DNA from: Thauera carbonicopians
GTDB lineage: Bacteria; Pseudomonadota; Gammaproteobacteria; Burkholderiales; Rhodocyclaceae
NCBI RefSeq assembly: GCF_025699485.1
Contig: NZ_JANUXN010000008.1
Location: 62,001-126,000, forward strand
Direction: 5' to 3'
Length of the DNA: 64,000 nt
The position numbers and the translations under genes are program-made. The stretch's first letter is position 1. Each line of letters begins with the position of its first letter. The notes below the pieces were generated by a model, which worked only from the letters and a program-made list of their open reading frames with translations, did no database searches and was not told the origin of the DNA. This document shows, one piece after another, positions 1-64,000 of the stretch.

Positions 1-103
1 CCGCCTGGCTGCGGGTGTTCAACACCGAGATCACGGCAACCAGGCTGACCGGGATAAAGGCGACCAGGACGAAAGCAAGGACGAGCTTGGTCTGTATTTT
101 CAT
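1..103 (-). CDS. N-terminus of a membrane-anchored protein (cut by window edge)
   Basis: Only the first 34 codons are in the window. They read MKIQTKLVLAFVLVAFIPVS and continue as one hydrophobic segment, typical of the first membrane helix of a sensor kinase, chemotaxis receptor or GGDEF/EAL protein (the charged start followed by a long helix is the usual pattern). No Shine-Dalgarno is obvious; in-frame ATGs at 115 and 118 are alternative starts. The function cannot be decided from this fragment. Confidence 0.6.
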   Translation of the reverse strand, partial: MKIQTKLVLAFVLVAFIPVSLVAVISVLNTRSQA

Positions 104-460
104 TGTGATAACCATCATGCATTGGGGTTGGGCGCAAACGGCTGCGGCACGGTGACATGTGCGGCGATCTGCTGCCGGCCCTGTATCGGCTCGATGGGGG
201 CGAATCTTTAGCGGGGATTCCGGCCATGACGGGAAACAAGGCGGCTTCGCGCCTGTTTTTTTGTCCGCCGGGCCGCCCCAAGGCAAAAAGCGCCCCCTGA
301 GGGGCAGCGAGTCCGCGAAGCGGATGAGCGTGGGGGCATTTTTCGCCTGATGGCCCGCGCGTATCCGAAGCGCCGGGACTTGCTCCCGCGGGAGGGCGCC
401 CCTGCCGGGCGCACAATGAAAAAGGGCCAGCACTTTTCAGCGCTGACCCTTCGAATGCTT
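104..460. other. Intergenic region with two terminator-like structures
   Basis: There is no convincing gene here. Positions 239-262 form a short stem (AGGCG/CGCCT) followed by seven T on the plus strand. Positions 287-345 form a larger GC-rich fold: GCGCCCCCTGAGGGGC, an inner TCCGC/GCGGA hairpin, and a closing GTGGGGGC followed by five T. The second resembles GC-rich intergenic elements common in betaproteobacteria. Neither lies behind a plus-strand gene in the window. Short ORFs across this stretch look like chance frames. Confidence 0.55.
418..450 (-). terminator. Rho-independent terminator of tRNA-Asp
   Basis: Read on the minus strand, AGGGTCAGC and GCTGGCCCT pair (one G-U) around a short loop and are followed by a T run. 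The hairpin lies directly downstream of the tRNA-Asp gene. Confidence 0.8.
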
Positions 461-537
461 TGGCGGAGTGGACGGGGCTCGAACCCGCGACCCCCGGCGT
501 GACAGGCCGGTATTCTAACCAACTGAACTACCACTCC
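461..537 (-). tRNA. tRNA-Asp (anticodon GTC)
   Basis: The reverse complement is a 77-nt cloverleaf beginning GGAGTGGTAGTTCAG and ending in an encoded CCA. The anticodon loop is CTGTCAC, giving GTC, and the T arm carries GGTTCGAGCC. A terminator follows at once, so this is a single-gene transcript. Confidence 0.97.
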
Positions 538-766
538 TGAATCGAGGCCCGCTCGAGCCTCGATCTTGAAACCGGAAATGAAGGCAGAGTGCCCGATTTC
601 CTTCGTAACTGTTTGATCTGGCGGAACTTCATGAAGCGCCGCAGCAGCAGTGCGGCGCATTATCCATGAATGCCCGAGGGCTGGCAACATTTGCGGCAAG
701 GGCTGCAGTGCAGCCCCATGAAGCCCGCAGCGTACAATCGGCCGAACCCCGCAGGAGAGCATCCGG

Positions 767-1411
767 ATGCGCCACATACTTGTCTATGCCGATTCCTTGT
801 CGTGGGGAATCATCCCGACGACGCGCAAGCGTCTGGATTTCGATCGGCGCTGGCCGGGGGTCATGGAGGCGTCGCTGTGTTCTTCAGGCCGGCGGGTTCG
901 CGTCATCGAGGACTGCCTGAATGGCCGGCGCACCGTGTGGGGCGATCCGTTCAAGCCGGGCCGCAACGGCCTCGTCGGCCTGGCGCAGCGGATGGAGATC
1001 CATTCGCCGCTCGACCTGGTCGTCCTGATGCTTGGAACGAACGACTTTCAATCGATGCACGAACACAATGCCTGGCATTCGTCCCAGGGCATCCTCGCCC
1101 TCGTGTCGGCCATCCGCACTGCGCCCATCGAGCCCGGCATGCCGGTGCCGCCCATTCTCGTGATTGCGCCGCCGGCCATCGAGCGCCCGAAAGGGCCGAT
1201 CGCGCCGAAATTCGAAGGCGGCGAGGCCAAGTGCATCGGGCTGGCTGCCGCTTATCGAAAGGTCTGCGATGAAGCCGGCTGCCATTTCTTCGACGCGGGC
1301 AGCGTCACCGCATCGAGCAGGGTCGATGGCGTGCATCTCGATCCGGAACAGCACGAGGCGTTCGGCAAGGCGGTGTCCAACGTGGTGAAGGCCCTGATCT
1401 TCAAGGACTGA
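767..1411 (+). CDS. SGNH/GDSL-family esterase or acyltransferase
   Basis: This 214-residue protein is a single-domain SGNH hydrolase. The nucleophile motif is YADSLSWG (Ser10, with A in place of the usual G of GDS). Block II is around N52-G53, block III is LGTNDF (Asn92), and the C-terminal DGVHLD supplies Asp187 and His190. The YxDSxxWG form is found in aryl esterases and perhydrolase/acyltransferase relatives such as the Mycobacterium smegmatis enzyme. No signal peptide is seen, so it is probably cytoplasmic. AGGAGA lies 7 nt before the ATG. It is monocistronic. The substrate is not predictable. Confidence 0.85.
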   Translation: MRHILVYADSLSWGIIPTTRKRLDFDRRWPGVMEASLCSSGRRVRVIEDCLNGRRTVWGDPFKPGRNGLVGLAQRMEIHSPLDLVVLMLGTNDFQSMHEHNAWHSSQGILALVSAIRTAPIEPGMPVPPILVIAPPAIERPKGPIAPKFEGGEAKCIGLAAAYRKVCDEAGCHFFDAGSVTASSRVDGVHLDPEQHEAFGKAVSNVVKALIFKD

Positions 1412-1521
1412 GCATTCGCAAGAGGTGTCCGCTTCATGCGGCAGGAAGAGGGTTGCCGCCGGGGACCGCGCACCGGTGGCATCCAGCGGATGCCGAGAAA
1501 CCGGTTCGTGTTCCGGTATTT

Positions 1522-1537
1522 ATGTAGTAAGCTACAT
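1522..1537. promoter_or_regulatory. Palindromic operator upstream of the marR gene
   Basis: ATGTAG-TAAG-CTACAT is a perfect 6-bp inverted repeat ending 11 nt before the marR start codon. A close relative occurs before the next operon at 2116-2137. The size and symmetry suit a MarR-type dimer, so autoregulation is inferred. Confidence 0.6.
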
Positions 1538-1548
1538 TTAAGCCAAGG

Positions 1549-2058
1549 ATGAATTCCATGTTCGAACTCAAGGACCTGCCCAGTTACGACACCCTCGCGG
1601 CCTTCGGCGAAGCCTATGGCAACCCCGATGTCGATGGCCTGCACACCTGGCTGCTGTGGGCCTCGGCCACCAAGGAGATGCTGTCTGCCTTCGAGGGCAA
1701 TCTTGCCCGCAATGGCGGCCTGTCGCAGTCGCAGTTCTTCGTGCTGATTCTGCTCAAGCGCAAACCCGCCGGCCTGAGCGTGGGGGCTCTGGCGCAGGGT
1801 GTGGGCGTCACTTCGCAGACCATGACACGCATCATCGACCGCATGGAGGGCGAATGCCTGTGCCGGCGCGAACCCGATCCGCACGACCGCCGCGCCTGGC
1901 TGGTGAAGCTGGCGGAGCGGGGCGAGGCGCTGCTGGGCAAGGCGTTGCCGGCACACTACGCGTGGGTGGCGAATCTGATGCGCCACTTCAGCGCGAAGGA
2001 GCGGCAGCTGCTGAAGCAGCTCATGAGCAAGCTGCATCAGGCGGGCGTGGCACAGTAG
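1549..2058 (+). CDS. MarR-family transcriptional regulator
   Basis: This 169-residue protein has the MarR winged-helix layout: an N-terminal dimerisation helix, a helix-turn-helix in LSVGALAQGVGVTSQTMTRI (about residues 80-100), and the wing motif with DPHDRRAWLVKLAERG after it. The DxRxxxxxLT-like wing is diagnostic. The ATG at 1549 is preceded by AAGGA, though M4 at 1558 is possible. A palindrome overlaps its leader and a similar one precedes the downstream hydrolase-monooxygenase pair, so it probably represses itself and that pair in response to a small aromatic or phenolic ligand. The ligand is unknown. Confidence 0.9.
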   Translation: MNSMFELKDLPSYDTLAAFGEAYGNPDVDGLHTWLLWASATKEMLSAFEGNLARNGGLSQSQFFVLILLKRKPAGLSVGALAQGVGVTSQTMTRIIDRMEGECLCRREPDPHDRRAWLVKLAERGEALLGKALPAHYAWVANLMRHFSAKERQLLKQLMSKLHQAGVAQ

Positions 2059-2115
2059 TTCCTGGATATCAGGACAGTCGAAGCGGAGGCTTGCGAGACG
2101 CTGCATCATTGCCGT

Positions 2116-2137
2116 AAATATGTAGCTGGCTGTATTT
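2116..2137. promoter_or_regulatory. Second MarR-type operator, before the hydrolase operon
   Basis: The imperfect palindrome ATGTAG-CTGG-CTGTATTT matches the marR operator (ATGTAG-TAAG-CTACATTT) in both half-sites. It lies about 118 nt upstream of the hydrolase start, where it could cover a promoter. Confidence 0.5.
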
Positions 2138-2254
2138 CAGCCATGAATCAATACCGTATCGGATGCCGGCCATCAGCACGTGCATGCTAGCTGCCGGTCA
2201 TGCACGACACCGCGCCGTGCCGGCCATTTTTTGCCTTTACCAAGGAGATCGAGC

Positions 2255-2914
2255 ATGACTGCAACCCGTTCCATCGAATCCCCGGCGTCCGTCGGCAGGC
2301 CTGCGCTTGCGCGCAGCGCCTTCGTGTTCATCGAGTTCCAGAACGAATGGCTGGACGCTGCCGGGCCGCTCAACCGCATGATGCAGGACCGGGCCCTGTT
2401 CGACGGCGCAGTGGCCAATGCCGCAAGAATCATTGCGCGTGCCAGGGCTCTGAATGCCAACATCGTGCATGCCGGCCTGATGCTGGCTGAAGACCCCGAC
2501 TACCTGGTTTTCGGCAGGGGCGAAGGCAAGTCGGGTCTCAAGGGGGCGATACCCGGCGCCGCCACCTGGCGCGACGCCGAGCGCGTGCGCTTTCCGGAGC
2601 CCTTCACGCCCAGGCGTGGAGAGTTCGTCGTCGCGGGCCGCTCGGGTGCCAGCGTCATCACCAACTCCAACCTGGATCCCTACCTGCGCAACAACGGCAT
2701 CGACCATTTGTACTTGCTCGGCTTCGCCCTGCACGTCTGCGTCGAATCGACGCTGCGCCATGCACACGATCTCGGCTATGAAGTCACCGTGGTCAGCGAT
2801 GCTGCCCCCGCTTTCACTGCGCAGCAGCAGGCGCACGTCATCGGGCAGGTCGTGCATCACTTCGGCCGCAGCATGACGACGGATGAACTGCTCGGAGCGC
2901 TGGACCATGTTTGA
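2255..2914 (+). CDS. Isochorismatase-like cysteine hydrolase
   Basis: This 219-residue protein has the isochorismatase-like fold, with the catalytic cysteine in GFALHVCVEST (Cys162) preceded by the usual hydrophobic strand. The first triad position is Glu27 in FIEFQNEW, where most members have Asp, and the usual catalytic Lys near residue 128 is replaced by GRSG (Arg129 may stand in). These changes suggest an unusual substrate or altered chemistry. The start at 2255 is chosen because AAGGAG sits 9 nt upstream; an upstream in-frame start at 2180 lacks a ribosome site. It overlaps the monooxygenase gene by 8 nt and probably shares MarR control. Confidence 0.85.
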   Translation: MTATRSIESPASVGRPALARSAFVFIEFQNEWLDAAGPLNRMMQDRALFDGAVANAARIIARARALNANIVHAGLMLAEDPDYLVFGRGEGKSGLKGAIPGAATWRDAERVRFPEPFTPRRGEFVVAGRSGASVITNSNLDPYLRNNGIDHLYLLGFALHVCVESTLRHAHDLGYEVTVVSDAAPAFTAQQQAHVIGQVVHHFGRSMTTDELLGALDHV

Positions 2915-3200
2915 ACCAGGCTTCTACGTGACCGCCGAGCTGCGGCTGAAGGATGCTTCCCGGGTCGCAGCGGCGCGACAGGCGCTCGCTGGCCTGGTGC
3001 GCAGGACCCTGGCCGAGCCGGGATGCTCGATCTTCACGGTGCATCACGACACGGCGGTGCCGACGCGCTTTCTTCTGTGGGAGCGCTTCGAGGACGAGGC
3101 GGCTTTCAAGCGGCATTTCGAGGAGGCGCATACCCTGGCGTATCTGGAAATGGAGCTGACCGAAGTCGTGCGGCATTTCGTCACCGACGTGCTTGGATGA
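2907..3200 (+). CDS. Antibiotic-biosynthesis-monooxygenase-domain protein (putative quinol monooxygenase)
   Basis: This 97-residue protein is a single ABM-type ferredoxin-like domain: a beta strand (FYVTAELRLKD), a helix (RQALAGLVRRTLAEPGC), then FTVHHD and FLLWERFEDEAAFKRHFEE, closing with the strand-helix around the H-T-x-Y motif. Such cofactor-free proteins oxidise quinols or other small phenolics. It starts inside the end of the hydrolase gene and is likely translationally coupled. With a MarR regulator beside it, a role in aromatic or quinone stress is a reasonable inference. Confidence 0.8.
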   Translation: MFEPGFYVTAELRLKDASRVAAARQALAGLVRRTLAEPGCSIFTVHHDTAVPTRFLLWERFEDEAAFKRHFEEAHTLAYLEMELTEVVRHFVTDVLG

Positions 3201-3353
3201 TGCCGGCCCGCTGCCCGGCTTGCGATTGAATTGCCGTCGTCGGCATCACATGGAGAACGAGTGGACAGTTGGCATCGTACCGGGTGCAAGGTGGCCGGCT
3301 TCTGCCTGTAGTCCGTTTAGGGCCACAATGCACGGCAGAAAAAGGCGGGGTTC

Positions 3354-4109
3354 ATGGATTCGATCTATTTCATGGTGGCGGCAGGGGCCGTGGTGGCAGG
3401 CTTCGTGCAAGGCCTGTCGGGTTTTGCCTTCGGCATGGTCTCGATGTCGATCTGGGCCTGGGTGCTGGACCCGCACCTGGCGGCGGTGCTAGCGGTATTC
3501 GGCGGACTCACCGGCCAGATCATCGCCGCCGTCACGGTGCGGCGTGGCTTCGATCTGGCCAAGCTGCTGCCCTTCGCGCTGGGCGGGCTTGCGGGCGTGC
3601 CGCTGGGGGTGTGGGTGCTGCCGCATCTGGATGTGGCGCTGTTCAAGGCCGTGCTGGGCACGCTGCTGGTGCTCTGGTGCCCGGCCATGCTGATGTCGGC
3701 CAAGTTGCCGCGCATCGAGCGCGGCGGGCTGCTGGCCGATGCGTCGGTGGGCATTGCGGGTGGGGTGATGGGCGGCATCGGCGGTTTCACCGGTGTGCTG
3801 CCCACGCTGTGGGGCACGCTGCGCGGCTGGCCCAAGGATGAACTGCGCGCCGTGGTCCAGAACTTCAACCTGGCGATGCTCGCCGTGACCATGGGCACTT
3901 ATCTCGCCACCGGCCTCGTCACGGCGCGCCATCTGCCGTTCTTCGGCATCGTGGCGCTGGCAGTGCTGGTACCGGTGCTGCTGGGCGCGCGGCTGTATGC
4001 CGGCATCAGCGAGGAACGTTTCCGCCAGATCGTGCTGGGGCTGCTGACCGCATCCGGCGTGGCGCTGCTGGCGTCGGCCGTGCCGGTGCTGGCGCGGCGC
4101 TTGCTGTGA
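3354..4109 (+). CDS. TSUP (TauE/SafE) family membrane permease
   Basis: This 251-residue protein is almost entirely hydrophobic with about eight membrane helices. It carries the duplicated TSUP signature: a first G-rich segment GFVQGLSGFAFGMVSMS and a second GGVMGGIGGFTGV after the midpoint. The family exports sulfite, sulfoacetate and similar organosulfur or organic anions, or takes up anions. Nothing nearby identifies the substrate. It ends 12 nt before the fluoride riboswitch and is transcribed in the same direction. Confidence 0.88.
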   Translation: MDSIYFMVAAGAVVAGFVQGLSGFAFGMVSMSIWAWVLDPHLAAVLAVFGGLTGQIIAAVTVRRGFDLAKLLPFALGGLAGVPLGVWVLPHLDVALFKAVLGTLLVLWCPAMLMSAKLPRIERGGLLADASVGIAGGVMGGIGGFTGVLPTLWGTLRGWPKDELRAVVQNFNLAMLAVTMGTYLATGLVTARHLPFFGIVALAVLVPVLLGARLYAGISEERFRQIVLGLLTASGVALLASAVPVLARRLL

Positions 4110-4120
4110 GGCGCTATACT

Positions 4121-4203
4121 GGCGGGCGGAGATGGCATTCCTCCCTTAACCGCCGCAGCGCGCGGCTGATGATGCCTACGACTGGCCGGACGGGCCGCGT
4201 AGG
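4121..4203 (+). ncRNA. Fluoride riboswitch (crcB motif) with expression platform
   Basis: The aptamer shows the conserved blocks in order: GGCGGAGATGGCATTCCTCC, then TTAACCGCC, then GCTGATGATGCCTAC. These form the known pseudoknotted fluoride-binding core. Just downstream, CCTACG (4175-4180, the aptamer 3' end) can pair with CGTAGG (4198-4203) around a GGCC/GGCC inner stem, giving an alternative helix. No T run follows it, so control may be at translation or by a Rho-type mechanism. crcB follows at 4252. Confidence 0.92.
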
Positions 4204-4251
4204 TGTGTGCTGCCTGTCCTGATGACGATCGAATGAAAAGGACGATGCAGC

Positions 4252-4635
4252 ATGTGGAAACCCATCATCGCCATTGCCGTCGGCTCGGTGCTCGGCGGCC
4301 TGCTGCGCTGGGGCCTGGGCCTCAAGCTGAACAGCCTGTTCCCCGCGATGCCGCCCGGCACGCTGGCGGCCAATCTGATCGCCGGCTACCTGGTCGGTCT
4401 CGCCGTGGCCTTTTTCGCCCAGATGCCCAGCCTGTCGCCGGAATGGCGGCTGCTGATCATCACCGGTTTCTGCGGCGGGCTGTCCACCTTCTCGACCTTC
4501 TCGGCCGAGATCGTCCACCTGTTGCAGCGCGGCCTGTATGCAGGGGCGATGGGGGCGGTCGCCATTCACGTCGCCGGTTCGGTGGCGATGACGCTGGCGG
4601 GCATCGCCACGGTGGCGTGGCTGCGGGCTTCGTGA
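4252..4635 (+). CDS. crcB: Fluoride ion channel CrcB (Fluc)
   Basis: This 127-residue protein has four membrane helices and works as a dual-topology dimer exporting fluoride. Visible signatures are [13 protein letters not shown] at the N-terminus, [14 protein letters not shown] (the conserved Asn in the pore region) and [15 protein letters not shown], which holds the sodium-site and phenylalanine-box region. AAGGA lies 9 nt before the ATG. The upstream fluoride riboswitch fixes its role in fluoride resistance. Confidence 0.97.
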
Positions 4636-4642
4636 TGCGGCA

Positions 4643-5887
4643 TCAGCCGGTGCCGGCGGCGCCGGCATCGGGCACCTGCCGTTTCATCGCCAGCGCGAGC
4701 GCCGCCACTGCGAGCGCGAGCGGCACGAAGGACACCCACAGCACCGTGTTCCAGCCATAGGCCGACAGCAGGCCGCCCGACGAGAACGAACCCAGCGCCA
4801 TCAGGCCGAACACGATGAAGTCGTTGAACGACTGCACCCGCGTCTTCTCTTCCGGCCGGTGGCACTCCAGCACCAGCGCGGAAGCGCCGAGGAAGCCGAA
4901 GTTCCAGCCCAGGCCCAGCAGGATCAGCGACCACCAGAAATGCACCACCTCCGCGCCCACCAGTCCGGCGGCAGCGGACAGGCCGATGAGCAGCAGGCCC
5001 GCCGTCGCCACGCGCCCGGCGCCGAAGCGGCCGATCAGGCTGCCGGTGAAGAAGCTGGGCGCATACATGGCGATGACGTGCCACTGCAGGCCGAGGTTGG
5101 CCGATGTCTGGGAATGCCCGTGCATGTGCATCGCCAGCGGCGCGGCCGTCATCAGGAAGTTCATCAGCATGTAGGACACCGCGCCGCAGATCGCCGCGGC
5201 GACGAAGCGCGGCTGGCGCGCGATCACGGCGAGCGGACGACCTCCGCCGGCCATTTCGTCTGCTGTCGGCATCGGCAGGCGTACGCCGAGCAGGATGAAG
5301 GCCGAGATCGCGGCGACCGCGGCCTGCACCAGATAGGTGGCGGCGAACAGGTGCGGCTGCCACAGGTCCATCGTCCAGGTCACGAGCTGCGGCCCGACCA
5401 CGCCCGCCGCCACGCCGCCGGCCATCACCAGCGACAGCGCCCGTGCCCGCCGCTGCGGCGCCACGCCGTCGGCGGCAGCGAAGCGGAAGCTCTGTACCAC
5501 GGCGGCATAGCTGCCGGCGAAGAAGGTGGCGAGGCAGAACAGCCAGAACGATTCGATGACGACCGCCAGCAGCGCCAGCAGTCCGCCCAGCACGCCGGCC
5601 GCGGTGCCGACCAGGAAGGCCGCCAGCCGCCCCCGGCGCCGCGCCAGCGACCCCAGCGGCAGGATGCAGGCCGCCATGCCCACGACGAAGATGGATACGG
5701 GCAGGGTCGCCAGCATCGGCGACGGCGCCAGCGCGTTGCCGACGATGGCGCCGGTGGCGAAGATCACCACCGCGTTTGCGCCGGCCAGTGCCTGCGCGAT
5801 GGCAAGCCGCCAGATGTTGCCGCGCTGGGTTTTCTCGGGCAGCAGGTCGGGGGTGGAGTTCATGGTGGCCGTGTGTTCGTTGGTCAT
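4643..5887 (-). CDS. Major facilitator superfamily transporter
   Basis: This 414-residue protein has twelve predicted membrane helices and the loop 2-3 motif SLARRRGRLAAFLVG. The second half repeats the pattern (GRFGAGRVATAGLL). The histidine-rich stretch APLAMHMHGHSQT before helix 8 occurs in a subgroup of putative exporters. The ATG at 5887 has a weak ribosome site; M9 at 5863 is an alternative. It converges on crcB with a 7-nt gap. The substrate is unknown. Confidence 0.85.
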   Translation of the reverse strand: MTNEHTATMNSTPDLLPEKTQRGNIWRLAIAQALAGANAVVIFATGAIVGNALAPSPMLATLPVSIFVVGMAACILPLGSLARRRGRLAAFLVGTAAGVLGGLLALLAVVIESFWLFCLATFFAGSYAAVVQSFRFAAADGVAPQRRARALSLVMAGGVAAGVVGPQLVTWTMDLWQPHLFAATYLVQAAVAAISAFILLGVRLPMPTADEMAGGGRPLAVIARQPRFVAAAICGAVSYMLMNFLMTAAPLAMHMHGHSQTSANLGLQWHVIAMYAPSFFTGSLIGRFGAGRVATAGLLLIGLSAAAGLVGAEVVHFWWSLILLGLGWNFGFLGASALVLECHRPEEKTRVQSFNDFIVFGLMALGSFSSGGLLSAYGWNTVLWVSFVPLALAVAALALAMKRQVPDAGAAGTG

Positions 5888-5922
5888 TGTTTTTTTGTCG
5901 TGCCGTGATGGACCGCCTGTGC

Positions 5923-6636
5923 TCACATGCGGCTGTCTTGCGGGCCGGCGAGCGCCAGTGCGGCGAATCGCGCCAGCAGGCTGGCTGCTTCGGGCGTCGG
6001 ATGGGCGGTGGCGCCGGCTGCCGGGATGAGCCGGTCGAGATAGCCCTGCATCGCAGCGGCGGAGAATTCGGGGTGGAATTGTACGCCCCAGGCGCATTTG
6101 CCGATGCGGAACGCCTGATGCGGCTCGTGCGTGTTGTGCGCCAGCCGGACGGCGCCGGGTGGCAGTTCCAGCGCCGATTGCCGATGCACCAGCTGGGCAG
6201 GGAAGCCTTCGGGCAAGGCCGCGAACAAGGGGTCTTGCCGGGCGGCAGGCGTCAACTCGATGGTGTGGGTGCCGATTTCCAGCCCCGCTGGATGGTCGTC
6301 CACCCGCCCGCCCAGTGCATGGGCCAGCAACTGGTGGCCGTAGCAGATGCCGAGCACGGGCACTTCCGCATCCACGCAGGCCTTCAGCCATCGACCCAGC
6401 CGTTCGCTCCAGGCGGCCCGCTCGCTCACCATCGCATGCGAGCCGGTGACGACCACGCCGGCGATGCCCGCCGGATTCGGCAGGGTCGGGCTGGTGCGCG
6501 CGTCCAGGCAGCGGTGCGGGGTAGATGGTCCCAGTCCGGCGGCGATCCAGTCGCCGAAATCGCCTGCCGAATCCCGGGCGTGACGGATTTCGGCATGGGG
6601 TTCGCCGGTGACGGCGATGAGGATGGGCTTCTGCAT
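5923..6636 (-). CDS. Class I glutamine amidotransferase (GuaA-like domain)
   Basis: This 237-residue stand-alone amidotransferase domain has the nucleophile in VLGICYGHQLLAHALGG and the remaining triad in VQFHPE. That pattern is the Cys-His-Glu triad of the GMP-synthase-type family, many of which are gamma-glutamyl hydrolases or amidases acting on small amines. The start at 6636 has AGG upstream; M at 6663 would add nine residues. The next gene downstream is the MFS transporter, 35 nt away, so the two may form an operon. No partner synthetase is present. Confidence 0.85.
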   Translation of the reverse strand: MQKPILIAVTGEPHAEIRHARDSAGDFGDWIAAGLGPSTPHRCLDARTSPTLPNPAGIAGVVVTGSHAMVSERAAWSERLGRWLKACVDAEVPVLGICYGHQLLAHALGGRVDDHPAGLEIGTHTIELTPAARQDPLFAALPEGFPAQLVHRQSALELPPGAVRLAHNTHEPHQAFRIGKCAWGVQFHPEFSAAAMQGYLDRLIPAAGATAHPTPEAASLLARFAALALAGPQDSRM

Positions 6637-6925
6637 GGAACCTGATGTATTGAGGAAAGGCATGCCAGCAAGTTTAGCGATCCGGCGGGAAGCCGGTGTC
6701 GGCAAGCGACGGCAATTCGGCGCTTCCGACGAGGAAGCCGCAGCAGCCGGAAATGCCAAGGTCGATCCGAGCCTCCATCGTACCGAAATGGCCGTGCCGG
6801 GCATGAGTGCGCATGCCGGATGGGCCGATGGCGAGCAGGCGCATCGGCAGGCGGCATGGCTCGTGCTGGCGCGAGGCCACCGGGGGCGGTACTCTCTTGC
6901 GCGCCCCGTTCCACGGAGATCCATC

Positions 6926-7474
6926 GTGACGCACATCCTTCTGCCCGCCTTGCTGCTCGTCGCTTCCGGCTTGTCCCATGCCGGCACCGAGGCGGAAGAA
7001 CGGCTTGAAGCCCTGGGGGTGCTGATCGAGCATTCAGAGACCGTGGCCTGCGACACCACTTTCATCGGCCACAAGTCCGCCAGGGAACTGCTCAGGAACG
7101 TCCACGCCATGGAGCGCGACGAGGAAATCGGCAGCGCCACCTACTACATCCTGTGGGGCGGCGACATGGGCTGCAATCGCGGCGCGGGCACGTCCTCGTG
7201 GTTCGTCAGCGAAGTCGGGCGCCATTCGGATTCGAGGCCGTTCATGGTCCGGACCAACCATGTTTTCGGCGAGCAGTTCGCCAGCGAGGTCAACCCGAGG
7301 TTCATCAGGGAGCTGAAGAAGACGGGCGACAGGCAGTTCGTCGTCATCTCCTCCGAGCACGCCGAAAGCGATGCCAACAACTTCCCCAGCAAGCGGTATC
7401 GCTACACGCTGGAAATGCGGCAAGGGGTCTGGCAGGTGGTCGACAGGAAGTTTCTTGGCAGGAACGAGTATTGA
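6926..7474 (+). CDS. Secreted hypothetical protein
   Basis: This 182-residue protein starts with a GTG preceded by GGAG. The N-terminus is a clear Sec signal peptide (THILLPALLLVASGLSHA, cleavage probable after SHA). The mature part has two cysteines (CDTTF and GDMGCN) that could form a disulfide, and an aromatic-rich core WGGDMGCNRGAGTSSWFV. I do not recognise a characterised family; the protein is probably periplasmic. It stands alone between divergent and downstream unrelated genes. Confidence 0.7.
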   Translation: MTHILLPALLLVASGLSHAGTEAEERLEALGVLIEHSETVACDTTFIGHKSARELLRNVHAMERDEEIGSATYYILWGGDMGCNRGAGTSSWFVSEVGRHSDSRPFMVRTNHVFGEQFASEVNPRFIRELKKTGDRQFVVISSEHAESDANNFPSKRYRYTLEMRQGVWQVVDRKFLGRNEY

Positions 7475-7596
7475 TGCTTCACTTCAGTGAGTCGGCTGGT
7501 GCCAGTTCCTGAGGTGTGTGCGGCTGGCGCGGTTATTGCATCTGACCGGTACGGTAGCCATCTCTTCCCGGGATGCACCAGCAAGGAGCACGCCAA

Positions 7597-9051
7597 ATGC
7601 ACGACATTGCCGACGATACCGGCTTGCACAATGACTCGCTCGCGCCCGTTCCCAAGGAGAAGCAGACCTGGGGCTGGTTCGACATCTTCAACATCTGGGC
7701 CAACGACATTCAGAGCCTGTTCGGCTATTCGCTGGTGGCCTCGCTGTTCATCGCTTACGGCGTCACCGGCTGGACGGCCTTTGCCGCGCTGATCACGGCC
7801 AGCCTGCTGGTCATGGTGCTGGTCAATATTTCCGGCAGGCCCGGAGTCGATCACGGCATTCCGTATCCGGTGCTGGCGCGGGTGAGCCTGGGCGTGGGCG
7901 GTTCGCGCCTGCCGTCGGTGCTGCGTGCCACCGTTGCCGTGTTCTGGTACGGCGTGCAGACCTATTTCGCGTCCACGGCGCTGGAGCTGCTGATCATGAC
8001 GCTGACGGGCGCAGGCTCCGGCGGTGCCGCCTGGTTCGGCCTCACCGCAATCGGCTGGTTCTCCTTCGTCACCGTCTGGGCCTTGCAGATCTGGTTCTTC
8101 TCGCGCGGCCTGCGCTGGATCAATCTCTTCCTGAATGTGGCGGGCCCGTTCGTCTACCTGATCATGATCGCCTTGCTGGTGGTGCTGTGGCAGAAGTCCG
8201 ACGGCCAGCTGCTGAGCGCGGCACAGACCATCTTCGCCCCCGAGAATCCGAGCTTCTCCACGGAAATCAAGGGCTTCATCGCCATCGTCGGCACCATGGT
8301 GGCCTACTTCGCGGCGGTGATGATCAATTTCAGCGACTTCTCGCGCTACACCAGGAGCAGGCGCGCGATGGTGCTGGGCAACCTGGCCGGGCTGCCTTTC
8401 AACATGATGCTGTTCTCGGGCCTGGCGCTGCTGATCACCGCCGGTGCTGCCGTGGTCTATGGCGAGAGGATCATCAACCCGACCGAAATCGTTGCACGTG
8501 CGGACAGCGCCCTGTTCAGCGTGATTGCGGCCATCACCTTCTTCTGCGCCACCGTCAGCATCAACCTCGTGGCGAACTTCATCCCGGCCATCAACGGCAT
8601 CGCCAACCTGGCGCCGAGCCTGATCAACTCCTACCGTGCCGGCTGGATCACTTCGCTGCTGGCGCTGGTGATCGGCGGTTTCTGGGTGGGCTTCATCAGC
8701 ACGGTGGGCATCGCCGGCTTCGTCAATACCCTGGGTGCGACGCTGGCCCCGCTGTACGGCATCATGGTGGTCGATTATTACCTGGTGCGCCGCCAGCGCA
8801 TCGTGCTGGCCGACCTCTACAGCACCGACCCGGCCGGCGCCTACGCCTACCGCAGGGGCTGGAACCAGAAGGCGCTGATCGCCTTTGGTGCTGCCGCGGT
8901 CTTCTCGGTGGCCACCGTCTGGATCGATTTCCTCGCTGATCTGTCCGGCTATGCCTGGCTGCTGGGCGCGCTGCTCGGCGGAGTGATCTATGGCTTGCTG
9001 GCGCGTGGCATGGTTGCCCGGGAGCTGCCCGAGCCATCCGCGGCCGGCTGA
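7597..9051 (+). CDS. NCS1-family nucleobase/allantoin-type permease
   Basis: This 484-residue protein has twelve predicted membrane helices. The N-terminal block NDSLAPVPKEKQTWGWFDIF followed by NIWANDIQSLFGY is typical of nucleobase:cation symporter-1 proteins. SGRPGVDHGIPYPVLARVS carries the conserved G-x-P motif of helix 3, and FSDFSRYTRS marks the substrate-site helix 6 region. It probably imports a purine, pyrimidine, hydantoin or allantoin; no catabolic gene adjoins it to decide. The ATG at 7597 is chosen because AAGGAG lies 9 nt upstream; an in-frame ATG at 7573 lacks one. Confidence 0.88.
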   Translation: MHDIADDTGLHNDSLAPVPKEKQTWGWFDIFNIWANDIQSLFGYSLVASLFIAYGVTGWTAFAALITASLLVMVLVNISGRPGVDHGIPYPVLARVSLGVGGSRLPSVLRATVAVFWYGVQTYFASTALELLIMTLTGAGSGGAAWFGLTAIGWFSFVTVWALQIWFFSRGLRWINLFLNVAGPFVYLIMIALLVVLWQKSDGQLLSAAQTIFAPENPSFSTEIKGFIAIVGTMVAYFAAVMINFSDFSRYTRSRRAMVLGNLAGLPFNMMLFSGLALLITAGAAVVYGERIINPTEIVARADSALFSVIAAITFFCATVSINLVANFIPAINGIANLAPSLINSYRAGWITSLLALVIGGFWVGFISTVGIAGFVNTLGATLAPLYGIMVVDYYLVRRQRIVLADLYSTDPAGAYAYRRGWNQKALIAFGAAAVFSVATVWIDFLADLSGYAWLLGALLGGVIYGLLARGMVARELPEPSAAG

Positions 9052-9142
9052 ACTTGCGCTGCTTTATGGTGCACTGCCGCACCAGAGTGGTATTTCGAGG
9101 CAGCCCAGGGAGGCGTGGAAGCCCCCTGGCGCTGGTGCCCGA

Positions 9143-9469
9143 TCACTGCTTTGCGAGAAAAACCGTCCGTCTGGTTTCATCCTGAACGGCGGGCAGGAAG
9201 CCGGCATCGACCGCGACGCTGCAGCCGATGCGAACCTGGGCAGCCGGCGTCAGGATGCCGTGCAAGTCCTCCATGTAGATGGAGGTCTCGTCGGCCGCGT
9301 CACGAATTTCTTCCACGTCCTCGGCGCGATACTCGCGCAGCCTTGCTTCGATCACCCATTCGCCGTGCTGGTGGCACAGCACGATCCTCCTGAGCTTGGG
9401 AGAAATCGCGCCCAGCAGCCCCTGCATCAGCATGAGCTGCACCCGGTTCCAGTCCTCGTTGGCCGGCAT
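9143..9469 (-). CDS. Third gene of the Xre/RES operon, unknown function
   Basis: This 108-residue acidic protein begins MPANEDWNRVQLMLMQGLLG. Its ATG overlaps the stop codon of the RES toxin gene by one base (TGATG), so translation is probably coupled. It includes a run SPKLRRIVLCHQHGEWVIEA followed by a strongly acidic helix (EDVEEIRDAADE), a strand-then-acidic-helix pattern seen in small uncharacterised, sometimes immunity-like proteins. I do not recognise a named domain. Position implies it works with, or modulates, the toxin. Confidence 0.7.
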   Translation of the reverse strand: MPANEDWNRVQLMLMQGLLGAISPKLRRIVLCHQHGEWVIEARLREYRAEDVEEIRDAADETSIYMEDLHGILTPAAQVRIGCSVAVDAGFLPAVQDETRRTVFLAKQ

Positions 9470-10170
9470 CAGAAGTTCCAGACGAAGCTTTGGCCATTCC
9501 CGGCGAGCATCACCGACTTTCGGGAGGCCTTGCAGGCCCAGCGCTGGATCGTTCGGTCGAGCGATGCGCCGGGTTCGAACAGGCAATCCGGGTCGAATAC
9601 CACGGCGCAGCGCTCTGTCGGTGCCCGTGCCGACTCGTAGCCCAGCCATTGGACCTCGCGCTCCCGGGCCGCGGCGGCCACGGCGTGGGTGGCGCTGTAG
9701 TCGCTGCCATGCGTCCATGCGGCGCGCGCCCCTACCCAGGGTTCGGACATCAGGTCGATGGACGTGCCCTCGATCCTGGCCCGGAAGAAACTGTGCTCGG
9801 TGAGCAGCACTTCGTCCTGCAGGCCCGTGCTGTCGATGATGAAGCGGTGGCGCCAGTATGCGACCTCGGCGCAGGCGCCGTAGATGCTTTCGGCGCCGTA
9901 CCACTGGCCTTTCGATCTCGGCGGGCGGAAGCGGCTCGCGTGGGCGGGGTTGTAGCGGAACGGGGTGATCAGCAGGTAATGCTTGGGACGGGCCGTATGC
10001 GGCAGCGCCGGCTTGCTGCCTTCCAGCAGCGACTCCAGCAGGCCCTGTTCTTCCGGCGTATCCACCAGGCGCATCGTCGACACCACGTGCTGCGCTTCGA
10101 CACCGCGCCACGCATGCATGCTGCGCACGGCTATCGAGCCGTCGAACCACTGCGAATCCCAGGCCGTCAC
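9469..10170 (-). CDS. RES-domain toxin (NAD+ phosphorylase family)
   Basis: This 233-residue protein carries the RES signature: an early Arg-rich strand (PFRYNPAHASRFRPP), RSKGQWYGAESIYGACAEVA with the Tyr and Glu typical of the active site, and a later serine region. RES toxins paired with Xre antitoxins degrade NAD+ (Res-Xre and MbcT-MbcA systems). The start is GTG in a 4-nt GTGA overlap with the antitoxin stop. The order antitoxin-toxin and the overlap match known modules. Confidence 0.9.
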   Translation of the reverse strand: MTAWDSQWFDGSIAVRSMHAWRGVEAQHVVSTMRLVDTPEEQGLLESLLEGSKPALPHTARPKHYLLITPFRYNPAHASRFRPPRSKGQWYGAESIYGACAEVAYWRHRFIIDSTGLQDEVLLTEHSFFRARIEGTSIDLMSEPWVGARAAWTHGSDYSATHAVAAAAREREVQWLGYESARAPTERCAVVFDPDCLFEPGASLDRTIQRWACKASRKSVMLAGNGQSFVWNF

Positions 10171-10541
10171 GAGGGTGCCCGCATGCCGTCGAGGTAGTTC
10201 AGCGCGGCGACCAGCCCTTCGGCCTTCTGGACCAGCTTGCGGGGCTCTCCGCCGAGCGCATCATTGGGGCTGTTCATCCAGGCGAGGCGCTTCCGGTCGT
10301 CGGTGCCCACCAGCGCATCCAGCGACCGGTATACGCGTACCAGAAGCAGTGCCAACTCACCCTCTTTCGATTCGGGGTCGATGCGCTTGTCGCCCTTCAG
10401 GATGCGTGAGACGGTCGGTTCGCTGACGCCGATGGTACGCGCGAGCGCCGCGCCTGAAAGCCCGAGCAACTGGCCCGCTCTGGCCGTCGCTTTTGCCAGC
10501 ACTTCACCGGGATCGGCTTTCGTCACGATGCCTTGCTTCAT
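10167..10541 (-). CDS. Xre/MbcA/ParS-type antitoxin
   Basis: This 124-residue protein has an Xre helix-turn-helix at about residues 25-55 (LLGLSGAALARTIGVSEPTV) and a C-terminal toxin-binding domain with the typical VRVYRSLDALVG helix and AWMNSPNDALGG followed by LVQKAEGL. It should bind the RES toxin and repress its own promoter. Upstream DNA (10570-10606) is AT-rich with two AAATATT copies, a likely promoter-operator. Confidence 0.92.
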   Translation of the reverse strand: MKQGIVTKADPGEVLAKATARAGQLLGLSGAALARTIGVSEPTVSRILKGDKRIDPESKEGELALLLVRVYRSLDALVGTDDRKRLAWMNSPNDALGGEPRKLVQKAEGLVAALNYLDGMRAPS

Positions 10542-10569
10542 GGCGTTCCCCTTCTGGGACAGCGATTTC

Positions 10570-10606
10570 CATGGAAATATTATTGATTAGATACCAAATA
10601 TTTTCA
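10570..10606 (-). promoter_or_regulatory. Probable promoter/operator of the RES operon
   Basis: An AT-rich patch in GC-rich surroundings carries two copies of AAATATT about 20 bp apart, directly upstream of the antitoxin ATG. Autoregulation by the Xre antitoxin would act here. The individual -10/-35 elements are not clear. Confidence 0.4.
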
Positions 10607-10679
10607 CGGAAAATTGAAGCCTTGCAGCCGGTGTGTGCTTCGTGCGAGGAGATGATCCGGCTCGGAAGTGTCCGGAAAC

Positions 10680-10706
10680 GAAAAAAGGAGCCGAAGCTCC
10701 TTTTTC
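10680..10706 (-). terminator. Terminator of the tRNA-Thr/tRNA-Gly transcript
   Basis: On the minus strand AAAGGAGC-TTCG-GCTCCTTT is a perfect stem with a UUCG tetraloop followed by further T. It lies 24 nt after tRNA-Gly. Confidence 0.92.
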
Positions 10707-10730
10707 TGCAACCCTGCGGCTGCGCCGTAC

Positions 10731-10806
10731 TGGAGCGGGAAACGAGTCTCGAACTCGCGACCTCAACCTTGGCAAGGTTGCGCTCTACCAACTGAGCTAT
10801 TCCCGC
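10731..10806 (-). tRNA. tRNA-Gly (anticodon GCC)
   Basis: This 76-nt cloverleaf on the minus strand begins GCGGGAATAGCTCAG and ends with encoded CCA. The anticodon loop is TTGCCAA, giving GCC. It is the last gene of the tRNA cluster. Confidence 0.97.
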
Positions 10807-10836
10807 GTAAAACCTCTGGCTTGCCAGGCAGTTGCC

Positions 10837-10911
<75 letters not shown>

Positions 10912-10924
10912 AGTTCCCGCCTGC

Positions 10925-10979
10925 CCCCGGCTCGTTCAGAGCCGGGATTGAAAAGGCCGACCCTTTCGAATCGGCCTTT
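10925..10979 (-). terminator. Two hairpins between tRNA-Lys and tRNA-Thr
   Basis: Positions 10951-10979 read on the minus strand as AGGCCGA/TCGGCCT with TTTT after it, a plausible terminator for tRNA-Lys. Directly downstream, CCCGGCTC/GAGCCGGG (10925-10947) forms a perfect 8-bp hairpin without a T run. Some readthrough into tRNA-Thr and tRNA-Gly is likely, because no separate promoter is obvious for them. Confidence 0.7.
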
Positions 10980-10988
10980 CATGTTGTC

Positions 10989-11064
<76 letters not shown>

Positions 11065-11109
11065 GGTGCCTTGCGGCGGATCGGCGTTTCCGTCGATCAA
11101 GAGCCGCGA

Positions 11110-11138
11110 ATTATAGAGAGGCTTCCCGCCCGGTGCAA
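11110..11138 (-). promoter_or_regulatory. Sigma-70 promoter of the tRNA cluster
   Basis: On the minus strand a perfect TATAAT (11115-11110) is preceded by TTGCAC (11138-11133) with a 17-bp spacer. It lies about 45 bp upstream of tRNA-Lys. Confidence 0.65.
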
Positions 11139-11160
11139 CATCCGCGCGGATATTTTTTGC

Positions 11161-11715
11161 TCAGGCGAGGATGCGGCCCGCGCGCCGCCGCGTACCGACG
11201 CCTGCCAGGCCGCCGAGCCCCTGTCCGCCGTGGGCATGGCAGATGGCGCAGGCGAGCGCGTCGGCGGCGTCGGGGCTGGGGCAGGCATCGAGCGCCAGCA
11301 AGCGCTGCACCATGTGCTGCACCTGCTCCTTGGCCGCCTTGCCGTAGCCGACCACCGACTGCTTGACCTGCAGCGCGGTGTATTCGGCCACCGGCAGTTC
11401 GCAGGACACCGCGCCGCAGATCACCGCGCCGCGCGCCTGGCCCAGCAGCAGCGTGGACTGCGGGTTGACGTTGACGAAGACCTTCTCGACCGCGACGACG
11501 TCCGGCTGGTAGGTGGCGATGACCTCGCGCACGCCGTCGAGCAGGGTCTTGAGGCGGCCGGGCAGTTCGCCGTCTTTGGTCTTGATGCAGCCGCTGGCGA
11601 CGTAGCGCAGCTGGCTGCCGAGCTGGTCCACCAGGCCGAAGCCGGTGATGCGCAGCCCCGGGTCCAGCCCGAGGATGCGGGTTGCGACGCTGCGCGAGGC
11701 GGCGGCTTTGCTCAA
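11161..11715 (-). CDS. ruvC: Holliday junction resolvase RuvC
   Basis: This 184-residue protein carries the four acidic catalytic residues: Asp18 ([14 protein letters not shown]), Glu77 ([13 protein letters not shown]), Asp149 and Asp152 ([14 protein letters not shown]). It cleaves Holliday junctions delivered by RuvAB. No ATG exists; the TTG at 11715 is chosen because it overlaps the stop of the upstream gene by 4 nt (TTGA) and gives a length near the family's ~175. The C-terminus is Arg-rich. ruvA and ruvB lie 17-19 kb away. Confidence 0.95.
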
Positions 11716-12029
11716 ATCTGCACGGCGGTGCCGCTGACGCACACCATCAGCATGCCGTTGTCCGCGCCCAGCACTTCGTAATCGACGTCGATGCCGATGA
11801 CCGCGTTGGCGCCGAGTTTCTTCGCCTCCGACTCCATCTCGTTCATCGCGATGCGGCGGGCGTCGGACAGCGTGCGCTCGTAGGCGCCGGCACGGCCGCC
11901 GACGACGTTGCGGATCGACGCGAACATGTCCTTGAAGATGTTCGCGCCGATGATGGCTTCGCCATTGACGACACCCAGATACTGGCGCACCGGGCGGTTT
12001 TCGAGCGTGGACGTGGTGGTCATCAGCAT
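11712..12029 (-). CDS. YbjQ/UPF0145 family protein
   Basis: This 105-residue protein matches the YbjQ family: [20 protein letters not shown], then [35 protein letters not shown] and a final beta strand VSGTAVQI. The family forms pentameric assemblies of unknown function and is sometimes labelled heavy-metal-binding. GGAGAAC precedes the ATG at 12029. It is translationally coupled to ruvC. Confidence 0.9.
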
Positions 12030-12062
12030 GATCTGTTCTCCGCTTTGGGGGGAAACCGCATT

Positions 12063-12956
12063 CTAGCCCTTGCGCGCCAGCCAGACGCCAGCCACCGCCA
12101 CGGCCATGCCGGCGAGCGCGATGGCGCTCAGCGTCTCGCCGAACATCGCCCAGGCGATCAGCGCGGTGGTCGGCGGCGTGAGATAGAACAGGCTGGCGAC
12201 GTTGACCGCGCTGCCGCTGCGGATCAGCAGGTTGAGCAGGCTGATCGCGCCGAGCGACAGCACCAGCACCAGCCACAGCAGGGCGAAGATGAATTCGCCG
12301 CTCCAGTCGATGGCCATCGTTTCGGTCTGGCTGGCGATCAGCGCGGTGACCGCCAGCGTCGGCACGAACTGCACTACCGAGCCGGTACGCAGGTCGAAGC
12401 GCGGGCAGAAGCGCTTCTGGTACAGCGTGCCGGCGGTGATGCCGACCAGCGCTGCCAGCGCCGGTATCAGCATGTGCAGCAGGGCGCCGGGTGCGACGCC
12501 GTCCACCGTCGCCTTGCTGCCGACCACCAGGCCGACGCCGGCAAAGCCCAGCGCCAGTCCTGCCCACTGGCGCGGCGACACGCGTTCGCCCAGCAGCAGG
12601 CCGGCGCAGGCCGCGGTCAGCAAGGGCTGCATGCCGACCACCAGTGCCGACACGCCGGCCGGCAGGCCGCGGTCGATCGACATGAACACGCCGCCCAGGT
12701 ACAGCGCATGCACCAGCAGGCCGGTGACGCCGATGTGGAAAGCTTCGGCCGGACTGGAGGGCCAGGGCGCGCGCATGAGCAGCGCCAGCGCCGTCATCAG
12801 CGCGATCACCAGTACGTAGCGGGCAGCCAGGAAGGTCAGCGGCTCGGCATAAGGCAGGCCGAACTTGGCGCCGATGAAACCGGTACTCCACAGCAGCACG
12901 AACAGCAGCGGCGTCAGGCGCTGAACCCAGGGCGAAGAAAAGGCGGTGGACGGCAT
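12063..12956 (-). CDS. EamA/DMT-family transporter
   Basis: This 297-residue protein has ten predicted membrane helices in two EamA repeats. The first repeat shows [16 protein letters not shown] and [20 protein letters not shown] with [19 protein letters not shown]; the second ends with [19 protein letters not shown]. Members export amino acids or other metabolites. It is transcribed with ybjQ-like and ruvC. No substrate clue is present. Confidence 0.9.
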
Positions 12957-12981
12957 GGTCGGAGGGGGAACTGGGGCAGCG

Positions 12982-13009
12982 GAAAAAGAAAGCGGCGCCG
13001 GGCGCCGCT
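12982..13009 (-). terminator. Terminator of yebC
   Basis: On the minus strand AGCGGCGCC and GGCGCCGCT form a 9-bp stem with a minimal loop, followed by TTCTTTTT. It lies 32 nt after the yebC stop codon. Confidence 0.85.
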
Positions 13010-13040
13010 GTCGGGTGTGTGAGGGTCGAAGGCCGCCAGC

Positions 13041-13766
13041 TTACTCGCCGATCTCCGCCGAGGTATAGACCTCCTGGACGTCGTCGAGGGACTCCAGTGC
13101 GTCGAGCAGCTTCTGCATGCGCACGGCCTCGTCGCCGGACAGCTCGATGACGTTCTCCGGCTTCATCGTCACTTCGCCGAATTCGGCGGTGAAACCGGCC
13201 TGTTCCAGCGCTTCCTTCACCGTGGTGAACTCCCACGGGCCGGTGATGACTTCGATCGAGCCATCGTCGTTGGTGAGAACGTCCTCGGCGCCGGCGTCGA
13301 GCGCCGCTTCCATCAGCGTGTCCTCGTCGGTGCCCGGGGCGAACAGCAACTGGCCGCAGTGTTTGAACTGGAAGGCGACGCAGCCGTCGGTGCCCATGTT
13401 GCCGCCGTACTTGGAGAAGGCGTGGCGCACGTCGGCGACGGTGCGGGTCTTGTTGTCGGTCAGGCAGTCGACCATCACCGCCGAGCCGCCGATGCCGTAG
13501 CCTTCGTAGCGGGTTTCCTCGTAGCTGACGCCCTCGAGTTCACCGGTGCCTTTCTTGATCGCGTTGTCGATCTTGTCCTTGGGCATGTTGATGCCCTTGG
13601 CCTTGTCCACCGCCAGGCGCAGGCGCGGGTTGAAGCTGGGGTCGCCTCCGCCCATCTTGGCGGCGACGGTGATCTCCTTCGCCAGCTTGGAGAACGCGGC
13701 GCCGCGCTTCTCGTCCTGGCGCCCCTTGCGGTGCTGAATATTGGCCCACTTCGAATGACCAGCCAT
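13041..13766 (-). CDS. YebC/PmpR-family regulatory protein
   Basis: This 241-residue protein begins with the family hallmark [18 protein letters not shown] and continues [20 protein letters not shown]. The acidic C-terminal domain ends with [12 protein letters not shown]. YebC-type proteins act as transcription factors or, as shown for relatives, promote translation through proline stretches. GAGGG precedes the ATG. In many relatives yebC adjoins ruvC; here two genes and a terminator separate them. Confidence 0.97.
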
Positions 13767-13969
13767 AAGACCCTCGATACTGCCGTAAGCGGTTGAAAGT
13801 TGCGCAGTATACAACCCGCTGGCGCCCGGCCGCACGCCGCGCATCGCCTGCGCTCGTCGCTGTGCTGTTTCGGCCTGCCATCGGCCGTCGCCGGTGCCGC
13901 TGGCGGCCTGATAAACTCGGGCGCGATGCGGGAGCCCCGCCGACCACATGACCACTCCGGAGTGATGCG

Positions 13970-15469
13970 ATGACCGAAGCGCTGCTGATTGCCAAGACCG
14001 CCGACAAGGAAATCCATCTGCTGCCGCGCCTGGCCAACCGCCACGGTCTGATCACCGGCGCGACCGGCACCGGCAAGACGGTGACGCTGCAGAAGCTGGC
14101 CGAATCCTTCGCTTCCATCGGCGTGCCGGTGTTCATGGCCGACGTCAAGGGCGACCTGTCGGGCATCGGCGCGGCGGGGACCAAATCCGACAAGCTGATG
14201 CAGCGCCTGGCCGCGATCGGCATCGACGAATACACGCCGCGCGCCAACACCGTGGTGTTCTGGGACGTGTTCGGCGAGCAGGGCCATCCGGTGCGCGCCA
14301 CCATCTCCGACATGGGGCCGCTGCTGATCTCGCGCCTGCTGAATCTCAACGACACCCAGACTGGCGTGCTGACGCTGGTGTTCAAGGTCGCCGACGACAA
14401 CGGCCTGCTGCTGCTCGACCTCAAGGACCTGCGCGCGATGGTGCAGTACGTCGGCGAGAACGCGAAGAGCTTCACCACCGAGTACGGCAACATCTCCACC
14501 GCGTCGATCGGCGCCATCCAGCGCAACCTGCTGGCGCTGGAGCAGCAGGGCGGCGACCTGTTCTTCGGCGAGCCGATGCTCGACATCGCCGACCTGATGC
14601 AGGCCGATGCCGACGGCCGCGGCGTCATCAACGTGCTCGCCGCCGACCGCCTGTACAACTCGCCCAAGCTGTACTCCACCTTCCTGCTGTGGATGCTGTC
14701 CGAACTGTTCGAGCAACTGCCGGAAGTGGGCGACCCCGACAAGCCGAAGATGGTGTTCTTCTTCGACGAAGCCCACCTGCTGTTCAACGATGCGCCCAAG
14801 GCGCTGATCGAGAAGATCGAGCAGGTCGTGCGCCTGATCCGCTCCAAGGGCGTCGGCGTCTACTTCGTCACCCAGAACCCGCTCGACGTGCCCGAGACCG
14901 TGCTCGGCCAGCTCGGCAACCGCGTCCAGCATGCGCTGCGCGCCTTCACCCCGCGCGACCAGAAGGCGGTGAAGACCGCCGCCGACACCATGCGGCCGAA
15001 CCCGGCTTTCGACGCCGCGGCGGCGATCACCGAGCTGGGCGTGGGCGAAGCGCTGGTGTCCTTCCTCGACGAAAAGGGCCGGCCGCAGATCACCGAGCGC
15101 TGCTTCGTCATCGCACCGGATTCGCGCCTCGGGCCGCTGAGCGAAGCCGAACGCCGGGCGGCGATCACCGGCTCGGTCATCTACGGCCACTATGAGAAGG
15201 CGGTCGACCGCGAATCGGCCTACGAAATCCTGCGTGCCCAGGCCGACAGCAAGACCGCGGCGGCACCGGCGAAACCGGGCGCTGCCGGCAGCGACGACAA
15301 TGGCAACATGCTCAACGACATCCTGTTCGGCTCCACCGGCCCGCGCGGCGGCAAGCGCGACGGCCTGGTGCAGATCGCCGCCAAGACGGTGACCCGCACC
15401 GTCGGCAGCAACCTCGGCCGCCAGATCGTGCGCGGCCTGCTCGGCTCGCTGCTCGGCGGCAAGCGCTGA
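13970..15469 (+). CDS. HerA/YjgR-type ATPase (DUF853)
   Basis: This 499-residue protein is a FtsK/HerA-superfamily ATPase. Walker A is GATGTGKT at residues 30-37, and Walker B is [11 protein letters not shown] at about 261-272. An arginine-rich sensor region follows ([20 protein letters not shown]). The C-terminus has a Gly-rich tail ending [11 protein letters not shown]. It matches the DUF853/YjgR group, whose role is unknown although related HerA proteins translocate DNA. It is monocistronic, divergent from yebC. Confidence 0.92.
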
Positions 15470-15505
15470 TGAGTCCGATTGGCTGAAGATACTGTCATGC
15501 CGGCC

Positions 15506-15579
15506 AAGCTTTCGTAGCGGCTTTAGCCGCGAAAACGGCCGTGTTGCCGCTCTGAGCGTAAAGCCGCTCCGGAAAGCTT
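15506..15579. repeat. REP-like inverted repeat
   Basis: Two arms, AAGCTTTCGTAGCGGCTTT (from 15506) and its imperfect inverse ending at 15579, enclose short GC palindromes (GCGGCTTTAGCCGC). The core GCGGCTTnAGCCGC also occurs at 48855-48948. It sits between the convergent HerA-like and metF genes. Confidence 0.75.
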
Positions 15580-15601
15580 ATTGCGGCTGGGCGCCCCGGC
15601 C

Positions 15602-16435
15602 TCAGGCCAGATCCAGCCGCTTGCAGATCTCGGTGGTCAGGGCCGCCTGGTTCATGCTGTAGAAGTGCAGGCCGGGCGCGCCGGCGGCGATCAGCTTGCT
15701 GCACAGCTCGGTGACCACGTCGAGGCCGAAGGCGCGGATCGAGTCGCTGTCGTCGCCGAAGGCCTCGAACTTGCGGCGCATCCAGCGCGGAATCTCGGCG
15801 CCGCAGGCATCGGAGAAGCGTGCCAGCTTGCTGAAGCTGCCGATCGGCATGATGCCGGGCACGATGGGGAGGTCGAGCCCCATCTTGCGGACCTCGTCGA
15901 CGAAGTGCAGGTAGGCGTCGAAGTTGTAGAAGTACTGCGTGATCGCCGAATTGGCGCCGGCTTCGGCCTTGCGCTTGAAGGCGAGCAGGTCGTCCTTCGG
16001 GCTGCGCGCCTGCGGATGCCATTCGGGGTAGGCCGCCACTTCGATCGAGAACCGATCGCCCGTCTCGGCGCGGATGAATTCCACCAGTTCGTTGGCGTAG
16101 CGGAACTCGCCGGCATCGCCCACGCCCGAGGGCAGGTCGCCGCGCAGCGCGACGATGCGGCGGATGCCGGCCTCGGCATATTCCTGCAGTATCTCGCGGA
16201 TGCTGTCGCGGGTCGAGCCGACGCAGGACAGGTGCGGCGCGGCCTCGAAACCGGCGGCGGCGATTTCCTTCACGGTGGCAAACGTGCGTTCGCGGGTGGA
16301 GCCGCCGGCGCCGTAGGTGACGGAGAAGAAGGCCGGCTTCAGCGCTGCCAGCCGGTCGCGCGTGGTGCGCAGTTTTTCCGCGCCTTCGGCGGTGGTGGGC
16401 GGGAAGAACTCGATCGAGATTTCAGTGTGGTTCAT
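15602..16435 (-). CDS. metF: 5,10-methylenetetrahydrofolate reductase
   Basis: This 277-residue TIM-barrel flavoprotein makes 5-methyl-THF for methionine synthesis. Signatures are EISIEFFPPTTAEG (catalytic Glu), FFSVTYGAGGSTRERT, RRIVALRGDLPSG, and FFYNFDAYLHFVDEVRKMG with VPGIMPI. The ATG overlaps the tlyA stop by 4 nt (ATGA), fixing the start. It closes the methyl-cycle block together with ahcY and metK. Confidence 0.98.
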   Translation of the reverse strand: MNHTEISIEFFPPTTAEGAEKLRTTRDRLAALKPAFFSVTYGAGGSTRERTFATVKEIAAAGFEAAPHLSCVGSTRDSIREILQEYAEAGIRRIVALRGDLPSGVGDAGEFRYANELVEFIRAETGDRFSIEVAAYPEWHPQARSPKDDLLAFKRKAEAGANSAITQYFYNFDAYLHFVDEVRKMGLDLPIVPGIMPIGSFSKLARFSDACGAEIPRWMRRKFEAFGDDSDSIRAFGLDVVTELCSKLIAAGAPGLHFYSMNQAALTTEICKRLDLA

Positions 16436-17283
16436 GCTGTGTCGGAATCGGTTTTGCCACCGGATGCACGGATGGCGTGGAAGAAGAATTCGCGGTTGCC
16501 GTCGCCGCCGGTGATCGGCGAATCGAACCAGTCGAGCACGATCAGGCCTGCCTCGTGCGCAGCGGTGCGCAGCCTGGCCTCGACCTCGGCATACAGCGCG
16601 GTGTCGCGCACGATGCCGCCCTTGCCGAGGCCTTGCGGGCCGACTTCGAACTGCGGCTTCACCAGCGCCAGCACATGGCCGCCCGGGGACAGCAGCGCGG
16701 GCCATTGCGGCAGCAGCAGCGTCAGCGAAATGAAACTGGCGTCGCATACCAGCAGGTCGAAACCCTGCGGCGGGAAATGCTCGCCCAGCGCGGCGGCGTC
16801 CAGATGGCGGGCGTTGATGCCTTCGAGCGTGACGCAGCGCGGCTCGGCCGCCAGGCGCGGGTGAAGCTGGCCGTGGCCTACTTCGACGCCGACCACCTTC
16901 GCTGCACCGGCCTGCAGCAGGCAGTCGCTGAAGCCGCCGGTCGACTGGCCGAGGTCGAGGCAGACCGCGCCATGCACGTCGAGTCCGCTGCGCGCCAGCG
17001 CGCCGCCGAGCTTCAGCGCGCCGCGCGAGACGAAGCGGTCGCTGTCGTCCGCTGCCACCGTCAATTGGGCGTCGGGCGGCAGCACCTGCGCCGGCTTGGC
17101 CAGCGGCTGGCCTTCATGGCTGACGCGGCCGGCCTCGATCAGTGCCCGCGCGGCGGTGCGCGAAGGCGCAAGCCCCTGCGCCACCAGCAACTGGTCGGCA
17201 CGCAGCATGCCGTGGCGCTCGACCGGCGCCTTGGCTTCCGCTGCCTGGCGCGGCCGTCCCTGACGGGCATGGAAGGAGTTCAT
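16432..17283 (-). CDS. tlyA: TlyA-family rRNA methyltransferase (hemolysin A family)
   Basis: This 283-residue protein has an N-terminal S4 RNA-binding domain (ADQLLVAQGLAPSRTAARAL, then GRVSHEGQPL) and a C-terminal FtsJ-like SAM-dependent methyltransferase. Motif I is CLDLGQSTGGFSDCLLQAG, and VCDASFISLTLLLP follows. TlyA methylates 2'-O of rRNA cytidines in mycobacteria; the target here is inferred. The start at 17283 is uncertain; M26 at 17208 matches shorter homologues. It is coupled to metF. Confidence 0.92.
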   Translation of the reverse strand: MNSFHARQGRPRQAAEAKAPVERHGMLRADQLLVAQGLAPSRTAARALIEAGRVSHEGQPLAKPAQVLPPDAQLTVAADDSDRFVSRGALKLGGALARSGLDVHGAVCLDLGQSTGGFSDCLLQAGAAKVVGVEVGHGQLHPRLAAEPRCVTLEGINARHLDAAALGEHFPPQGFDLLVCDASFISLTLLLPQWPALLSPGGHVLALVKPQFEVGPQGLGKGGIVRDTALYAEVEARLRTAAHEAGLIVLDWFDSPITGGDGNREFFFHAIRASGGKTDSDTA

Positions 17284-17298
17284 CGACAAGGCTTCGGC

Positions 17299-17715
17299 TC
17301 ACCCAAGAAAAGGGTTGAACACAAGCACGCCGTCGTAGTTCTGACCGTGCTTCAGGTCTTCACTGACGACCGTGTGTGCACCCAGACGACGGGCTGCGCA
17401 CAGGATGGCAGCATCCCAGTGGCTGAGCTGCCAGCGTTCGCGCAAGGCCAGCGCTTCCTGCACCAGTTCCTTGTCCATCGGCTGCACCGGCCGATGAGCG
17501 GCAAACTGCTCGACCAGCCGACGTGGTGCATCGGTTGGCAGGCCGTGGCGGGGCTGCCGGGCGTTGGCGTAGAACTCCATCAGCACCTGGGTGGACAGAC
17601 CCCAATCGGCGCTTGCCACCCATTCCCGCGCCAGCGCTCGCCTGCCGGCATGGTCGGCGGCAAGCGAAGTCGCGTAGATCAGGATGTTGGTGTCCAGGAA
17701 GTGGCTCGGCTTCAT
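17299..17715 (-). CDS. PIN-domain toxin (VapC-like ribonuclease)
   Basis: This 138-residue PIN domain has the acidic residues Asp8 (HFLDTNILIYA), Glu47 in LMEFY, Asp in SHWDAAILCAAR and Asp in VVSEDLKHGQ. PIN toxins cut tRNA, rRNA or mRNA. The start overlaps the antitoxin stop by 4 nt. Located between tlyA and ahcY, it interrupts what would otherwise be a methyl-cycle gene run. Confidence 0.9.
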   Translation of the reverse strand: MKPSHFLDTNILIYATSLAADHAGRRALAREWVASADWGLSTQVLMEFYANARQPRHGLPTDAPRRLVEQFAAHRPVQPMDKELVQEALALRERWQLSHWDAAILCAARRLGAHTVVSEDLKHGQNYDGVLVFNPFLG

Positions 17716-18068
17716 CGGCGGTAGTCGGCTTGCCGCTCTTGCACGAGGTGGTCGATTTCACGCGTCAGGCCGCGATCGTTGGCCTGCTCGCGGCTCAGCA
17801 GCGGAGCATCGCCCCAATGCGTGCCGGCAACGATTCGATCGAGCTTGGCCAGCAGATCATCCGGTGCTTTAGCAAGTGTCGGCTTTGCCCGCAGATTCGT
17901 CCCCGCTTCAGGTTGCTGCGTGCTGATCTGGCCACCCTCCGCTGCCAACAAGGTTTCCAGCGTGTGCATCAATTCGCCCTGGATGGAGCGGTGATTACGC
18001 GCAGCCAGAGCCCGCAAGCGTGCGGCCAGTTCGTCGGGCACTTGCTTGATCGTCAAGGTTACGGGCAT
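17712..18068 (-). CDS. VapB/FitA-like ribbon-helix-helix antitoxin
   Basis: This 118-residue protein begins with a ribbon-helix-helix domain (TLTIKQVPDELAARLRALAA, then NHRSIQGELMHTLE). Its C-terminal part (DDLLAKLDRIVAG... LTREIDHLVQERQADYRR) should wrap the PIN toxin. It is longer than most VapB proteins (75-90 residues) because of an Ala/Pro-rich linker. An operator with two direct repeats lies upstream. Confidence 0.88.
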   Translation of the reverse strand: MPVTLTIKQVPDELAARLRALAARNHRSIQGELMHTLETLLAAEGGQISTQQPEAGTNLRAKPTLAKAPDDLLAKLDRIVAGTHWGDAPLLSREQANDRGLTREIDHLVQERQADYRR

Positions 18069-18082
18069 GAGGCTGTCTCCGG

Positions 18083-18101
18083 TGGTTCCAATATGGTTCC
18101 A
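18083..18101. promoter_or_regulatory. Direct-repeat operator of the VapBC-type module
   Basis: TGGTTCCA occurs twice (18083-18090 and 18094-18101), 11 bp apart, about one helical turn, 15 nt upstream of the antitoxin ATG. This spacing fits cooperative ribbon-helix-helix binding. Confidence 0.6.
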
Positions 18102-18165
18102 TTATGGCCGGCGAGGATGCTGGCAGCAAGCTGCCCCGCGGGCATTGCCGCGGGGCAGCTCCGGC

Positions 18166-19587
18166 TCAGTAGCGGTAGTGCTCGGGCTTGTACGGCCCTG
18201 CCACCGGCACGCCGATGTAGTCGGCCTGGGCCTGGCTCAGCACGGTCAGCCGGGCGCCGATCTTCTTCAGGTGCAGGCGGGCGACCATTTCGTCGAGCTG
18301 CTTGGGCAGCACATAGACGCCGACGGGGTACTCGGCGGTCTTGGCGAACAGCTCGATCTGCGCCAGCGTCTGGTTGGCGAAGGAATTGCTCATGACGAAG
18401 CTGGGGTGGCCGGTGGCGCAGCCCAGGTTCACCAGGCGGCCTTCGGCCAGCAGGATGATGCGCTTGCCGTCGGGGAAGATGATGTGGTCGACCTGCGGCT
18501 TGATGTTCTCCCACTGGTACTGGCGCAGGCTGGCGACTTCGATCTCGGAGTCGAAGTGGCCGATGTTGCAGACGATGGCGTTGTTCTTCATCGCCTTCAT
18601 GTGATCGTGGGTGATCACGCCGACGTTGCCGGTGGTGGTGACGAAGATGTCGCCGAGCACGGCGGCTTCTTCCATGGTGACGACGCGGAAGCCTTCCATC
18701 GCAGCCTGCAGCGCGCAGATCGGGTCGATCTCGGTGACCCACACGGTGGCGCCGAGGCCGCGCAGCGACTGGGCGCAGCCCTTGCCGACGTCGCCGTAGC
18801 CCAGCACCACGCCGATCTTGCCGGCGATCATCACGTCGGTGGCGCGCTTGATGCCGTCGACCAGCGATTCGCGGCAGCCGTACAGGTTGTCGAACTTGGA
18901 CTTGGTGACCGAATCATTGACGTTGATCGCCGGGAACTTCAGTTCGCCGCGGGCGTGCATTTGGTACAGGCGGTGCACACCGGTGGTGGTTTCCTCGGTG
19001 ACGCCCTTGATCTGCGCCAGGCGGGTGGAATACCAGCTCGGGTCGGTCTTCAGCTTTTCCTTGATGCTGGCGAACAGCACTTCGGCTTCTTCGCTGTCCG
19101 GCTTGTCGAGCACCGACAGGTCCTGCTCGGCGCGCGCGCCCAGGTGCAGCAGCAGCGTGGCGTCGCCGCCGTCGTCGAGGATCATGTTGGAGTAGACGCC
19201 CTCATTTCCCTCACTCCCCCATTCGAAGATGCGGTGGGTGTAGTTCCAGTAGTCCTCGAGCGATTCGCCCTTGACCGCGAACACCGGCACGCCCGAGGCG
19301 GCGATGGCGGCGGCGGCATGGTCCTGGGTCGAGAAGATGTTGCACGAGGCCCAGCGCACTTCGGCACCGAGCGCGGTCAGCGTCTCGATCAGCACCGCGG
19401 TCTGGATCGTCATGTGCAGCGAGCCGGTGATGCGCGCGCCCTTCAGCGGCTGGCTGGCGGCGTAGTCCTCGCGGATCGCCATCAGGCCGGGCATTTCGGT
19501 TTCGGCGATGCGGATTTCCTTGCGGCCCCAGTCGGCAAGCGACAGGTCGGCGACGACGAAATCCTTGAAATCAGCCACAGCGTTCAT
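18166..19587 (-). CDS. ahcY: S-adenosylhomocysteine hydrolase
   Basis: This 473-residue NAD-dependent enzyme splits SAH to adenosine and homocysteine. Visible signatures: [55 protein letters not shown] with the catalytic Lys-Asp pair, the NAD site [20 protein letters not shown], and the C-terminal KPEHYRY. It carries the ~40-residue insertion usual in proteobacterial forms. GGAGC precedes the ATG. An SAH riboswitch lies in the leader. Confidence 0.98.
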
Positions 19588-19702
19588 GTGATGCTCCGTG
19601 CTATGGCCGGGAGGGAAGGGGCATGGCGTGCGGCTCACCCGGCATCCCGAACCCGGCAGGGTTGAGGGAAGAAACGCCTTCGGACGACACACGAAGGTGT
19701 TT
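19588..19702 (-). other. ahcY leader downstream of the aptamer
   Basis: This 115-nt segment links the SAH aptamer to the ribosome site. It can form several GC-rich hairpins, including CGAACCCGGCAGGGTT-type pairing. A clear terminator T run is absent, so the switching mechanism is not evident. Confidence 0.4.
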
Positions 19703-19802
19703 CGGGCGAGCGCCGTTCAAACCGCCGCGGCAGCGAGCCGCGGCTTTCCGAGCCTGGGGGCCTGGGCTGGACGGCCCGGCGCCTCGCAGCGCTCCTCGGA
19801 AC
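19703..19802 (-). ncRNA. SAH riboswitch upstream of ahcY
   Basis: On the minus strand the conserved blocks appear in order: CCGAGGAGCGCTGCGA, then CCAGGCTCGG (pairing with the first CCGAG to close P1), and AACGGCGCTC, whose GCGCT can pair with the AGCGC of block one as the pseudoknot. This is the known S-adenosylhomocysteine aptamer, which switches the gene on when SAH accumulates. It starts a few bases after the predicted transcription start. Confidence 0.9.
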
Positions 19803-19811
19803 AAGGGCGGC

Positions 19812-19817
19812 ATTATA
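19812..19817 (-). promoter_or_regulatory. -10 element of the ahcY promoter
   Basis: A perfect TATAAT on the minus strand lies just upstream of the SAH aptamer. The -35 region is poorly conserved. Confidence 0.55.
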
Positions 19818-19879
19818 CGGTGCTTGACGTGCGAGTGTGCAGTGCAGTTCGGTTGTCGGGGCTGCTGATGCAGCGGCTG

Positions 19880-20069
19880 GCCTGATTCGTATGGAAAAAT
19901 CTTCTGATGACTGGCAGGAAAATATTACATGTCATTGATTTTTATTGAAAATTCGCCTATGGAATCTTTTCAAGACTCTTGAAAAAGGCAAGGCTCCCGA
20001 TTTCAGCATTCTGCGTGTCGCACCATAAGGATCGACAGGCGTCATGTACCGGATATTGCGCGGGGAGAC
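19880..20069. other. AT-rich intergenic stretch
   Basis: Positions 19890-19990 are markedly AT-richer than the neighbourhood. CTTTTCAAGA/TTGAAAAAG at 19966-19987 is an inverted repeat with T/A tails that could terminate the nuclease-like gene on the minus strand. No ORF is convincing. Confidence 0.45.
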
Positions 20070-21059
20070 TCAGGCAAGGCTTGCGAGGTGATCCACCAGC
20101 GTTCGCTCGTTGACGAAGCTCAGTTCGTACATCGAGGTGAACGCCCTGGCATTTTCTTCGGGAAGGCCGGCGATGCACATCACGAACTGGTGTCGACCCA
20201 GGCCGAGGCGCTTCTTCAGCGCCAGATAACGGTCGATGTCCTGACGGAATTCGCCGGTCTTGCATTCGATGCAGACGGGAACGGGCGTGGGGCCGTCACG
20301 CAGCATGAAAACGTCGACTTCGCACGCGTCGCCATTGCCGGGCATCAGCCGCAAGCTGCGGGCGCAGGACACGCGCCAGCGCCGTTCCTTCGCGTGGCGC
20401 AGGCAGACCATCAGTGCGTGCCATTCAAGCCAGCGGCCGCTGAAAAAAGCGCGGATCATCGGCGCGGTCTGGAGCACCAGGCGGATGTTATTTTCCTGCT
20501 TGTTGTGCAGGCATTTGGCGATGAAGGAGAAGTCGTAGAGCTGCCGGCAGAAGTCGGTGATCGTGCGGGCGTCTTCCGCGGATTGGTCGGTCAGGCTGAT
20601 CGACGCGCTGGCGTAGCCCTTGTTCTGCGACCAGCGCATGCGTTCGAGCACGTCCTTGAGTACCGGCAGGTTCGCGCCGATGGCTTCGGCCACCTCGTCG
20701 TAGAAGCCGCTGGTATCCACGTTGTCCGGTTCGGCTTCGGCCTTGATCTGCCGCTTCTGGAACCAGTCGTAGATCGGCTGGTGTTGCTGATCGCTGGCGA
20801 GGGCGGTGGTGTTGGAGAGATCGATGTCGCTGGCCGGCGTGGATGCCGGAGCCGCGGCGGCCACGTCGGGCACGGAAGCTTTCAGGCGCGCGAGTTCGTG
20901 TTGAGCGTCGAAGTAGCGGGCGAGCAACTGCTCGACGAAATACAGCGTGGGGTAGATCTTCGCAGGGGCGCCGCATTTCGGGCAGGCGAGGGTCTGCCCT
21001 GCCAGCGTGTCTGCCTGCTCGGCCAGCAGGGTGCATTTGTTGCAGCGGAGAAGGGCCAT
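20070..21059 (-). CDS. Zinc-ribbon plus PD-(D/E)XK nuclease-like protein (DUF1887/Card1-like C-terminus)
   Basis: This 329-residue protein starts with a zinc ribbon (Cys6, Cys9, Cys26, Cys29), followed by a short helix and a low-complexity Ala/Pro linker to about residue 85. The C-terminal half has a PD-(D/E)XK nuclease layout: Glu212 in GRWLEWHAL, Asp249 in CEVDVF, and Glu265-Cys-Lys267 in VCIECKTGEF. The GxWLE...VD...ECKTG series resembles the DUF1887 nuclease domain of Card1/Can2, but no CARF sensor is visible. It stands alone between metK and ahcY. A defence role is inference. Confidence 0.75.
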   Translation of the reverse strand: MALLRCNKCTLLAEQADTLAGQTLACPKCGAPAKIYPTLYFVEQLLARYFDAQHELARLKASVPDVAAAAPASTPASDIDLSNTTALASDQQHQPIYDWFQKRQIKAEAEPDNVDTSGFYDEVAEAIGANLPVLKDVLERMRWSQNKGYASASISLTDQSAEDARTITDFCRQLYDFSFIAKCLHNKQENNIRLVLQTAPMIRAFFSGRWLEWHALMVCLRHAKERRWRVSCARSLRLMPGNGDACEVDVFMLRDGPTPVPVCIECKTGEFRQDIDRYLALKKRLGLGRHQFVMCIAGLPEENARAFTSMYELSFVNERTLVDHLASLA

Positions 21060-21202
21060 GGCGTGGGACGCGAGCGGATGTCTGATGCCAGAGGAGTATA
21101 GGGCGCTGCCGGCCCCGGGGCGGATGGCGGAGAGGGGGCGGTCGTGACGTACTGCCCATGTTCTGTCACCGGGCCGCCGCACCTCGTCCCACGACGGACA
21201 AG

Positions 21203-21233
21203 AAAACGCCCCCGACCGTCTCCGGCGGGGGCG
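21203..21233 (-). terminator. Terminator of metK
   Basis: On the minus strand CGCCCCCG and CGGGGGCG form an 8-bp stem followed by TTTTCTT. It lies 22 nt beyond the metK stop codon. Confidence 0.9.
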
Positions 21234-21254
21234 CCCTGTTCGACGCCGCGAAAC

Positions 21255-22418
21255 TTACAACCCGGCGTCGGCCCTCAGCGCGGCGGCCTTGTCGGTCTGC
21301 TCCCAGCCGAATTCCGGCTCGTCGCGGCCGAAGTGGCCGTAGGCGGCGGTGCGGGAGTAGATCGGGCGCAGCAGGTCGAGGGTCTGGATGATCGCTTTCG
21401 GCCGCAGGTCGAAGTGCCTGCCGACCAGTTCGACGATCTTCTCGTCGGCGATCCTGCCGGTGCCGAAGGTGTTGACCATCAGCGACACCGGGCGGGCGAC
21501 GCCGATGGCGTAGGCGACCTGCACTTCGCAGCGCTCGGCCAGGCCGGCGGCGACGATGTTCTTCGCCACGTAGCGGCCGGCATAGGCGCCCGAGCGGTCG
21601 ACCTTGGAGGGATCCTTGCCCGAGAACGCGCCGCCGCCGTGGCGGGCCGCGCCGCCGTAGGTGTCGACGATGATCTTGCGTCCGGTCAGGCCGCAGTCGC
21701 CGTGCGGGCCGCCGACGACGAAGCGGCCGGTGGGGTTGACCAGGTAGCGTACGTTGCCCTGGAGCAACTCCTTGGGCAGCACCGGCTTGATGATGAGCTC
21801 GACCACCGCCTCGTGGATCTGCGACTGGCTGACGTCGGGGTCGTGCTGGGTCGACACCACCACGGTGTCGATCGCTGCCGGCTTGCCGTCGACGTACTTC
21901 ACCGTGATCTGGCTCTTGGCGTCCGGCCGCAGCCAGGGCAGGCGGCCGTCCTTGCGCACCTCGGCTTGGCGCTGCATGACACGGTGCGCGTAGTAGATCG
22001 GCAGCGGCATCAGGCTGGGGGTTTCGGTGGTGGCGTAGCCGAACATGATGCCCTGGTCGCCGGCGCCCTGGTCGAGCGGGTCGTCGTTGGCATTATCCAC
22101 GCCCTGGGCAATGTCGAGCGACTGGCGGTTGATCGCCGCCAGCACCGCGCAGCTCTTGTAGTCGAAGCCGATGTCGGAGTTGTCGTAGCCGATGCGGCGG
22201 ATGACGTCCTGCGCGATCTCGCGGTAGTTGGGGTGGGCGGCAGTGGTGATTTCGCCCGAGATCACGACCAGGCCGGTCGACACCAGGGTTTCGCAGGCGA
22301 CGCGCGCCTTGGGATCTTCGGCCAGGATGGCGTCGAGCACGCCGTCGGACACCTGGTCAGCGACCTTGTCCGGATGGCCTTCGGAAACGGACTCGGAAGT
22401 AAACAGAAATTCAGCCAT
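21255..22418 (-). CDS. metK: S-adenosylmethionine synthetase
   Basis: This 387-residue enzyme makes SAM from methionine and ATP. Signatures: [20 protein letters not shown] at the N-terminus, [12 protein letters not shown], the P-loop-like [20 protein letters not shown], and [15 protein letters not shown] at the C-terminus. Length is typical. GGAG lies 10 nt before the ATG. Its leader of about 180 nt contains a SAM-II-like aptamer and a terminator hairpin, consistent with feedback control. Confidence 0.99.
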
Positions 22419-22436
22419 GTCGTACTGCTCCAGAAA

Positions 22437-22492
22437 CAAAAAAATCCCCGATCAGCCAATGACTTGCGTCTGCGGCCAGCTCCGGGGATTTT
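22437..22492 (-). terminator. Terminator hairpin in the metK leader
   Basis: On the minus strand AAAATCCCCG pairs with CGGGGATTTT, followed by TTT, around a 32-nt loop that itself holds GGCC/GGCT pairing. It lies immediately upstream of the metK ribosome site, the place for an attenuator. Confidence 0.75.
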
Positions 22493-22602
22493 GTCGGGCA
22501 GCCGACGCTTTAGCAGTATTTCCGCAAGGTCGACCTGTTTCGGGCCTCTTTGCCCGGTCGCTGCGCCCGCCCTGCAAGTTGTCGATTTAACTCGGCGGTG
22601 AG
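22493..22602 (-). ncRNA. SAM-II-like riboswitch with an accessory arm (metK leader)
   Basis: On the minus strand P1 is CCGCC (22598-22594) with GGCGG (22571-22567). Its loop contains GAGTTAAATCGACAACTTGC and AG, like the SAM-II consensus (GAUUUAA, CCG, UUGCA). A 3' strand CTGCTAAAGCGTCG (22516-22503) carries the hallmark GCUAAA, with CTGC complementary to loop GCAG and GTCG to loop CGAC, giving the SAM-II pseudoknot. Between them an extra arm is formed by CGCA/TGCG, CGACC/GGTCG and GGGC/GCCC. GTCGG can instead pair with CCGAC (22506-22493), which would break the pseudoknot. Confidence 0.72.
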
Positions 22603-22607
22603 CCGCG

Positions 22608-22636
22608 ATTATAGACCGGGATCGCCGGGTATGTAA
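22608..22636 (-). promoter_or_regulatory. Sigma-70 promoter of metK
   Basis: TATAAT (22613-22608) and TTACAT 17 bp upstream are well placed. The predicted start near 22602 falls directly at the 5' end of the aptamer. Confidence 0.75.
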
Positions 22637-22733
22637 GCATTCGGCCCTGCGTGCGGTGTGACCGTATGCACACGCCTGGGCGCGAAGCCTTCGCGCCTGC
22701 TCCTTCTTCCCTGTTTCCGGATCCGATTCCGAC

Positions 22734-23615
22734 GTGCTGGTCGATCTTTCGTTTCGTCTTCTGTCACGCCTGCCGCTGTCCTGGCTGCACCGCCTGGGCG
22801 GCTGGGCTGGCTGGCTGGTCTATCGCACCTCGCCATCCTATGCGCGGCGCCTGCGTGCCAACCTGTTCAATGCGCTCGGCCGCGAGGACGAGACGGTGCT
22901 GCGCGCCGCCGTCGCCGAAGCCGGCCGTCAGGCGATGGAGCTGCCGTGGATCTGGCTGCGCCCGGCCGAGGAAGTCGTCGCCAGCGCGGTGCGCACCGAG
23001 GGCTGGGAACTGGTCGAGCAGGCACGCGCGGACGGCGCCGGCATCCTGTTCATCACGCCGCACCTGGGCTGCTTCGAGATCACCGCGCAGTGCATCGCGG
23101 CGAAGATTCCGATCACCGTGCTCTATCGTCCGCCGCGCAAGTCCGCCTTGCAGCCGTTGATGGAGGCGGGCAGGGCACGCGGCCAGATGCGCACCGCGCC
23201 GGCCGACCTGTCGGGCGTGCGCAAGCTGGTGAAGACGCTGCGCAGCCACGAGGCGGTGGGCATGCTGCCCGACCAGGTGCCGGGCGAAGGCGAAGGGGTG
23301 TGGGCGCCTTTCTTCGGCAAGCCGGCGTGGACAATGACGCTGGCGGCGCGGCTGGCGGCGGTGAAGGGGGTGCGCGTGATCTATACCTGGGCCGAGCGCC
23401 TGCCGCGTGGTCAAGGCTACCTGTTCCGCCTGCAGGCACCAACCGAGGCGCTGACCGGCGACCCGGATACGGACGCGGCGATCATCAACCGTGAAGTCGA
23501 GCGCATCATCCTGCAATGCCCGCAGCAGTATCTGTGGGGCTACAACCGCTACAAGCAGCCACGGAGCGGCGAAGGGGACGGCGGTAAGCGGGAAGCCGGC
23601 GAGGAGGAAGCATGA
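22734..23615 (+). CDS. LpxL/HtrB-type lipid A acyltransferase
   Basis: This 293-residue inner-membrane acyltransferase adds a secondary acyl chain to lipid A. The HxxxxE/D-type active site is FITPHLGCFE (Glu where many have Asp or Glu). The substrate motifs are ITVLYRPPRKS, PDQVPGEGEGVWAPFFGKPA and, near the end, PQQYLWGYNRYK. An N-terminal hydrophobic helix anchors it. It starts with GTG at 22734. It overlaps the second acyltransferase by 4 nt. Confidence 0.93.
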   Translation: MLVDLSFRLLSRLPLSWLHRLGGWAGWLVYRTSPSYARRLRANLFNALGREDETVLRAAVAEAGRQAMELPWIWLRPAEEVVASAVRTEGWELVEQARADGAGILFITPHLGCFEITAQCIAAKIPITVLYRPPRKSALQPLMEAGRARGQMRTAPADLSGVRKLVKTLRSHEAVGMLPDQVPGEGEGVWAPFFGKPAWTMTLAARLAAVKGVRVIYTWAERLPRGQGYLFRLQAPTEALTGDPDTDAAIINREVERIILQCPQQYLWGYNRYKQPRSGEGDGGKREAGEEEA

Positions 23616-24484
23616 GCCGGCTCGCCATCGGCCTGTTCTGGCTGCTGCACTGGCTGCCGCTGTCGCTGCTGTCGCGCATCGGCGAAGCCTTCGGCCTGCT
23701 GCTCTACGTGGTGGTGGCGCCGCGGCGCAAGGTGGTGCTGACCAACCTGCGGCTGTGCTTACCCGAGCTGTCCGACGGCGAACGCCGCGCGTTGGCGCGG
23801 CGCCACTTCGCCGTCAATGGCCGCAGCGTGCTCGAACGCGGCCTGGCGTGGTGGGCCAGCCCCGAGCGCCTGCGCCGGCTGGTCCGTATCGACGGGCTGG
23901 AGCGCCTGCAGGCGCTGAAGGACGCCGGCAAGCCGGTGATCCTGCTGACGCCGCATTTCGTCGGCCTCGACATGGCGGGCACGCGGCTGTCGATGGAAGG
24001 CGACTTCGTCAGCGTCTATGCGCCGCAGAAGAACAAGGTCTTCGACCACTGGCTGCATCACGGCCGCAGCCGCTTCAACGACCAGTTGCTGCTCGCCCGC
24101 ACCGATGGTGTGCGCGCCACCGTGAAGGCGATGAAATCCGGCCGGCCGCTGTACTACCTGCCGGATCTCGACTACGGCCGCAAGGAGTCGATCTTCGTGC
24201 CTTTCTTCGGCGTCCCGGCAGCCACCATCACCGGCCTGCCGCGGCTGGCGCGGCTGGCGGGCGCGGCCGTGATGCCGAGCGTGGTGCGCATGCTGCCCGG
24301 CGGCGCCGGCTACGTGCTGGAACTGGGCGAACCCTGGGCGGACTATCCCTCGGACGACGTCGAGGCCGATACCCGGCGCATGAACAGCTGGCTCGAAGGC
24401 GTGGTGCGCACCATGCCCGAGCAGTACTACTGGGTCCATCGCCGCTTCAAGACCCGGCCCGAAGGCGAGCCGCGCATCTACTGA
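23612..24484 (+). CDS. Second LpxL-type lipid A acyltransferase
   Basis: This 290-residue paralogue of the preceding gene has the HxxxxD motif LLTPHFVGLD, then YAPQKNKVFD, YLPDLDYGRKESIFVPFFG and the C-terminal PEQYYWVHRRFKTRP. The Y-W-V-H-R-R-F-K ending is typical of LpxL/LpxM. The tandem pair probably attaches the two secondary chains of a hexa-acyl lipid A; which acts first is unknown. The start overlaps the preceding stop (ATGA). Confidence 0.93.
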   Translation: MSRLAIGLFWLLHWLPLSLLSRIGEAFGLLLYVVVAPRRKVVLTNLRLCLPELSDGERRALARRHFAVNGRSVLERGLAWWASPERLRRLVRIDGLERLQALKDAGKPVILLTPHFVGLDMAGTRLSMEGDFVSVYAPQKNKVFDHWLHHGRSRFNDQLLLARTDGVRATVKAMKSGRPLYYLPDLDYGRKESIFVPFFGVPAATITGLPRLARLAGAAVMPSVVRMLPGGAGYVLELGEPWADYPSDDVEADTRRMNSWLEGVVRTMPEQYYWVHRRFKTRPEGEPRIY

Positions 24485-24577
24485 CACATCGCCGGTGGAC
24501 GCTGAGCGGCGGGCTGGAGGACAATCGCCGCTCGCGGATGCCCTCCGCCCCTTGACCTTTTTCCCTTCTGGATTGCG

Positions 24578-25411
24578 ATGAAGCTGCGTTTCACCAAGAT
24601 GCACGGGCTCGGCAACGATTTCGTCGTCATCGACGCGACGCGTGCGCCGGTCGAGCTGACGCCGGCCCGCGTCAGGGCGATTGCCGACCGCCATTTCGGC
24701 GTCGGCTGCGACCAGTTGCTGGTGGTCGAGCCCGCAACGCAGCCGGGCGTCGATTTCCGCTACCGCATCTTCAATGCCGACGGCGGCGAAGTCGAGCAGT
24801 GCGGCAACGGCGCACGCTGCTTCGTCCGCTTCGTGCACGACAAGGGCCTCAGCGACAAGCGCGAGATCCGCGTCGAGACGCGCTCGGGCATCATTGCCCC
24901 GTGCCTGCGCGAAGACGGCCTGGTCACCGTCGATATGGGCGTGCCCGAGCTGGTGCCGGCCCGGATTCCCTTCCTGTCCGATTCCGACGCGGTCGTGCAG
25001 CCGCTGCCGGTGGGCGAGGTCACGGTGGCGATCACCGCGGTGTCGATGGGCAACCCGCACGCGGTACAGGTCGTCGCCGACGTCGATGCCGCGCCGGTGG
25101 TCGAACAGGGGGCGCTGATCGAGCGCCACGAGCGCTTCCCGGCGCGGGTCAATGCCGGCTTCATGCAGGTGCTCGAGCCGCATCGCGTGCGCCTGCGCGT
25201 GTTCGAGCGCGGTGCCGGCGAAACCCTGGCCTGCGGTACCGGGGCCTGCGCGGCGGTGGTCGCCGGCCTGCTGCGCGGCCTGCTCGAGTCGCCGGTGCGG
25301 GTCGAGACCCGGGGCGGCGAGCTCGAGATCGCCTGGGCCGGACCGGACACGCCGGTACTGATGACCGGACCCGCGGTGAGCGTTTTCGAAGGCGAGATGG
25401 AGCTGGACTGA
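24578..25411 (+). CDS. dapF: Diaminopimelate epimerase
   Basis: This 277-residue enzyme converts LL-DAP to meso-DAP for lysine and peptidoglycan. The two catalytic cysteines are in [17 protein letters not shown] and [15 protein letters not shown]. The N-terminus [13 protein letters not shown] and the [11 protein letters not shown] block are also diagnostic. It leads a dapF-DUF484-xerC series, an arrangement conserved across proteobacteria. Confidence 0.98.
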
Positions 25412-25525
25412 GGGAGCCGGCGCCCCCGGCCGGGCGCTCCCGACTGCAGGCGTGGCCGAAGGCTCGCCATGGTTTGCCGAATCCTTGATGCCGGGCGGCT
25501 CGTACGCCCGGCCGGAGTGATGGAC

Positions 25526-26164
25526 ATGAATGCTGACGACGTCGCCCGTTATCTGCGCGACAACCCCGATTTCCTCGCCCAGCACGGCGAGCTGTTCACC
25601 CGGCTCACCGTGCCGCATCCGCAGCACGGCGGCCAGGCCATTTCGCTTGCCGAGCGCCAGTTGCACGCACTGCGCGACAAGATCCGCCAGCTCGAACAGA
25701 AGCTCGCCGAACTGATCCGTTTCGGCGAGGAAAACGACGATATCAGCGCCAAGGTGCATCGCCTTGCCCTTGCCCTGATGGAGGCCGGCAGTACGGATGG
25801 CGTTCGCCGCGTGCTGGTCGGCAGCCTGCAGGAAGACTTTTCGGTGCCGCACGTCGCACTCGAGACCTGGGGCCTGGACGGTGATGCTTCCAGTCTCGGC
25901 GAACCGCTGCGCCGCCAGCTCGACGCCCTGCGCAATCCTTATTGCGGCGCGCCCGAGAACATGGAATTGCTGGCCTGCTTCGGCGAAGTCGCGCCGCATG
26001 TGCGTTCGGTCGCGCTGATCCCGCTGCGGCGTGGGGGCGCCGCTTTCGGCGTGCTCGCGCTGGGCAGCGCCGAAGCCGAGCGTTTTTATGCCGACATGGG
26101 CACGCTTTACCTGAGCCGTCTCGGCGATCTGGCGGCTGCCGCCTTGTTGGCCGGGCGCGCCTGA
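25526..26164 (+). CDS. DUF484-family (GAF-like) protein
   Basis: This 212-residue protein begins MNADDVARYLRDNPDFLAQH, the DUF484 hallmark, followed by a coiled segment (LHALRDKIRQLEQKLAELIR) and a GAF-like domain with LIPLRRGGAAFGVLALGS. The function is unknown, but the gene is regularly found between dapF and xerC. GGAG 8 nt upstream favours the start at 26526-1000 = 25526 over the ATG six bases earlier. Confidence 0.9.
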   Translation: MNADDVARYLRDNPDFLAQHGELFTRLTVPHPQHGGQAISLAERQLHALRDKIRQLEQKLAELIRFGEENDDISAKVHRLALALMEAGSTDGVRRVLVGSLQEDFSVPHVALETWGLDGDASSLGEPLRRQLDALRNPYCGAPENMELLACFGEVAPHVRSVALIPLRRGGAAFGVLALGSAEAERFYADMGTLYLSRLGDLAAAALLAGRA

Positions 26165-26185
26165 CCAGGCCGGCAAGGCGGCAAG

Positions 26186-27127
26186 ATGGCCGACGGGCGC
26201 CAGGATGCGAGTGAGGAGGCCGGGCCAGTAGAGGTTTGCGTGCTGCTGCCGCCCGAAGTGGAAGCCTGGCTGGACTGGCTTGCCAGCCAGCGCCGCGCGG
26301 CGCCGCTGACGCTGCGGGCCTATCGCCGCGATCTGCAGACCTTGCTGCGCCTCGCCGACGGCAGGGAAGCGACCGCGCTTGCTCCGCACGACATCCGGCG
26401 CTTCGTCGCCCGCCTGCATGGCGAAGGGCTGACGGGGCGCTCGATTGCGCGCCATCTCAGCGCCTGGCGCGGCTTCTATCGCTGGCTCGTCCGCCGCCAG
26501 GGGCTGGCGGCCAATCCGGTGGACGGCATCCAGGCACCGAAATCGGCTGCCACCCTGCCACGCGCGTTGTCTCCCGACCAGGCGCAGGCCCTGCTCGACG
26601 GCGAGGCGGGCGATGGCGTGCTCGACATCCGTGATCAGGCGATGTTCGAGCTGTTCTACTCGTCCGGCCTGCGGCTTGCCGAACTGGCGTCGCTCGATGT
26701 CGGGGGTGGGCTGGATCTTGCCGAGGCCATGGTTACCGTGACCGGCAAGCGCCAGCGCCAGCGCAGCGTGCCGGTGGGAGGCAGGGCGCTGGAAGCCTTG
26801 CGCGCCTGGCTGGCGGTGCGGGATTCCGTCGCCCCGCGGCACGAGCGTGCCGTCTTCGTTTCGCGCACGGGCTCGCGCTTGTCGCCGGGCGGCATCCGCA
26901 GCCGCCTTTCAGAGCGGGCCAGACAGAGCGGCCTGGGCGTGCATGTCCATCCGCACATGCTCCGGCACAGCTTCGCCAGCCACTTGCTGCAATCGAGTGG
27001 GGACCTGCGGGCTGTCCAGGAATTGCTCGGCCACGCCAGCATTCGGAGCACACAGGTCTATACTCACCTTGACTTCCAGCATCTTGCACAGGTCTACGAC
27101 AAGGCTCATCCGCGCGCACGCAAATAA
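26186..27127 (+). CDS. xerC: Tyrosine recombinase XerC
   Basis: This 313-residue recombinase resolves chromosome dimers with XerD. The N-terminal SAM-like core-binding domain includes TLRAYRRDLQTLL and SIARHLSAWRGFYRWLV. The catalytic set is Arg in SSGLRLAELASLD, Lys in VTGKRQRQRSVPV, His-x-x-Arg in HPHMLRHSFASHLL, His in LGHASIRSTQ and the nucleophile Tyr in VYTHLD. The gene follows DUF484 by 21 nt. Confidence 0.97.
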   Translation: MADGRQDASEEAGPVEVCVLLPPEVEAWLDWLASQRRAAPLTLRAYRRDLQTLLRLADGREATALAPHDIRRFVARLHGEGLTGRSIARHLSAWRGFYRWLVRRQGLAANPVDGIQAPKSAATLPRALSPDQAQALLDGEAGDGVLDIRDQAMFELFYSSGLRLAELASLDVGGGLDLAEAMVTVTGKRQRQRSVPVGGRALEALRAWLAVRDSVAPRHERAVFVSRTGSRLSPGGIRSRLSERARQSGLGVHVHPHMLRHSFASHLLQSSGDLRAVQELLGHASIRSTQVYTHLDFQHLAQVYDKAHPRARK

Positions 27128-27271
27128 ACGGACATAGGTGCCAGTTTTTGCCCATTTACCCAAATTGGGGACTTTTGAATATGTTGCTGGCAAAGCGCTG
27201 GGTTATGCTCCACCGGTTACTATAAGAACGGTATACAGCCAATCTGGAGAAGTCCGTTGGCTCAGGAGTTC

Positions 27272-27865
27272 ATGTCAAACAAAGCCGTCCCCAGGGGGTT
27301 CCTCATCCGGGAAGGTGTGGCCGATGCTGAGAAGCCGACCTTGGAATCTTCGCTCTGCGCAACACGCGCCGTGGCGCTGCTGCTCGTCCGTCACCAGATC
27401 CGTAACTTGCGCCGCTGGTTCGAGGAATTCGATCGCGACATCCTGCTGCCGATACTGTTGGGCGAAATTGCCTTGCATAATATAGGGATATTGGAGCACG
27501 ACAGCAAGTGGGTCGACGAAATGTCCGAGGCATCTTCGAGCCATGCGTCCGACTCGTTCTGGTTCGACGGCTGCCGCATGCGCCCGTGCAACGCCTATTC
27601 TATTGCGGCGGCGACCGATCTGCCGCGCGAGACGGTGAGAAGGAAGATTGGCCGCCTGGTCGAACTGGGGTGGATCGAGCGCCAGGAGAATGGCCACCTG
27701 TTCATCACCCAGGCTGCCATCAAGCATTTCGGCTCGCTTCTCAGTTCGCGTGAACTGGTCGAACTGATGGATGCCGCCGACCGCGCCCGCAAGTTGATGC
27801 CCACATACGGTGGGGTGCGCAAGGCTGCGCAGGGAAAGGCGGCAGGCGTCGGCGCCGATGCCTGA
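27272..27865 (+). CDS. Helix-turn-helix protein, function unknown
   Basis: This protein of about 197 residues has an N-terminal helical region (LCATRAVALLLVRHQIRNLR) and a winged-helix DNA-binding segment in PCNAYSIAAATDLPRETVRR, continuing KIGRLVELGWIERQENGHLF. The latter resembles MarR or CRP-type HTH domains. Ligand and targets cannot be inferred. The start is either the ATG at 27272 (CAGGAG upstream) or the TTG at 27257 (GGAGA upstream). Confidence 0.75.
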   Translation: MSNKAVPRGFLIREGVADAEKPTLESSLCATRAVALLLVRHQIRNLRRWFEEFDRDILLPILLGEIALHNIGILEHDSKWVDEMSEASSSHASDSFWFDGCRMRPCNAYSIAAATDLPRETVRRKIGRLVELGWIERQENGHLFITQAAIKHFGSLLSSRELVELMDAADRARKLMPTYGGVRKAAQGKAAGVGADA

Positions 27866-27907
27866 GCTTGCCGAGGATGGGACGGCGCGCGTGCGTGTAC
27901 GCCTCGA

Positions 27908-28267
27908 TCACGGTGCGGTCACGGCGGCAGGCGCGCGGTAGTCCGGATTGGCGCCGGGTTCTGCGTTCCAGAGCGCGCTGCCGATCAGCGCCACTGCAAG
28001 CAGCAGTACGGCTGAATAGCGGCGCTGCTGCGCCGCTGTACTGGCCGGCCTGCGTTTTGCGCCGTGGTAATACATGGTCCGCAGGTACTGCCCGCCTGCG
28101 GCAGCGAGAGCCAGCAGGCCGGCGCCGAGCAGGCGCGAGGATGCTGCGTCGAACTGCAGGCCGATGGCGGGGTCGCGGCCGGGCATGAAGAAGGCTGGCG
28201 CCTGCGTCAGCAGGAACAGGCCGCCGAGCAGGCACAGCATGAACATCACCACCTGCAGCGAGCGCAT
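27908..28267 (-). CDS. Small membrane protein, unknown
   Basis: This 119-residue protein has three predicted membrane helices (VVMFMLCLLGGLFLLTQAPA, then LLGAGLLALAAAGGQYL, and SAVLLLAVALIGSALW). Its start lies 12 nt after the ruvB stop, so it is probably in the ruvB transcript. I do not recognise a family. Confidence 0.7.
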   Translation of the reverse strand: MRSLQVVMFMLCLLGGLFLLTQAPAFFMPGRDPAIGLQFDAASSRLLGAGLLALAAAGGQYLRTMYYHGAKRRPASTAAQQRRYSAVLLLAVALIGSALWNAEPGANPDYRAPAAVTAP

Positions 28268-28279
28268 GCCGGATGCCGC

Positions 28280-29335
28280 TCAGGCGTCGAACAGATCGCT
28301 GCCGATGCGCGGCGGCGCTAGGCCGAAATGCTGCCAGATCGAATGCGTTGCCATGCGCCCGCGCGGCGTGCGCTGCAGATAGCCCTGCTGGATCAGGTAG
28401 GGTTCGATGACGTCCTCGATGGTGTCGGTGGATTCGCCGATCGCGGCGGCGATGTTGTCGAGGCCGACCGGGCCGCCGCCGAATTTCTCCAGCATCGCCG
28501 ACAGCAGCTTGCGGTCCATCAGATCGAGCCCGAGGGCGTCGACGTCCAGCATGCCCAGCGCGGCGTCGGCCACCCCGGCGCTGATGTGGCCGCTTGCCTT
28601 CACTTCGGCATAGTCGCGCACGCGGCGCAGCAGCCGGTTGGCGATGCGCGGCGTGCCGCGCGCGCGGCGGGCGATCTCCAGCGCGCCCGGGTCGTCGATC
28701 TCGACGTTGAGCAGCCGTGCCGAGCGGCCGACGATGAAGCCGAGCTCCTCCGCCGTGTAGAACTCCAGCCGCGACACGATGCCGAAGCGGTCGCGCAGCG
28801 GGTTGGTCAGCATGCCGGCGCGAGTGGTGGCGCCGACCAGGGTGAAGGGCGGCAGGTCGAGTTTGACCGAGCGCGCCGCCGGCCCTTCGCCGATCATGAT
28901 GTCGATCTGGAAGTCTTCCAGTGCGGGGTAGAGGATTTCCTCGACGACCGGCGACAGGCGGTGGATTTCGTCGATGAACAGTACGTCGTGCGGTTCGAGA
29001 TTGGTCAGCAGTGCGGCCAGGTCGCCGGCGCGTTCCAGCACCGGGCCGGACGTCTGGCGCAGGTTGACGCCCATCTCGGCGGCGACGATGTGGGCCAGCG
29101 TGGTCTTGCCCAGGCCGGGCGGGCCGAACAGCAGTACGTGGTCCAGCGCCTCGCCGCGGCGGCGCGCGGCCTGGATGAAGATTTCGAGCTGTTCGCGGAT
29201 CTTGGCCTGGCCCACGTATTCGGCCAGCCGCTTGGGCCGCAGCGCGCGCTCGACCGCATCTTCCTGGCGGTCGGCGGGCTGGGCGGAGATCAGGCGCTCG
29301 GGGCTGCCGGCGCGCAGTTTGTCGGTCTCGATCAT
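28280..29335 (-). CDS. ruvB: Holliday junction branch-migration ATPase RuvB
   Basis: This 351-residue AAA+ motor drives branch migration with RuvA. Walker A is [15 protein letters not shown], Walker [16 protein letters not shown], sensor [19 protein letters not shown], and the C-terminal winged helix ends [13 protein letters not shown]. The N-terminal [12 protein letters not shown] is typical. It is separated from ruvA by a PEP-CTERM gene. Confidence 0.99.
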
Positions 29336-29373
29336 GGTGCGCAGTTTAGCCGATGGCCGGCGACAGAAAACGA

Positions 29374-29397
29374 AACGGGGAGCCGAAGCTCCCCGTT
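29374..29397 (-). terminator. Terminator of the PEP-CTERM gene
   Basis: AACGGGGAGC-TTCG-GCTCCCCGTT on the minus strand is a perfect 10-bp stem with a UUCG loop, followed by TCGTTTTC. It should isolate ruvB from transcription through the PEP-CTERM gene. Confidence 0.88.
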
Positions 29398-29422
29398 GCT
29401 GCAGCCGCGAATGAGGCGGCGC

Positions 29423-30226
29423 TTAGCGGCGGCGGCGGCGAATGGCGCCCAGACCGGCGAGGCCGATGCCGAGCAGCGCCAGTGCGCCGGGTTCGGGTAC
29501 GTCGATCGTCACCCTTTCCGAAGTGATCTTGAAGGCGAATTGGGCTTCGGTGGCCTCTCGCTCAGGCGTCATGAAGCCGGTGCAGGGTGTAGGCGAGCCA
29601 GCGGCGACACAAGCAGCACCTGGCAGTGCGGCCAGTTTCTGACTTGCCTCAAAAATGGAGGCGTAGTAGGTGTAGCCGTCGTATTCGAACTCATGGTTGA
29701 GCGCACCATCGCCGAGCACGAAAGCGTCGTCGCAGACCGTGACGCTTGTCGGCAGACAGGTGCCGGCAGTGTTGGTGGTTTCGACAAAGTAGATATCGAA
29801 TACATTGAGAAAATCAACTACAAGGGTGGCGCCATCATAGAGCTTGACGTCGGCAATGAGTTGAGCGGTCTTCAGGGTACCGTAAGTGGACGACAGCGGA
29901 TTGTTGTAATGAGTGATGGTGTTGGTCAGTGCCATTGCGCCATCGGAAGTCACCGAACCAGTTGCCGGCGAGCTGCCGATCGCGACGCCGCTACGGCCGC
30001 CGTCAGGGTTGGTGTTGCCGCCGGGCTGGCCCCAGCTAATGCTTGCGGCATTGTAGAGCTGCGATCCGTTCGTGTTCGTGAAGGTGGGGATTGCGGCGCC
30101 GTTTGAACCGGTGCCCCAAGACAGCGAAACTGCATAGTTCCAGGTGACCGGCGCCGCGTACGAAGCGGATGCAGTCAGGGCCAGCGCGCAGGCGGTGACG
30201 AGGTGGCGGATTTTATGTGTGCGCAT
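29423..30226 (-). CDS. PEP-CTERM sorting-domain protein
   Basis: This 267-residue secreted protein has a signal peptide (TACALALTASASYAA) and a C-terminal PEP-CTERM tail: VPEPGALALLG at 243-253, a membrane helix and a terminal RRRRR. Exosortase cuts at PEP and such proteins are typically surface or matrix components in exopolysaccharide-forming bacteria. The body is rich in Thr, Ser, Asn and Gly, with one CLPTSVTVC pair. The start at 30226 is chosen from GGAGGAG 6 nt upstream. A sigma-54 promoter precedes it. Confidence 0.93.
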   Translation of the reverse strand: MRTHKIRHLVTACALALTASASYAAPVTWNYAVSLSWGTGSNGAAIPTFTNTNGSQLYNAASISWGQPGGNTNPDGGRSGVAIGSSPATGSVTSDGAMALTNTITHYNNPLSSTYGTLKTAQLIADVKLYDGATLVVDFLNVFDIYFVETTNTAGTCLPTSVTVCDDAFVLGDGALNHEFEYDGYTYYASIFEASQKLAALPGAACVAAGSPTPCTGFMTPEREATEAQFAFKITSERVTIDVPEPGALALLGIGLAGLGAIRRRRR

Positions 30227-30261
30227 GATGTGCTCCTCCAAGAAAGGTTGCGAGGTCATCA

Positions 30262-30278
30262 AGCACAGCCCGTGCCAA
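30262..30278 (-). promoter_or_regulatory. Sigma-54 promoter of the PEP-CTERM gene
   Basis: On the minus strand TTGGCACGGGCTGTGCT has GG at -24 and GC at -12 with the required 10-nt spacing, close to the TGGCACG-N4-TTGC consensus. It lies 36 nt before the start codon. Upstream DNA to 30372 is AT-rich, suitable for an activator site. Confidence 0.8.
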
Positions 30279-30371
30279 TTTTCTTGTTATTGAATTTATT
30301 AAGCAAATCTGCCGATTTATTTTTATGTGTAAAATTTGTCGACATTAGTGAATTTATTGTTTTAAACAACT

Positions 30372-30971
30372 TCAGCTTTTTGATAAGTGGCGCAGTGCCA
30401 ATCGGATGCCCTCCGACACTCCGATGTCTTCGTCCAGGTTTTTCATCGCCCCCAGTGCCTCGCGTTCGTTGTAACCCAGCGCCAGCAGCGCATTGAGGAT
30501 ATCGCTGCGGGCATCGGGCAGGGCGCTCGGCGCGGCGGCGAGCTTGGTGCCGGCCAAGTTCGGCAGCGCCTTGCCGAGCTTGTCGCGCAACTCCAGCAGC
30601 AGGCGTTCGGCGGTCTTCTTGCCGATACCGGGGATCTTCACCAGGCGGCCGCTTTCCTGCAGCGCGACCGCTTGCGCGAGGTCGTTCACCGACAGCCCCG
30701 ACAGCACCGCCAGGGCCATGCGCGCGCCGATGCCGGACACTTTCAGCAACTGGCGAAAGGTGGTGCGTTCCTCATCGGTGGCGAAGCCGAACAGAAAATG
30801 GCCGTCCTCGCGCACCACGTGGTGCGTATGCAGGCTGACCTGGGCACCGGTGGCCGGCAGGCCGTAGAAGGTGCTCATCGGCACGTCGATCTCGTAGCCG
30901 ACGCCATGCACGTCGACGAGGATCTGGGGCGGGTTCTTTTCGAGCAGGGTGCCGGTGATGCGTCCGATCAT
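30372..30971 (-). CDS. ruvA: Holliday junction DNA helicase subunit RuvA
   Basis: This 199-residue protein forms the tetramer that holds the Holliday junction. Visible are the N-terminal OB fold ([20 protein letters not shown]), the helix-hairpin-helix repeats ([20 protein letters not shown] and [19 protein letters not shown]), and the C-terminal RuvB-binding domain ([15 protein letters not shown]). It normally adjoins ruvB. Confidence 0.98.
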
Positions 30972-31239
30972 GATCGTGGTTCCGGGCGGGACGGATGGGG
31001 ATGCGCAAGTCTACCAGCGGCGCCTTCCGGCGCCTGCTTCCACGAGTGAAAATTCATACAGTCCGATTCGCCGGGTTCAGGCACGAGGTTCAGCGGCCCT
31101 CGCGGGGATTTTCCTTCTGCCGGCCAGTGCGCTCGGGCTAGAATCTGGCCCGTTCGCGCGATTGCGCCTTGCCCGCGCCGGTTTTCCGCGCGGATCTGGC
31201 GTAACGCCGCCCTGCCGAAACGATCGAGGAGACTCTCCC

Positions 31240-32400
31240 ATGCCGCAGATGAAGTTCCTGGCCGCCACCCTGGCGCTGTGCGCTGCTGCTTCCGTCCACG
31301 CCGCCGACATCAAGGTCGGCATCGCGCTGGACATTTCCGGCCCCTTCTCGGCGCTGGGCGCGGAAGCGCGCGATGGCTTCGAGCTGGCCATCGAGAAGCT
31401 CGGCGGCAAACTCGGCGGCCAGCCGGCGGAATTCCTGCGCACCGATTTCGGCGGCAGCCCCGAGCAGGCCAACCAGCTCGTCGCCCGCTACCTGCAGCGT
31501 GAAAAGATCGACTTCTTCACCGGCCCGATCGGTTCGAACGCCGCGCTGGCGGTCGGCCCGGCGCTGTTCGCCGCCAGGGTGCCCTACCTGTCGAGCAACC
31601 CCGGCCCCAGCGTTTACGCCGGCGACAAGTGCAATCCTTATTTCTTTGCCCAGTACCAGAACGACACCTATGACGAGGCCGCCGGCAAGGTCGCCAACGA
31701 AAAGGGCTACAAGAACGTCGTACTGATCGCGCCCAACTACCCGGCGGGCAAGGATCACCTGAATGGCTTCAAGCGTTTGTACAAGGGCGCGGTGAAGGAC
31801 GAGATCTACACCAAGCTCGGCCAGATCGACTACGCTCCGGAAATCGCCCAGATCCGCGCCGCCAAGCCCGACGCGGTGTTCTTCTTCCTGCCGGGCGCAA
31901 TGGGCATCAACTTCGTCAAGCAGTTCGTCGGCGGCGGCCTGAAGGACGTGCCGCTGATCGCACCGGGCTTCTCCGCCGACGAGGACGTGATCCAGGCCGT
32001 CGGCGAGCCGATGCTCGGCGTGCTCAATACCGCGCACTGGACGCACGATCTGGACGTGCCCGCCAACGCCGAATTCGTCGCCGCCTTCCGCCAGAAGTAC
32101 GACGGCCGCTACCCCTCGGTGTATGCGGCGATGGCCTACGACACGCTGATGGCGATGGATGCCGCGGTGCGCGACGTCGGCGGCAGCGTGGGCGACCGCG
32201 AAGCGGTGCTGAAAGCACTGAAGAATCCGAGCTTCAAGTCGGTGCGTGGCGACTTCACGTATGGCGTCAACAACTATCCGGTGCAGAACTACTACCTGCG
32301 CGAAGTCGGCAAGGACGCCGACGGCCGCCTGACCAACAAGCTGGTCGGCATCACGCTGGAAAACCACCAGGACGCCTACGTCGGCGCCTGCAGGATGTAA
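31240..32400 (+). CDS. Branched-chain amino-acid-type ABC substrate-binding protein
   Basis: This 386-residue periplasmic protein has a signal peptide (FLAATLALCAAASVHAAD) and a Leu/Ile/Val-binding-protein fold: IKVGIALDISGPFSALGAEA, the hinge region FFTGPIGSNAALAVGPAL and the second lobe GYKNVVLIAPNYPAGKDHL. GAGGAGA precedes the ATG. It heads a five-gene importer operon. Such systems also carry aromatic acids or urea, so the ligand is not certain. Confidence 0.93.
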   Translation: MPQMKFLAATLALCAAASVHAADIKVGIALDISGPFSALGAEARDGFELAIEKLGGKLGGQPAEFLRTDFGGSPEQANQLVARYLQREKIDFFTGPIGSNAALAVGPALFAARVPYLSSNPGPSVYAGDKCNPYFFAQYQNDTYDEAAGKVANEKGYKNVVLIAPNYPAGKDHLNGFKRLYKGAVKDEIYTKLGQIDYAPEIAQIRAAKPDAVFFFLPGAMGINFVKQFVGGGLKDVPLIAPGFSADEDVIQAVGEPMLGVLNTAHWTHDLDVPANAEFVAAFRQKYDGRYPSVYAAMAYDTLMAMDAAVRDVGGSVGDREAVLKALKNPSFKSVRGDFTYGVNNYPVQNYYLREVGKDADGRLTNKLVGITLENHQDAYVGACRM

Positions 32401-32540
32401 GTTCCACCGCCTGCCGTACCGCGTGTGCCGCGGCGCGAGCCTGCAGCATGCCCGGCCCTTATTCCGAACACGCCCGCCCGCTGCATGCCGGGCGGCCACG
32501 AAGCAGGCCGCGATCTGCATTTCAGCCCGGTTCACCTCAG

Positions 32541-33461
32541 ATGGATGCCATCTTCGTTTTCGAGCAACTGCTCAACGGCCTCGGCTACGGCCTGATGCTG
32601 TTCCTGATCGCCGCCGGCCTGACGCTGGTGTTCGGCATCATGGACACCATGAACCTCGCCCACGGTTCGCTGTACATGGCCGGCGCCTATGTCGCCGCGC
32701 GCGTGCATGAAGCCAGCGCTTCGTTCGCGCTCGCGGTGCTGGCCGCCGTGCTGGTCACCGTGGCGGTCGCGGCCTTGCTCGAAGTGCTGGTGATTCGCCG
32801 CCTGTACCGGCGCGATCATCTGGTGCAGGTGCTGGCCACCTTCGGCATCATCCTGATCGCCGACGACGCGGTGAAGGCGATCTGGGGCGTGGCGCCGCTG
32901 ATGGCGTCGACGCCGGCGGCGCTCGCCGGGCCGGTGCAGCTGGCCGAAGGCTTGCCTTACCCGTCCTATCGCCTGCTGCTGATTGCTGCCGGCCTGCTGG
33001 TCGCGCTCGGGCTCTACCTGCTGGTCAACAAGACGCGCATCGGCATGCTGGTGCGCGCCGGTGCTTCGAACCGCCAGATGGCCGAGTTCATGGGCGTGCG
33101 CGTGGGCACGGTGTTCGCCTTCGTGTTCGCGCTCGGCGCCGGACTGGCGGCGCTGGCCGGCGCGTTGATGGCGCCGATCAGCTCGGTGCAGATCGGCATG
33201 GGCGAGGCGATCCTGATCCCGGCGCTGGTGGTCATCGTCATCGGCGGCATCGGCTCGATCCGCGGCGCCTTCGTCGCCGCGCTGCTGGTCGGCCTGGTCG
33301 ATACCGCCGGGCGCGCCTTCCTGCCGCTGGCGCTGCGCGCGGTGCTGCCGCCTTCGGTGGCGGCGGACCTGGGGCCGGCGCTGGCCGGCATCGCCATGTA
33401 CGTGCTGATGGCCGCCGTGCTGACGCTGAAGCCCGCCGGCCTGTTCCCGGCCCGGGCATGA
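32541..33461 (+). CDS. ABC permease, LivH type
   Basis: This 306-residue membrane protein has eight or nine helices. It has the LivH N-terminus QLLNGLGYGLMLFLIAAGLT followed by FGIMDTMNLAHGSLYM, and the EAA-like loop RAGASNRQMAEFMGVRVG. It follows the binding-protein gene by 140 nt. Confidence 0.93.
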   Translation: MDAIFVFEQLLNGLGYGLMLFLIAAGLTLVFGIMDTMNLAHGSLYMAGAYVAARVHEASASFALAVLAAVLVTVAVAALLEVLVIRRLYRRDHLVQVLATFGIILIADDAVKAIWGVAPLMASTPAALAGPVQLAEGLPYPSYRLLLIAAGLLVALGLYLLVNKTRIGMLVRAGASNRQMAEFMGVRVGTVFAFVFALGAGLAALAGALMAPISSVQIGMGEAILIPALVVIVIGGIGSIRGAFVAALLVGLVDTAGRAFLPLALRAVLPPSVAADLGPALAGIAMYVLMAAVLTLKPAGLFPARA

Positions 33462-33471
33462 GGCGGACAGC

Positions 33472-34506
33472 GTGAATCGCCCCGCTTCCGATTCGTCGCG
33501 CGTGGCCGCCACCACAGGTGCTGCCGCCGTGGCCGAACATCCACATCAGCCTTTCGCCGTGCGCTTCCCGGGCTTCGCCCGCCGCCTGCCCTGGCTGGTG
33601 CTGGCGATCCTGGCGCTGTTCCCGCTGCTGGCGCCGACTTTCGGGCTGGAATACTACGTCGGCTTCGTGCGCCGGCTGCTGATCGTCGCCATTGCCGCCA
33701 GCAGCCTCAACTTCATTCTCGGCTACGGCGGCATGGCCGCGCTCGGGCATGCCGGCTTCATCGGCGTCGGTGCATACACCGTGGTCGCGCTGGTCGAGGC
33801 CGGCTTCTCGTCCGCCTGGCTGGCCTGGGGCGGCGCGCTGGTCGTCGCCGGCCTGTCCGCCGCCCTGATCGGTGCGGTGTCGCTGCGCACGCGCGGGGTG
33901 TATTTCATCATGATCACGCTGGCCTTCGCCCAGATGCTGTACTACCTGGCGGTGTCGCTGCGCACCTATGGCGGCGACGACGGCTACGGGTTGTACACCC
34001 CGCTGGAAATGGGCGTCTGGCTGGACGGTGTGCATCCGGACGTCTTCTACTGGGTGGTGCTGGTCATCGCCGCGCTGGTGTTCGCGTGCTTCAGCCGCGT
34101 CGCCCATTCGCGCTACGGCCATGCGCTGCGCGGCATCCGCGACAACGAGACGCGCATGGTCGCGCTCGGCTACCCGGTGTATCGGCTCAAGCTCGCCGGC
34201 TTCATCGCCGCCGGCGCGGTGGCCGGGCTGGCCGGCGGCCTGCTCGCCAGCCACAACGCCTTCGTCAGCCCGGCGATGATGCACTGGACGCAGTCGGCAT
34301 TGCTGCTGGTGATGGTGATGCTCGGCGGCCTCGGCCGGCGCTGGGGGGCGCCGCTCGGCGTGGCGCTGTGGCTGGTGCTGGAAGAAACGCTGAAGATGCA
34401 CACCGACTATTGGCACTGGCCGCTCGGCGTGCTGCTGCTGCTCGCCGTGTTCCATGCGCCGCAGGGCCTGGCGGCGCTGTCCGAGCGCCGGGAGGGCGGC
34501 CGATGA
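33472..34506 (+). CDS. ABC permease, LivM type
   Basis: This 344-residue protein starts with GTG after GAGGCGG. It shows LivM features: FILGYGGMAALGHAGFIGVG, VYFIMITLAFAQMLYYLAVS and the EAA loop GHALRGIRDNETRMVALGYP. The first ~30 residues are a hydrophilic extension. It overlaps the LivG gene by 4 nt. Confidence 0.93.
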   Translation: MNRPASDSSRVAATTGAAAVAEHPHQPFAVRFPGFARRLPWLVLAILALFPLLAPTFGLEYYVGFVRRLLIVAIAASSLNFILGYGGMAALGHAGFIGVGAYTVVALVEAGFSSAWLAWGGALVVAGLSAALIGAVSLRTRGVYFIMITLAFAQMLYYLAVSLRTYGGDDGYGLYTPLEMGVWLDGVHPDVFYWVVLVIAALVFACFSRVAHSRYGHALRGIRDNETRMVALGYPVYRLKLAGFIAAGAVAGLAGGLLASHNAFVSPAMMHWTQSALLLVMVMLGGLGRRWGAPLGVALWLVLEETLKMHTDYWHWPLGVLLLLAVFHAPQGLAALSERREGGR

Positions 34507-35252
34507 GCCTGTTCGTGGCCGAAGGCCTGGTCAAGCGTTTCGGCGGCCTGCTCGCCACCGACCATGTCGACCTGGCGGTCGAGCGCGGCGAGATCCACGC
34601 CCTGATCGGCCCCAACGGCGCCGGCAAGTCGACCCTGGTCAATCTGATCTCCGGCCTGCTGCCGGCCGACGCCGGCCGCATCGTGCTCGACGGCGTCGAC
34701 CTGACCGCGCTGGCGCCGCACCAGCGCGTGCACCACGGCCTGGCGCGCTGCTTCCAGATCACCAGCGTGTTCCGCAACGACTCGGTGCGCGACAACCTGC
34801 TGCTGGCCGTGCAGGCCCAGGCTGGCTCCAGCTTCCGCTGCCTGCGGCGGCGCGAAGCCGAGACCGCCCTGATGGATGCGGCGTTGGCACTGGCCGACAG
34901 GACCGGCCTCGCTGCGGTGCTCGAGCGCCCCGCCGGCGTGCTGCCGCACGGCATGCAGAAGCGGCTCGACCTCGCCCTGGCGCTGGCCGCGCACCCCCGG
35001 CTGCTGCTGCTCGACGAGCCGATGGCCGGCATGGGGCCGGAGGACTCCGTGCAGATGATCGAACTGATCGGCCGCCTGCGCAGCGAAACGGCGATCCTGC
35101 TGATCGAGCACGACATGGACGCGGTGTTCCGGCTTGCCGACCGCATTTCGGTGCTGGTCTATGGCCGGGTACTGACCTCGGGCGACGCCGCGCACGTCAA
35201 GGGCCATGCCGAAGTGCAGTCGGTCTATCTCGGCACGGAGGCGCACGCATGA
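34503..35252 (+). CDS. ABC ATPase, LivG type
   Basis: This 249-residue ATPase has Walker A LIGPNGAGKSTLVNLI and Walker B LLLLDEPMAGMGPED. The signature helix is LPHGMQKRLDLALAL rather than LSGGQ, a change seen in LivG-like proteins. H-loop: LLIEHDMDAVF. Its ATG overlaps livM (ATGA). Confidence 0.93.
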   Translation: MSLFVAEGLVKRFGGLLATDHVDLAVERGEIHALIGPNGAGKSTLVNLISGLLPADAGRIVLDGVDLTALAPHQRVHHGLARCFQITSVFRNDSVRDNLLLAVQAQAGSSFRCLRRREAETALMDAALALADRTGLAAVLERPAGVLPHGMQKRLDLALALAAHPRLLLLDEPMAGMGPEDSVQMIELIGRLRSETAILLIEHDMDAVFRLADRISVLVYGRVLTSGDAAHVKGHAEVQSVYLGTEAHA

Positions 35253-35286
35253 GCGTTCTCGCCCGGCCGTCCGAAGGGTGCGCTCT

Positions 35287-35324
35287 TCCTCCCGTGGAGA
35301 GGATGTCGCGTAGCGACGGGAGGA
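35287..35324. repeat. Short inverted repeat between livG-like and livF-like genes
   Basis: CCTCCCGT (35288-35295) and ACGGGAGG (35316-35323) form an 8-bp inverted repeat around a CGCGTAGCG core. It sits in the 79-bp gap that separates two normally adjoining ATPase genes, and the second arm overlaps the ribosome site of the downstream gene. Confidence 0.55.
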
Positions 35325-35331
35325 TAGTGTA

Positions 35332-36045
35332 GTGAACACGCCGTTGTTGAGCAGTCGCGGCCTCGAGGCCGGCTACGGTGCCAGCCAGGTGCTGTTTGGG
35401 CTGGACTTCGACATCCGCCCGGGCGAAGTCGTTGCCCTGATGGGCCGCAACGGCATGGGCAAGAGCACCACGATCAAGACTCTGGTCGGCGGCCTGCGCC
35501 CGCGGCGCGGCGAGATCCTGTTCGACGGCCAGCCCATCCATGCCGCACGCGCCGACCACATCGCCCGCCTCGGCGTCGCGATCGTGCCCGAAGGCCGCCA
35601 GTGCTTTCCGAACCTGAGCGTGCGCGAACACCTCGTCGCCTTCGCCGACCGCCGCAACGGTGCAGCCGAGCCCTGGACGCTGGATCGCCTGTACGCGCTG
35701 TTCCCGCGCCTGGCCGAGCGCGCCGACCACATGGGCAACCAGCTTTCCGGCGGGGAACAGCAGATGCTGGCGATTGCCCGTGCGCTATCGACGAATCCGC
35801 GCCTGCTGATCCTGGATGAAGCCACCGAAGGCCTGGCGCCGGTGATCCGCGACGAAATCTGGCGCTGCCTGGCCTTGCTGAAGGCCCAGGGCCAGACAAC
35901 ATTGGTGGTCGACAAATACGTCGAAAAGCTGCTGCTGCTCGCCGACCGAAACCTGATCCTGGAGCGCGGCCGCATCGTCTGGCAAGGCAGCTCGGCCGAA
36001 CTGGATGTGCAGCGGGAATTGTGGAGCCGTTATCTGGGGGTGTGA
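35332..36045 (+). CDS. ABC ATPase, LivF type
   Basis: This 237-residue ATPase has Walker A LMGRNGMGKSTTIKTL, signature NQLSGGEQQMLAIARAL and Walker B LLILDEATEGLAP. The family H-loop His is replaced: TTLVVDKYVEKLL has Asp-Lys where His is usual, as in many LivF proteins. It starts with GTG 8 nt after GGGAGGA. It completes the importer. Confidence 0.92.
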   Translation: MNTPLLSSRGLEAGYGASQVLFGLDFDIRPGEVVALMGRNGMGKSTTIKTLVGGLRPRRGEILFDGQPIHAARADHIARLGVAIVPEGRQCFPNLSVREHLVAFADRRNGAAEPWTLDRLYALFPRLAERADHMGNQLSGGEQQMLAIARALSTNPRLLILDEATEGLAPVIRDEIWRCLALLKAQGQTTLVVDKYVEKLLLLADRNLILERGRIVWQGSSAELDVQRELWSRYLGV

Positions 36046-36072
36046 GCGGCGGAAGAAGGTCTGACGCTGTGC

Positions 36073-36993
36073 TTAGTGTTCGCCGAAGACGTCTTCCAGC
36101 GTTTGCGCATCCAGGATGCTGTCCGCCCAGCGCTCGAGATTGGCGCGAGTGGCACGCTGCAGCCGTTCGGAGGTCTGGCGGTCGAGCGGGCCGAAGCGGC
36201 GGGAAAGCTGGCGGGTCAGCAACTCACGCTCACCGTCCTCACGACCTTGCAACAAGCCTTGCTGTATTCCGGCATGGCGGGCGCGTTCGCTCGCACGTTC
36301 GCTCCAAGTCTGCATTTCCTCGTTCTCCTGCGGGTAGCGTTGTTCGTACAGCCGCCGTTCATTATCGTCAAGGGGGCTGTAGATGTCGATGAAGTCCATG
36401 TATTTGATACGTTTTTCGATGCTCGGTTCGAGTCCGATCAGGCCACGTACGGCTTGCGCGTAGATTTCCAGTTTTCGCTCGCGCGGCCAGCGCATGTTGG
36501 GTAGATTGAGCCGGGCGACGAGGTTGGAGCTATCCAGCCAGGCGTCGGCGGGCGTATCGGCGAGGATGCAGGCGAGATAGTCAAAGCGCAGATAGATGTG
36601 GCGTTCGCTGCCCAAATCCAAGTGGCGTCGCACGCGCTCGCTGCCACGCAGGAAAATCACCACCGGCACCACGCGATCGGTTTCCATCAGCTCGGCCAGT
36701 GTGGCGTAGTAGGACACAAGACGATGGATCGAAAACCTCCCCGGTGTGCTTTCTTCTTCCAGCACGAACAGCAGCGCTTCGCGCCGGCCGTCGGGCCATT
36801 CGGCCAGCAGTGGTACATCGAGCTCGTGAAAGCGATCGCCGAGCCGATCCTTCAATTGCTCCTGCCGGATCGGGGTGATGCGCACCGCGTCATCCAGATC
36901 GCGGGCTTCGTCGGGTGCGAAGAAGGCCAACGCCTGCCGAGGGTAGTCGAGGATCAGGTTCTTGAAGTTCTGGTCGTGGCTCGGCGCAGGCAT
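36073..36993 (-). CDS. Rpn/YhgA-like PD-(D/E)XK family protein with DUF4351 tail
   Basis: This 306-residue protein begins HDQNFKNLILDYPRQALAFF and carries a nuclease-like core (HELDVPLLAEWPDGRREALL followed by FVLEEEST). The C-terminal DUF4351 segment is LLTRQLSRRFGPLDRQTSER. Relatives include recombination-promoting Rpn nucleases; activity here is unproven because the core has Glu-x-Glu rather than Glu-x-Lys. It stands alone and convergent with the transporter operon. Confidence 0.85.
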   Translation of the reverse strand: MPAPSHDQNFKNLILDYPRQALAFFAPDEARDLDDAVRITPIRQEQLKDRLGDRFHELDVPLLAEWPDGRREALLFVLEEESTPGRFSIHRLVSYYATLAELMETDRVVPVVIFLRGSERVRRHLDLGSERHIYLRFDYLACILADTPADAWLDSSNLVARLNLPNMRWPRERKLEIYAQAVRGLIGLEPSIEKRIKYMDFIDIYSPLDDNERRLYEQRYPQENEEMQTWSERASERARHAGIQQGLLQGREDGERELLTRQLSRRFGPLDRQTSERLQRATRANLERWADSILDAQTLEDVFGEH

Positions 36994-37063
36994 TGCACAA
37001 TCCCGATTTCATGATGAATGGGATTATATGCCGGATGATTTGTCCGGATTGCTTGTGCCTTCT

Positions 37064-38008
37064 TCAAGCGAAAGCCAGCGCTCCGGCCAGAATCAGGCCA
37101 TGCAGGTTGGCCGCAAGAATGGTGCGCTTGATCGCCGGGCCGAGTTCGGCGGGCTCTTCGGCGTGCTGCAGCAGTTCGCGGCCGGCGGAGAAGGACAGCA
37201 CCAGCGTCATTGCGGCGGCGGCGGTCTTTTGCGGCAGGGTGCCGTTGCTGCTCATGCCGATCAGCCACCCGTAGGCGACGATGGCGATCAGCAGGTAGCC
37301 CCATTTCGCCGCCTGCGGGCCGAGTTTCACCACCAGGGTGTTCTTGCCCGCCGCGGTGTCGCCGGCGTGGTCGGGGAACTGGTTGATGAACAACAGATTG
37401 GCGACCAGCAGCGCATACGACAGGCCGGCGGCGGCGGGAAATGCGGCGAAACTGCCGCGCTGCACGTAGTCGGTGCCGACCACCACCAGCAGCCAGCCGG
37501 CGGCGATTGCCAGTTCGCCGAGTCCGCGGCTCATCAGCTTCAGCGGCGGCGCGGAATAGGCCCAGCCGGCGAACAACCCGCCGGCGCCGATCAGCAGCAG
37601 GCCCGGCCCTGTCTGCCAGGTCAGCCACAGCCCGGCTGGAATCACCGCCGCCAACAGCACGTAGCCGAATAGCCCGGTCTGGCGGGCCGTCAGCACGCCG
37701 TTCTGGATGAAGCGGCTGCCGCCGGTGAAGGGGAACAGGCGGTCGGTGTTGGCCGCGTCGGCGCCGCTCAGCGCGTCGTGGTAGTCGTTGATGACATTGA
37801 CGCCGGCATGGGCGACGAGGGCGAACAGGACGGTGAGCACCGCCGTCGCGGCATCGATGCCGACGCCGCTGCGCCAGGCGCTGGCCAGCCCGATCAGGCA
37901 GGCCACCAGCGTCACCGACAGGAAGGCGGGCCGGGTTGCGGCGAAGTAGCAGGCGAAGGCACTGCCGAAGCGGCCGGGCTGCGGTTCGGCCGGGTGCGGG
38001 GCGGGCAT
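37064..38008 (-). CDS. UbiA-superfamily prenyltransferase (MenA-like)
   Basis: This 314-residue membrane enzyme has nine helices and two Asp-rich motifs: NVINDYHDALSGADAANTD and NQFPDHAGDTAAGKNTLV. The NDYHD/A form is typical of MenA-type 1,4-dihydroxy-2-naphthoate prenyltransferases. No other menaquinone genes are in view, so the acceptor is open. The start at 38008 lies 8 nt after the RNase G stop. Confidence 0.87.
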   Translation of the reverse strand: MPAPHPAEPQPGRFGSAFACYFAATRPAFLSVTLVACLIGLASAWRSGVGIDAATAVLTVLFALVAHAGVNVINDYHDALSGADAANTDRLFPFTGGSRFIQNGVLTARQTGLFGYVLLAAVIPAGLWLTWQTGPGLLLIGAGGLFAGWAYSAPPLKLMSRGLGELAIAAGWLLVVVGTDYVQRGSFAAFPAAAGLSYALLVANLLFINQFPDHAGDTAAGKNTLVVKLGPQAAKWGYLLIAIVAYGWLIGMSSNGTLPQKTAAAAMTLVLSFSAGRELLQHAEEPAELGPAIKRTILAANLHGLILAGALAFA

Positions 38009-38016
38009 CGGCGGGC

Positions 38017-39471
38017 TCACAGCAGCACGATATCGTACTGTTCCTGCGTGTAGCTGGCCTCGGCATGCAGCGAGACCTTCTTGCCGATGAAGTCCGACAG
38101 CATCGCCAGCGACTGGCTTTCCTCGTCCAGGAACAGGTCGATCACCTGCGGCGCGGCGAGCACGCGGAATTCCCGCGCATTGAACTGGCGGGCTTCGCGC
38201 AGCAGTTCGCGCAAAACCTCGTAGGCCACGGTGCGGGCGGTCTTGACTTCGCCGCGGGCGTCGCAGGTGGGGCAGGGTTCGCACAGCAGATGGGCGAGCG
38301 ATTCGCGCGTGCGCTTGCGTGTCATCTCCACCAGGCCGAGCGCGGTGAAGCCGTTGATGCTCATCTTGGTGTGGTCGCGCGACAGTGCCTTGCGGAACTC
38401 GTCGAGCACCATCTCACGGTGCTCGGTGTTCTCCATGTCGATGAAGTCGATGATGATGATGCCGCCGAGGTTGCGCAGCCGCAGCTGGCGGGCGATCGCC
38501 TGGGTGGCTTCGAGGTTGGTCTTGAAGATGGTGTCGTCGAAGTTGCGCGCGCCGACGAAGCCGCCGGTATTGACGTCGACGGTGGTCATCGCCTCGGTCT
38601 GGTCGATGATCAGGTAGCCGCCGGACTTCAGATCCACCCGGCGGGCGAGCGCCTTCTGGATCTCTTCCTCGACGTTGTACAGCTCGAACAGCGGTCGCTC
38701 GCCGGCATAGTGTTCGAGCAGCGGCAGCACCTTGGGCGTGTATTCCTCGGCGAAGGCGGTGAGTTTCTGGAAGTTCTCCCGCGAGTCGACGCGGATGCGC
38801 GCGGTGTCGTCGTTGGCGAGGTCGCGCAGCGCGCGCTGGCCAAGGCCGAGATCCTCGTGCAGCAGCTTGGGCGGAAACAGGCCGGTGGTGCTGTTGCGGA
38901 TCTCGCCCCACAGCTTGCGCAGGTAGGCGATGTCGGCGGCCAGCTCGGCGTCCGAGGCCGATTCGGCCATCGTCCGCACGATGAAGCCGCCGGGTTCGTC
39001 GGCAGGCACCAGTGCACCCAGACGGTCGCGCAGGGCTTCGCGCTCGGCTTCGTCCTCGATGCGCTGGGAGATGCCGATGTGCTTCTCTTGCGGCAGGTAG
39101 ACCAGCAGGCGGCCGGCCAGGCTGATCTGCGTCGACAGCCGGGCGCCCTTGGTGCCGATCGGGTCCTTCAGCACCTGCACCATCAGGCTCTGGCCTTCGG
39201 TCAGGATGCGTTCGATCGGACGCGCGGGTTCGCCGTTCTGGCGCTCGCTCCAGATGTCCGCCACGTGCAGGAAGGCGGTGCGCTCCAGGCCGATGTCGAT
39301 GAAGGCCGACTGCATGCCCGGCAGCACCCTTACGACCTTGCCGAGATAGACGTTGCCGACGATGCCGCGGCTGGCGGTGCGCTCGATGTGCAGCTCCTGC
39401 ACCACGCCCTGTTCGATGATTGCCACCCGCGTTTCCTGCGGGGTGAAGTTGATGAGGAACTCCGTGCTCAT
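38017..39471 (-). CDS. rng: Ribonuclease G
   Basis: This 484-residue RNase E/G family endonuclease matures 16S rRNA 5' ends. It has the S1 domain (GIVGNVYLGKVVRVLPGMQS, then FIDIG), the DNase-I-like catalytic part with VDVNTGGFVG and IIIDFIDM (the two Asp), and the zinc-link CEPCPTCDARG. It lacks the long C-terminal scaffold of RNase E. Confidence 0.97.
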   Translation of the reverse strand: MSTEFLINFTPQETRVAIIEQGVVQELHIERTASRGIVGNVYLGKVVRVLPGMQSAFIDIGLERTAFLHVADIWSERQNGEPARPIERILTEGQSLMVQVLKDPIGTKGARLSTQISLAGRLLVYLPQEKHIGISQRIEDEAEREALRDRLGALVPADEPGGFIVRTMAESASDAELAADIAYLRKLWGEIRNSTTGLFPPKLLHEDLGLGQRALRDLANDDTARIRVDSRENFQKLTAFAEEYTPKVLPLLEHYAGERPLFELYNVEEEIQKALARRVDLKSGGYLIIDQTEAMTTVDVNTGGFVGARNFDDTIFKTNLEATQAIARQLRLRNLGGIIIIDFIDMENTEHREMVLDEFRKALSRDHTKMSINGFTALGLVEMTRKRTRESLAHLLCEPCPTCDARGEVKTARTVAYEVLRELLREARQFNAREFRVLAAPQVIDLFLDEESQSLAMLSDFIGKKVSLHAEASYTQEQYDIVLL

Positions 39472-39495
39472 GAAAGCCTGCGTCAATGGGAAATG

Positions 39496-39535
39496 CGCAA
39501 GGGCGGCCCGCTTTCCTGCTGGGGCCGCCCTTGCG
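39496..39535. terminator. Strong hairpin between maf and rng
   Basis: CGCAAGGGCGGCCC (39496-39509) and its exact inverse (39522-39535) form a 14-bp stem with a 12-nt loop. There is no T run on either side, so it may be a Rho-independent-like pause, an RNA-processing site or a protector of the upstream message. Confidence 0.5.
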
Positions 39536-39555
39536 TATTGCTCATCTCGCGCGGG

Positions 39556-40167
39556 TTACAGAGGATAGCCGAAGGTCTCCAGCAGTTGCGCGGTTTCGAA
39601 CAGCGGCAGGCCCATGATGCCGGAGTAGCTGCCGTGGATCTCCTCGATGAAGACCGCCGCCTTGCCCTGGATGCCGTAGGCGCCGGCCTTGTCCATCGGC
39701 TCGCCGGTGGCGATGTAGTGGCGGATCTCGAGGTCGGTCAGTTCGCGGAATTTCACCGTGCTGATCGACAGCTTGCTGCGCGTGCGCTCGCCGTCGCTGA
39801 TCGCCAGCGCCGTCAGCACCCGATGGCGGCGGCCGGACAGGCGGCGCAGGATGGCCTGGGCGTCGGCGGTGTCGGTCGGCTTGCCGATGATGTCGCCGTT
39901 CAGTTCCAGCGCGGTGTCGGCTGCCAGGACGGGATGGCGCAGCAGCTTGCGCCACTGGATGCGGCGTACGCCGGCCTGGGCCTTGGTCAGTGCCAGGCGT
40001 TCGACGTAGCGCTCGACGCCTTCGCCCAGCAGGGTGCTCTCATCGACGTCGGGATCTTCGCCGCGTTCGCCGCCGCGGAAGGTCAGCACGTCGAACTGCA
40101 CGCCGATCTGCCGCAGCAGATCGCGTCGGCGGGGGCTTTTCGAGGCGAGGTAGATGCGTGGGTTCAT
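39556..40167 (-). CDS. maf: Maf-family nucleotide pyrophosphatase
   Basis: This 203-residue protein begins RIYLASKSPRRRDLLRQIG and has VLAADTALELNGDIIGKPTD and GAYGIQGKAAVFIEEIHGSY, the two Maf hallmarks. It hydrolyses non-canonical or UTP/dTTP-type nucleotides. It forms a run with rlmH, rsfS and nadD. Confidence 0.97.
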   Translation of the reverse strand: MNPRIYLASKSPRRRDLLRQIGVQFDVLTFRGGERGEDPDVDESTLLGEGVERYVERLALTKAQAGVRRIQWRKLLRHPVLAADTALELNGDIIGKPTDTADAQAILRRLSGRRHRVLTALAISDGERTRSKLSISTVKFRELTDLEIRHYIATGEPMDKAGAYGIQGKAAVFIEEIHGSYSGIMGLPLFETAQLLETFGYPL

Positions 40168-40186
40168 CGGTGGAGGGGAAGACGGC

Positions 40187-40657
40187 TCATTCGCGGTGAT
40201 AGGGGTGGTTGCGCAGCACCGTCCAGGCGCGGTACAACGCCTCGGCCAGCAGCGGGCGCACCAGGGCGTGCGGCAAGGTCAGGCTGGAAAGGCGGACGGC
40301 CTCCTGGGCGGTGCTCTTGAGCGCCGGCGCCAGCCCGTCCGGGCCGCCGACGATCAAGGCCACGTCCTGGCCTTCACCCTGCCAGGCTTCCAGCCGGCGC
40401 GACAGCGCCAGCGTGCTCAGGTCGGCGCCGCGCTCGTCGAGGATGACGCGGCGGCAGCGCGGCGGCAGTGCGGCTTCGATGCGTGCGGCTTCGGCCGTCA
40501 TCATCGCGTCCACAGTCTTGCCGCTGGTGCGCGGCTCGGCTTTGACCTCGATCAGTTGCAGCGGCATTTCGCGCGGCATGCGCCGGGCGAACTCGTCGAA
40601 GCCGGCCTCGACCCAGGCGGGCATGCGATGGCCGACGGCGACGAGGAAAAGCTTCAT
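40187..40657 (-). CDS. rlmH: 23S rRNA pseudouridine-1915 N3-methyltransferase
   Basis: This 156-residue SPOUT enzyme has the family core [12 protein letters not shown] and LSLMTLPH-type block ([20 protein letters not shown]) ending [14 protein letters not shown]. The C-terminal PYHRE is diagnostic. It starts within 1 nt of the rsfS stop. Confidence 0.98.
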
Positions 40658-41020
40658 TCACTTTCCCGCCGCGGCCTGTGCCGGCTTGCGCGAAGCGGGT
40701 GCGGTGTTCCACAGCTCTTCCAGGCGATAGTGGGCGCGGATGGCGGGCTGCATGATGTGGACCACGATGCTGCCCAGGTCCACCAGCACCCATTCGCCGC
40801 TGTCCTCGCCTTCGATGCTGAGGACGTCGGCGCCGGCTTCGCGTGCCTTGTCGTGTACGTTGCGGGCCAGGGCGCGGGTCTGGCGGCCGGAGTCGGCGCT
40901 GGCGACGACGATGCGGTCGAAAAGCGGGGTGTTGTGCGAGGTGTCGATGACTTCGATGTCGCGCGCCTTGATGTCTTCGAGGGCGGAAACGACGATGTGC
41001 TGCAGGGCGGAAGTGTCCAT
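40658..41020 (-). CDS. rsfS: Ribosome silencing factor RsfS
   Basis: This 120-residue protein binds ribosomal protein uL14 and blocks subunit joining in starvation. It has ALEDIKARDIEVIDTS and the conserved GEDSGEWVLVDLGSIVVHIM, then RAHYRLEELW. The ATG overlaps the nadD stop by one base (TGATG). There is no good ribosome site, so it relies on coupling. Confidence 0.97.
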   Translation of the reverse strand: MDTSALQHIVVSALEDIKARDIEVIDTSHNTPLFDRIVVASADSGRQTRALARNVHDKAREAGADVLSIEGEDSGEWVLVDLGSIVVHIMQPAIRAHYRLEELWNTAPASRKPAQAAAGK

Positions 41021-41721
41021 CAAGAGGAGGTATGTCCAGTCAGGTTGCGGGAGTAGAGCCCATTCGCCCCAATATAGTCGAGAACGGAATCGGGCAGCAA
41101 ATAGCGCGCGCTGTGGCCGTGGCCGATCAGATCGCGGATCAGCGTGGCCGAAATCGCCAGCGGCGTCATGTCGAAGGGAATGATGCGTCCGGCGGGTGCC
41201 GCGCGCAGTTCGGCCGGGTCGGAGACGTGGCGGCCTTCGCACAGCGCGGCGAGCCCGGGGGACAGTGTCGCCGGCCAGCGGCGGGCATGGGGCGCATGGC
41301 CGGGGCGGTTGGCGACGGCGATATGGGCCAGCGAGAACAGCTCCTGCCAGCGGTGCCACTGGGGCAGGCCTTCGAAAGCATCGGCGCCGAGGATCAGCAC
41401 CAGCGGACGCCGCGGACCGAGTTCGGCGCGCAGGCGCTCGAGCGTCGGCACGGTATAGCTCTTCTGCGGGGTGCGCACTTCACCGTCGTCGACTTCGAGG
41501 CCGTCGTTGCCGGCTGCGGCCAGGCGCGTCATCGCCAGGCGGTCCTCGGCGGTGCTGCCGGGTTCGCCGCGGTGCGGCGGCTGGCCGGCGGGGACCAGAC
41601 GCACGCGGGGCAGGCCCAGCGCCTCGCGCGCTTCTTCCGCCAGGCGCAGGTGGGCGAAGTGGATCGGGTCGAAAGTGCCGCCGAGCAGGCCGAGTGGCGC
41701 GGCGTCCGTTGCAGCGCTCAT
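41020..41721 (-). CDS. nadD: Nicotinate-nucleotide adenylyltransferase
   Basis: This 233-residue enzyme makes deamido-NAD. GLLGGTFDPIHFAHLRLAEE contains the nucleotidyltransferase HxGH-like motif (here HFAH), and the C-terminal signature is MTPLAISATLIRDLIGHGHS. The order nadD-rsfS-rlmH-maf is widely conserved. Confidence 0.97.
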   Translation of the reverse strand: MSAATDAAPLGLLGGTFDPIHFAHLRLAEEAREALGLPRVRLVPAGQPPHRGEPGSTAEDRLAMTRLAAAGNDGLEVDDGEVRTPQKSYTVPTLERLRAELGPRRPLVLILGADAFEGLPQWHRWQELFSLAHIAVANRPGHAPHARRWPATLSPGLAALCEGRHVSDPAELRAAPAGRIIPFDMTPLAISATLIRDLIGHGHSARYLLPDSVLDYIGANGLYSRNLTGHTSS

Positions 41722-42485
41722 TGGCGCGGATCGCCGGGCAGGCCGAACACGTCGCGGGTGTTGATGTAGAAGCTGGCGAACAGCACCGGCACCAGGATCA
41801 GCGGTAGCGGGAAGGAAGCCAGCGTGGCAACCGTGGGCGAGACCAGGCCCAGGATGCCGATGAGCAGGCCGGGCAACAGGGCGCCGAACAGCAGCACGCC
41901 GATCGCGTAGGCAAGGAAGGGGCGCCAGTTGCGCAGGCAGGCGTAGAAGCTGAAGAACATCGCCTTGGCGGCGGGCAGTTTCCACCACGAAGCCAGCATC
42001 GGCGCGAACCAGTAGGCCATCATCAGCGGCGTGGACAGCAGCGTCCCCACCAGCAGCGTGGTGCCGAGATTGGAATTCGACAGCGCGGCTTCGTCGAGGT
42101 CGCCGTCGCCGCGCATGATCGCCGCCAGCGTGCCGTCGTCGACCATCGACACCACCAGCAGGATCAGCACCGAGCCTGCCAGGTACAGGCCGCCGATGGC
42201 CAGCAGCGACGGCAGGTTGCCGCGAAAGCCCGAGAACAGCACGTCCGGCCCGACCTTCCTGCCGGCATCGATCGCCCTGCAGGCATTGAGCACGCCCACC
42301 GACAGCGCCGGCATGATCAGCGAGGCGGCGATCTGGCCGATGAAGGGGAAGATGCTGACGACCAGCAGCGCCAGCAGGTAGCCGAAGGCGGCGAAACTGA
42401 GCAGCGCGGGGTTCTTGCGCCAGAGCTGCAGGCCTTCGCGCAGCCAGTTCCAGCCACGCGAGGAACGAAGGGTATTTGCTTGCAT
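41718..42485 (-). CDS. BPSS1780-family membrane protein
   Basis: This 255-residue protein has six hydrophobic segments and begins with the family motif GWNWLREGLQLWRKNPALLS. Function is unknown. It overlaps nadD by 4 nt (ATGA) and lies next to a related gene, suggesting gene duplication. Confidence 0.85.
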   Translation of the reverse strand: MQANTLRSSRGWNWLREGLQLWRKNPALLSFAAFGYLLALLVVSIFPFIGQIAASLIMPALSVGVLNACRAIDAGRKVGPDVLFSGFRGNLPSLLAIGGLYLAGSVLILLVVSMVDDGTLAAIMRGDGDLDEAALSNSNLGTTLLVGTLLSTPLMMAYWFAPMLASWWKLPAAKAMFFSFYACLRNWRPFLAYAIGVLLFGALLPGLLIGILGLVSPTVATLASFPLPLILVPVLFASFYINTRDVFGLPGDPRQ

Positions 42486-42495
42486 CGTTGGATCT

Positions 42496-43314
42496 TCAGT
42501 CGGAATCGGGGCCGGGAGTGGGAGCGTCTCCGCCGGTGGTGCCCTCGCCGGCGGACCGCTCGGCCGGCGCCGGCAGCGCAGGCAGTTGCGGGGCGAAGGT
42601 CTCGCGCCAGGCGGCGTACAGCGCACCGGCCGTCACCGGCAACAGCGCCAGCATGCCCAGTCCGGCCGGAATCAGCGCCACCCAGGCCAGCACGTACAGC
42701 AGCGCGGCGAGCACGATGAAGGCCAGCAGGTTGTGGAAGCAGGCGCGGGCGGACAGCATCATCGCCTCGAGCGGGGCGACGCCGTGCAGCATCACCAGCG
42801 CCGGGGCGAACCACAGCGCCATCAGCAGCAGCACCCACAACACGGTGAACACCAGGGCGCCGACCATCACGCCGCCGGCGGCCATGCCTGCGCCGGGCAC
42901 GCTGCCGACGACCATGCCGGTCAGCATCGCGCTGCCGCTGATCGCCATGGCCACCAGTGCCGCCAGCAGCGCGCCCAGCAGGTGGAAGGTGCCGACCAGC
43001 AGCAGGTTGCCGGCGTGGCGGCGGATGCCGTCGAACAGGTGGTCGATGCGCAGCACCTCGCCGCGGTCGAGCGCCTGGGCGCCGGACAGCATGCCCGCCA
43101 GCAGCACCGGCAGCGCGATCGGCGCCGCCGCCCAGCCGAGGATGGGCAGCATGCCCAGCGCGGCGAGGATCACGAACACGATGAAGGCCTGGATCGCCCA
43201 CACCACCGGAGACTTCATGAACAGCCGCCAGCCGTCGGCGAGCCATTGCAGGGCATGGCCCGGGGCGACGTCGCCGGGGGCGGGAACGGGCGGGGTCGGT
43301 CCTGGCTTGGTCAT
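42496..43314 (-). CDS. Second BPSS1780-like membrane protein
   Basis: This 272-residue protein shares the layout of its neighbour: ALQWLADGWRLFMKSPVVWA at the N-terminus, six hydrophobic segments and a Pro/Ala/Gly-rich tail. The two differ greatly in sequence. It starts within the end of thrB (4-nt overlap). Confidence 0.82.
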   Translation of the reverse strand: MTKPGPTPPVPAPGDVAPGHALQWLADGWRLFMKSPVVWAIQAFIVFVILAALGMLPILGWAAAPIALPVLLAGMLSGAQALDRGEVLRIDHLFDGIRRHAGNLLLVGTFHLLGALLAALVAMAISGSAMLTGMVVGSVPGAGMAAGGVMVGALVFTVLWVLLLMALWFAPALVMLHGVAPLEAMMLSARACFHNLLAFIVLAALLYVLAWVALIPAGLGMLALLPVTAGALYAAWRETFAPQLPALPAPAERSAGEGTTGGDAPTPGPDSD

Positions 43315-44267
43315 AGCGGCAGCGGCGGCACGTCTGCGGCGCGCAGGCGCAGGATGTCGCGATATTCGTCGGGGTTCTTGACCGACACCATCTCGCCGCT
43401 GCGCGGACGGTGGAAGTCGGTCGCACGCGACAGCCAGAAGCGCAGCGCCGCGGCACGCAGCATCGCCGGCCAGGCGGCGCGCTCTTCGGCGGTGAATGGC
43501 CGCTCGGCATGGTAGGCGTCGAGCAGGGCCTGGCTGCGGGCTGGGTCGAGCTGGCCGTCGGGCTGGCTGCACCAGTCGTTGACCGTCACCGCGACGTCGA
43601 ACAGCAGCGCGTCGTAGCCGGCGAAGTAGAAGTCGATCAGGCCGCCGATGTGCGGCGTGCCGTTCTCGTCCTTGTCCCACAGCACGTTGTCGCGGAACAG
43701 GTCGGCGTGGATCGCGCCCTGGGGCAGGGCGGCGGCATCGACGGTGGCCTGGAAGGCGATTTCGGTATCGAGCAGCGCCTGCTCGCCAGCCGGCAGGAAG
43801 GGGCGCACCAACTGCGCAGTGTCGGCCCGCCAGGCGGCACCGCGTGGGTTGTCCTGGCGGCGGCCGTAGGACTGGCCGGCGAGGTGCAGGCCAGCGAGCA
43901 TGGCGCCGATCTTCTCGCAGTGGATGACGCCGGGGTCCATCTCGGACGAACCCGACAGCCGAACCACCAGCGCAGCGGGCCGGTCCTGCAGGGTGCCGAG
44001 GTATTCGTTGTCGCGGTCGGCGATCGGTCCGGGTACGGGCAGGCCGTGGCGCGACAGGTGTGCCATCAGGTGCAGGTAGTAGGGCAGTTCGGCGCGCGAC
44101 AGATCTTCGAACAGCGTCAGCACATAGCGGCCGAGCGTGGTGGTGACGAAGAAGTTGCTGTTCTGCACGCCGGCCGAAATGCCTTTCAGCTCCACCAGCC
44201 GGCCGACGGCATAGCCTTTCAGCCATTCGGCGAGCGTGGTTTCGGGGACGTGCGTGAAGACGGACAT
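43311..44267 (-). CDS. thrB: Homoserine kinase (type II, ThrB of the APH fold)
   Basis: This 318-residue enzyme phosphorylates homoserine for threonine synthesis. It has VQNSNFFVTTTLGRYVLTLF in the N-lobe and the catalytic loop GAIHADLFRDNVLWDKDE, followed by GGLIDFYFAGYDALLFDVAV. It is the aminoglycoside-kinase-like form typical of beta- and gammaproteobacteria, not the GHMP form. Confidence 0.95.
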   Translation of the reverse strand: MSVFTHVPETTLAEWLKGYAVGRLVELKGISAGVQNSNFFVTTTLGRYVLTLFEDLSRAELPYYLHLMAHLSRHGLPVPGPIADRDNEYLGTLQDRPAALVVRLSGSSEMDPGVIHCEKIGAMLAGLHLAGQSYGRRQDNPRGAAWRADTAQLVRPFLPAGEQALLDTEIAFQATVDAAALPQGAIHADLFRDNVLWDKDENGTPHIGGLIDFYFAGYDALLFDVAVTVNDWCSQPDGQLDPARSQALLDAYHAERPFTAEERAAWPAMLRAAALRFWLSRATDFHRPRSGEMVSVKNPDEYRDILRLRAADVPPLPL

Positions 44268-44305
44268 GCGGACTCCGGAGGGGCGGGGGGGCTGGGTGGC
44301 TCGGG

Positions 44306-44854
44306 TCAGGCCGCCAGTGTGGCGGCAGGGTTGGCAGCGGCGGCCGCCATGCGCACGGCCTGCCAGGCAGCGAGCTTGGCATCGAAGCCGCGCGCGGCAT
44401 GCGCCGGGCTGGTCGACGGCAGGCGGGTGAAAGCCAGGCCGGGCGGCAGCGCGACACGGCTCCGCACGTGGCGGCGGAAAGCCGTTTCGGCGGTGGTGCC
44501 GTTGAAGAAGACGTGCCGGATCTGCGGACAGCTCCGGAACAGGCCGGCGAAGTCGTTCGGTTCGATGCTGGTGGGGGCGATGGCGCTGTCGAGGCTGCCG
44601 CTGCGCTCACAGGCGGCGATCACGTCCCACAGCGCCACGCCGGCCGCGTTCAATTGCGCCAGCCGTTCGGCGTAGGGCAGCTCCGGCCAAGCGCCGAACA
44701 GCGCCCCCATGATCGGCCAGAAGGCGTTGCGCGGATGGGCGTAATACTGCGCGGCGCCGAGCGAAGCCTGGCCCGGCATGCTGCCGAGCACCAGCACCCG
44801 CGCGTCGGCGCGCACGGCCGGGGCGAAGCTGCGCACGCGGGGGGGTGTGCTCAC
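44306..44854 (-). CDS. UDG-superfamily DNA glycosylase (hypoxanthine-DNA glycosylase type)
   Basis: This 182-residue protein has the family-6-like motif I VLGSMPGQASLGAAQYYAHP with NAFWPIM, and a C-terminal LPSTSPAH (motif II). The YYAHPRNAFW sequence is typical of DNA-deoxyinosine glycosylases. The GTG at 44854 overlaps the DUF2782 stop (GTGA), which fixes the start; a GTG at 44872 would extend it by six codons. Confidence 0.9.
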   Translation of the reverse strand: MSTPPRVRSFAPAVRADARVLVLGSMPGQASLGAAQYYAHPRNAFWPIMGALFGAWPELPYAERLAQLNAAGVALWDVIAACERSGSLDSAIAPTSIEPNDFAGLFRSCPQIRHVFFNGTTAETAFRRHVRSRVALPPGLAFTRLPSTSPAHAARGFDAKLAAWQAVRMAAAAANPAATLAA

Positions 44855-45171
44855 CAGGACTTGATCACCCACATCGGCACCGCCAGGTCGGGCAGGGAAT
44901 CCTCGCGCACCATCTTGCCGTTGCCTTCCTTGTCGATCAGGTAGTAGGGCACGCCGTGCGGCGGCGTCACCTTGACCATGTAGAGCTGGCCGCGGATGCG
45001 GTATTCGGCGACGGTGTCCTCGCCGCGCTGGATGATGGTGACTTCCGGCTCGTCGATCTCGCCTTCCATCGGCATCGGCGGCGGCTCGGGAATCGGCTCG
45101 AGGTCGGGCGGTTGCTGGGCGTAGGCCGGCATGGCGGCGGCGAGCAGCAGGGCGATCAGGGTGCGGCGCAT
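44851..45171 (-). CDS. DUF2782 periplasmic protein
   Basis: This 106-residue protein has a signal peptide (TLIALLLAAAMPAYAQ), a Pro/Glu-rich linker and a DUF2782 core: EYRIRGQLYMVKVTPPHGVP with YYLIDKEGNG. Function is unknown. It is commonly found beside thrB and polA in betaproteobacteria, as here. Confidence 0.9.
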   Translation of the reverse strand: MRRTLIALLLAAAMPAYAQQPPDLEPIPEPPPMPMEGEIDEPEVTIIQRGEDTVAEYRIRGQLYMVKVTPPHGVPYYLIDKEGNGKMVREDSLPDLAVPMWVIKSW

Positions 45172-45229
45172 GGTGTTCTCCTGAAGATGCCGTAATTCTA
45201 GCCGTTTGGGCCGAAGCCTGCTGCCGCGG

Positions 45230-45970
45230 CTACAGGTTCAGCATCATGTCGTGCTCGGCCGGCACCGGCTGGAAGCCGCGCCGCTCGTAATGCTTGAAGA
45301 TGGCCTCGACGACCTCTTCCGGCGTGTCGATGACCTGCACCAGCTCGAGATCCTCGGGGTTGATCATGCCGTCGGCGACCAGGCGGTCGCGGAACCAGTC
45401 GAGCAGGCCTTGCCAGAACGGGCGGTGCACCAGGATGATCGGAATCTTCTGGCTCTTCTTGGTCTGGATCAGCGTCATCGCTTCGAGCAGTTCGTCCAGC
45501 GTGCCGAAGCCGCCCGGCATCACCACGTAGGCGGCGGCAAACTTCACGAACATGAACTTGCGCGCAAAGAAGTGGCGGAAGGTCTGCGAGATGTCTTGGT
45601 AGGGATTGGCGGTCTGCTCCAGCGGCAGCTGGATGTTCAGCCCCACCGACGGACTCTTGCCGAAGAAGGCGCCCTTGTTGGCCGCTTCCATGATGCCCGG
45701 CCCGCCGCCCGAGATCACGGTGAAGCCCGAATCCGACAGCAGGCGCGCGATCTGCTCGGTCAGGATGTAGTACATGTGGTCGGGCGGTATGCGCGCGCTG
45801 CCGAAAATCGATACTGCCGGCCGGATTGCGGCCAGGCGGTCGGTCGCCTCCACGAACTCTGCCATAATTCCGAAAATCCGCCAGGACTCGCGCGCGTTGT
45901 AGCGCGGCGTGCCGCCGTCCGGAGCGCTATGGGCCTGGATGCTGCGGGGGAGTTTGTCTTTCGCGGTCAT
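45230..45970 (-). CDS. LOG-family protein (putative cytokinin riboside 5'-monophosphate phosphoribohydrolase)
   Basis: This 246-residue Rossmann protein has VSIFGSARIPPDHMYY, VISGGGPGIMEAANKGAF and the hallmark VVMPGGFGTLDELLEAMTLI. Family members hydrolyse nucleotide 5'-monophosphates. Start at 45970 is likely; M at 45994 would extend it. Divergent from polA, with a 66-bp gap. Confidence 0.9.
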   Translation of the reverse strand: MTAKDKLPRSIQAHSAPDGGTPRYNARESWRIFGIMAEFVEATDRLAAIRPAVSIFGSARIPPDHMYYILTEQIARLLSDSGFTVISGGGPGIMEAANKGAFFGKSPSVGLNIQLPLEQTANPYQDISQTFRHFFARKFMFVKFAAAYVVMPGGFGTLDELLEAMTLIQTKKSQKIPIILVHRPFWQGLLDWFRDRLVADGMINPEDLELVQVIDTPEEVVEAIFKHYERRGFQPVPAEHDMMLNL

Positions 45971-46036
45971 GTTGTTGTTCTCATGTATGTTCATCGGCCG
46001 GACCAGGCCGGACCCCGTTCCCGAGGATTTCCAGAA

Positions 46037-48787
46037 ATGCCGACCCTGCTGCTCGTCGATGGCTCCAGCTATCTCTATCGCGCCTTCCATGCGCTGCCCG
46101 ATCTGCGCAATTCGCAGGGCGAGCCGACGGGGGCGATACGGGGAGTGCTGTCGATGCTACGTCGGCTGGAAAGCGACTACAAGGCGGAATTTCGTGCCTG
46201 CGTGTTCGACGCCAAGGGCAAGACCTTCCGCGACGACTGGTATCCCGAATACAAGGCCCACCGCCCGTCGATGCCCGACGACCTGCGCGCGCAGATCGAG
46301 CCGCTGCACGAAGCGGTGGTGGCCGAAGGCTGGCCGCTGCTGTCGGTCGAGGGGGTCGAGGCCGACGACGTCATCGGCACGCTGACCCGCCAGGCGCTGG
46401 AGCGCGGCTGGGAAGTGGTGATCTCCACCGGCGACAAGGACCTGACCCAGCTCGTGCGCCCCGGCGTGCAGTGGGTTAACACCATGAGCGAGGAAGTGCT
46501 GGATTCGGCCGGCGTCGAAGCCAAGTTCGGCGTGCCGCCCGAGCGCATCATCGACTACCTGACCCTGGTCGGCGACACCGTGGACAACGTGCCCGGGGTG
46601 GAGAAATGCGGCCCCAAGACCGCGCTGAAATGGCTGGCCGAGTACGGCGACCTCGACAACCTGGTCGCCAACGCCGACAAGATCGGCGGCAAGGTCGGCG
46701 AGAACCTGCGCAAACACCTGGACTTCCTGCCGCTGGGGCGCAAGCTGGTGACGGTGGCCACCGACGTCGACCTGCCGGTGACGCTGGACGAACTGCCCGC
46801 ACGCGGCGACGACAAGGTGGCGCTGCGCGCGCTGTATGAGCGCTTCGAGTTCCGTTCCTGGCTGAAGGACATCGATGCCGGCGCCAGCAGCGTCGCCGCG
46901 TCGAAAGCCGCTACCGAAGCGCGCCGCTTTGCTCCGGATGGTGAAAGCAAGGGCGCGGAGCCGGCCGAAGCAGGATCGCACCGCGGCAACTACGCCACGA
47001 TCCTCGACTGGGACAGCTTCGAGACCTGGCTGGCCAAGATCGGCGCCGCCGAACTCACCGCCTTCGACACCGAAACCACCAGCCTCGACCCGATGGCCGC
47101 GCAACTGGTCGGCATGTCCTTCGCCGTCGAAGCGGGTCAAGCCGCCTACCTGCCGCTGGTCCACCGCGGCGCCGAAGCCCCCGAGCAACTGCCGCTGGCC
47201 GAGGTGCTGGACAAGCTGCGGCCCTGGCTGGAATCCGATACCCATGCCAAGCTCGGCCAGAACCTGAAGTACGACGCCCACGTGCTCGCCAACCACGGCA
47301 TCACGCTGCGCGGCATCGCCCACGACACCCTGCTCGAATCCTACGTGCTCGAAAGCGACAAGTCACACGACATGGATTCGCTCGCCCGCCGCCATCTCGG
47401 CCTGACGACGATCCCCTACACCGACGTCTGCGGCAAGGGCGCCAAGCAGATCGGCTTCGACGAAGTCGCGGTCGAACGCGCCACCGAATACGCCGCCGAG
47501 GACGCCGACGTCACGCTGCGCCTGCACCAGCACCTGTGGCCGCAGCTCGAAGCCGAACCCCGGCTTGCCGCGCTTTACCGCGACATCGAACTGCCGGTGC
47601 TGCGTGTGCTGCAGCAGATGGAGCGCACCGGCGTGCTGATCGACCCCTTCCTGCTCGCCCAGCACTCCGAAGAGCTCGGCCGCCGCCTGCACGAACTCGA
47701 ACTGCAGGCGCACGAACTGGCCGGCCAACCCTTCAACCTCGGTTCGCCCAAGCAGCTCGGCGAGATCCTGTTCGGCAAGCTCGGCCTGCCTGTGGTCAAG
47801 AAGACCGCCACCGGCCAGCCCTCCACCGACGAAGAAGTACTGGAAAAGCTCGCCGAAGACTACCCGCTGCCCAAGCTGCTGCTCGAGCACCGCAGCCTGT
47901 CCAAGCTCAAGAGCACCTACGCCGACAAGCTGCCGCGCATGGTCAACCCTGCCACCGGCCGGGTGCACACCAGCTTCTCGCAGGCCACCGCGGTCACCGG
48001 CCGGCTGTCCAGCTCCGAGCCCAACCTGCAGAACATCCCGATCCGCACACCCGAAGGCCGCCGCATCCGCGCCGCCTTCATCGCGCCCAAGGATCATTTG
48101 ATCGTCTCCGCCGACTACTCGCAGATCGAGCTGCGCATCATGGCCCACCTGTCGGGCGACGCCCGCCTGCTCGAAGCCTTCGCCCACGGCGAGGACGTGC
48201 ACCGCGCCACTGCCAGCGAAGTGTTCGGTGTGCCGCCGGCCGAAGTCAGCAGCGAACAGCGCCGCTACGCCAAGGTGATCAACTTCGGCCTCATCTACGG
48301 CATGAGTGCGCACGGCCTGGCCAAGAACCTCGGCATCGAACGCGCCGCCGCCCAGGGCTGGATCGACCGCTATTTCGCCCGCTACCCCGGCGTCGCCGAC
48401 TACATGGAACGCACCCGCATCGAAGCGCGCGAGCAAGGCTACGTCGAAACCGTGTTCGGCCGCCGCCTCTACCTGCCGGACATCCGCGCCGCCCAGGCCG
48501 GCCGCCGTCAGGGCGCCGAACGCGCGGCGATCAACGCGCCGATGCAGGGCACCGCCGCCGACCTGATCAAGAAGGCGATGATCGCCACCAGCGACTGGCT
48601 GGCCGCATCCGGACTGAAGTCGAAGCTGGTGCTGCAGGTGCACGACGAACTGGTGCTGGAAGTGCCCAAGGGCGAGCTCGAGGCCATCCGCAGCGAACTG
48701 CCCAAGCTGATGGGCGGCGTCGCGGAGCTGAACGTGCCGCTGCTGGTCGAAGTGGGGGCGGGCGACAACTGGGATGAGGCGCACTAG
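46037..48787 (+). CDS. polA: DNA polymerase I
   Basis: This 916-residue enzyme has all three activities. The N-terminal 5'-3' nuclease starts TLLLVDGSSYLYRAFHALPD; the 3'-5' exonuclease keeps its acidic motif TAFDTETTSLDPM at about 340; the polymerase has motif A DYSQIELRIMAH (~692), motif B KVINFGLIYGMSAHGLA (~745) and motif C LQVHDELVLEVP (~866). An Ala/Ser-rich linker separates the nuclease from the Klenow part. Confidence 0.99.
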   Translation: MPTLLLVDGSSYLYRAFHALPDLRNSQGEPTGAIRGVLSMLRRLESDYKAEFRACVFDAKGKTFRDDWYPEYKAHRPSMPDDLRAQIEPLHEAVVAEGWPLLSVEGVEADDVIGTLTRQALERGWEVVISTGDKDLTQLVRPGVQWVNTMSEEVLDSAGVEAKFGVPPERIIDYLTLVGDTVDNVPGVEKCGPKTALKWLAEYGDLDNLVANADKIGGKVGENLRKHLDFLPLGRKLVTVATDVDLPVTLDELPARGDDKVALRALYERFEFRSWLKDIDAGASSVAASKAATEARRFAPDGESKGAEPAEAGSHRGNYATILDWDSFETWLAKIGAAELTAFDTETTSLDPMAAQLVGMSFAVEAGQAAYLPLVHRGAEAPEQLPLAEVLDKLRPWLESDTHAKLGQNLKYDAHVLANHGITLRGIAHDTLLESYVLESDKSHDMDSLARRHLGLTTIPYTDVCGKGAKQIGFDEVAVERATEYAAEDADVTLRLHQHLWPQLEAEPRLAALYRDIELPVLRVLQQMERTGVLIDPFLLAQHSEELGRRLHELELQAHELAGQPFNLGSPKQLGEILFGKLGLPVVKKTATGQPSTDEEVLEKLAEDYPLPKLLLEHRSLSKLKSTYADKLPRMVNPATGRVHTSFSQATAVTGRLSSSEPNLQNIPIRTPEGRRIRAAFIAPKDHLIVSADYSQIELRIMAHLSGDARLLEAFAHGEDVHRATASEVFGVPPAEVSSEQRRYAKVINFGLIYGMSAHGLAKNLGIERAAAQGWIDRYFARYPGVADYMERTRIEAREQGYVETVFGRRLYLPDIRAAQAGRRQGAERAAINAPMQGTAADLIKKAMIATSDWLAASGLKSKLVLQVHDELVLEVPKGELEAIRSELPKLMGGVAELNVPLLVEVGAGDNWDEAH

Positions 48788-48854
48788 GCGTACGTGTTGC
48801 CCTTTGTTGTCTTTGCTGCACCGTCCATCTTTTCGACGTGCCGCCCATTTTTCC

Positions 48855-48948
48855 GCAGGAGCGGCTTCAGCCGGGGGCGCCTAGCCGCGAATTGGGCCTC
48901 ATGGCCACCCCCAACCGCTATTTTCGCGGCTGAAGCCGCTCCTACGGG
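48855..48948. repeat. REP-like inverted-repeat doublet
   Basis: AGGAGCGGCTTCAGCCG (from 48858) and its inverse CGGCTGAAGCCGCTCCT (ending 48942) face each other across about 50 bp that holds further GC palindromes. The core GCGGCTTCAGCCGC matches the element at 15506-15579. Such doublets are known as REP/BIME elements mobilised by RAYT transposases. Confidence 0.8.
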
Positions 48949-49070
48949 TACCCGGTGCTTTAGCGAATCAATCGCCCCGATAGCCGCCCGCAGCAAAGCT
49001 GCGTGCTAGCATCGCCGGCATCCAGAATGCTTGCCCCGGCCCGCGCCGGGGCCGAACCGCGAGATCACCC

Positions 49071-50126
49071 ATGAGCTTCTTCACCCAGTACATCGACAAG
49101 CACCTGGCCGCCATCGAGGCCCTGCGCGCCATCGAACAGGTGGTCGAGGCCGGCGCGCAGCGCATCAGTGCGGCACTCAACCGCGGCAACAAGATCCTGT
49201 TCTGCGGCAACGGCGGCAGCGCCGCCGACGCCCAGCACATCGCCGCCGAGCTGGTCGGCCGCTTCGTCGCCGAGCGCCGTGCGCTGCCCGGCATCGCGCT
49301 CACCACTGACACCTCCATCCTCACCGCGGTCGGCAACGACTACGGCTTCGATGACGTCTTCGCGCGCCAGGTCGATGCGCTCGGCCAGCCGGGCGACGTG
49401 CTGGTCGGCATCTCCACCAGCGGCAACAGCCCCAACGTCATCGCCGCGGTCGAAGCGGCGCGCCGGCGCGGCGTCGAAGTCATCGGCCTGCTCGGCCGCG
49501 ACGGCGGCAAGCTGCGCGAGCTCGTGGACCTGGCAGTCATCATCGGCGTCGCCGAGACGGCCCACATCCAAGAATGCCACATCATGATCGGCCACATGTG
49601 GTGCGCCTACGTCGACGCCCACCTCGCCACCGCGGATGCGGCCAAGGCCTCGGCCGCCGGCGTGCTGGACGAAGCCCGGGCCATCGCCACCGTCCGCGCC
49701 GCGCGCCAGGCCGGCGAGCGCGTGGTCATGACCAACGGCTGCTTCGACATCCTCCACCCCGGCCACATCGAATACCTGGAGCAGGCCCGTGCGCTCGGCC
49801 AGCGCCTGATCGTCGCCGTCAACGACGACGACTCGGTACGCCGCCTCAAGGGCGACGGCCGTCCGGTCAATTCGCTGGCCCACCGCATGCGCATGCTCGC
49901 CGCGATCGGCTGTGTGGATTGGGTGGTGCCGTTCGCCGAAGACACGCCCGAGCGCCTGATCTGCGCCGTGCTGCCCGACCTGCTGGTCAAGGGCGGCGAC
50001 TATACTCCCGACCAGATCGCCGGCGGCGACTGCGTCCGCCGCGCCGGCGGCGAAGTCAGGGTGCTGGGCTTCGTCGAAGGGCACTCCACCACCGGGTTGA
50101 TCGAGCGCATCCGCGACGGGGGTTGA
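49071..50126 (+). CDS. Fused GmhA (sedoheptulose-7-phosphate isomerase) and HldC (heptose-phosphate nucleotidyltransferase)
   Basis: This 351-residue protein joins two LPS-heptose enzymes. Residues 1-197 are Gmh[40 protein letters not shown], and [18 protein letters not shown]. Residues 205-351 are the RfaE/HldE C-terminal nucleotidyltransferase: [35 protein letters not shown] and [15 protein letters not shown]. The kinase half of HldE is absent. The fusion has no frameshift at the junction. It should act at the first and last steps of ADP-heptose synthesis. Confidence 0.92.
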
Positions 50127-50190
50127 TTCCGGAATTTACGGACGCTGATTCCGAGATTTACGAGGATCGATCCCGAAGTTTACGGAGCCC
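50125..50190. repeat. Three tandem 22-bp repeats
   Basis: Units start at 50125, 50147 and 50169, each fitting GATYCCGRRRTTTACG followed by six variable bases. They begin at the stop codon of the GmhA-HldC gene. The regular spacing suggests a protein-binding array, possibly an old transposon end. Confidence 0.8.
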
Positions 50191-50201
50191 GAGTTCCACG
50201 C

Positions 50202-50365
50202 TCAAAGCGCCTCCGCATCCGTGTAGATCTCGTCCAGTGTAATCTCGACCAAGCCGTGTTTCGCGCTTGCGCCGCCCATGGCGACGACCTCGCCGTCCAG
50301 GTTTCGTGCTTGATCTCAGTGCGGGTTTCGCCGTCGAGATAGTCTTCGATGCTGATTTTCAGTCG
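50202..50365 (-). pseudogene. Remnant of a Uma2-family endonuclease gene
   Basis: In one frame the minus strand encodes ISIEDYLDGETRTEIKHE, the N-terminus of Uma2-type proteins. After a shift, the next frame reads NLDGEVVAMGGASAKHG followed by LVEITLDEIYTDAEAL and stop, the Uma2 start of domain joined to its C-terminus. The middle (over 100 residues) and the reading frame are lost. It overlaps the 3' end of rfbC. Confidence 0.75.
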
Positions 50366-50910
50366 AAAACCTCGCACTCCGCCAGCACCGTCCCAGCCTG
50401 ATCCTTGGCCGACAATAAGGGTCGGCTACCGGCCAGCGGCCATTCCACGCCGACCGTGGGGTCGTCCCAGGCCAGGCAGCGTTCGTGCTCGGGGGCGTAA
50501 TAGTCGGTGGTCTTGTACAGCACGTCGGCGGTTTCGCTCAGCACCAGGAAGCCGTGTGCGAAACCTTCGGGAATCCAGAGCTGGTGCTTGTTTTCGGCCG
50601 ACAGCACGGCGCCCGTCCAGCAACCGAAATGCGGCGAACTGCGGCGCAGGTCGACGGCGACGTCGAAAATCTCGCCTTCGATCACGCGGATGAGTTTTCC
50701 CTGCGGCTGCTGAATCTGGTAGTGCAGGCCGCGCAGCACGCCGCGCCGAGAGCGTGAATGGTTGTCCTGCACGAAGCTCGCCTGGCAAGCCGTCGCGGCC
50801 TCGAAATCCCCCTGGTTGTAGCTTTCGAGGAAGAAGCCGCGCGCATCGCCGAATACCCTGGGTTCGAGCAGCCAGACGTCGGGGAGAGACATGCGTTTGG
50901 CGGTGATCAT
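50359..50910 (-). CDS. rfbC: dTDP-4-dehydrorhamnose 3,5-epimerase
   Basis: This 183-residue cupin enzyme is step three of dTDP-rhamnose synthesis. It has [35 protein letters not shown] with the catalytic His, [16 protein letters not shown] and [14 protein letters not shown]. The ATG overlaps the rfbA stop (ATGA). rfbB and rfbD are not in the window. Confidence 0.97.
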
Positions 50911-51833
50911 GCAGGTATTTCCTTAAGCAGTTGCAGCAAGTAGCGGCCGTAGTCGTTCTTCGCCAGCGGGGCCGCCAGGTTCTGGAGCTGTGCGGCGTCG
51001 ATCCAGCCCATGCGAAAGGCGATTTCCTCCGGGCAGGCCACCTTGAGGCCCTGGCGACGCTCCAGTGTGGCGATGAACTGGCTGGCTTCCAGCAGTGAGT
51101 CGTGGGTGCCGGTGTCCAGCCAGGCGTAGCCGCGTCCCATCGTTTCGACGTCCAGCAAGCCGTCATCCAGGTACAGCCGGTTCAGGTCGGTGATTTCCAG
51201 TTCGCCGCGTGCCGAAGGGTGCAGCGTGGCGGCGCGCGCGCTGGCGCTGCCATCGTAGAAGTACAGCCCCGTCACGGCATAGCTCGATTTCGGCTCGACG
51301 GGTTTCTCCTCGATCGACAGGACCTTGCCGTCGGCAGCGAACTCGACCACGCCATAGCGCTCCGGATCATGCACGTGATAGGCGAAGATCGTTGCGCCGG
51401 TTGTGGCCGCGGCAGCCCGTCGCAGCAGGCAATGTAGCTCGTGGCCGTAGAAGAGGTTGTCCCCCAGCACCAGTGTGCAGGGCGTGCTGGCCAGAAAGGA
51501 GTCCGCAATGATTAGCGCCTGCGCCAGCCCTTCGGGCTGCGGCTGCACGGCGTATTGCAGCGAGAGCCCCCACTGCGAGCCGTCTCCCAGCAACTGTTGG
51601 AAGCGCGGTGTGTCCTGCGGCGTCGAAATCAGCAGGATGTTGCGGATGCCCGTCAGCATCAGGGTGCTGAGCGGGTAATAGACCATGGGTTTGTCGAATA
51701 CCGGCAGCAACTGCTTGCTGATGGCGAGCGTGGCCGGGTGCAGGCGCGTGCCCGAGCCGCCGGCAAGAATGATGCCCTTGCGGTTGCGGTTGCGGTTGCG
51801 GTTGGGGGAGGGGGTGGGCTGTTCGTCTCTCAT
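50907..51833 (-). CDS. rfbA: Glucose-1-phosphate thymidylyltransferase
   Basis: This 308-residue enzyme makes dTDP-glucose: [49 protein letters not shown] and [14 protein letters not shown]. An unusual N-terminal extension [18 protein letters not shown] comes from a repeated TTGCGG hexamer (minus-strand CCGCAA) at 51779-51802. The start overlaps the ligase gene stop (ATGA). Homologues usually begin close to RKGIIL. Confidence 0.96.
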
Positions 51834-53005
51834 GCACTACCTTGATTTGTGCGCATGTGCGCAGTCGCCGCAACGGCAAAACCCAGTGGCAGCCAGGTGA
51901 TGAACCAGCTTTCGTTCGGCCGTGAAAAGAAGTTGCCGCCTTCGGTCAGGCCGGCGGCGAGGCCGAAGACGACCAGGCAGGATGCCACCACTGCATCGGT
52001 GTTGGCGCGCTGCACGAAGCAGGCGCGAAGCGCGGCGACATGCATGGCGATCCAGATCGCAAGGCCGATGAAGCCTAGTTCCAGCGCAACCGCCAGCATC
52101 ACATTGTGCGGATCGCGCCAAGTCATCTTCGTTGCTTCGACGAAGAACTCGGTACTGCCTTCGAAACCGTGGCCGATCAAAGGTTGCTCCATGATTTTGC
52201 CGAATGCGGCGACCCAAATTTCTGGTCGGCCGGATAAACCCCTGGAGGTGAATATTGTTGGCTGAATCACATATGCAAATACAGCCAATGCTGCCATCAG
52301 CCCCAGCGCACACAATGTGCGCCGGCTTGGTCGGATCAGGCAGAGCCAGCACAGTACCGCGGCAATACCGACCAGTGGTGTGCGTGAGCTGGTCAGAACT
52401 ATGCCCCACAACAGGATCGGGCAGCAGAGCAAGCAGATCCAGAAGAAGTGGTTCCAGCGCTCGGAAAGAAATACTGACGCCACGCCGAAAACGAACAAAA
52501 GTCCAAGAACGTGTGATGTAAGCAACTGGTTTATCAGAATGCCTGGGCCGATATAGTGTTCCCATGGTTTGCGCGTCGCTAGAAACTCGGGTGCTGTCCA
52601 AGCTACGAAGGCTGTGACAACGGTCATCGAAATCAGCAGGACATACCGCAATGGGACGGTGGCGCGGGCAGCACCGAGATAGAGCATGCCCGCGAGGGCT
52701 AGAAAGATGTAGAGAGGGCGCTTGACCAGCGACGACGAAACCTTGTCGCCCTCCGCCCAGCCCAGGCTGATGAGCACCCAGGCTGCCAGCACCAGGAACA
52801 GCAGCACTGCGGGCTGCTTGATGGCCTTCAGCATTTCCGTCCGTGTCACGATGAGTCCCAGCAGTGCAGGAACGGCGAAGAGCGCATAAAAGCTCTTCGA
52901 ATACAGGCTACGGTCGGTGAGCCAGAAAAAACCCGTCAGCAGGGTGAACAAACCAAGGCTGAGCCATATGCTCAGCGTGGTTTCGAGTCGATCTCGGTTG
53001 GGCAT
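51830..53005 (-). CDS. O-antigen ligase/polymerase (WaaL/Wzy-like)
   Basis: This 391-residue protein has about eleven membrane helices and a periplasmic loop with the Wzy_C/ligase pattern: [27 protein letters not shown] with LIGHGFEGS, and [18 protein letters not shown]. It either polymerises O-units or ligates O-antigen to lipid A core; sequence alone does not separate the two. Confidence 0.87.
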
Positions 53006-53040
53006 CAGATTTAATGGGATTGAGTGAGGGGTGAAGCACC

Positions 53041-54876
53041 TCAGTGCCGAGCAGGTTCGTACTCCGGTACCCAGCGCTTCAGGCCTGTGCGCACGTCGTC
53101 GTCACTGACTGGCCCTGGTTGCGATAGCCATTGCGTTAGTTCGTCCAGGAAGCTTTCTGCGACTGGCCGAGAACGTGCGATGCGGAGCTTGGGGTGGGGC
53201 GTCTCACGGGTTTCCTCGGCATCGGCCAGCAACTCCTCGTACAGCTTCTCGCCAGGGCGGAGGCCGGTAAACTCGATGCGAATCTCGTCTTCGGTATAAC
53301 CAGACAAGCGGATCATGTTGCGTGCAAGGTCCACGATTTTGACCGGCTCGCCCATATCCAGCACGAAGACCTCGCCGCCCTGACCCATGGCCGCTGCCTG
53401 AAGCACCAGTTGTGCCGCTTCCGGGATCGACATGAAGTAGCGGTTGATCTCCGGATGGGTCACTGTCACCGGGCCGCCGCGAGCGATCTGCTCGGCAAAC
53501 TTCGGAATCACGCTGCCGGTGCTGCCGAGTACGTTGCCGAAGCGGACCATTTCCATCTGCGTAGAGCATGTGGCGGCACAATGCAGCGCTTCGCAGATCA
53601 TCTCGGCCAGACGCTTGGTGGCGCCCATGACATTGGTCGGGTTGACGGCCTTGTCGGTCGAAATCAGCACGAAGCGTTCAGCACCGAAGTGCTGTGCATG
53701 TTTAGCAACCAGCAGTGTGCCCAGTACATTGTTGCGTACAGCTTGCCAAGCGTTATCTACCTCCATTAGCGGCACGTGCTTGTAGGCGGCAGCGTGAAAG
53801 ACAAGCTGTGGAGTCCATGTGGAGAAGATGTCTTTCAATCGGGCAGCGTCTTTCACATCGCCCACCAGCGGTACGATCTTTATTTCCGGCCTCCGGCTAC
53901 GGAACCACTGTTCGGTGTTGTAGAGCGCAAACTCACTATTTTCCAACAGCACCAACTGTGCTGGTGTGAAGCGTGCCAACTGCCTACAGAGCTCGCTACC
54001 GATCGAGCCGCCTGCACCGGTGATCAGAACAGTCTTGTTGGTCACCATGCGCTGAACATGAGCAGAGTCGATCTTCACTGGGTCGCGGCCGAGCAAGTCC
54101 TCGATATCGACTGGCCGCATGGCATTGATCGCCACCTTGCCACCCATCAGATCTTCCAGGCCGGGTACGGTGAAAACCTGTGCTCCAGCGCGCACAGCTA
54201 GGTCGGTGGCTCGCTTCAAGGCATCCGAGGCCGCAGAAGGCATTGCCAGGATCACGTGTTTGGCCCGATGCTCCTTCAATACCTCAGGGAGTGATTGAAC
54301 ACCGCCTGCCACCCGATGTCCGTTGAGTTCGAGCCCCCACTTATCGGGATTGTCGTCGAGTAGTGCAACGACTCGCCAGTCGGGGCTGCGCTCCAACTCC
54401 CGTACCAGCATGGCTCCTCCTGTGCCCGCGCCGACAACGACGACGGGCTTGCCTGTCGCAATCAGATCGCCGTACAGCATGTGTTCCTTCCACATGCGCC
54501 ATGCTGCTCGTCCGCCACCCATAATCAGCAGCAGCAGCATGGGATACAGCGCGATCAGCGAGCGCGGTAGCGCAGGGCTGCCGCGCTCCACTGCAATCAG
54601 CGCGATCAACGCCAGTGTTGATATTGCGATGGCTTTCAGTACCCGCTTGAGATCCGGTAGACTGGCGAATACCCACATACCACGATAAAGACCGGCCACG
54701 CGACAAGCAACGGCATGCACGCCCACCAGCGCCGCGCCAATCAGCAGCAACCTTCCTGTGTAGTGTGTTGGCCACTCGAAATTGAAGCGCAACAGAAAGC
54801 CGCCGACCCAGGCCGCAACGGCGGCGAACAGATCGAAGAGAAATACCAGTGTGGTTCGGGTGTACCGGGTGATCAT
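53041..54876 (-). CDS. WbpM/PglF-type membrane NDP-sugar 4,6-dehydratase
   Basis: This 611-residue protein has four N-terminal membrane helices, a first nucleotide-binding domain (VVVVGAGTGGAMLVRELERS) and a C-terminal SDR dehydratase (VLITGAGGSIGSELCRQLAR, with FVLISTDKAVNPTNVMGATK as its catalytic S/T-D-K region; Met replaces the usual Tyr as in WbpM). It makes the UDP-4-keto-6-deoxy-GlcNAc used for QuiNAc or FucNAc. Confidence 0.93.
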   Translation of the reverse strand: MITRYTRTTLVFLFDLFAAVAAWVGGFLLRFNFEWPTHYTGRLLLIGAALVGVHAVACRVAGLYRGMWVFASLPDLKRVLKAIAISTLALIALIAVERGSPALPRSLIALYPMLLLLIMGGGRAAWRMWKEHMLYGDLIATGKPVVVVGAGTGGAMLVRELERSPDWRVVALLDDNPDKWGLELNGHRVAGGVQSLPEVLKEHRAKHVILAMPSAASDALKRATDLAVRAGAQVFTVPGLEDLMGGKVAINAMRPVDIEDLLGRDPVKIDSAHVQRMVTNKTVLITGAGGSIGSELCRQLARFTPAQLVLLENSEFALYNTEQWFRSRRPEIKIVPLVGDVKDAARLKDIFSTWTPQLVFHAAAYKHVPLMEVDNAWQAVRNNVLGTLLVAKHAQHFGAERFVLISTDKAVNPTNVMGATKRLAEMICEALHCAATCSTQMEMVRFGNVLGSTGSVIPKFAEQIARGGPVTVTHPEINRYFMSIPEAAQLVLQAAAMGQGGEVFVLDMGEPVKIVDLARNMIRLSGYTEDEIRIEFTGLRPGEKLYEELLADAEETRETPHPKLRIARSRPVAESFLDELTQWLSQPGPVSDDDVRTGLKRWVPEYEPARH

Positions 54877-54932
54877 CTTGAAAATGCTAAAATACCCGTG
54901 CGGACTCGATTGGAGCAGCTCGTAACAGGGTG

Positions 54933-55520
54933 TTAGGGTCGAATACGGTCGCCAGCGCCTCTACCTGCCAACGTCAGGAAAATGTACCGAAAATAGGCAA
55001 TGATACCGAGCGAACACAGCATGCGCGCATCCGTCTCGGCAAGCAACTCCGGTGTGGACATGTCGATTTTATTGATTTGCGCCAGGCCGGTGATTCCTGG
55101 ACGGGCATCGAAAACCCCCTGTCTGGACCGCTCGTCGATTAGTTTGTGTTGATTGAACAGACAGGGGCGAGGCCCTACCAGGCTCATATCGCCCTTGAGC
55201 ACATTCCAGAGTTGAGGTAGTTCATCGAGCTTGGTACGACGCAGAAAACGCCCGAAAGGTGTGATATCCCCAGCGTTGGCCAGATGAGTGGCCACCGATG
55301 CCGTGCCCAGGCGCATGGTACGGAATTTGACCAGTGTGAACGGCTGTTGGAAACGCCCGACCCGTATCTGCCGAAAGAGTGGCGAGCCGGTGTCGCACAG
55401 TCCTATGAAGAAGATCACCAGCAATATCGGCAGCCCGAGAAGTATGCCGAGTGAAGAAAGTAAAACATCGAGAAGGCGGATCATCTGGCCGGGTCCGGTA
55501 CACTTGCTACGGTTCTTCAT
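54933..55520 (-). CDS. Initiating sugar-phosphate transferase (PglC/WcaJ-type)
   Basis: This 195-residue protein has one N-terminal re-entrant helix (LDVLLSSLGILLGLPILLVI) and the catalytic domain with LVKFRTMR, GRFLRRTKLDELPQLWNVLK, GDMSLVGPRP and RPGITGLAQI. It moves a sugar-1-phosphate to undecaprenyl phosphate, starting the O-unit. It is the small form lacking the N-terminal helical bundle. Confidence 0.94.
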   Translation of the reverse strand: MKNRSKCTGPGQMIRLLDVLLSSLGILLGLPILLVIFFIGLCDTGSPLFRQIRVGRFQQPFTLVKFRTMRLGTASVATHLANAGDITPFGRFLRRTKLDELPQLWNVLKGDMSLVGPRPCLFNQHKLIDERSRQGVFDARPGITGLAQINKIDMSTPELLAETDARMLCSLGIIAYFRYIFLTLAGRGAGDRIRP

Positions 55521-55555
55521 GCTGCGCTCAGTATCACGGATAACTCAGCAGATTG

Positions 55556-56479
55556 TTATTCATGTCTTATGTTTGATCGATACTTCCTCAGCGCCAGCCG
55601 CATCGCATCGGAGCGGGCGATCGGCGGACTCCAGCCTGCTGCGTCATGGGCATGGCTCCAGTCGACCTTCATGGGTCGGGTCAGGCTGTCCATGGTTCGG
55701 CTCATGCCGCTGGCTCTTGCTAGCGCGTGCAGCCATGAGATTGGAACCGGGGCATTGATAGTCCGTTTGCCGCGAGCAGACGCAATCTCGTCGATCAGTT
55801 CTGCTGTACTGTAATCGGAGCCGTCGCCAATCACAAACAGCCCGCTTGCATGGCTGGCCATGGCGCAGCGCAGGAGAAAATCTGCCAGGTTGTTTACGTG
55901 AATGAAAGATCTTCGTGCGTGTGCCGAGCCGAATGGCAAGGGTAGACCACTGGCAACCAAGTTGCACAGGCGTGTGAAGTTGCCAGGACAGGCCGTCCCG
56001 TACACCATGGGGGGGCGTATGATCGTCAAACGGCCATCCCTCCTACTGAATAGCCCGGCCAGTTCGATATCGGCATTCAGCTTTGACAGCGCATAAGGTG
56101 TTGCAGGGGTGGTCGTGGAGTGCTCCGTAATTGGCTCCAGACTCCAGTTTCCGTATACGCCCAAAGAGCTGAGATGAACCATACGGCCCACGGATTCATC
56201 AAGCACGTGCTGGGAAAGTCTGACTGGCAACTGGCGATTGGCTATGTCGAGCTCCGTCATCATGCATTCAGCATGAGCTTTCCCCGCGACGTTGATCAGG
56301 GCATCAGCAGAAAGATTCTTTAATGCAGAAGAATCATTGATGTCGATCTGCTTTCCATATTTCGAAAGATCTTCATGGTATTTCCGCGACAAGAGAATAA
56401 GTTGGTGCCCGCTCTCGGAAGCAAGGCGTAAAAAAGACTGTCCGATGTATCCGCTGCCGCCTGCAATGATCAGCTTCAT
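55556..56479 (-). CDS. NAD-dependent epimerase/reductase (WbpV/WreQ-like)
   Basis: This 307-residue extended SDR has LIIAGGSGYIGQSFLRLASE, the catalytic MVHLSSLGVYG and Tyr-x-x-x-Lys in TPYALSKLNAD. Beside a WbpM-type dehydratase and an initiating transferase it could be the 4-reductase or epimerase giving UDP-QuiNAc or UDP-FucNAc. It overlaps the glycosyltransferase stop by 4 nt (ATGA). Confidence 0.88.
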   Translation of the reverse strand: MKLIIAGGSGYIGQSFLRLASESGHQLILLSRKYHEDLSKYGKQIDINDSSALKNLSADALINVAGKAHAECMMTELDIANRQLPVRLSQHVLDESVGRMVHLSSLGVYGNWSLEPITEHSTTTPATPYALSKLNADIELAGLFSRRDGRLTIIRPPMVYGTACPGNFTRLCNLVASGLPLPFGSAHARRSFIHVNNLADFLLRCAMASHASGLFVIGDGSDYSTAELIDEIASARGKRTINAPVPISWLHALARASGMSRTMDSLTRPMKVDWSHAHDAAGWSPPIARSDAMRLALRKYRSNIRHE

Positions 56480-57732
56480 CGTACGAGTCCTGGAGAAATA
56501 TTCAATATTTCAAGATAGCGAAGCGCGAGTTCTTCGTAGCCATGATTTTTCATCACATAGTCATGCCCTCGGCTACCCATGGCCGCTCGTTCAGTTTCTG
56601 ACATGGCGGCAAAGGTGGCGAGCGCATTGGCTATTGCCGGTATATTGTCCGGCGATACGGAAAGACCAGCGCGGCATTCCGCCACAGGGTCGTTGCCTGC
56701 ACTGATTGCGAAAAGAATGGGCAGTCGAGCCAGCATATAGTCAAACAGCTTGTTCGGGCTGACGCCAAACCGGAAGAGAGGCTCCGGACGTAATGAGATA
56801 TAGCCGACCTGAGCAGCGTCGAGCAACCCAGGAATTGCCTTCTTCGGGATCTGGTCAAAAATGGCGATGCGATCCGACAAGCTCTTCTCCGCGACAGTTT
56901 CTGCAATTTCGGCGCTCAACTCCCCGCGACCAACGACAATTGCTGCCACGCGATGGTCGCCATGGTCGCGCAGCAGGGCAATCGAGTCGATCAGCGATCG
57001 AACATTGTTCGGTGTACCCAGTGCTCCTGCATAGACTACGACCAGCTTCCCCTCTGCGCGCCAGTGATGGATCTGATTGAATATATCGTTGCTCGCATTG
57101 CTGATGCGTGGCGCGTGCGTATCCACACCATTCGGTATGTAGTGCCAGCGTGCCGGATCCAGTCCTCGATCGATCATATGGGGCAAGGATTTTGGAAGCA
57201 GTGAAACGACTGCATCGGCATGTGTATATGCGTATCGTTCCAGCCAGCCGGTGATGCGTACCAGGGGATGGGAAGAAGGAACACCGGCCAGCTCCGTCAG
57301 GCTCAACGGCCATAAGTCGCGTACTTCGAATATAGAGCGCGCACCAAAGTGGCGAGCCATACGATGGCTGGTGAGAAAAGCATATGGATGAGGCGAGGAG
57401 GCCACTATCATGGATGGCCGCCCGTATCGTCGGACAAGACGGCCTGCATGAAATGGCAGCGCAGTCGCAAAAGCGGCCATGTTCAGCACACGGCCAATAT
57501 GATTGCCTTGATAAGCGGGGGTTGGCAGAAACTCGTAAGGCACGTCTCCGATGGAGCATGCGCCCCGCAGTGCTCCCGGAGAGTCCATCAAATGGTGGAA
57601 TGCCGGTGTGATGACGACCGGGGTCGCTCCTCTGCCTTGCCAGGCACGAGAGAGTTCATACGGGCGGTTGTAGCGGCCGACACCGGGGCCGCCCGCATAT
57701 GGATGGATATACCAGATCGTCGGTGAAGTCAT
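56476..57732 (-). CDS. Glycosyltransferase family 4 (WbuB-like)
   Basis: This 418-residue GT-B enzyme starts IWYIHPYAGGPGVGRYNRPY and has FEVRDLWPLSLTELAGVP, LVVVYAGALGTPNNVRSLID and the EX7E-like region in FRFGVSPNKLFDYMLARLPI. The first two motifs resemble WbuB/FucNAc transferases. It overlaps the asnB gene stop (ATGA). Confidence 0.9.
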   Translation of the reverse strand: MTSPTIWYIHPYAGGPGVGRYNRPYELSRAWQGRGATPVVITPAFHHLMDSPGALRGACSIGDVPYEFLPTPAYQGNHIGRVLNMAAFATALPFHAGRLVRRYGRPSMIVASSPHPYAFLTSHRMARHFGARSIFEVRDLWPLSLTELAGVPSSHPLVRITGWLERYAYTHADAVVSLLPKSLPHMIDRGLDPARWHYIPNGVDTHAPRISNASNDIFNQIHHWRAEGKLVVVYAGALGTPNNVRSLIDSIALLRDHGDHRVAAIVVGRGELSAEIAETVAEKSLSDRIAIFDQIPKKAIPGLLDAAQVGYISLRPEPLFRFGVSPNKLFDYMLARLPILFAISAGNDPVAECRAGLSVSPDNIPAIANALATFAAMSETERAAMGSRGHDYVMKNHGYEELALRYLEILNISPGLVR

Positions 57733-59630
57733 GGCGCCGAGATGTTGAAGCGGTTCAGCCACCGAGCCAACGTTCCGATTCGAAATACGACTGCCTGGGC
57801 CGTTTGTCGTTCTGCCGGAGGCATGGTGCGCCAAGCGCGCAGCAGGGCCTGGACATCGACCCAACGCCCAAGGATCTGGGCGGCATCCAGGCAAGCGTCT
57901 TCCATATGCTTTCCAAGGCTACCGTTCATCCATTGAGACTGAGGGGTGACGAATCCCATTTTGTCGCGTCGATCCAATATCTGGTCCGGGACGATACCGC
58001 GCAGTCCATGGCGCAGCACTGCTTTTGTCCGGCCTGCGCGTAGTTTGTGCCCGATGGGAAGCCGGACGGCAAACTCCACCAGCCGATAATCCAGAAATGG
58101 GACGCGACTTTCCACGGACCAGGCCATGGAGTTTCGATCCTCGTAACGCAGGAGGCTTGGTACGCTGTAGTGATTCAGATCCAGCATCTGGCGCTCGCGA
58201 ATATCCGAAGTTGCGCCCAGCGCAACAGTGCTTGCCGCACTCAGCGCCCGGCTGCTCGGGCGCAGGAAATCTTCAACTTTGAAACCGTCCGGGCGCAGGA
58301 AAGCCGGCAGGTAGCGTATCCCTTCATGCCAGCGCCAATAGCCGCGATCACCATTCAGGAGCACCGCCAGCGCTTCGCGGGAGGCGTGGATGAAGCGTTT
58401 CTGGCGCAGCAGTGACAGCACATGGAAAGCATAGAATTTCCGGTAGCCGCCGAGTATTTCATCGGCACCTTGGCCGTCGAGCAAGACGGGGATGGAGTTT
58501 CTGCGAGCCTCGCGCATGACAGCCCATTGAGCATATAGACTGGCCGTGGAAAACGGCTCCTCCTGATGCCAGACGAGTTGTGCAAAATCGTCGATCAAGG
58601 CCGACTCGGTCGGTTCGGCCATATGTCCGACTACCCCTGTGGCGTCGATCACCCGCTGCGCCCATAGGCTTTCATCGAACTCGGGCTCTGAAAAACGGGC
58701 GGTAAATGTATGGACCGAGCTGCTTGCGATGCGCGCCATCAGTGACACGATGCTCGATGAGTCCAGCCCGCCCGACAGACATGCGCCGACGGGGACATCG
58801 CTGCGCATGCGCAATTTCACCGCGGAGGTGATCAGTTCGCGGAAGGTGTCACACGCCTCCTCGAATGACGGAACCTTTCCCTCGCCCAGTCCAAGCTCAA
58901 GGTGCCAGTATGGCTTGGGCGATGGAACGAGGTTCTGTGCTGAAACAGTCGCATGACAGCCCGGCGGAAAGGCTGCGATGCCGTCGAAAAAAGTTTCATT
59001 GGAAGCGTTGATCGTGCCGAATACCAGATAGTCATGGACGACACGATCATTTGCCTGGGTGGGTGCAGTCGCACCGGCAAGCACTCCCTTGATCTCGGAC
59101 GAAAACCATAGCGTGTTGTTCTGGACACGGAAGTGCAGTGGTTTCACCCCGAAGCGATCGCGCGACAGAATCAGCTTTTGCTCGACTGCGTCCCAGATCG
59201 CCAATGCCCACATGCCATTGAAGCGTGCGAAACAGTCTGCTCCCCATTGGGAATAAGCGGCAAGAACGACTTCCGTATCTGACTCGGAACGGAACGTACA
59301 GCCACGGGAGCGGAGTTCTTCACGTAGTTCTCGATAGTTATAAACCTCGCCGTTGTATGTGATCCAGTACCTGCCGTCCGCGTAGCTCATGGGCTGGTGA
59401 GCGCGGTCGGTACAGTCGATGATCGAGAGGCGCCGATGCCCAAGCGCCAACCGGCCCGCCGGCAAATCCGAAGCTCCGGGATGTTCACCATGCGACTGCG
59501 GAGCCCCCTGATCGGAAAACAGCGCATGACCGGCTCCGTCCGGGCCACGATGAGCCTGAACGGAAGTCATCGAAAAGATCGGGCGCAAGTCGCAAGGCAC
59601 GGCGGACAGAAGGCCGGCGATTCCGCACAT
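57729..59630 (-). CDS. AsnB-like glutamine-dependent amidotransferase 1
   Basis: This 633-residue protein has an N-terminal class II amidotransferase domain with Cys2 as nucleophile (MCGIAGLL), RGPDGAGHALF and ITYNGEVYNYRELREELRS, plus a C-terminal synthetase with the PP-loop PVGACLSGGLDSSSIVSL. In polysaccharide clusters such enzymes amidate uronic acid residues rather than making asparagine. Start ATG at 59630 puts Cys directly after Met. Confidence 0.93.
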   Translation of the reverse strand: MCGIAGLLSAVPCDLRPIFSMTSVQAHRGPDGAGHALFSDQGAPQSHGEHPGASDLPAGRLALGHRRLSIIDCTDRAHQPMSYADGRYWITYNGEVYNYRELREELRSRGCTFRSESDTEVVLAAYSQWGADCFARFNGMWALAIWDAVEQKLILSRDRFGVKPLHFRVQNNTLWFSSEIKGVLAGATAPTQANDRVVHDYLVFGTINASNETFFDGIAAFPPGCHATVSAQNLVPSPKPYWHLELGLGEGKVPSFEEACDTFRELITSAVKLRMRSDVPVGACLSGGLDSSSIVSLMARIASSSVHTFTARFSEPEFDESLWAQRVIDATGVVGHMAEPTESALIDDFAQLVWHQEEPFSTASLYAQWAVMREARRNSIPVLLDGQGADEILGGYRKFYAFHVLSLLRQKRFIHASREALAVLLNGDRGYWRWHEGIRYLPAFLRPDGFKVEDFLRPSSRALSAASTVALGATSDIRERQMLDLNHYSVPSLLRYEDRNSMAWSVESRVPFLDYRLVEFAVRLPIGHKLRAGRTKAVLRHGLRGIVPDQILDRRDKMGFVTPQSQWMNGSLGKHMEDACLDAAQILGRWVDVQALLRAWRTMPPAERQTAQAVVFRIGTLARWLNRFNISAP

Positions 59631-59709
59631 CAATCGGCCCTCGCGTTTCGGCCGACCATCATGTCGATGCTTGGCCTTGTTGCGATACGTACCAAAGCTG
59701 CACGTTCTG

Positions 59710-60942
59710 TCATAGAGCTTCGTATATTGCGACGAGCTTGCTGCCCTCGATCTCCCAGCATACCTCTTGCCGTGCCGAAGAAGCGTTACGCATCCATTTG
59801 GAGAAACGAGCCTTGTCCTGAAACAACGCTTCGATCAGGCGGGCGATGGATTGGGGTTTGCTCATGTCGCCCACCAGACCGATATCCCGGCCCTCGACCA
59901 TTCTCCGAATTTCCGGCAGATCGCTGGCAAGGATAGGCAGTCCTGCGGCAATGAATTCGAATAGTTTGTTGGGCGTGCAGTAATGGTTGTTCAGACACGT
60001 TGCCTGATAGGGAATCACGCCGGCATCGGCAGCTACGGTATAGCGCGGCAGATCTGCCTGCGGCACGGCGGGATGGAGGAATACGCGATTGCCAAGCCCG
60101 AGGTTCCGCACTATGGTGGCGAGTATCTTTGACAATGCGCCATCACCGAGGATCACCAGCACGATGGATTCGTCGCGGACGTGAACCATCGCTTCGACCA
60201 GCGACTCCAGGTTGCGCCCTGCCGACAATCCTCCCTGGAGGAGCAGAATCCGGCTCGAATCCGGTAGCGAAAAAAGTGAGTGGAAAAGCCTTGCTCGCTT
60301 CGGCGGTGTGGAAGTGCGGTCAGCGTTATGGATTACGCCCACGTTGCGAATTCCGTACCGCTTTTCGAGTTCTGCGGAAATCGACGCATTGACCGTGATG
60401 ACCGCATCACATGCGCCGATGTGTCTTGCTTCGATTGCTGCCCAGCGAAGTTTCTCGCGTTCGGAAAACTCCTGCTCGCAGTAGAGCTCATGGCTGTCAT
60501 ACACCAGTTTTGCCCCGCAGCGCGCGGCGTGTTGCCGGGCGACCGCCAGCATTGGCAAATCATGCGCGACGAATACATCGGGGCTGAAGCGGGCTGCCGT
60601 ATCTGCAAACAGCCGGGTGAAGAATGCCTCTTGATCCACGAGGTAGCGCCATGCCCAGGTTTTGAGCGCGCGCATGGCAGCACCATTCATGGGAATCACG
60701 CGGCGCACCCAGCGGTAGCTCCGTAGAATCAAATTCTCGCGAGCGACAGGCGATCCGGAGGTGGACAGCCTGACGATGCGAACATCCTCTGTGTCGTCTT
60801 CGGTATCCAGTGGCATTGCCACAATGGTCACCGCCCAGCCTGCGGTTTCGAGGCTGTCCGCTTCCAGAAGAATGCGCCGGTCGATCTGACGGTCGGCGGT
60901 CAGCATCACCACCGACCGCTTCGACTGCGATTGCTCAGGCAT
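59710..60942 (-). CDS. Glycosyltransferase family 4
   Basis: This 410-residue GT-B enzyme has DVFVAHDLPMLAVARQHAAR, KLVYDSHELYCEQEF, RILLLQGGLSAGRNLESLVE and the nucleotide-sugar site NHYCTPNKLFEFIAAGLPIL. It overlaps the second asnB stop by 8 nt. The donor sugar is unknown. Confidence 0.9.
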   Translation of the reverse strand: MPEQSQSKRSVVMLTADRQIDRRILLEADSLETAGWAVTIVAMPLDTEDDTEDVRIVRLSTSGSPVARENLILRSYRWVRRVIPMNGAAMRALKTWAWRYLVDQEAFFTRLFADTAARFSPDVFVAHDLPMLAVARQHAARCGAKLVYDSHELYCEQEFSEREKLRWAAIEARHIGACDAVITVNASISAELEKRYGIRNVGVIHNADRTSTPPKRARLFHSLFSLPDSSRILLLQGGLSAGRNLESLVEAMVHVRDESIVLVILGDGALSKILATIVRNLGLGNRVFLHPAVPQADLPRYTVAADAGVIPYQATCLNNHYCTPNKLFEFIAAGLPILASDLPEIRRMVEGRDIGLVGDMSKPQSIARLIEALFQDKARFSKWMRNASSARQEVCWEIEGSKLVAIYEAL

Positions 60943-62851
60943 TGACCTTCAAATCTCCGTCGATGAATACCCGGTGCCAGAGTTCGAGGCAGAGCAGCCC
61001 CCACACCACACGGCCAAATTCGCGCTCGTTGTCGATCGTCTGTTCAATGGCACTGATGTTGTAGATGCCGCGCTGCCGGACGCGATCGGACAGCAGGATA
61101 TCCCGCACGAATTCGCGCGCAACGCCCTTCGTCCATTGAGCCAGGGGCGTCGGAAAGCCCATCTTGTCCTTCCGCTCGAATACCTTCTGCGGCACGGTAT
61201 TACGCGCGGCCTCCTTGAACAGATGCTTCATGCGGCCACCGGCAAACTTGATGTTGGGCGGAATGCTCGCCATGAACTCCACGATACGATGGTCGAGCAA
61301 AGGCACCCGCGACTCGATCGATGCCGCCATGCTCGTGCGGTCCTCGACGTGCAGTAATGCCGGCAGCGAGCCCTTCAGATCGAAGTAGGTCATCCGGTTG
61401 ATCAGCGAATGCAGCTCGTCCCGGTTGAAGATCTGCTGGAAGGACTCGAACGGGGAGTACCCTGTCGAGAACAGGTCGCCGCTGAACAGGTGGTTCATGC
61501 CTTCGCTGCGGTCGATCAGGCTGAAGTAGCGCCTGTCCGGTGCCTCGAACAGCCCCTTGCTCCAGAACCCCTGGAGCATCGGCCGGTACGTCTGCAAAAG
61601 AGGCAGGTTGGGGACAATCGACTCCAGTGATACCGCATACCGGTGCTGGTCCGCCGTCTGGTAGATCGCACCGGCAAGGCACTTTTCGAGATAGGCGACA
61701 AGATAACGGGTATAGCCGATGAACAGTTCGTCGCCGCCCTGTCCGCCGAGAACGACCTTCACATGCTCCGATGCCAGCTTCGATACATAGTACTGAGGAA
61801 TGACCCCCGGCCCCGCCAGCGGTTCATCCATGTAGTACATCAGCTTCGGTAGGACATCATGCAGTTCCGAGCCCTGGATGTAGATCTCTTTATAATCGGT
61901 GCCTGCGAACGCGGAAACTTCCTTTGCGTAGCCTGTTTCGTCGAACTGCGGCCCTTCCGGGAACGCGCCGGTAAACGTCTTGATTCGCTCGCCGCGCAGC
62001 ATGCCGGCCGCAAGACAGACTACCGTACTCGAGTCCAGGCCGCCGGACAGGTGTGCCCCGAGCGGAACGTCGGACCGCAGATGCATGCGGGTTGCGTCCT
62101 CGATCAGGCCGGCGAGATGGTCTACGAACCAGCGTTCGTCGTGCTCCTCGTCGATCTCGTACTTCAGGTCCCAATATTGCCAGGTGTGGACAGAAAGCTG
62201 ATCGCCGCTGAACTGGGCCGTCATGCAATAGCCTGGTTCCAGCTTGCGGATATTCTTGAACAGGGTTTTGTCGCCGAGGCAGAACTGGAAAGTGAGGTAG
62301 TCCTGCAGACCATTTCGGTCCGATTCGGCTTTCACGACCCCCGAAGCGAGAATCGCCTTGATCTCGGAGCCGAACGCAAGCGTCTGACCGTCAAATGTGT
62401 AGTAGAACGGCTTGATGCCGATCCGATCGCGTGCGCAGAACAGGCGCCGGTTGCGTTCGTCCCAGATTGCGAACGAAAACATGCCGAGGAAGCGGTCGAC
62501 GCAGTGCTCTCCCCATTCGCGGTAGGCATAGAGCAATACCTCCGTGTCCGAGTACGAGCGGATGGGGTATCCCTTTCCGATCAGTTCGCGCCGCAGTTCG
62601 AGATAGTTGTAGATGGCGCCGTTGAAGACAACGGTCAGTTGTCCATCTTCCGTCGTCATTGGCTGCTTACCATGTTCGGGGTCGATGATGGCGAGCCTGC
62701 GATGCCCCAAGGTTACGTTTGCGCCCCTGGCTTGAAATACTCCATCTCCGTCCGGGCCGCGATGCGCTATGGCGTTCATCATGGCGCGAATGCCATTACT
62801 CGTGTTCGAGTCTGCTGTCGAAACTCCGCACAGTCCTGCAAAACCACACAT
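60935..62851 (-). CDS. AsnB-like glutamine-dependent amidotransferase 2
   Basis: This 638-residue paralogue begins MCGFAGLCGVSTADSN, with RGPDGDGVFQARGANVTLGH and VVFNGAIYNYLELRRELIGK, and has the PP-loop PLGAHLSGGLDSSTVVCLAA followed by LGGQGGDELFIGYTRYL. It differs clearly from amidotransferase 1, so the two probably act on different sugars. It lies 4 nt downstream of the transglutaminase-like gene. Confidence 0.93.
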   Translation of the reverse strand: MCGFAGLCGVSTADSNTSNGIRAMMNAIAHRGPDGDGVFQARGANVTLGHRRLAIIDPEHGKQPMTTEDGQLTVVFNGAIYNYLELRRELIGKGYPIRSYSDTEVLLYAYREWGEHCVDRFLGMFSFAIWDERNRRLFCARDRIGIKPFYYTFDGQTLAFGSEIKAILASGVVKAESDRNGLQDYLTFQFCLGDKTLFKNIRKLEPGYCMTAQFSGDQLSVHTWQYWDLKYEIDEEHDERWFVDHLAGLIEDATRMHLRSDVPLGAHLSGGLDSSTVVCLAAGMLRGERIKTFTGAFPEGPQFDETGYAKEVSAFAGTDYKEIYIQGSELHDVLPKLMYYMDEPLAGPGVIPQYYVSKLASEHVKVVLGGQGGDELFIGYTRYLVAYLEKCLAGAIYQTADQHRYAVSLESIVPNLPLLQTYRPMLQGFWSKGLFEAPDRRYFSLIDRSEGMNHLFSGDLFSTGYSPFESFQQIFNRDELHSLINRMTYFDLKGSLPALLHVEDRTSMAASIESRVPLLDHRIVEFMASIPPNIKFAGGRMKHLFKEAARNTVPQKVFERKDKMGFPTPLAQWTKGVAREFVRDILLSDRVRQRGIYNISAIEQTIDNEREFGRVVWGLLCLELWHRVFIDGDLKVNA

Positions 62852-62855
62852 TGGC

Positions 62856-64000
62856 TTAGTCCTTGTCTAGAATTTTGATTTCGTACTGTTCAATGCTCAT
62901 ATAACGAAAGCCTGGCCCTCTATAGGGGTGCCTTATCCTCAGGCTAACTTTTTCAGCGTCTGCCGTGAAACGAATGCCCAAGGGAGGAGATGGGACAGAG
63001 AAGTCGGCTGAAACAAGCTCGCTGGAGAGCAGTTGCCCCCCCTTGATATCGACATGGATGCGAAAGCTACGGTCGACAGGAAAAATATCACCGCCCAGTC
63101 CTGATGGGGTGATGTTGAATACATACTGCTGGCCAGGGGTCAAGCTGGAGACCGTCCAGTCATGGTTGTGGTTAACCCCTGCAGCGCCTATGTAGCTTGC
63201 GCCTTGATTTTTAACACCGATGTCCTCTTTTCTGATGATCGGATTATTTTTGATATCGATATTCAGCGGGAAAACAAATGGATTTGAAGGGCCGATGACG
63301 CCAATTGGATTGGCGCGAGTAAATATATTCTCTCCAGAAAATTCATCCCTGCCAAACCGGTACGTCATCGAAATGAACTTGACCTGATCTGGCGCGGTTT
63401 CGTATAGATGCTTTATTCTATCAAAGGGAAGCGGTCGCGCCGAGGGGTCGTTTCTGTCGACATACCAACCGTTATAAGTTGGATCGTAAAGATGCCAGTG
63501 CCCATCATGGAAAATCTCGGCGACGGTATGCCCCATATTCTGAGGATAGTTCATTAGGTTTATATAGCGCCCGGGCATCCCCTGGCTTGCGGCTAAGGCA
63601 AGCAAAGTTCCTGTGAACGTACCGCAAGCGCCGGTTCTAGTTTGAATTGTCGCATCTGGAGTGCCATCCCCGTCTATTCCTACCTTGAACTGCGAGATGT
63701 AATCCATGAATCGAAGAATTTTTGCGTGATTAGTGCTCAACCCGTTTGCAAGCTGGTCAGAGAGTCTCTTTATCTCCCATGTAACAGGGGTCCGAAAAAC
63801 GTACAAAGGGTTATTCGGGTCATTTCCCCCGAGAAACTGCTCAGAACTCTTTACGTGAGACTGCTCAATCGGTGAGGGCGAGGCGTTTGGTGCCGTACTG
63901 ATGGCTTCTATTTGACGAAGCAGAATACGAGGTTGCCCGACAAAGTTGCCAAAATCTATACGCAAGCGTTTCACCCGATCATTGGGTAGCAGTGGGAGCA
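62856..64000 (-). CDS. Transglutaminase-like domain protein (N-terminus beyond window)
   Basis: At least 381 residues are in view, and the frame stays open to the right edge, so the GTG at 63974 need not be the start. The transglutaminase triad is Cys in TRTGACGTFTGTLLALA, His in NMGHTVAEIFHDGHWHLY and Asp in LYDPTYNGWYV. N-terminal RLRIDFGNFVGQPRI and the C-terminal beta-rich part look like carbohydrate-associated domains. Its base composition is clearly AT-richer than the core genome. It may act on, or near, the surface polysaccharide. Confidence 0.85.
   Translation of the reverse strand, partial: LPLLPNDRVKRLRIDFGNFVGQPRILLRQIEAISTAPNASPSPIEQSHVKSSEQFLGGNDPNNPLYVFRTPVTWEIKRLSDQLANGLSTNHAKILRFMDYISQFKVGIDGDGTPDATIQTRTGACGTFTGTLLALAASQGMPGRYINLMNYPQNMGHTVAEIFHDGHWHLYDPTYNGWYVDRNDPSARPLPFDRIKHLYETAPDQVKFISMTYRFGRDEFSGENIFTRANPIGVIGPSNPFVFPLNIDIKNNPIIRKEDIGVKNQGASYIGAAGVNHNHDWTVSSLTPGQQYVFNITPSGLGGDIFPVDRSFRIHVDIKGGQLLSSELVSADFSVPSPPLGIRFTADAEKVSLRIRHPYRGPGFRYMSIEQYEIKILDKD

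Follow-up and report, generated by a model that had tools for sequence, protein, structure and literature searches.

The metK leader of Thauera carbonicopians

The window analysed here is a stretch of 64,000 nucleotides of Thauera carbonicopians DNA. On its minus strand lies metK, encoding S-adenosylmethionine (SAM) synthetase, with a long structured leader ahead of it. The features are given below in window coordinates, in 5′ to 3′ order.

22608..22636, minus strand: sigma-70-like promoter TTACAT-17-TATAAT, found by eye and by promoter scan
22600-22416, minus strand: metK leader, with P1, the SAM-II-like core of the pseudoknot, the arm of variable length, the alternative hairpin and the strong terminator hairpin
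22594..22598, minus strand: P1 5′ strand CCGCC, pairing with 22567-22571; P1 covaries in relatives
22587..22593, minus strand: third strand GAGTTAA, counterpart of SAM-II GAUUUAA; in it G22591 is the U10 equivalent, and T22590 and T22589 are the U11 and U12 equivalents
22581..22584, minus strand: 5′ strand CGAC of the outer pseudoknot helix (P2a), pairing with 22503-22506; modest covariation
22572..22577, minus strand: 5′ strand TTGCAG of the inner pseudoknot helix; A22573-T22515 covaries (A-U versus G-C)
22567..22571, minus strand: P1 3′ strand GGCGG, partner of 22594-22598
22524..22566, minus strand: accessory arm, variable; three stacked helices predicted in the T. carbonicopians copy
22509..22516, minus strand: CTGCTAAA, 3′ strand of the inner pseudoknot helix with the U44, A45, A46 and A47 equivalents (predicted ligand pocket)
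22503..22506, minus strand: 3′ strand GTCG of P2a; covariation
22493..22506, minus strand: alternative hairpin GTCGG/CCGAC, competitor of P2a; −5.4 kcal/mol
22496..22501, minus strand: CTGCCC, weak anti-Shine-Dalgarno candidate with one mismatch (C-A), from the sequence and its relatives
22438..22492, minus strand: intrinsic terminator AAAATCCCCG...CGGGGATTTT plus T run; −24.7 kcal/mol, z −3.78
22425..22431, minus strand: Shine-Dalgarno region GGAGCAG, from the sequence
21255..22418, minus strand: metK, S-adenosylmethionine synthetase, 388 codons including the stop, from the list of open reading frames (ORFs)

The promoter scan gave the same promoter as CTTACA-18-TATAAT, and from its position (22636-22608) the RNA is expected to start at or just before P1, near 22602-22599. 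P1 (CCGCC/GGCGG) encloses the loop GAGTTAAATCGACAACTTGCAG, and the 43-nt arm and AAATACTGCTAAAGCGTCGG come after it. Downstream are the alternative hairpin, the terminator hairpin with its T run, GGAGCAG and the ATG. In the P1 loop, CTTGCAG occupies 22578-22572, and its GCAG (22575-22572) pairs with CTGC (22516-22513), which runs into the GCTAAA element (22514-22509), all on the minus strand. The counterpart of CTGCCC is CTGCTC in many relatives of the family.

A preliminary description of this leader had named P1, its loop, the GCTAAA element, both pseudoknot pairings, an alternative GTCGG/CCGAC helix and a T-rich terminator, and we found all of them on the minus strand. The alternative hairpin (z −2.58; 3 of 200 shuffles equally good) and the terminator hairpin (0 of 200 shuffles) stood out from shuffled sequences. 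A consensus terminator scan, which covers loops of 3-8 only, reported no terminator at the metK leader. The arm had been described as three stacked helices of about 35 nt. Its best fold indeed has three stacked helices, but it is 43 nt long (22566-22524), and the fold (−14.6 kcal/mol, z −1.39; 18 of 200 shuffles equally good) is not clearly above shuffles.

Conservation and distribution

To estimate how widely the leader occurs, its DNA was compared with the genomes of the family, and matches were found in 134 of 150 genomes, representing 63 of 68 genera (E 0.01). At all 30 loci taken from this search, including our own, metK was present (tblastn with MetK). A covariance model built from these 30 loci with P1 as its only base pairs (R1) matched 174 of 349 genomes of the order and 39 of 398 genomes of the phylum, with filters that lose weak matches. 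A second model (R2) was built from 100 hand-picked loci, that is, 98 of the 181 metK-linked RNAs described below plus two loci with identical RNAs. It matched 99 of 350 genomes of the class (E 0.001); since R2 also detects metX- and metZ-type leaders, this number is not a count of metK elements.

In addition, a DNA pattern scan of named genomes returned at least 119 stretches, some of them not ahead of metK. Among the matches listed were Thauera, Cupriavidus, Achromobacter, Bordetella, Chromobacterium, Vogesella, Sutterella, Limnobacter and Hydrogenophilus, and the core pattern had no match in viral contigs. A pattern anchored on TTGC and GCTAAA found 266 distinct RNAs in the fetched loci, 181 of which were followed by metK (172 with GAGTTA, 7 with GATTTA and 2 with GATTTG). 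The two GATTTG copies are canonical and come from another order; they were left out, leaving 179 metK-type copies.

The same string of elements thus recurs before metK across the family and beyond, far above chance, and the earlier proposal of a SAM-II-like pseudoknot ahead of metK in a betaproteobacterium is borne out. The metK leader belongs to a real and widely conserved SAM-II-like riboswitch subclass, with SAM as its predicted ligand and OFF as the predicted direction of its response.

Covariation of the pseudoknot

For the analysis of covariation, 100 loci (98 distinct rows) were aligned with P1 alone as the fitted structure. P1 and the two pseudoknot helices were paired in 94.5% of cells, compared with 87.5% after shuffling; both sides changed in 10 of 14 pairs, compared with 3.3 in shuffled alignments, a value reached by none of 500 shuffles, which take no account of relatedness. 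The covariation score was 0.260 (shuffled 0.127), and it fell to 0.017-0.088 in controls slid by 1-3 columns. For further pair types, the observed value was reached by 6 of 500 shuffles.

In a second count, each copy was anchored on TTGC and GCTAAA, letters that lie outside the tested pairs. Among the 179 metK-type copies, the inner pair was A-U in 82, G-C in 82, G-U in 12 and G-G in 3; it was thus Watson-Crick in 164, whereas shuffling gave a mean of 87.9 and a maximum of 112. The next inner pair was G-C in 175, A-U in 3 and A-C in 1. These counts show that the inner helix covaries strongly. In the outer helix, the first pair was C-G in all 179 copies, and the pair −5/+4 was A-U in 173, G-U in 5 and A-C in 1, so that its 173 Watson-Crick pairs are no excess over the shuffled 173.0. 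The pair −6/+5 was G-C in 167, A-U in 7, G-U in 1 and unpaired in 4, with 174 Watson-Crick copies against 160.8 in shuffles (maximum 165). It was formed in just 3 of the 7 metK-linked GATTTA copies, and the fourth outer pair was formed in only 86 of the 179 copies. Most of the outer helix therefore does not vary, and its covariation, seen at −6/+5, is weaker than that of the inner helix. Among 30 related non-metK copies, both outer pairs were above every shuffle (27 versus a maximum of 26, and 29 versus a maximum of 25). For P1, the anchored pattern had demanded four pairs, so the test was limited to pairs 5 and 6, which were paired in 180 and 144 of 181 copies.

Furthermore, changes were placed on a tree of MetK (175 copies). 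The inner pair showed 6 joint changes from GC to AT and 5 from AT to GC. With separate reconstructions of the two sides, both sides of the inner pair changed on one branch 6 times among 348 branches, the pair −6/+5 did so 3 times (one towards the canonical copies) and the pair −5/+4 once; the slid controls gave 0, 1 and 2. Both pseudoknot helices are therefore supported by covariation, strongly for the inner and modestly for the outer one, and the lack of covariation that would have refuted the preliminary description is not observed.

Ligand pocket and marks of the subclass

The pocket was surveyed in 103 model hits (98 distinct) from 100 of the 112 loci L094-L205. The U11, U12 and GCUAAA equivalents were present in all 98 distinct copies and UUGC in 97, the remaining row being gapped there; pocket letters shared by the training copies favour themselves in such a model search, and position 10, position 9 and the pair letters still vary in the set. 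Position 10 was G in 74 copies, U in 22, A in 1 and a gap in 1. The bases which we take to be the equivalents of the SAM-contacting U11, U21, U44 and A47 in SAM-II numbering, by our own alignment of the numbering, were kept in 97 or 98 of the 98 copies.

The crystal structure of SAM-V is reported to have a pocket nearly identical to that of SAM-II, in which U47, itself hydrogen bonded to U8, pairs with the SAM adenine, while U9 and U20 flank the sulfonium and A50 holds the amino acid end (PMC6061858). Taken together with this structure, the kept bases indicate that the direct contacts are retained and that in most copies only the buttress is altered. In the T. carbonicopians copy and in 172 of the 179 metK-type copies, position 10 is G, compared with U in SAM-II. 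On the MetK tree, it changed from G to U 3 times, with one set of these changes in the canonical copies. In addition, an extra pair in the pseudoknot core (Watson-Crick or G-U) was found in 176 of the 179 copies. Among non-metK copies, this inner pair was present in 14 of 55 of the GATTTG type and in 29 of 30 others.

The suggestion that the leader represents a distinct subclass stands in part. The RNA is unrecognised by Rfam (see below), and G at the U10 equivalent and the extra Watson-Crick pair hold up as marks of the subclass. The arm and the terminator, proposed earlier as such marks, do not. The arm ranges from 6 to 59 nt among the 181 metK-linked copies and is no longer than 15 nt in 59 of them. 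A crude terminator scan (a stem of at least 5 pairs before a T run, which includes some weak stems) found terminator-like hairpins in just 72 of the 181, namely in 29 of 38 copies of the family, 12 of 56 other copies and 31 of 87 pattern-scan rows among the matches listed. Terminators are also common in known SAM-II RNAs, which have been reported with them in alpha- and betaproteobacteria (Barrick and Breaker 2007, PMC2258182). According to the same paper, the SAM-II loop ends in a Watson-Crick pair.

Relationship to known riboswitches

The SAM-II model RF00521 did not match the window, the leader or the own genome, and the leader was unmatched even at E 10; the control genomes were also silent. 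The whole Rfam library, run on the window and on stretches of 361 and 131 bases, gave only chance-level hits to unrelated families in the leader. No match to the leader was found for SAM-II long loops (RF01726) or, with the whole library, for SAM-V at E up to 10, nor for the SAM/SAH riboswitch (RF01727) in the window or the leader. RF01726 had no match in the own genome either, at a threshold (E 10) that is uninformative because it matched 10 of 14 genomes in the control. Among 15 metK-linked loci (19 loci searched), RF00521 matched only L128, weakly (22.8 bits, cut-off 36). The failure of Rfam does not come from the arm alone, since L119, with an arm of 6 nt, fails too. Our custom models, as noted above, do match the homologues.

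RF00521 was run on 12 further loci, and ten scored. Of the seven metX/metZ leaders of the same order that scored, only L086 passed the cut-off of 36 (36.2 bits); L090, L089, L088, L087, L048 and the metX leader of the own genome (L045) reached 26.2 to 32.1 bits. The metX/metZ leaders L041 and L049 were unmatched. Of three loci with tandem aptamers (see below), L103 and L154 had RF00521 matches at the leading aptamer, which is of the GATTTG type (44.8 and 29.2 bits), and L109 had none. Conversely, R2, run on 29 loci, detected the metX leader of the own genome with 36.3 bits (E 1.1e-8), which marks it as homologous to the metK element, and L089, a metZ leader, with 35.2 bits. Of 16 phylum-level RF00521 loci, presumably alphaproteobacterial, 7 were matched at the RF00521 position, with 10.0 to 17.3 bits and E of 0.002 to 0.25. 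A chain thus leads from the metK type through the metX/metZ type to classical SAM-II, and by score its last link is weak.

The metK type shares with SAM-II the P1 stem, the third strand, the UUGC/GCUAA core, the register of the outer helix (−4/+3 onward), a location before methionine genes and frequent terminators. Unlike SAM-II, its leader is unmatched by RF00521, it has mostly G10 and an extra core pair, its outer helix is a short GAC/GUC, a variable arm follows P1, and metK is its main target. With SAM-V and the tandem SAM-II/SAM-V RNAs it has in common a closely similar pocket and, in tandems, the place of the second aptamer behind SAM-II, although lineage and genes are other ones. SAM-II long loops is a SAM-II variant with loops enlarged, going by its name, and is listed for Bacteroidetes and marine samples (PMC2864571). 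The SAM/SAH riboswitch is likewise a short pseudoknot RNA before metK, known from Rhodobacterales (PMC2864571).

In betaproteobacteria, a pseudoknot element before metX and metZ, with an alternative fold and a terminator, was presented as a novel RNA element (metXZ) by Leyn et al. (2014, PMC4239095), and the metK leader resembles it in these respects. However, the metXZ element is characterised by six conserved blocks and a place upstream of metX or metZ, the T. carbonicopians copy precedes metK, and the metX/metZ leaders examined here carry GATTTG. From gene and anatomy we infer that the betaproteobacterial metX/metZ leaders are the metXZ element. A table footnote in Korniakova et al. (2022, PMC8814607) gives the 5′UTRs of metK, metX and metZ of Burkholderia thailandensis as suspected to be regulatory, "which we confirmed (unpublished data)". 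That the metK leader is regulatory had thus been noticed before; full-text searches of open-licence papers found no description of the RNA itself.

Two further observations concern SAM-II-type RNAs. In another family of the class, an RF00521-like SAM-II RNA (L092, 34.1 bits; L093, 39.2 bits) with a terminator-like hairpin lies before metK. In addition, the strand opposite the SAM-II-type aptamers L088, L091, L103 and L154 gave sub-cut-off matches to RF02424 (Burkholderia sRNA Bp2_287); this family may therefore be an antisense reading of a SAM-II-type riboswitch.

Downstream genes and tandem arrays

Behind 71 of the 103 model hits there was metK. Another 22 hits (19 loci) were located before an ORF of 85 to 114 residues beginning with M[YF]DC, which is followed by a MATE transporter. 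Of the other 10, 4 lay ahead of a MoxR-like ORF, 3 ahead of a 106-residue ORF from a class-level family and 2 ahead of an HD-domain ORF, and 1 was unassigned. The Pfam assignments of MatE and HD_4 come from one protein each, MoxR was below the cut-off, and the small ORFs had no family.

We also found 16 distinct tandem arrays, in which a SAM-II-type aptamer is followed by a metK-type aptamer (L103, L109, L120, L149, L154, L164, L169, L173, L179, L198, L218, L237, L241, L258, L265 and L288). Where the downstream genes were examined, 8 of 10 arrays precede the M[YF]DC ORF (about 100 residues) and the MATE transporter. These tandems mirror the marine SAM-II/SAM-V pairs, in which the first aptamer is reported to end transcription and the second to control translation (PMC9481103).

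Related RNAs were seen before other genes as well. In L139, L141, L143 and L336, which all come from a single class-level family (genome sizes 3.7 to 6.7 Mb), a SAM-II-like RNA of the GATTTA type precedes an ORF of about 106 residues without a known family; the outer helix of L139 is AGC/GCU. In L110, L111, L112, L116, L329 and L330 (families f81 and f238), a SAM-II-like RNA lies near an ORF with a weak, sub-cut-off Pfam match to MoxR-like ATPases. L339 has a GAGTTTC variant ahead of an ORF that, from its sequence, reads like methylenetetrahydrofolate reductase (MetF).

Expression platform and proposed mechanism

Immediately 3′ of the pseudoknot lies a strand with complementarity to the region around the Shine-Dalgarno sequence. 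The mean complementarity score was 9.01 within the own leader and 7.36 (maximum 7.55) after partner swaps, which, like the shuffles, take no account of relatedness; some of the best matches touch the start codon instead of the Shine-Dalgarno sequence. The excess was seen both in the 72 copies with a terminator-like hairpin (8.94 versus at most 8.04) and in the 109 copies without one (9.06 versus at most 7.59). In addition, a GCUC/GAGC hairpin that encloses the terminator's CCCC had a mean pair probability above 0.5 in the nascent chain in 35 of 54 terminator-bearing copies, and is a possible antiterminator by these folding predictions. Its mean energy was −9.5 kcal/mol, compared with −2.7 kcal/mol for the small alternative hairpin, and it was the stronger of the two in 44 of the 54 copies.

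Based on these results, we consider it probable that the metK leader acts as a SAM-responsive OFF switch, a riboswitch that falls within the SAM-II/SAM-V superfamily and forms a betaproteobacterial subclass outside Rfam. In our model, P1 would close the loop, and pairing between the loop and the GCUAAAG(C)GUC strand further downstream would give an H-type pseudoknot, with the GA[G/U]UUAA strand lying in its groove and holding SAM in the manner of SAM-II. At high SAM, GUCG would be sequestered in the pseudoknot, leaving the strand that follows (GCUGCUC in many copies) available to mask the Shine-Dalgarno sequence. The strong terminator could also form in Rhodocyclaceae, and expression of metK would fall. 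At low SAM, the 3′ part would refold and metK would be made. SAM as the ligand, the OFF direction and the choice among the competing hairpins are thus parts of the model that we deduce. The masking complementarity and the distribution of terminators favour a translational OFF switch, with a terminator in addition in Rhodocyclaceae. Several observations weigh against the model: the leader is unmatched by the Rfam SAM-II models, position 10 is altered in most copies, the outer helix hardly varies, the anti-Shine-Dalgarno strand of the T. carbonicopians copy has a mismatch, and the nascent chain often prefers the possible antiterminator, so that the route by which SAM would trigger termination is tentative.

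The same fold could also serve another ligand, if G10 and the extra pair had retuned the pocket to SAH, methylthioadenosine or another relative of SAM. The metK type would then be a distinct class within the SAM-II/SAM-V group, and the tandems with a canonical SAM-II-type aptamer would be two-input switches, reading SAM and a second, SAM-related metabolite before the M[YF]DC protein and the MATE transporter. The altered base speaks for this, since the U8 of SAM-V bonds to the very U47 that pairs with the SAM adenine (PMC6061858) and its equivalent is G in 172 of 179 copies here, as does the place of the metK type behind a SAM-II-type aptamer in the 16 arrays. However, the sulfonium-facing uridines and the bases contacting the adenine and the aminoacyl part are retained, G and U interchange at position 10 before the same gene on the MetK tree, and tandem SAM-II/SAM-V pairs sharing one ligand are known (PMC9481103). 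We therefore regard a change of ligand, and with it the two-metabolite reading of the tandems, as unlikely.

A SAM-responsive OFF switch is also preferred to two readings that we consider very improbable. One is a terminator-controlled RNA element whose signal would be a protein or the translation of a leader peptide instead of a metabolite. The strong terminator and the alternative hairpins would suit it, and Leyn et al. (2014, PMC4239095) call the metXZ element merely an RNA element, but the core is a SAM-II-like pocket and many copies have no terminator-like hairpin. Attenuation by a leader peptide can be rejected by reasoning, since no reading frame through the leader would survive an arm that varies from 6 to 59 nt. 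The other is an ON switch. The small hairpin (−5.4 kcal/mol in T. carbonicopians) uses the GUCG that is also part of the outer pseudoknot helix, and the GCUGCUC strand lies in its loop. Without SAM, the hairpin would hide this strand; the SAM-bound pseudoknot would free it to form an antiterminator with GAGC, and more metK would be made. This would amount to positive feedback on SAM synthesis, whereas SAM-II and SAM-V are reported to lower the expression of the genes they control (PMC9373788, PMC6061858). Moreover, the GCUC/GAGC hairpin outweighs the small hairpin and should form without SAM, and the GCUGCUC strand is also complementary to the Shine-Dalgarno region.

SAM synthetase is a central gene, and the survey of Leyn et al. 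(2014, PMC4239095) found no regulator of metK in betaproteobacteria; the element would fill this gap across many families. It extends SAM-II-like RNAs well past the alphaproteobacteria and indicates that current Rfam models overlook one branch of them. Furthermore, the copies make up a natural series, in which position 10 is U or G and the arm, the terminator and the masking are each present or absent; with it, one could test how the same pocket is coupled to different outputs.

Other riboswitches in the window

Two other riboswitch families matched the window. The SAH riboswitch (RF01057, 43 bits) lies at 19701-19803 on the minus strand, upstream of an ORF that resembles S-adenosylhomocysteine hydrolase by its sequence, so that metK and a nearby SAH-recycling gene would each have an RNA switch of their own. 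The fluoride riboswitch (RF01734, 51.5 bits) lies at 4119-4185 on the plus strand.
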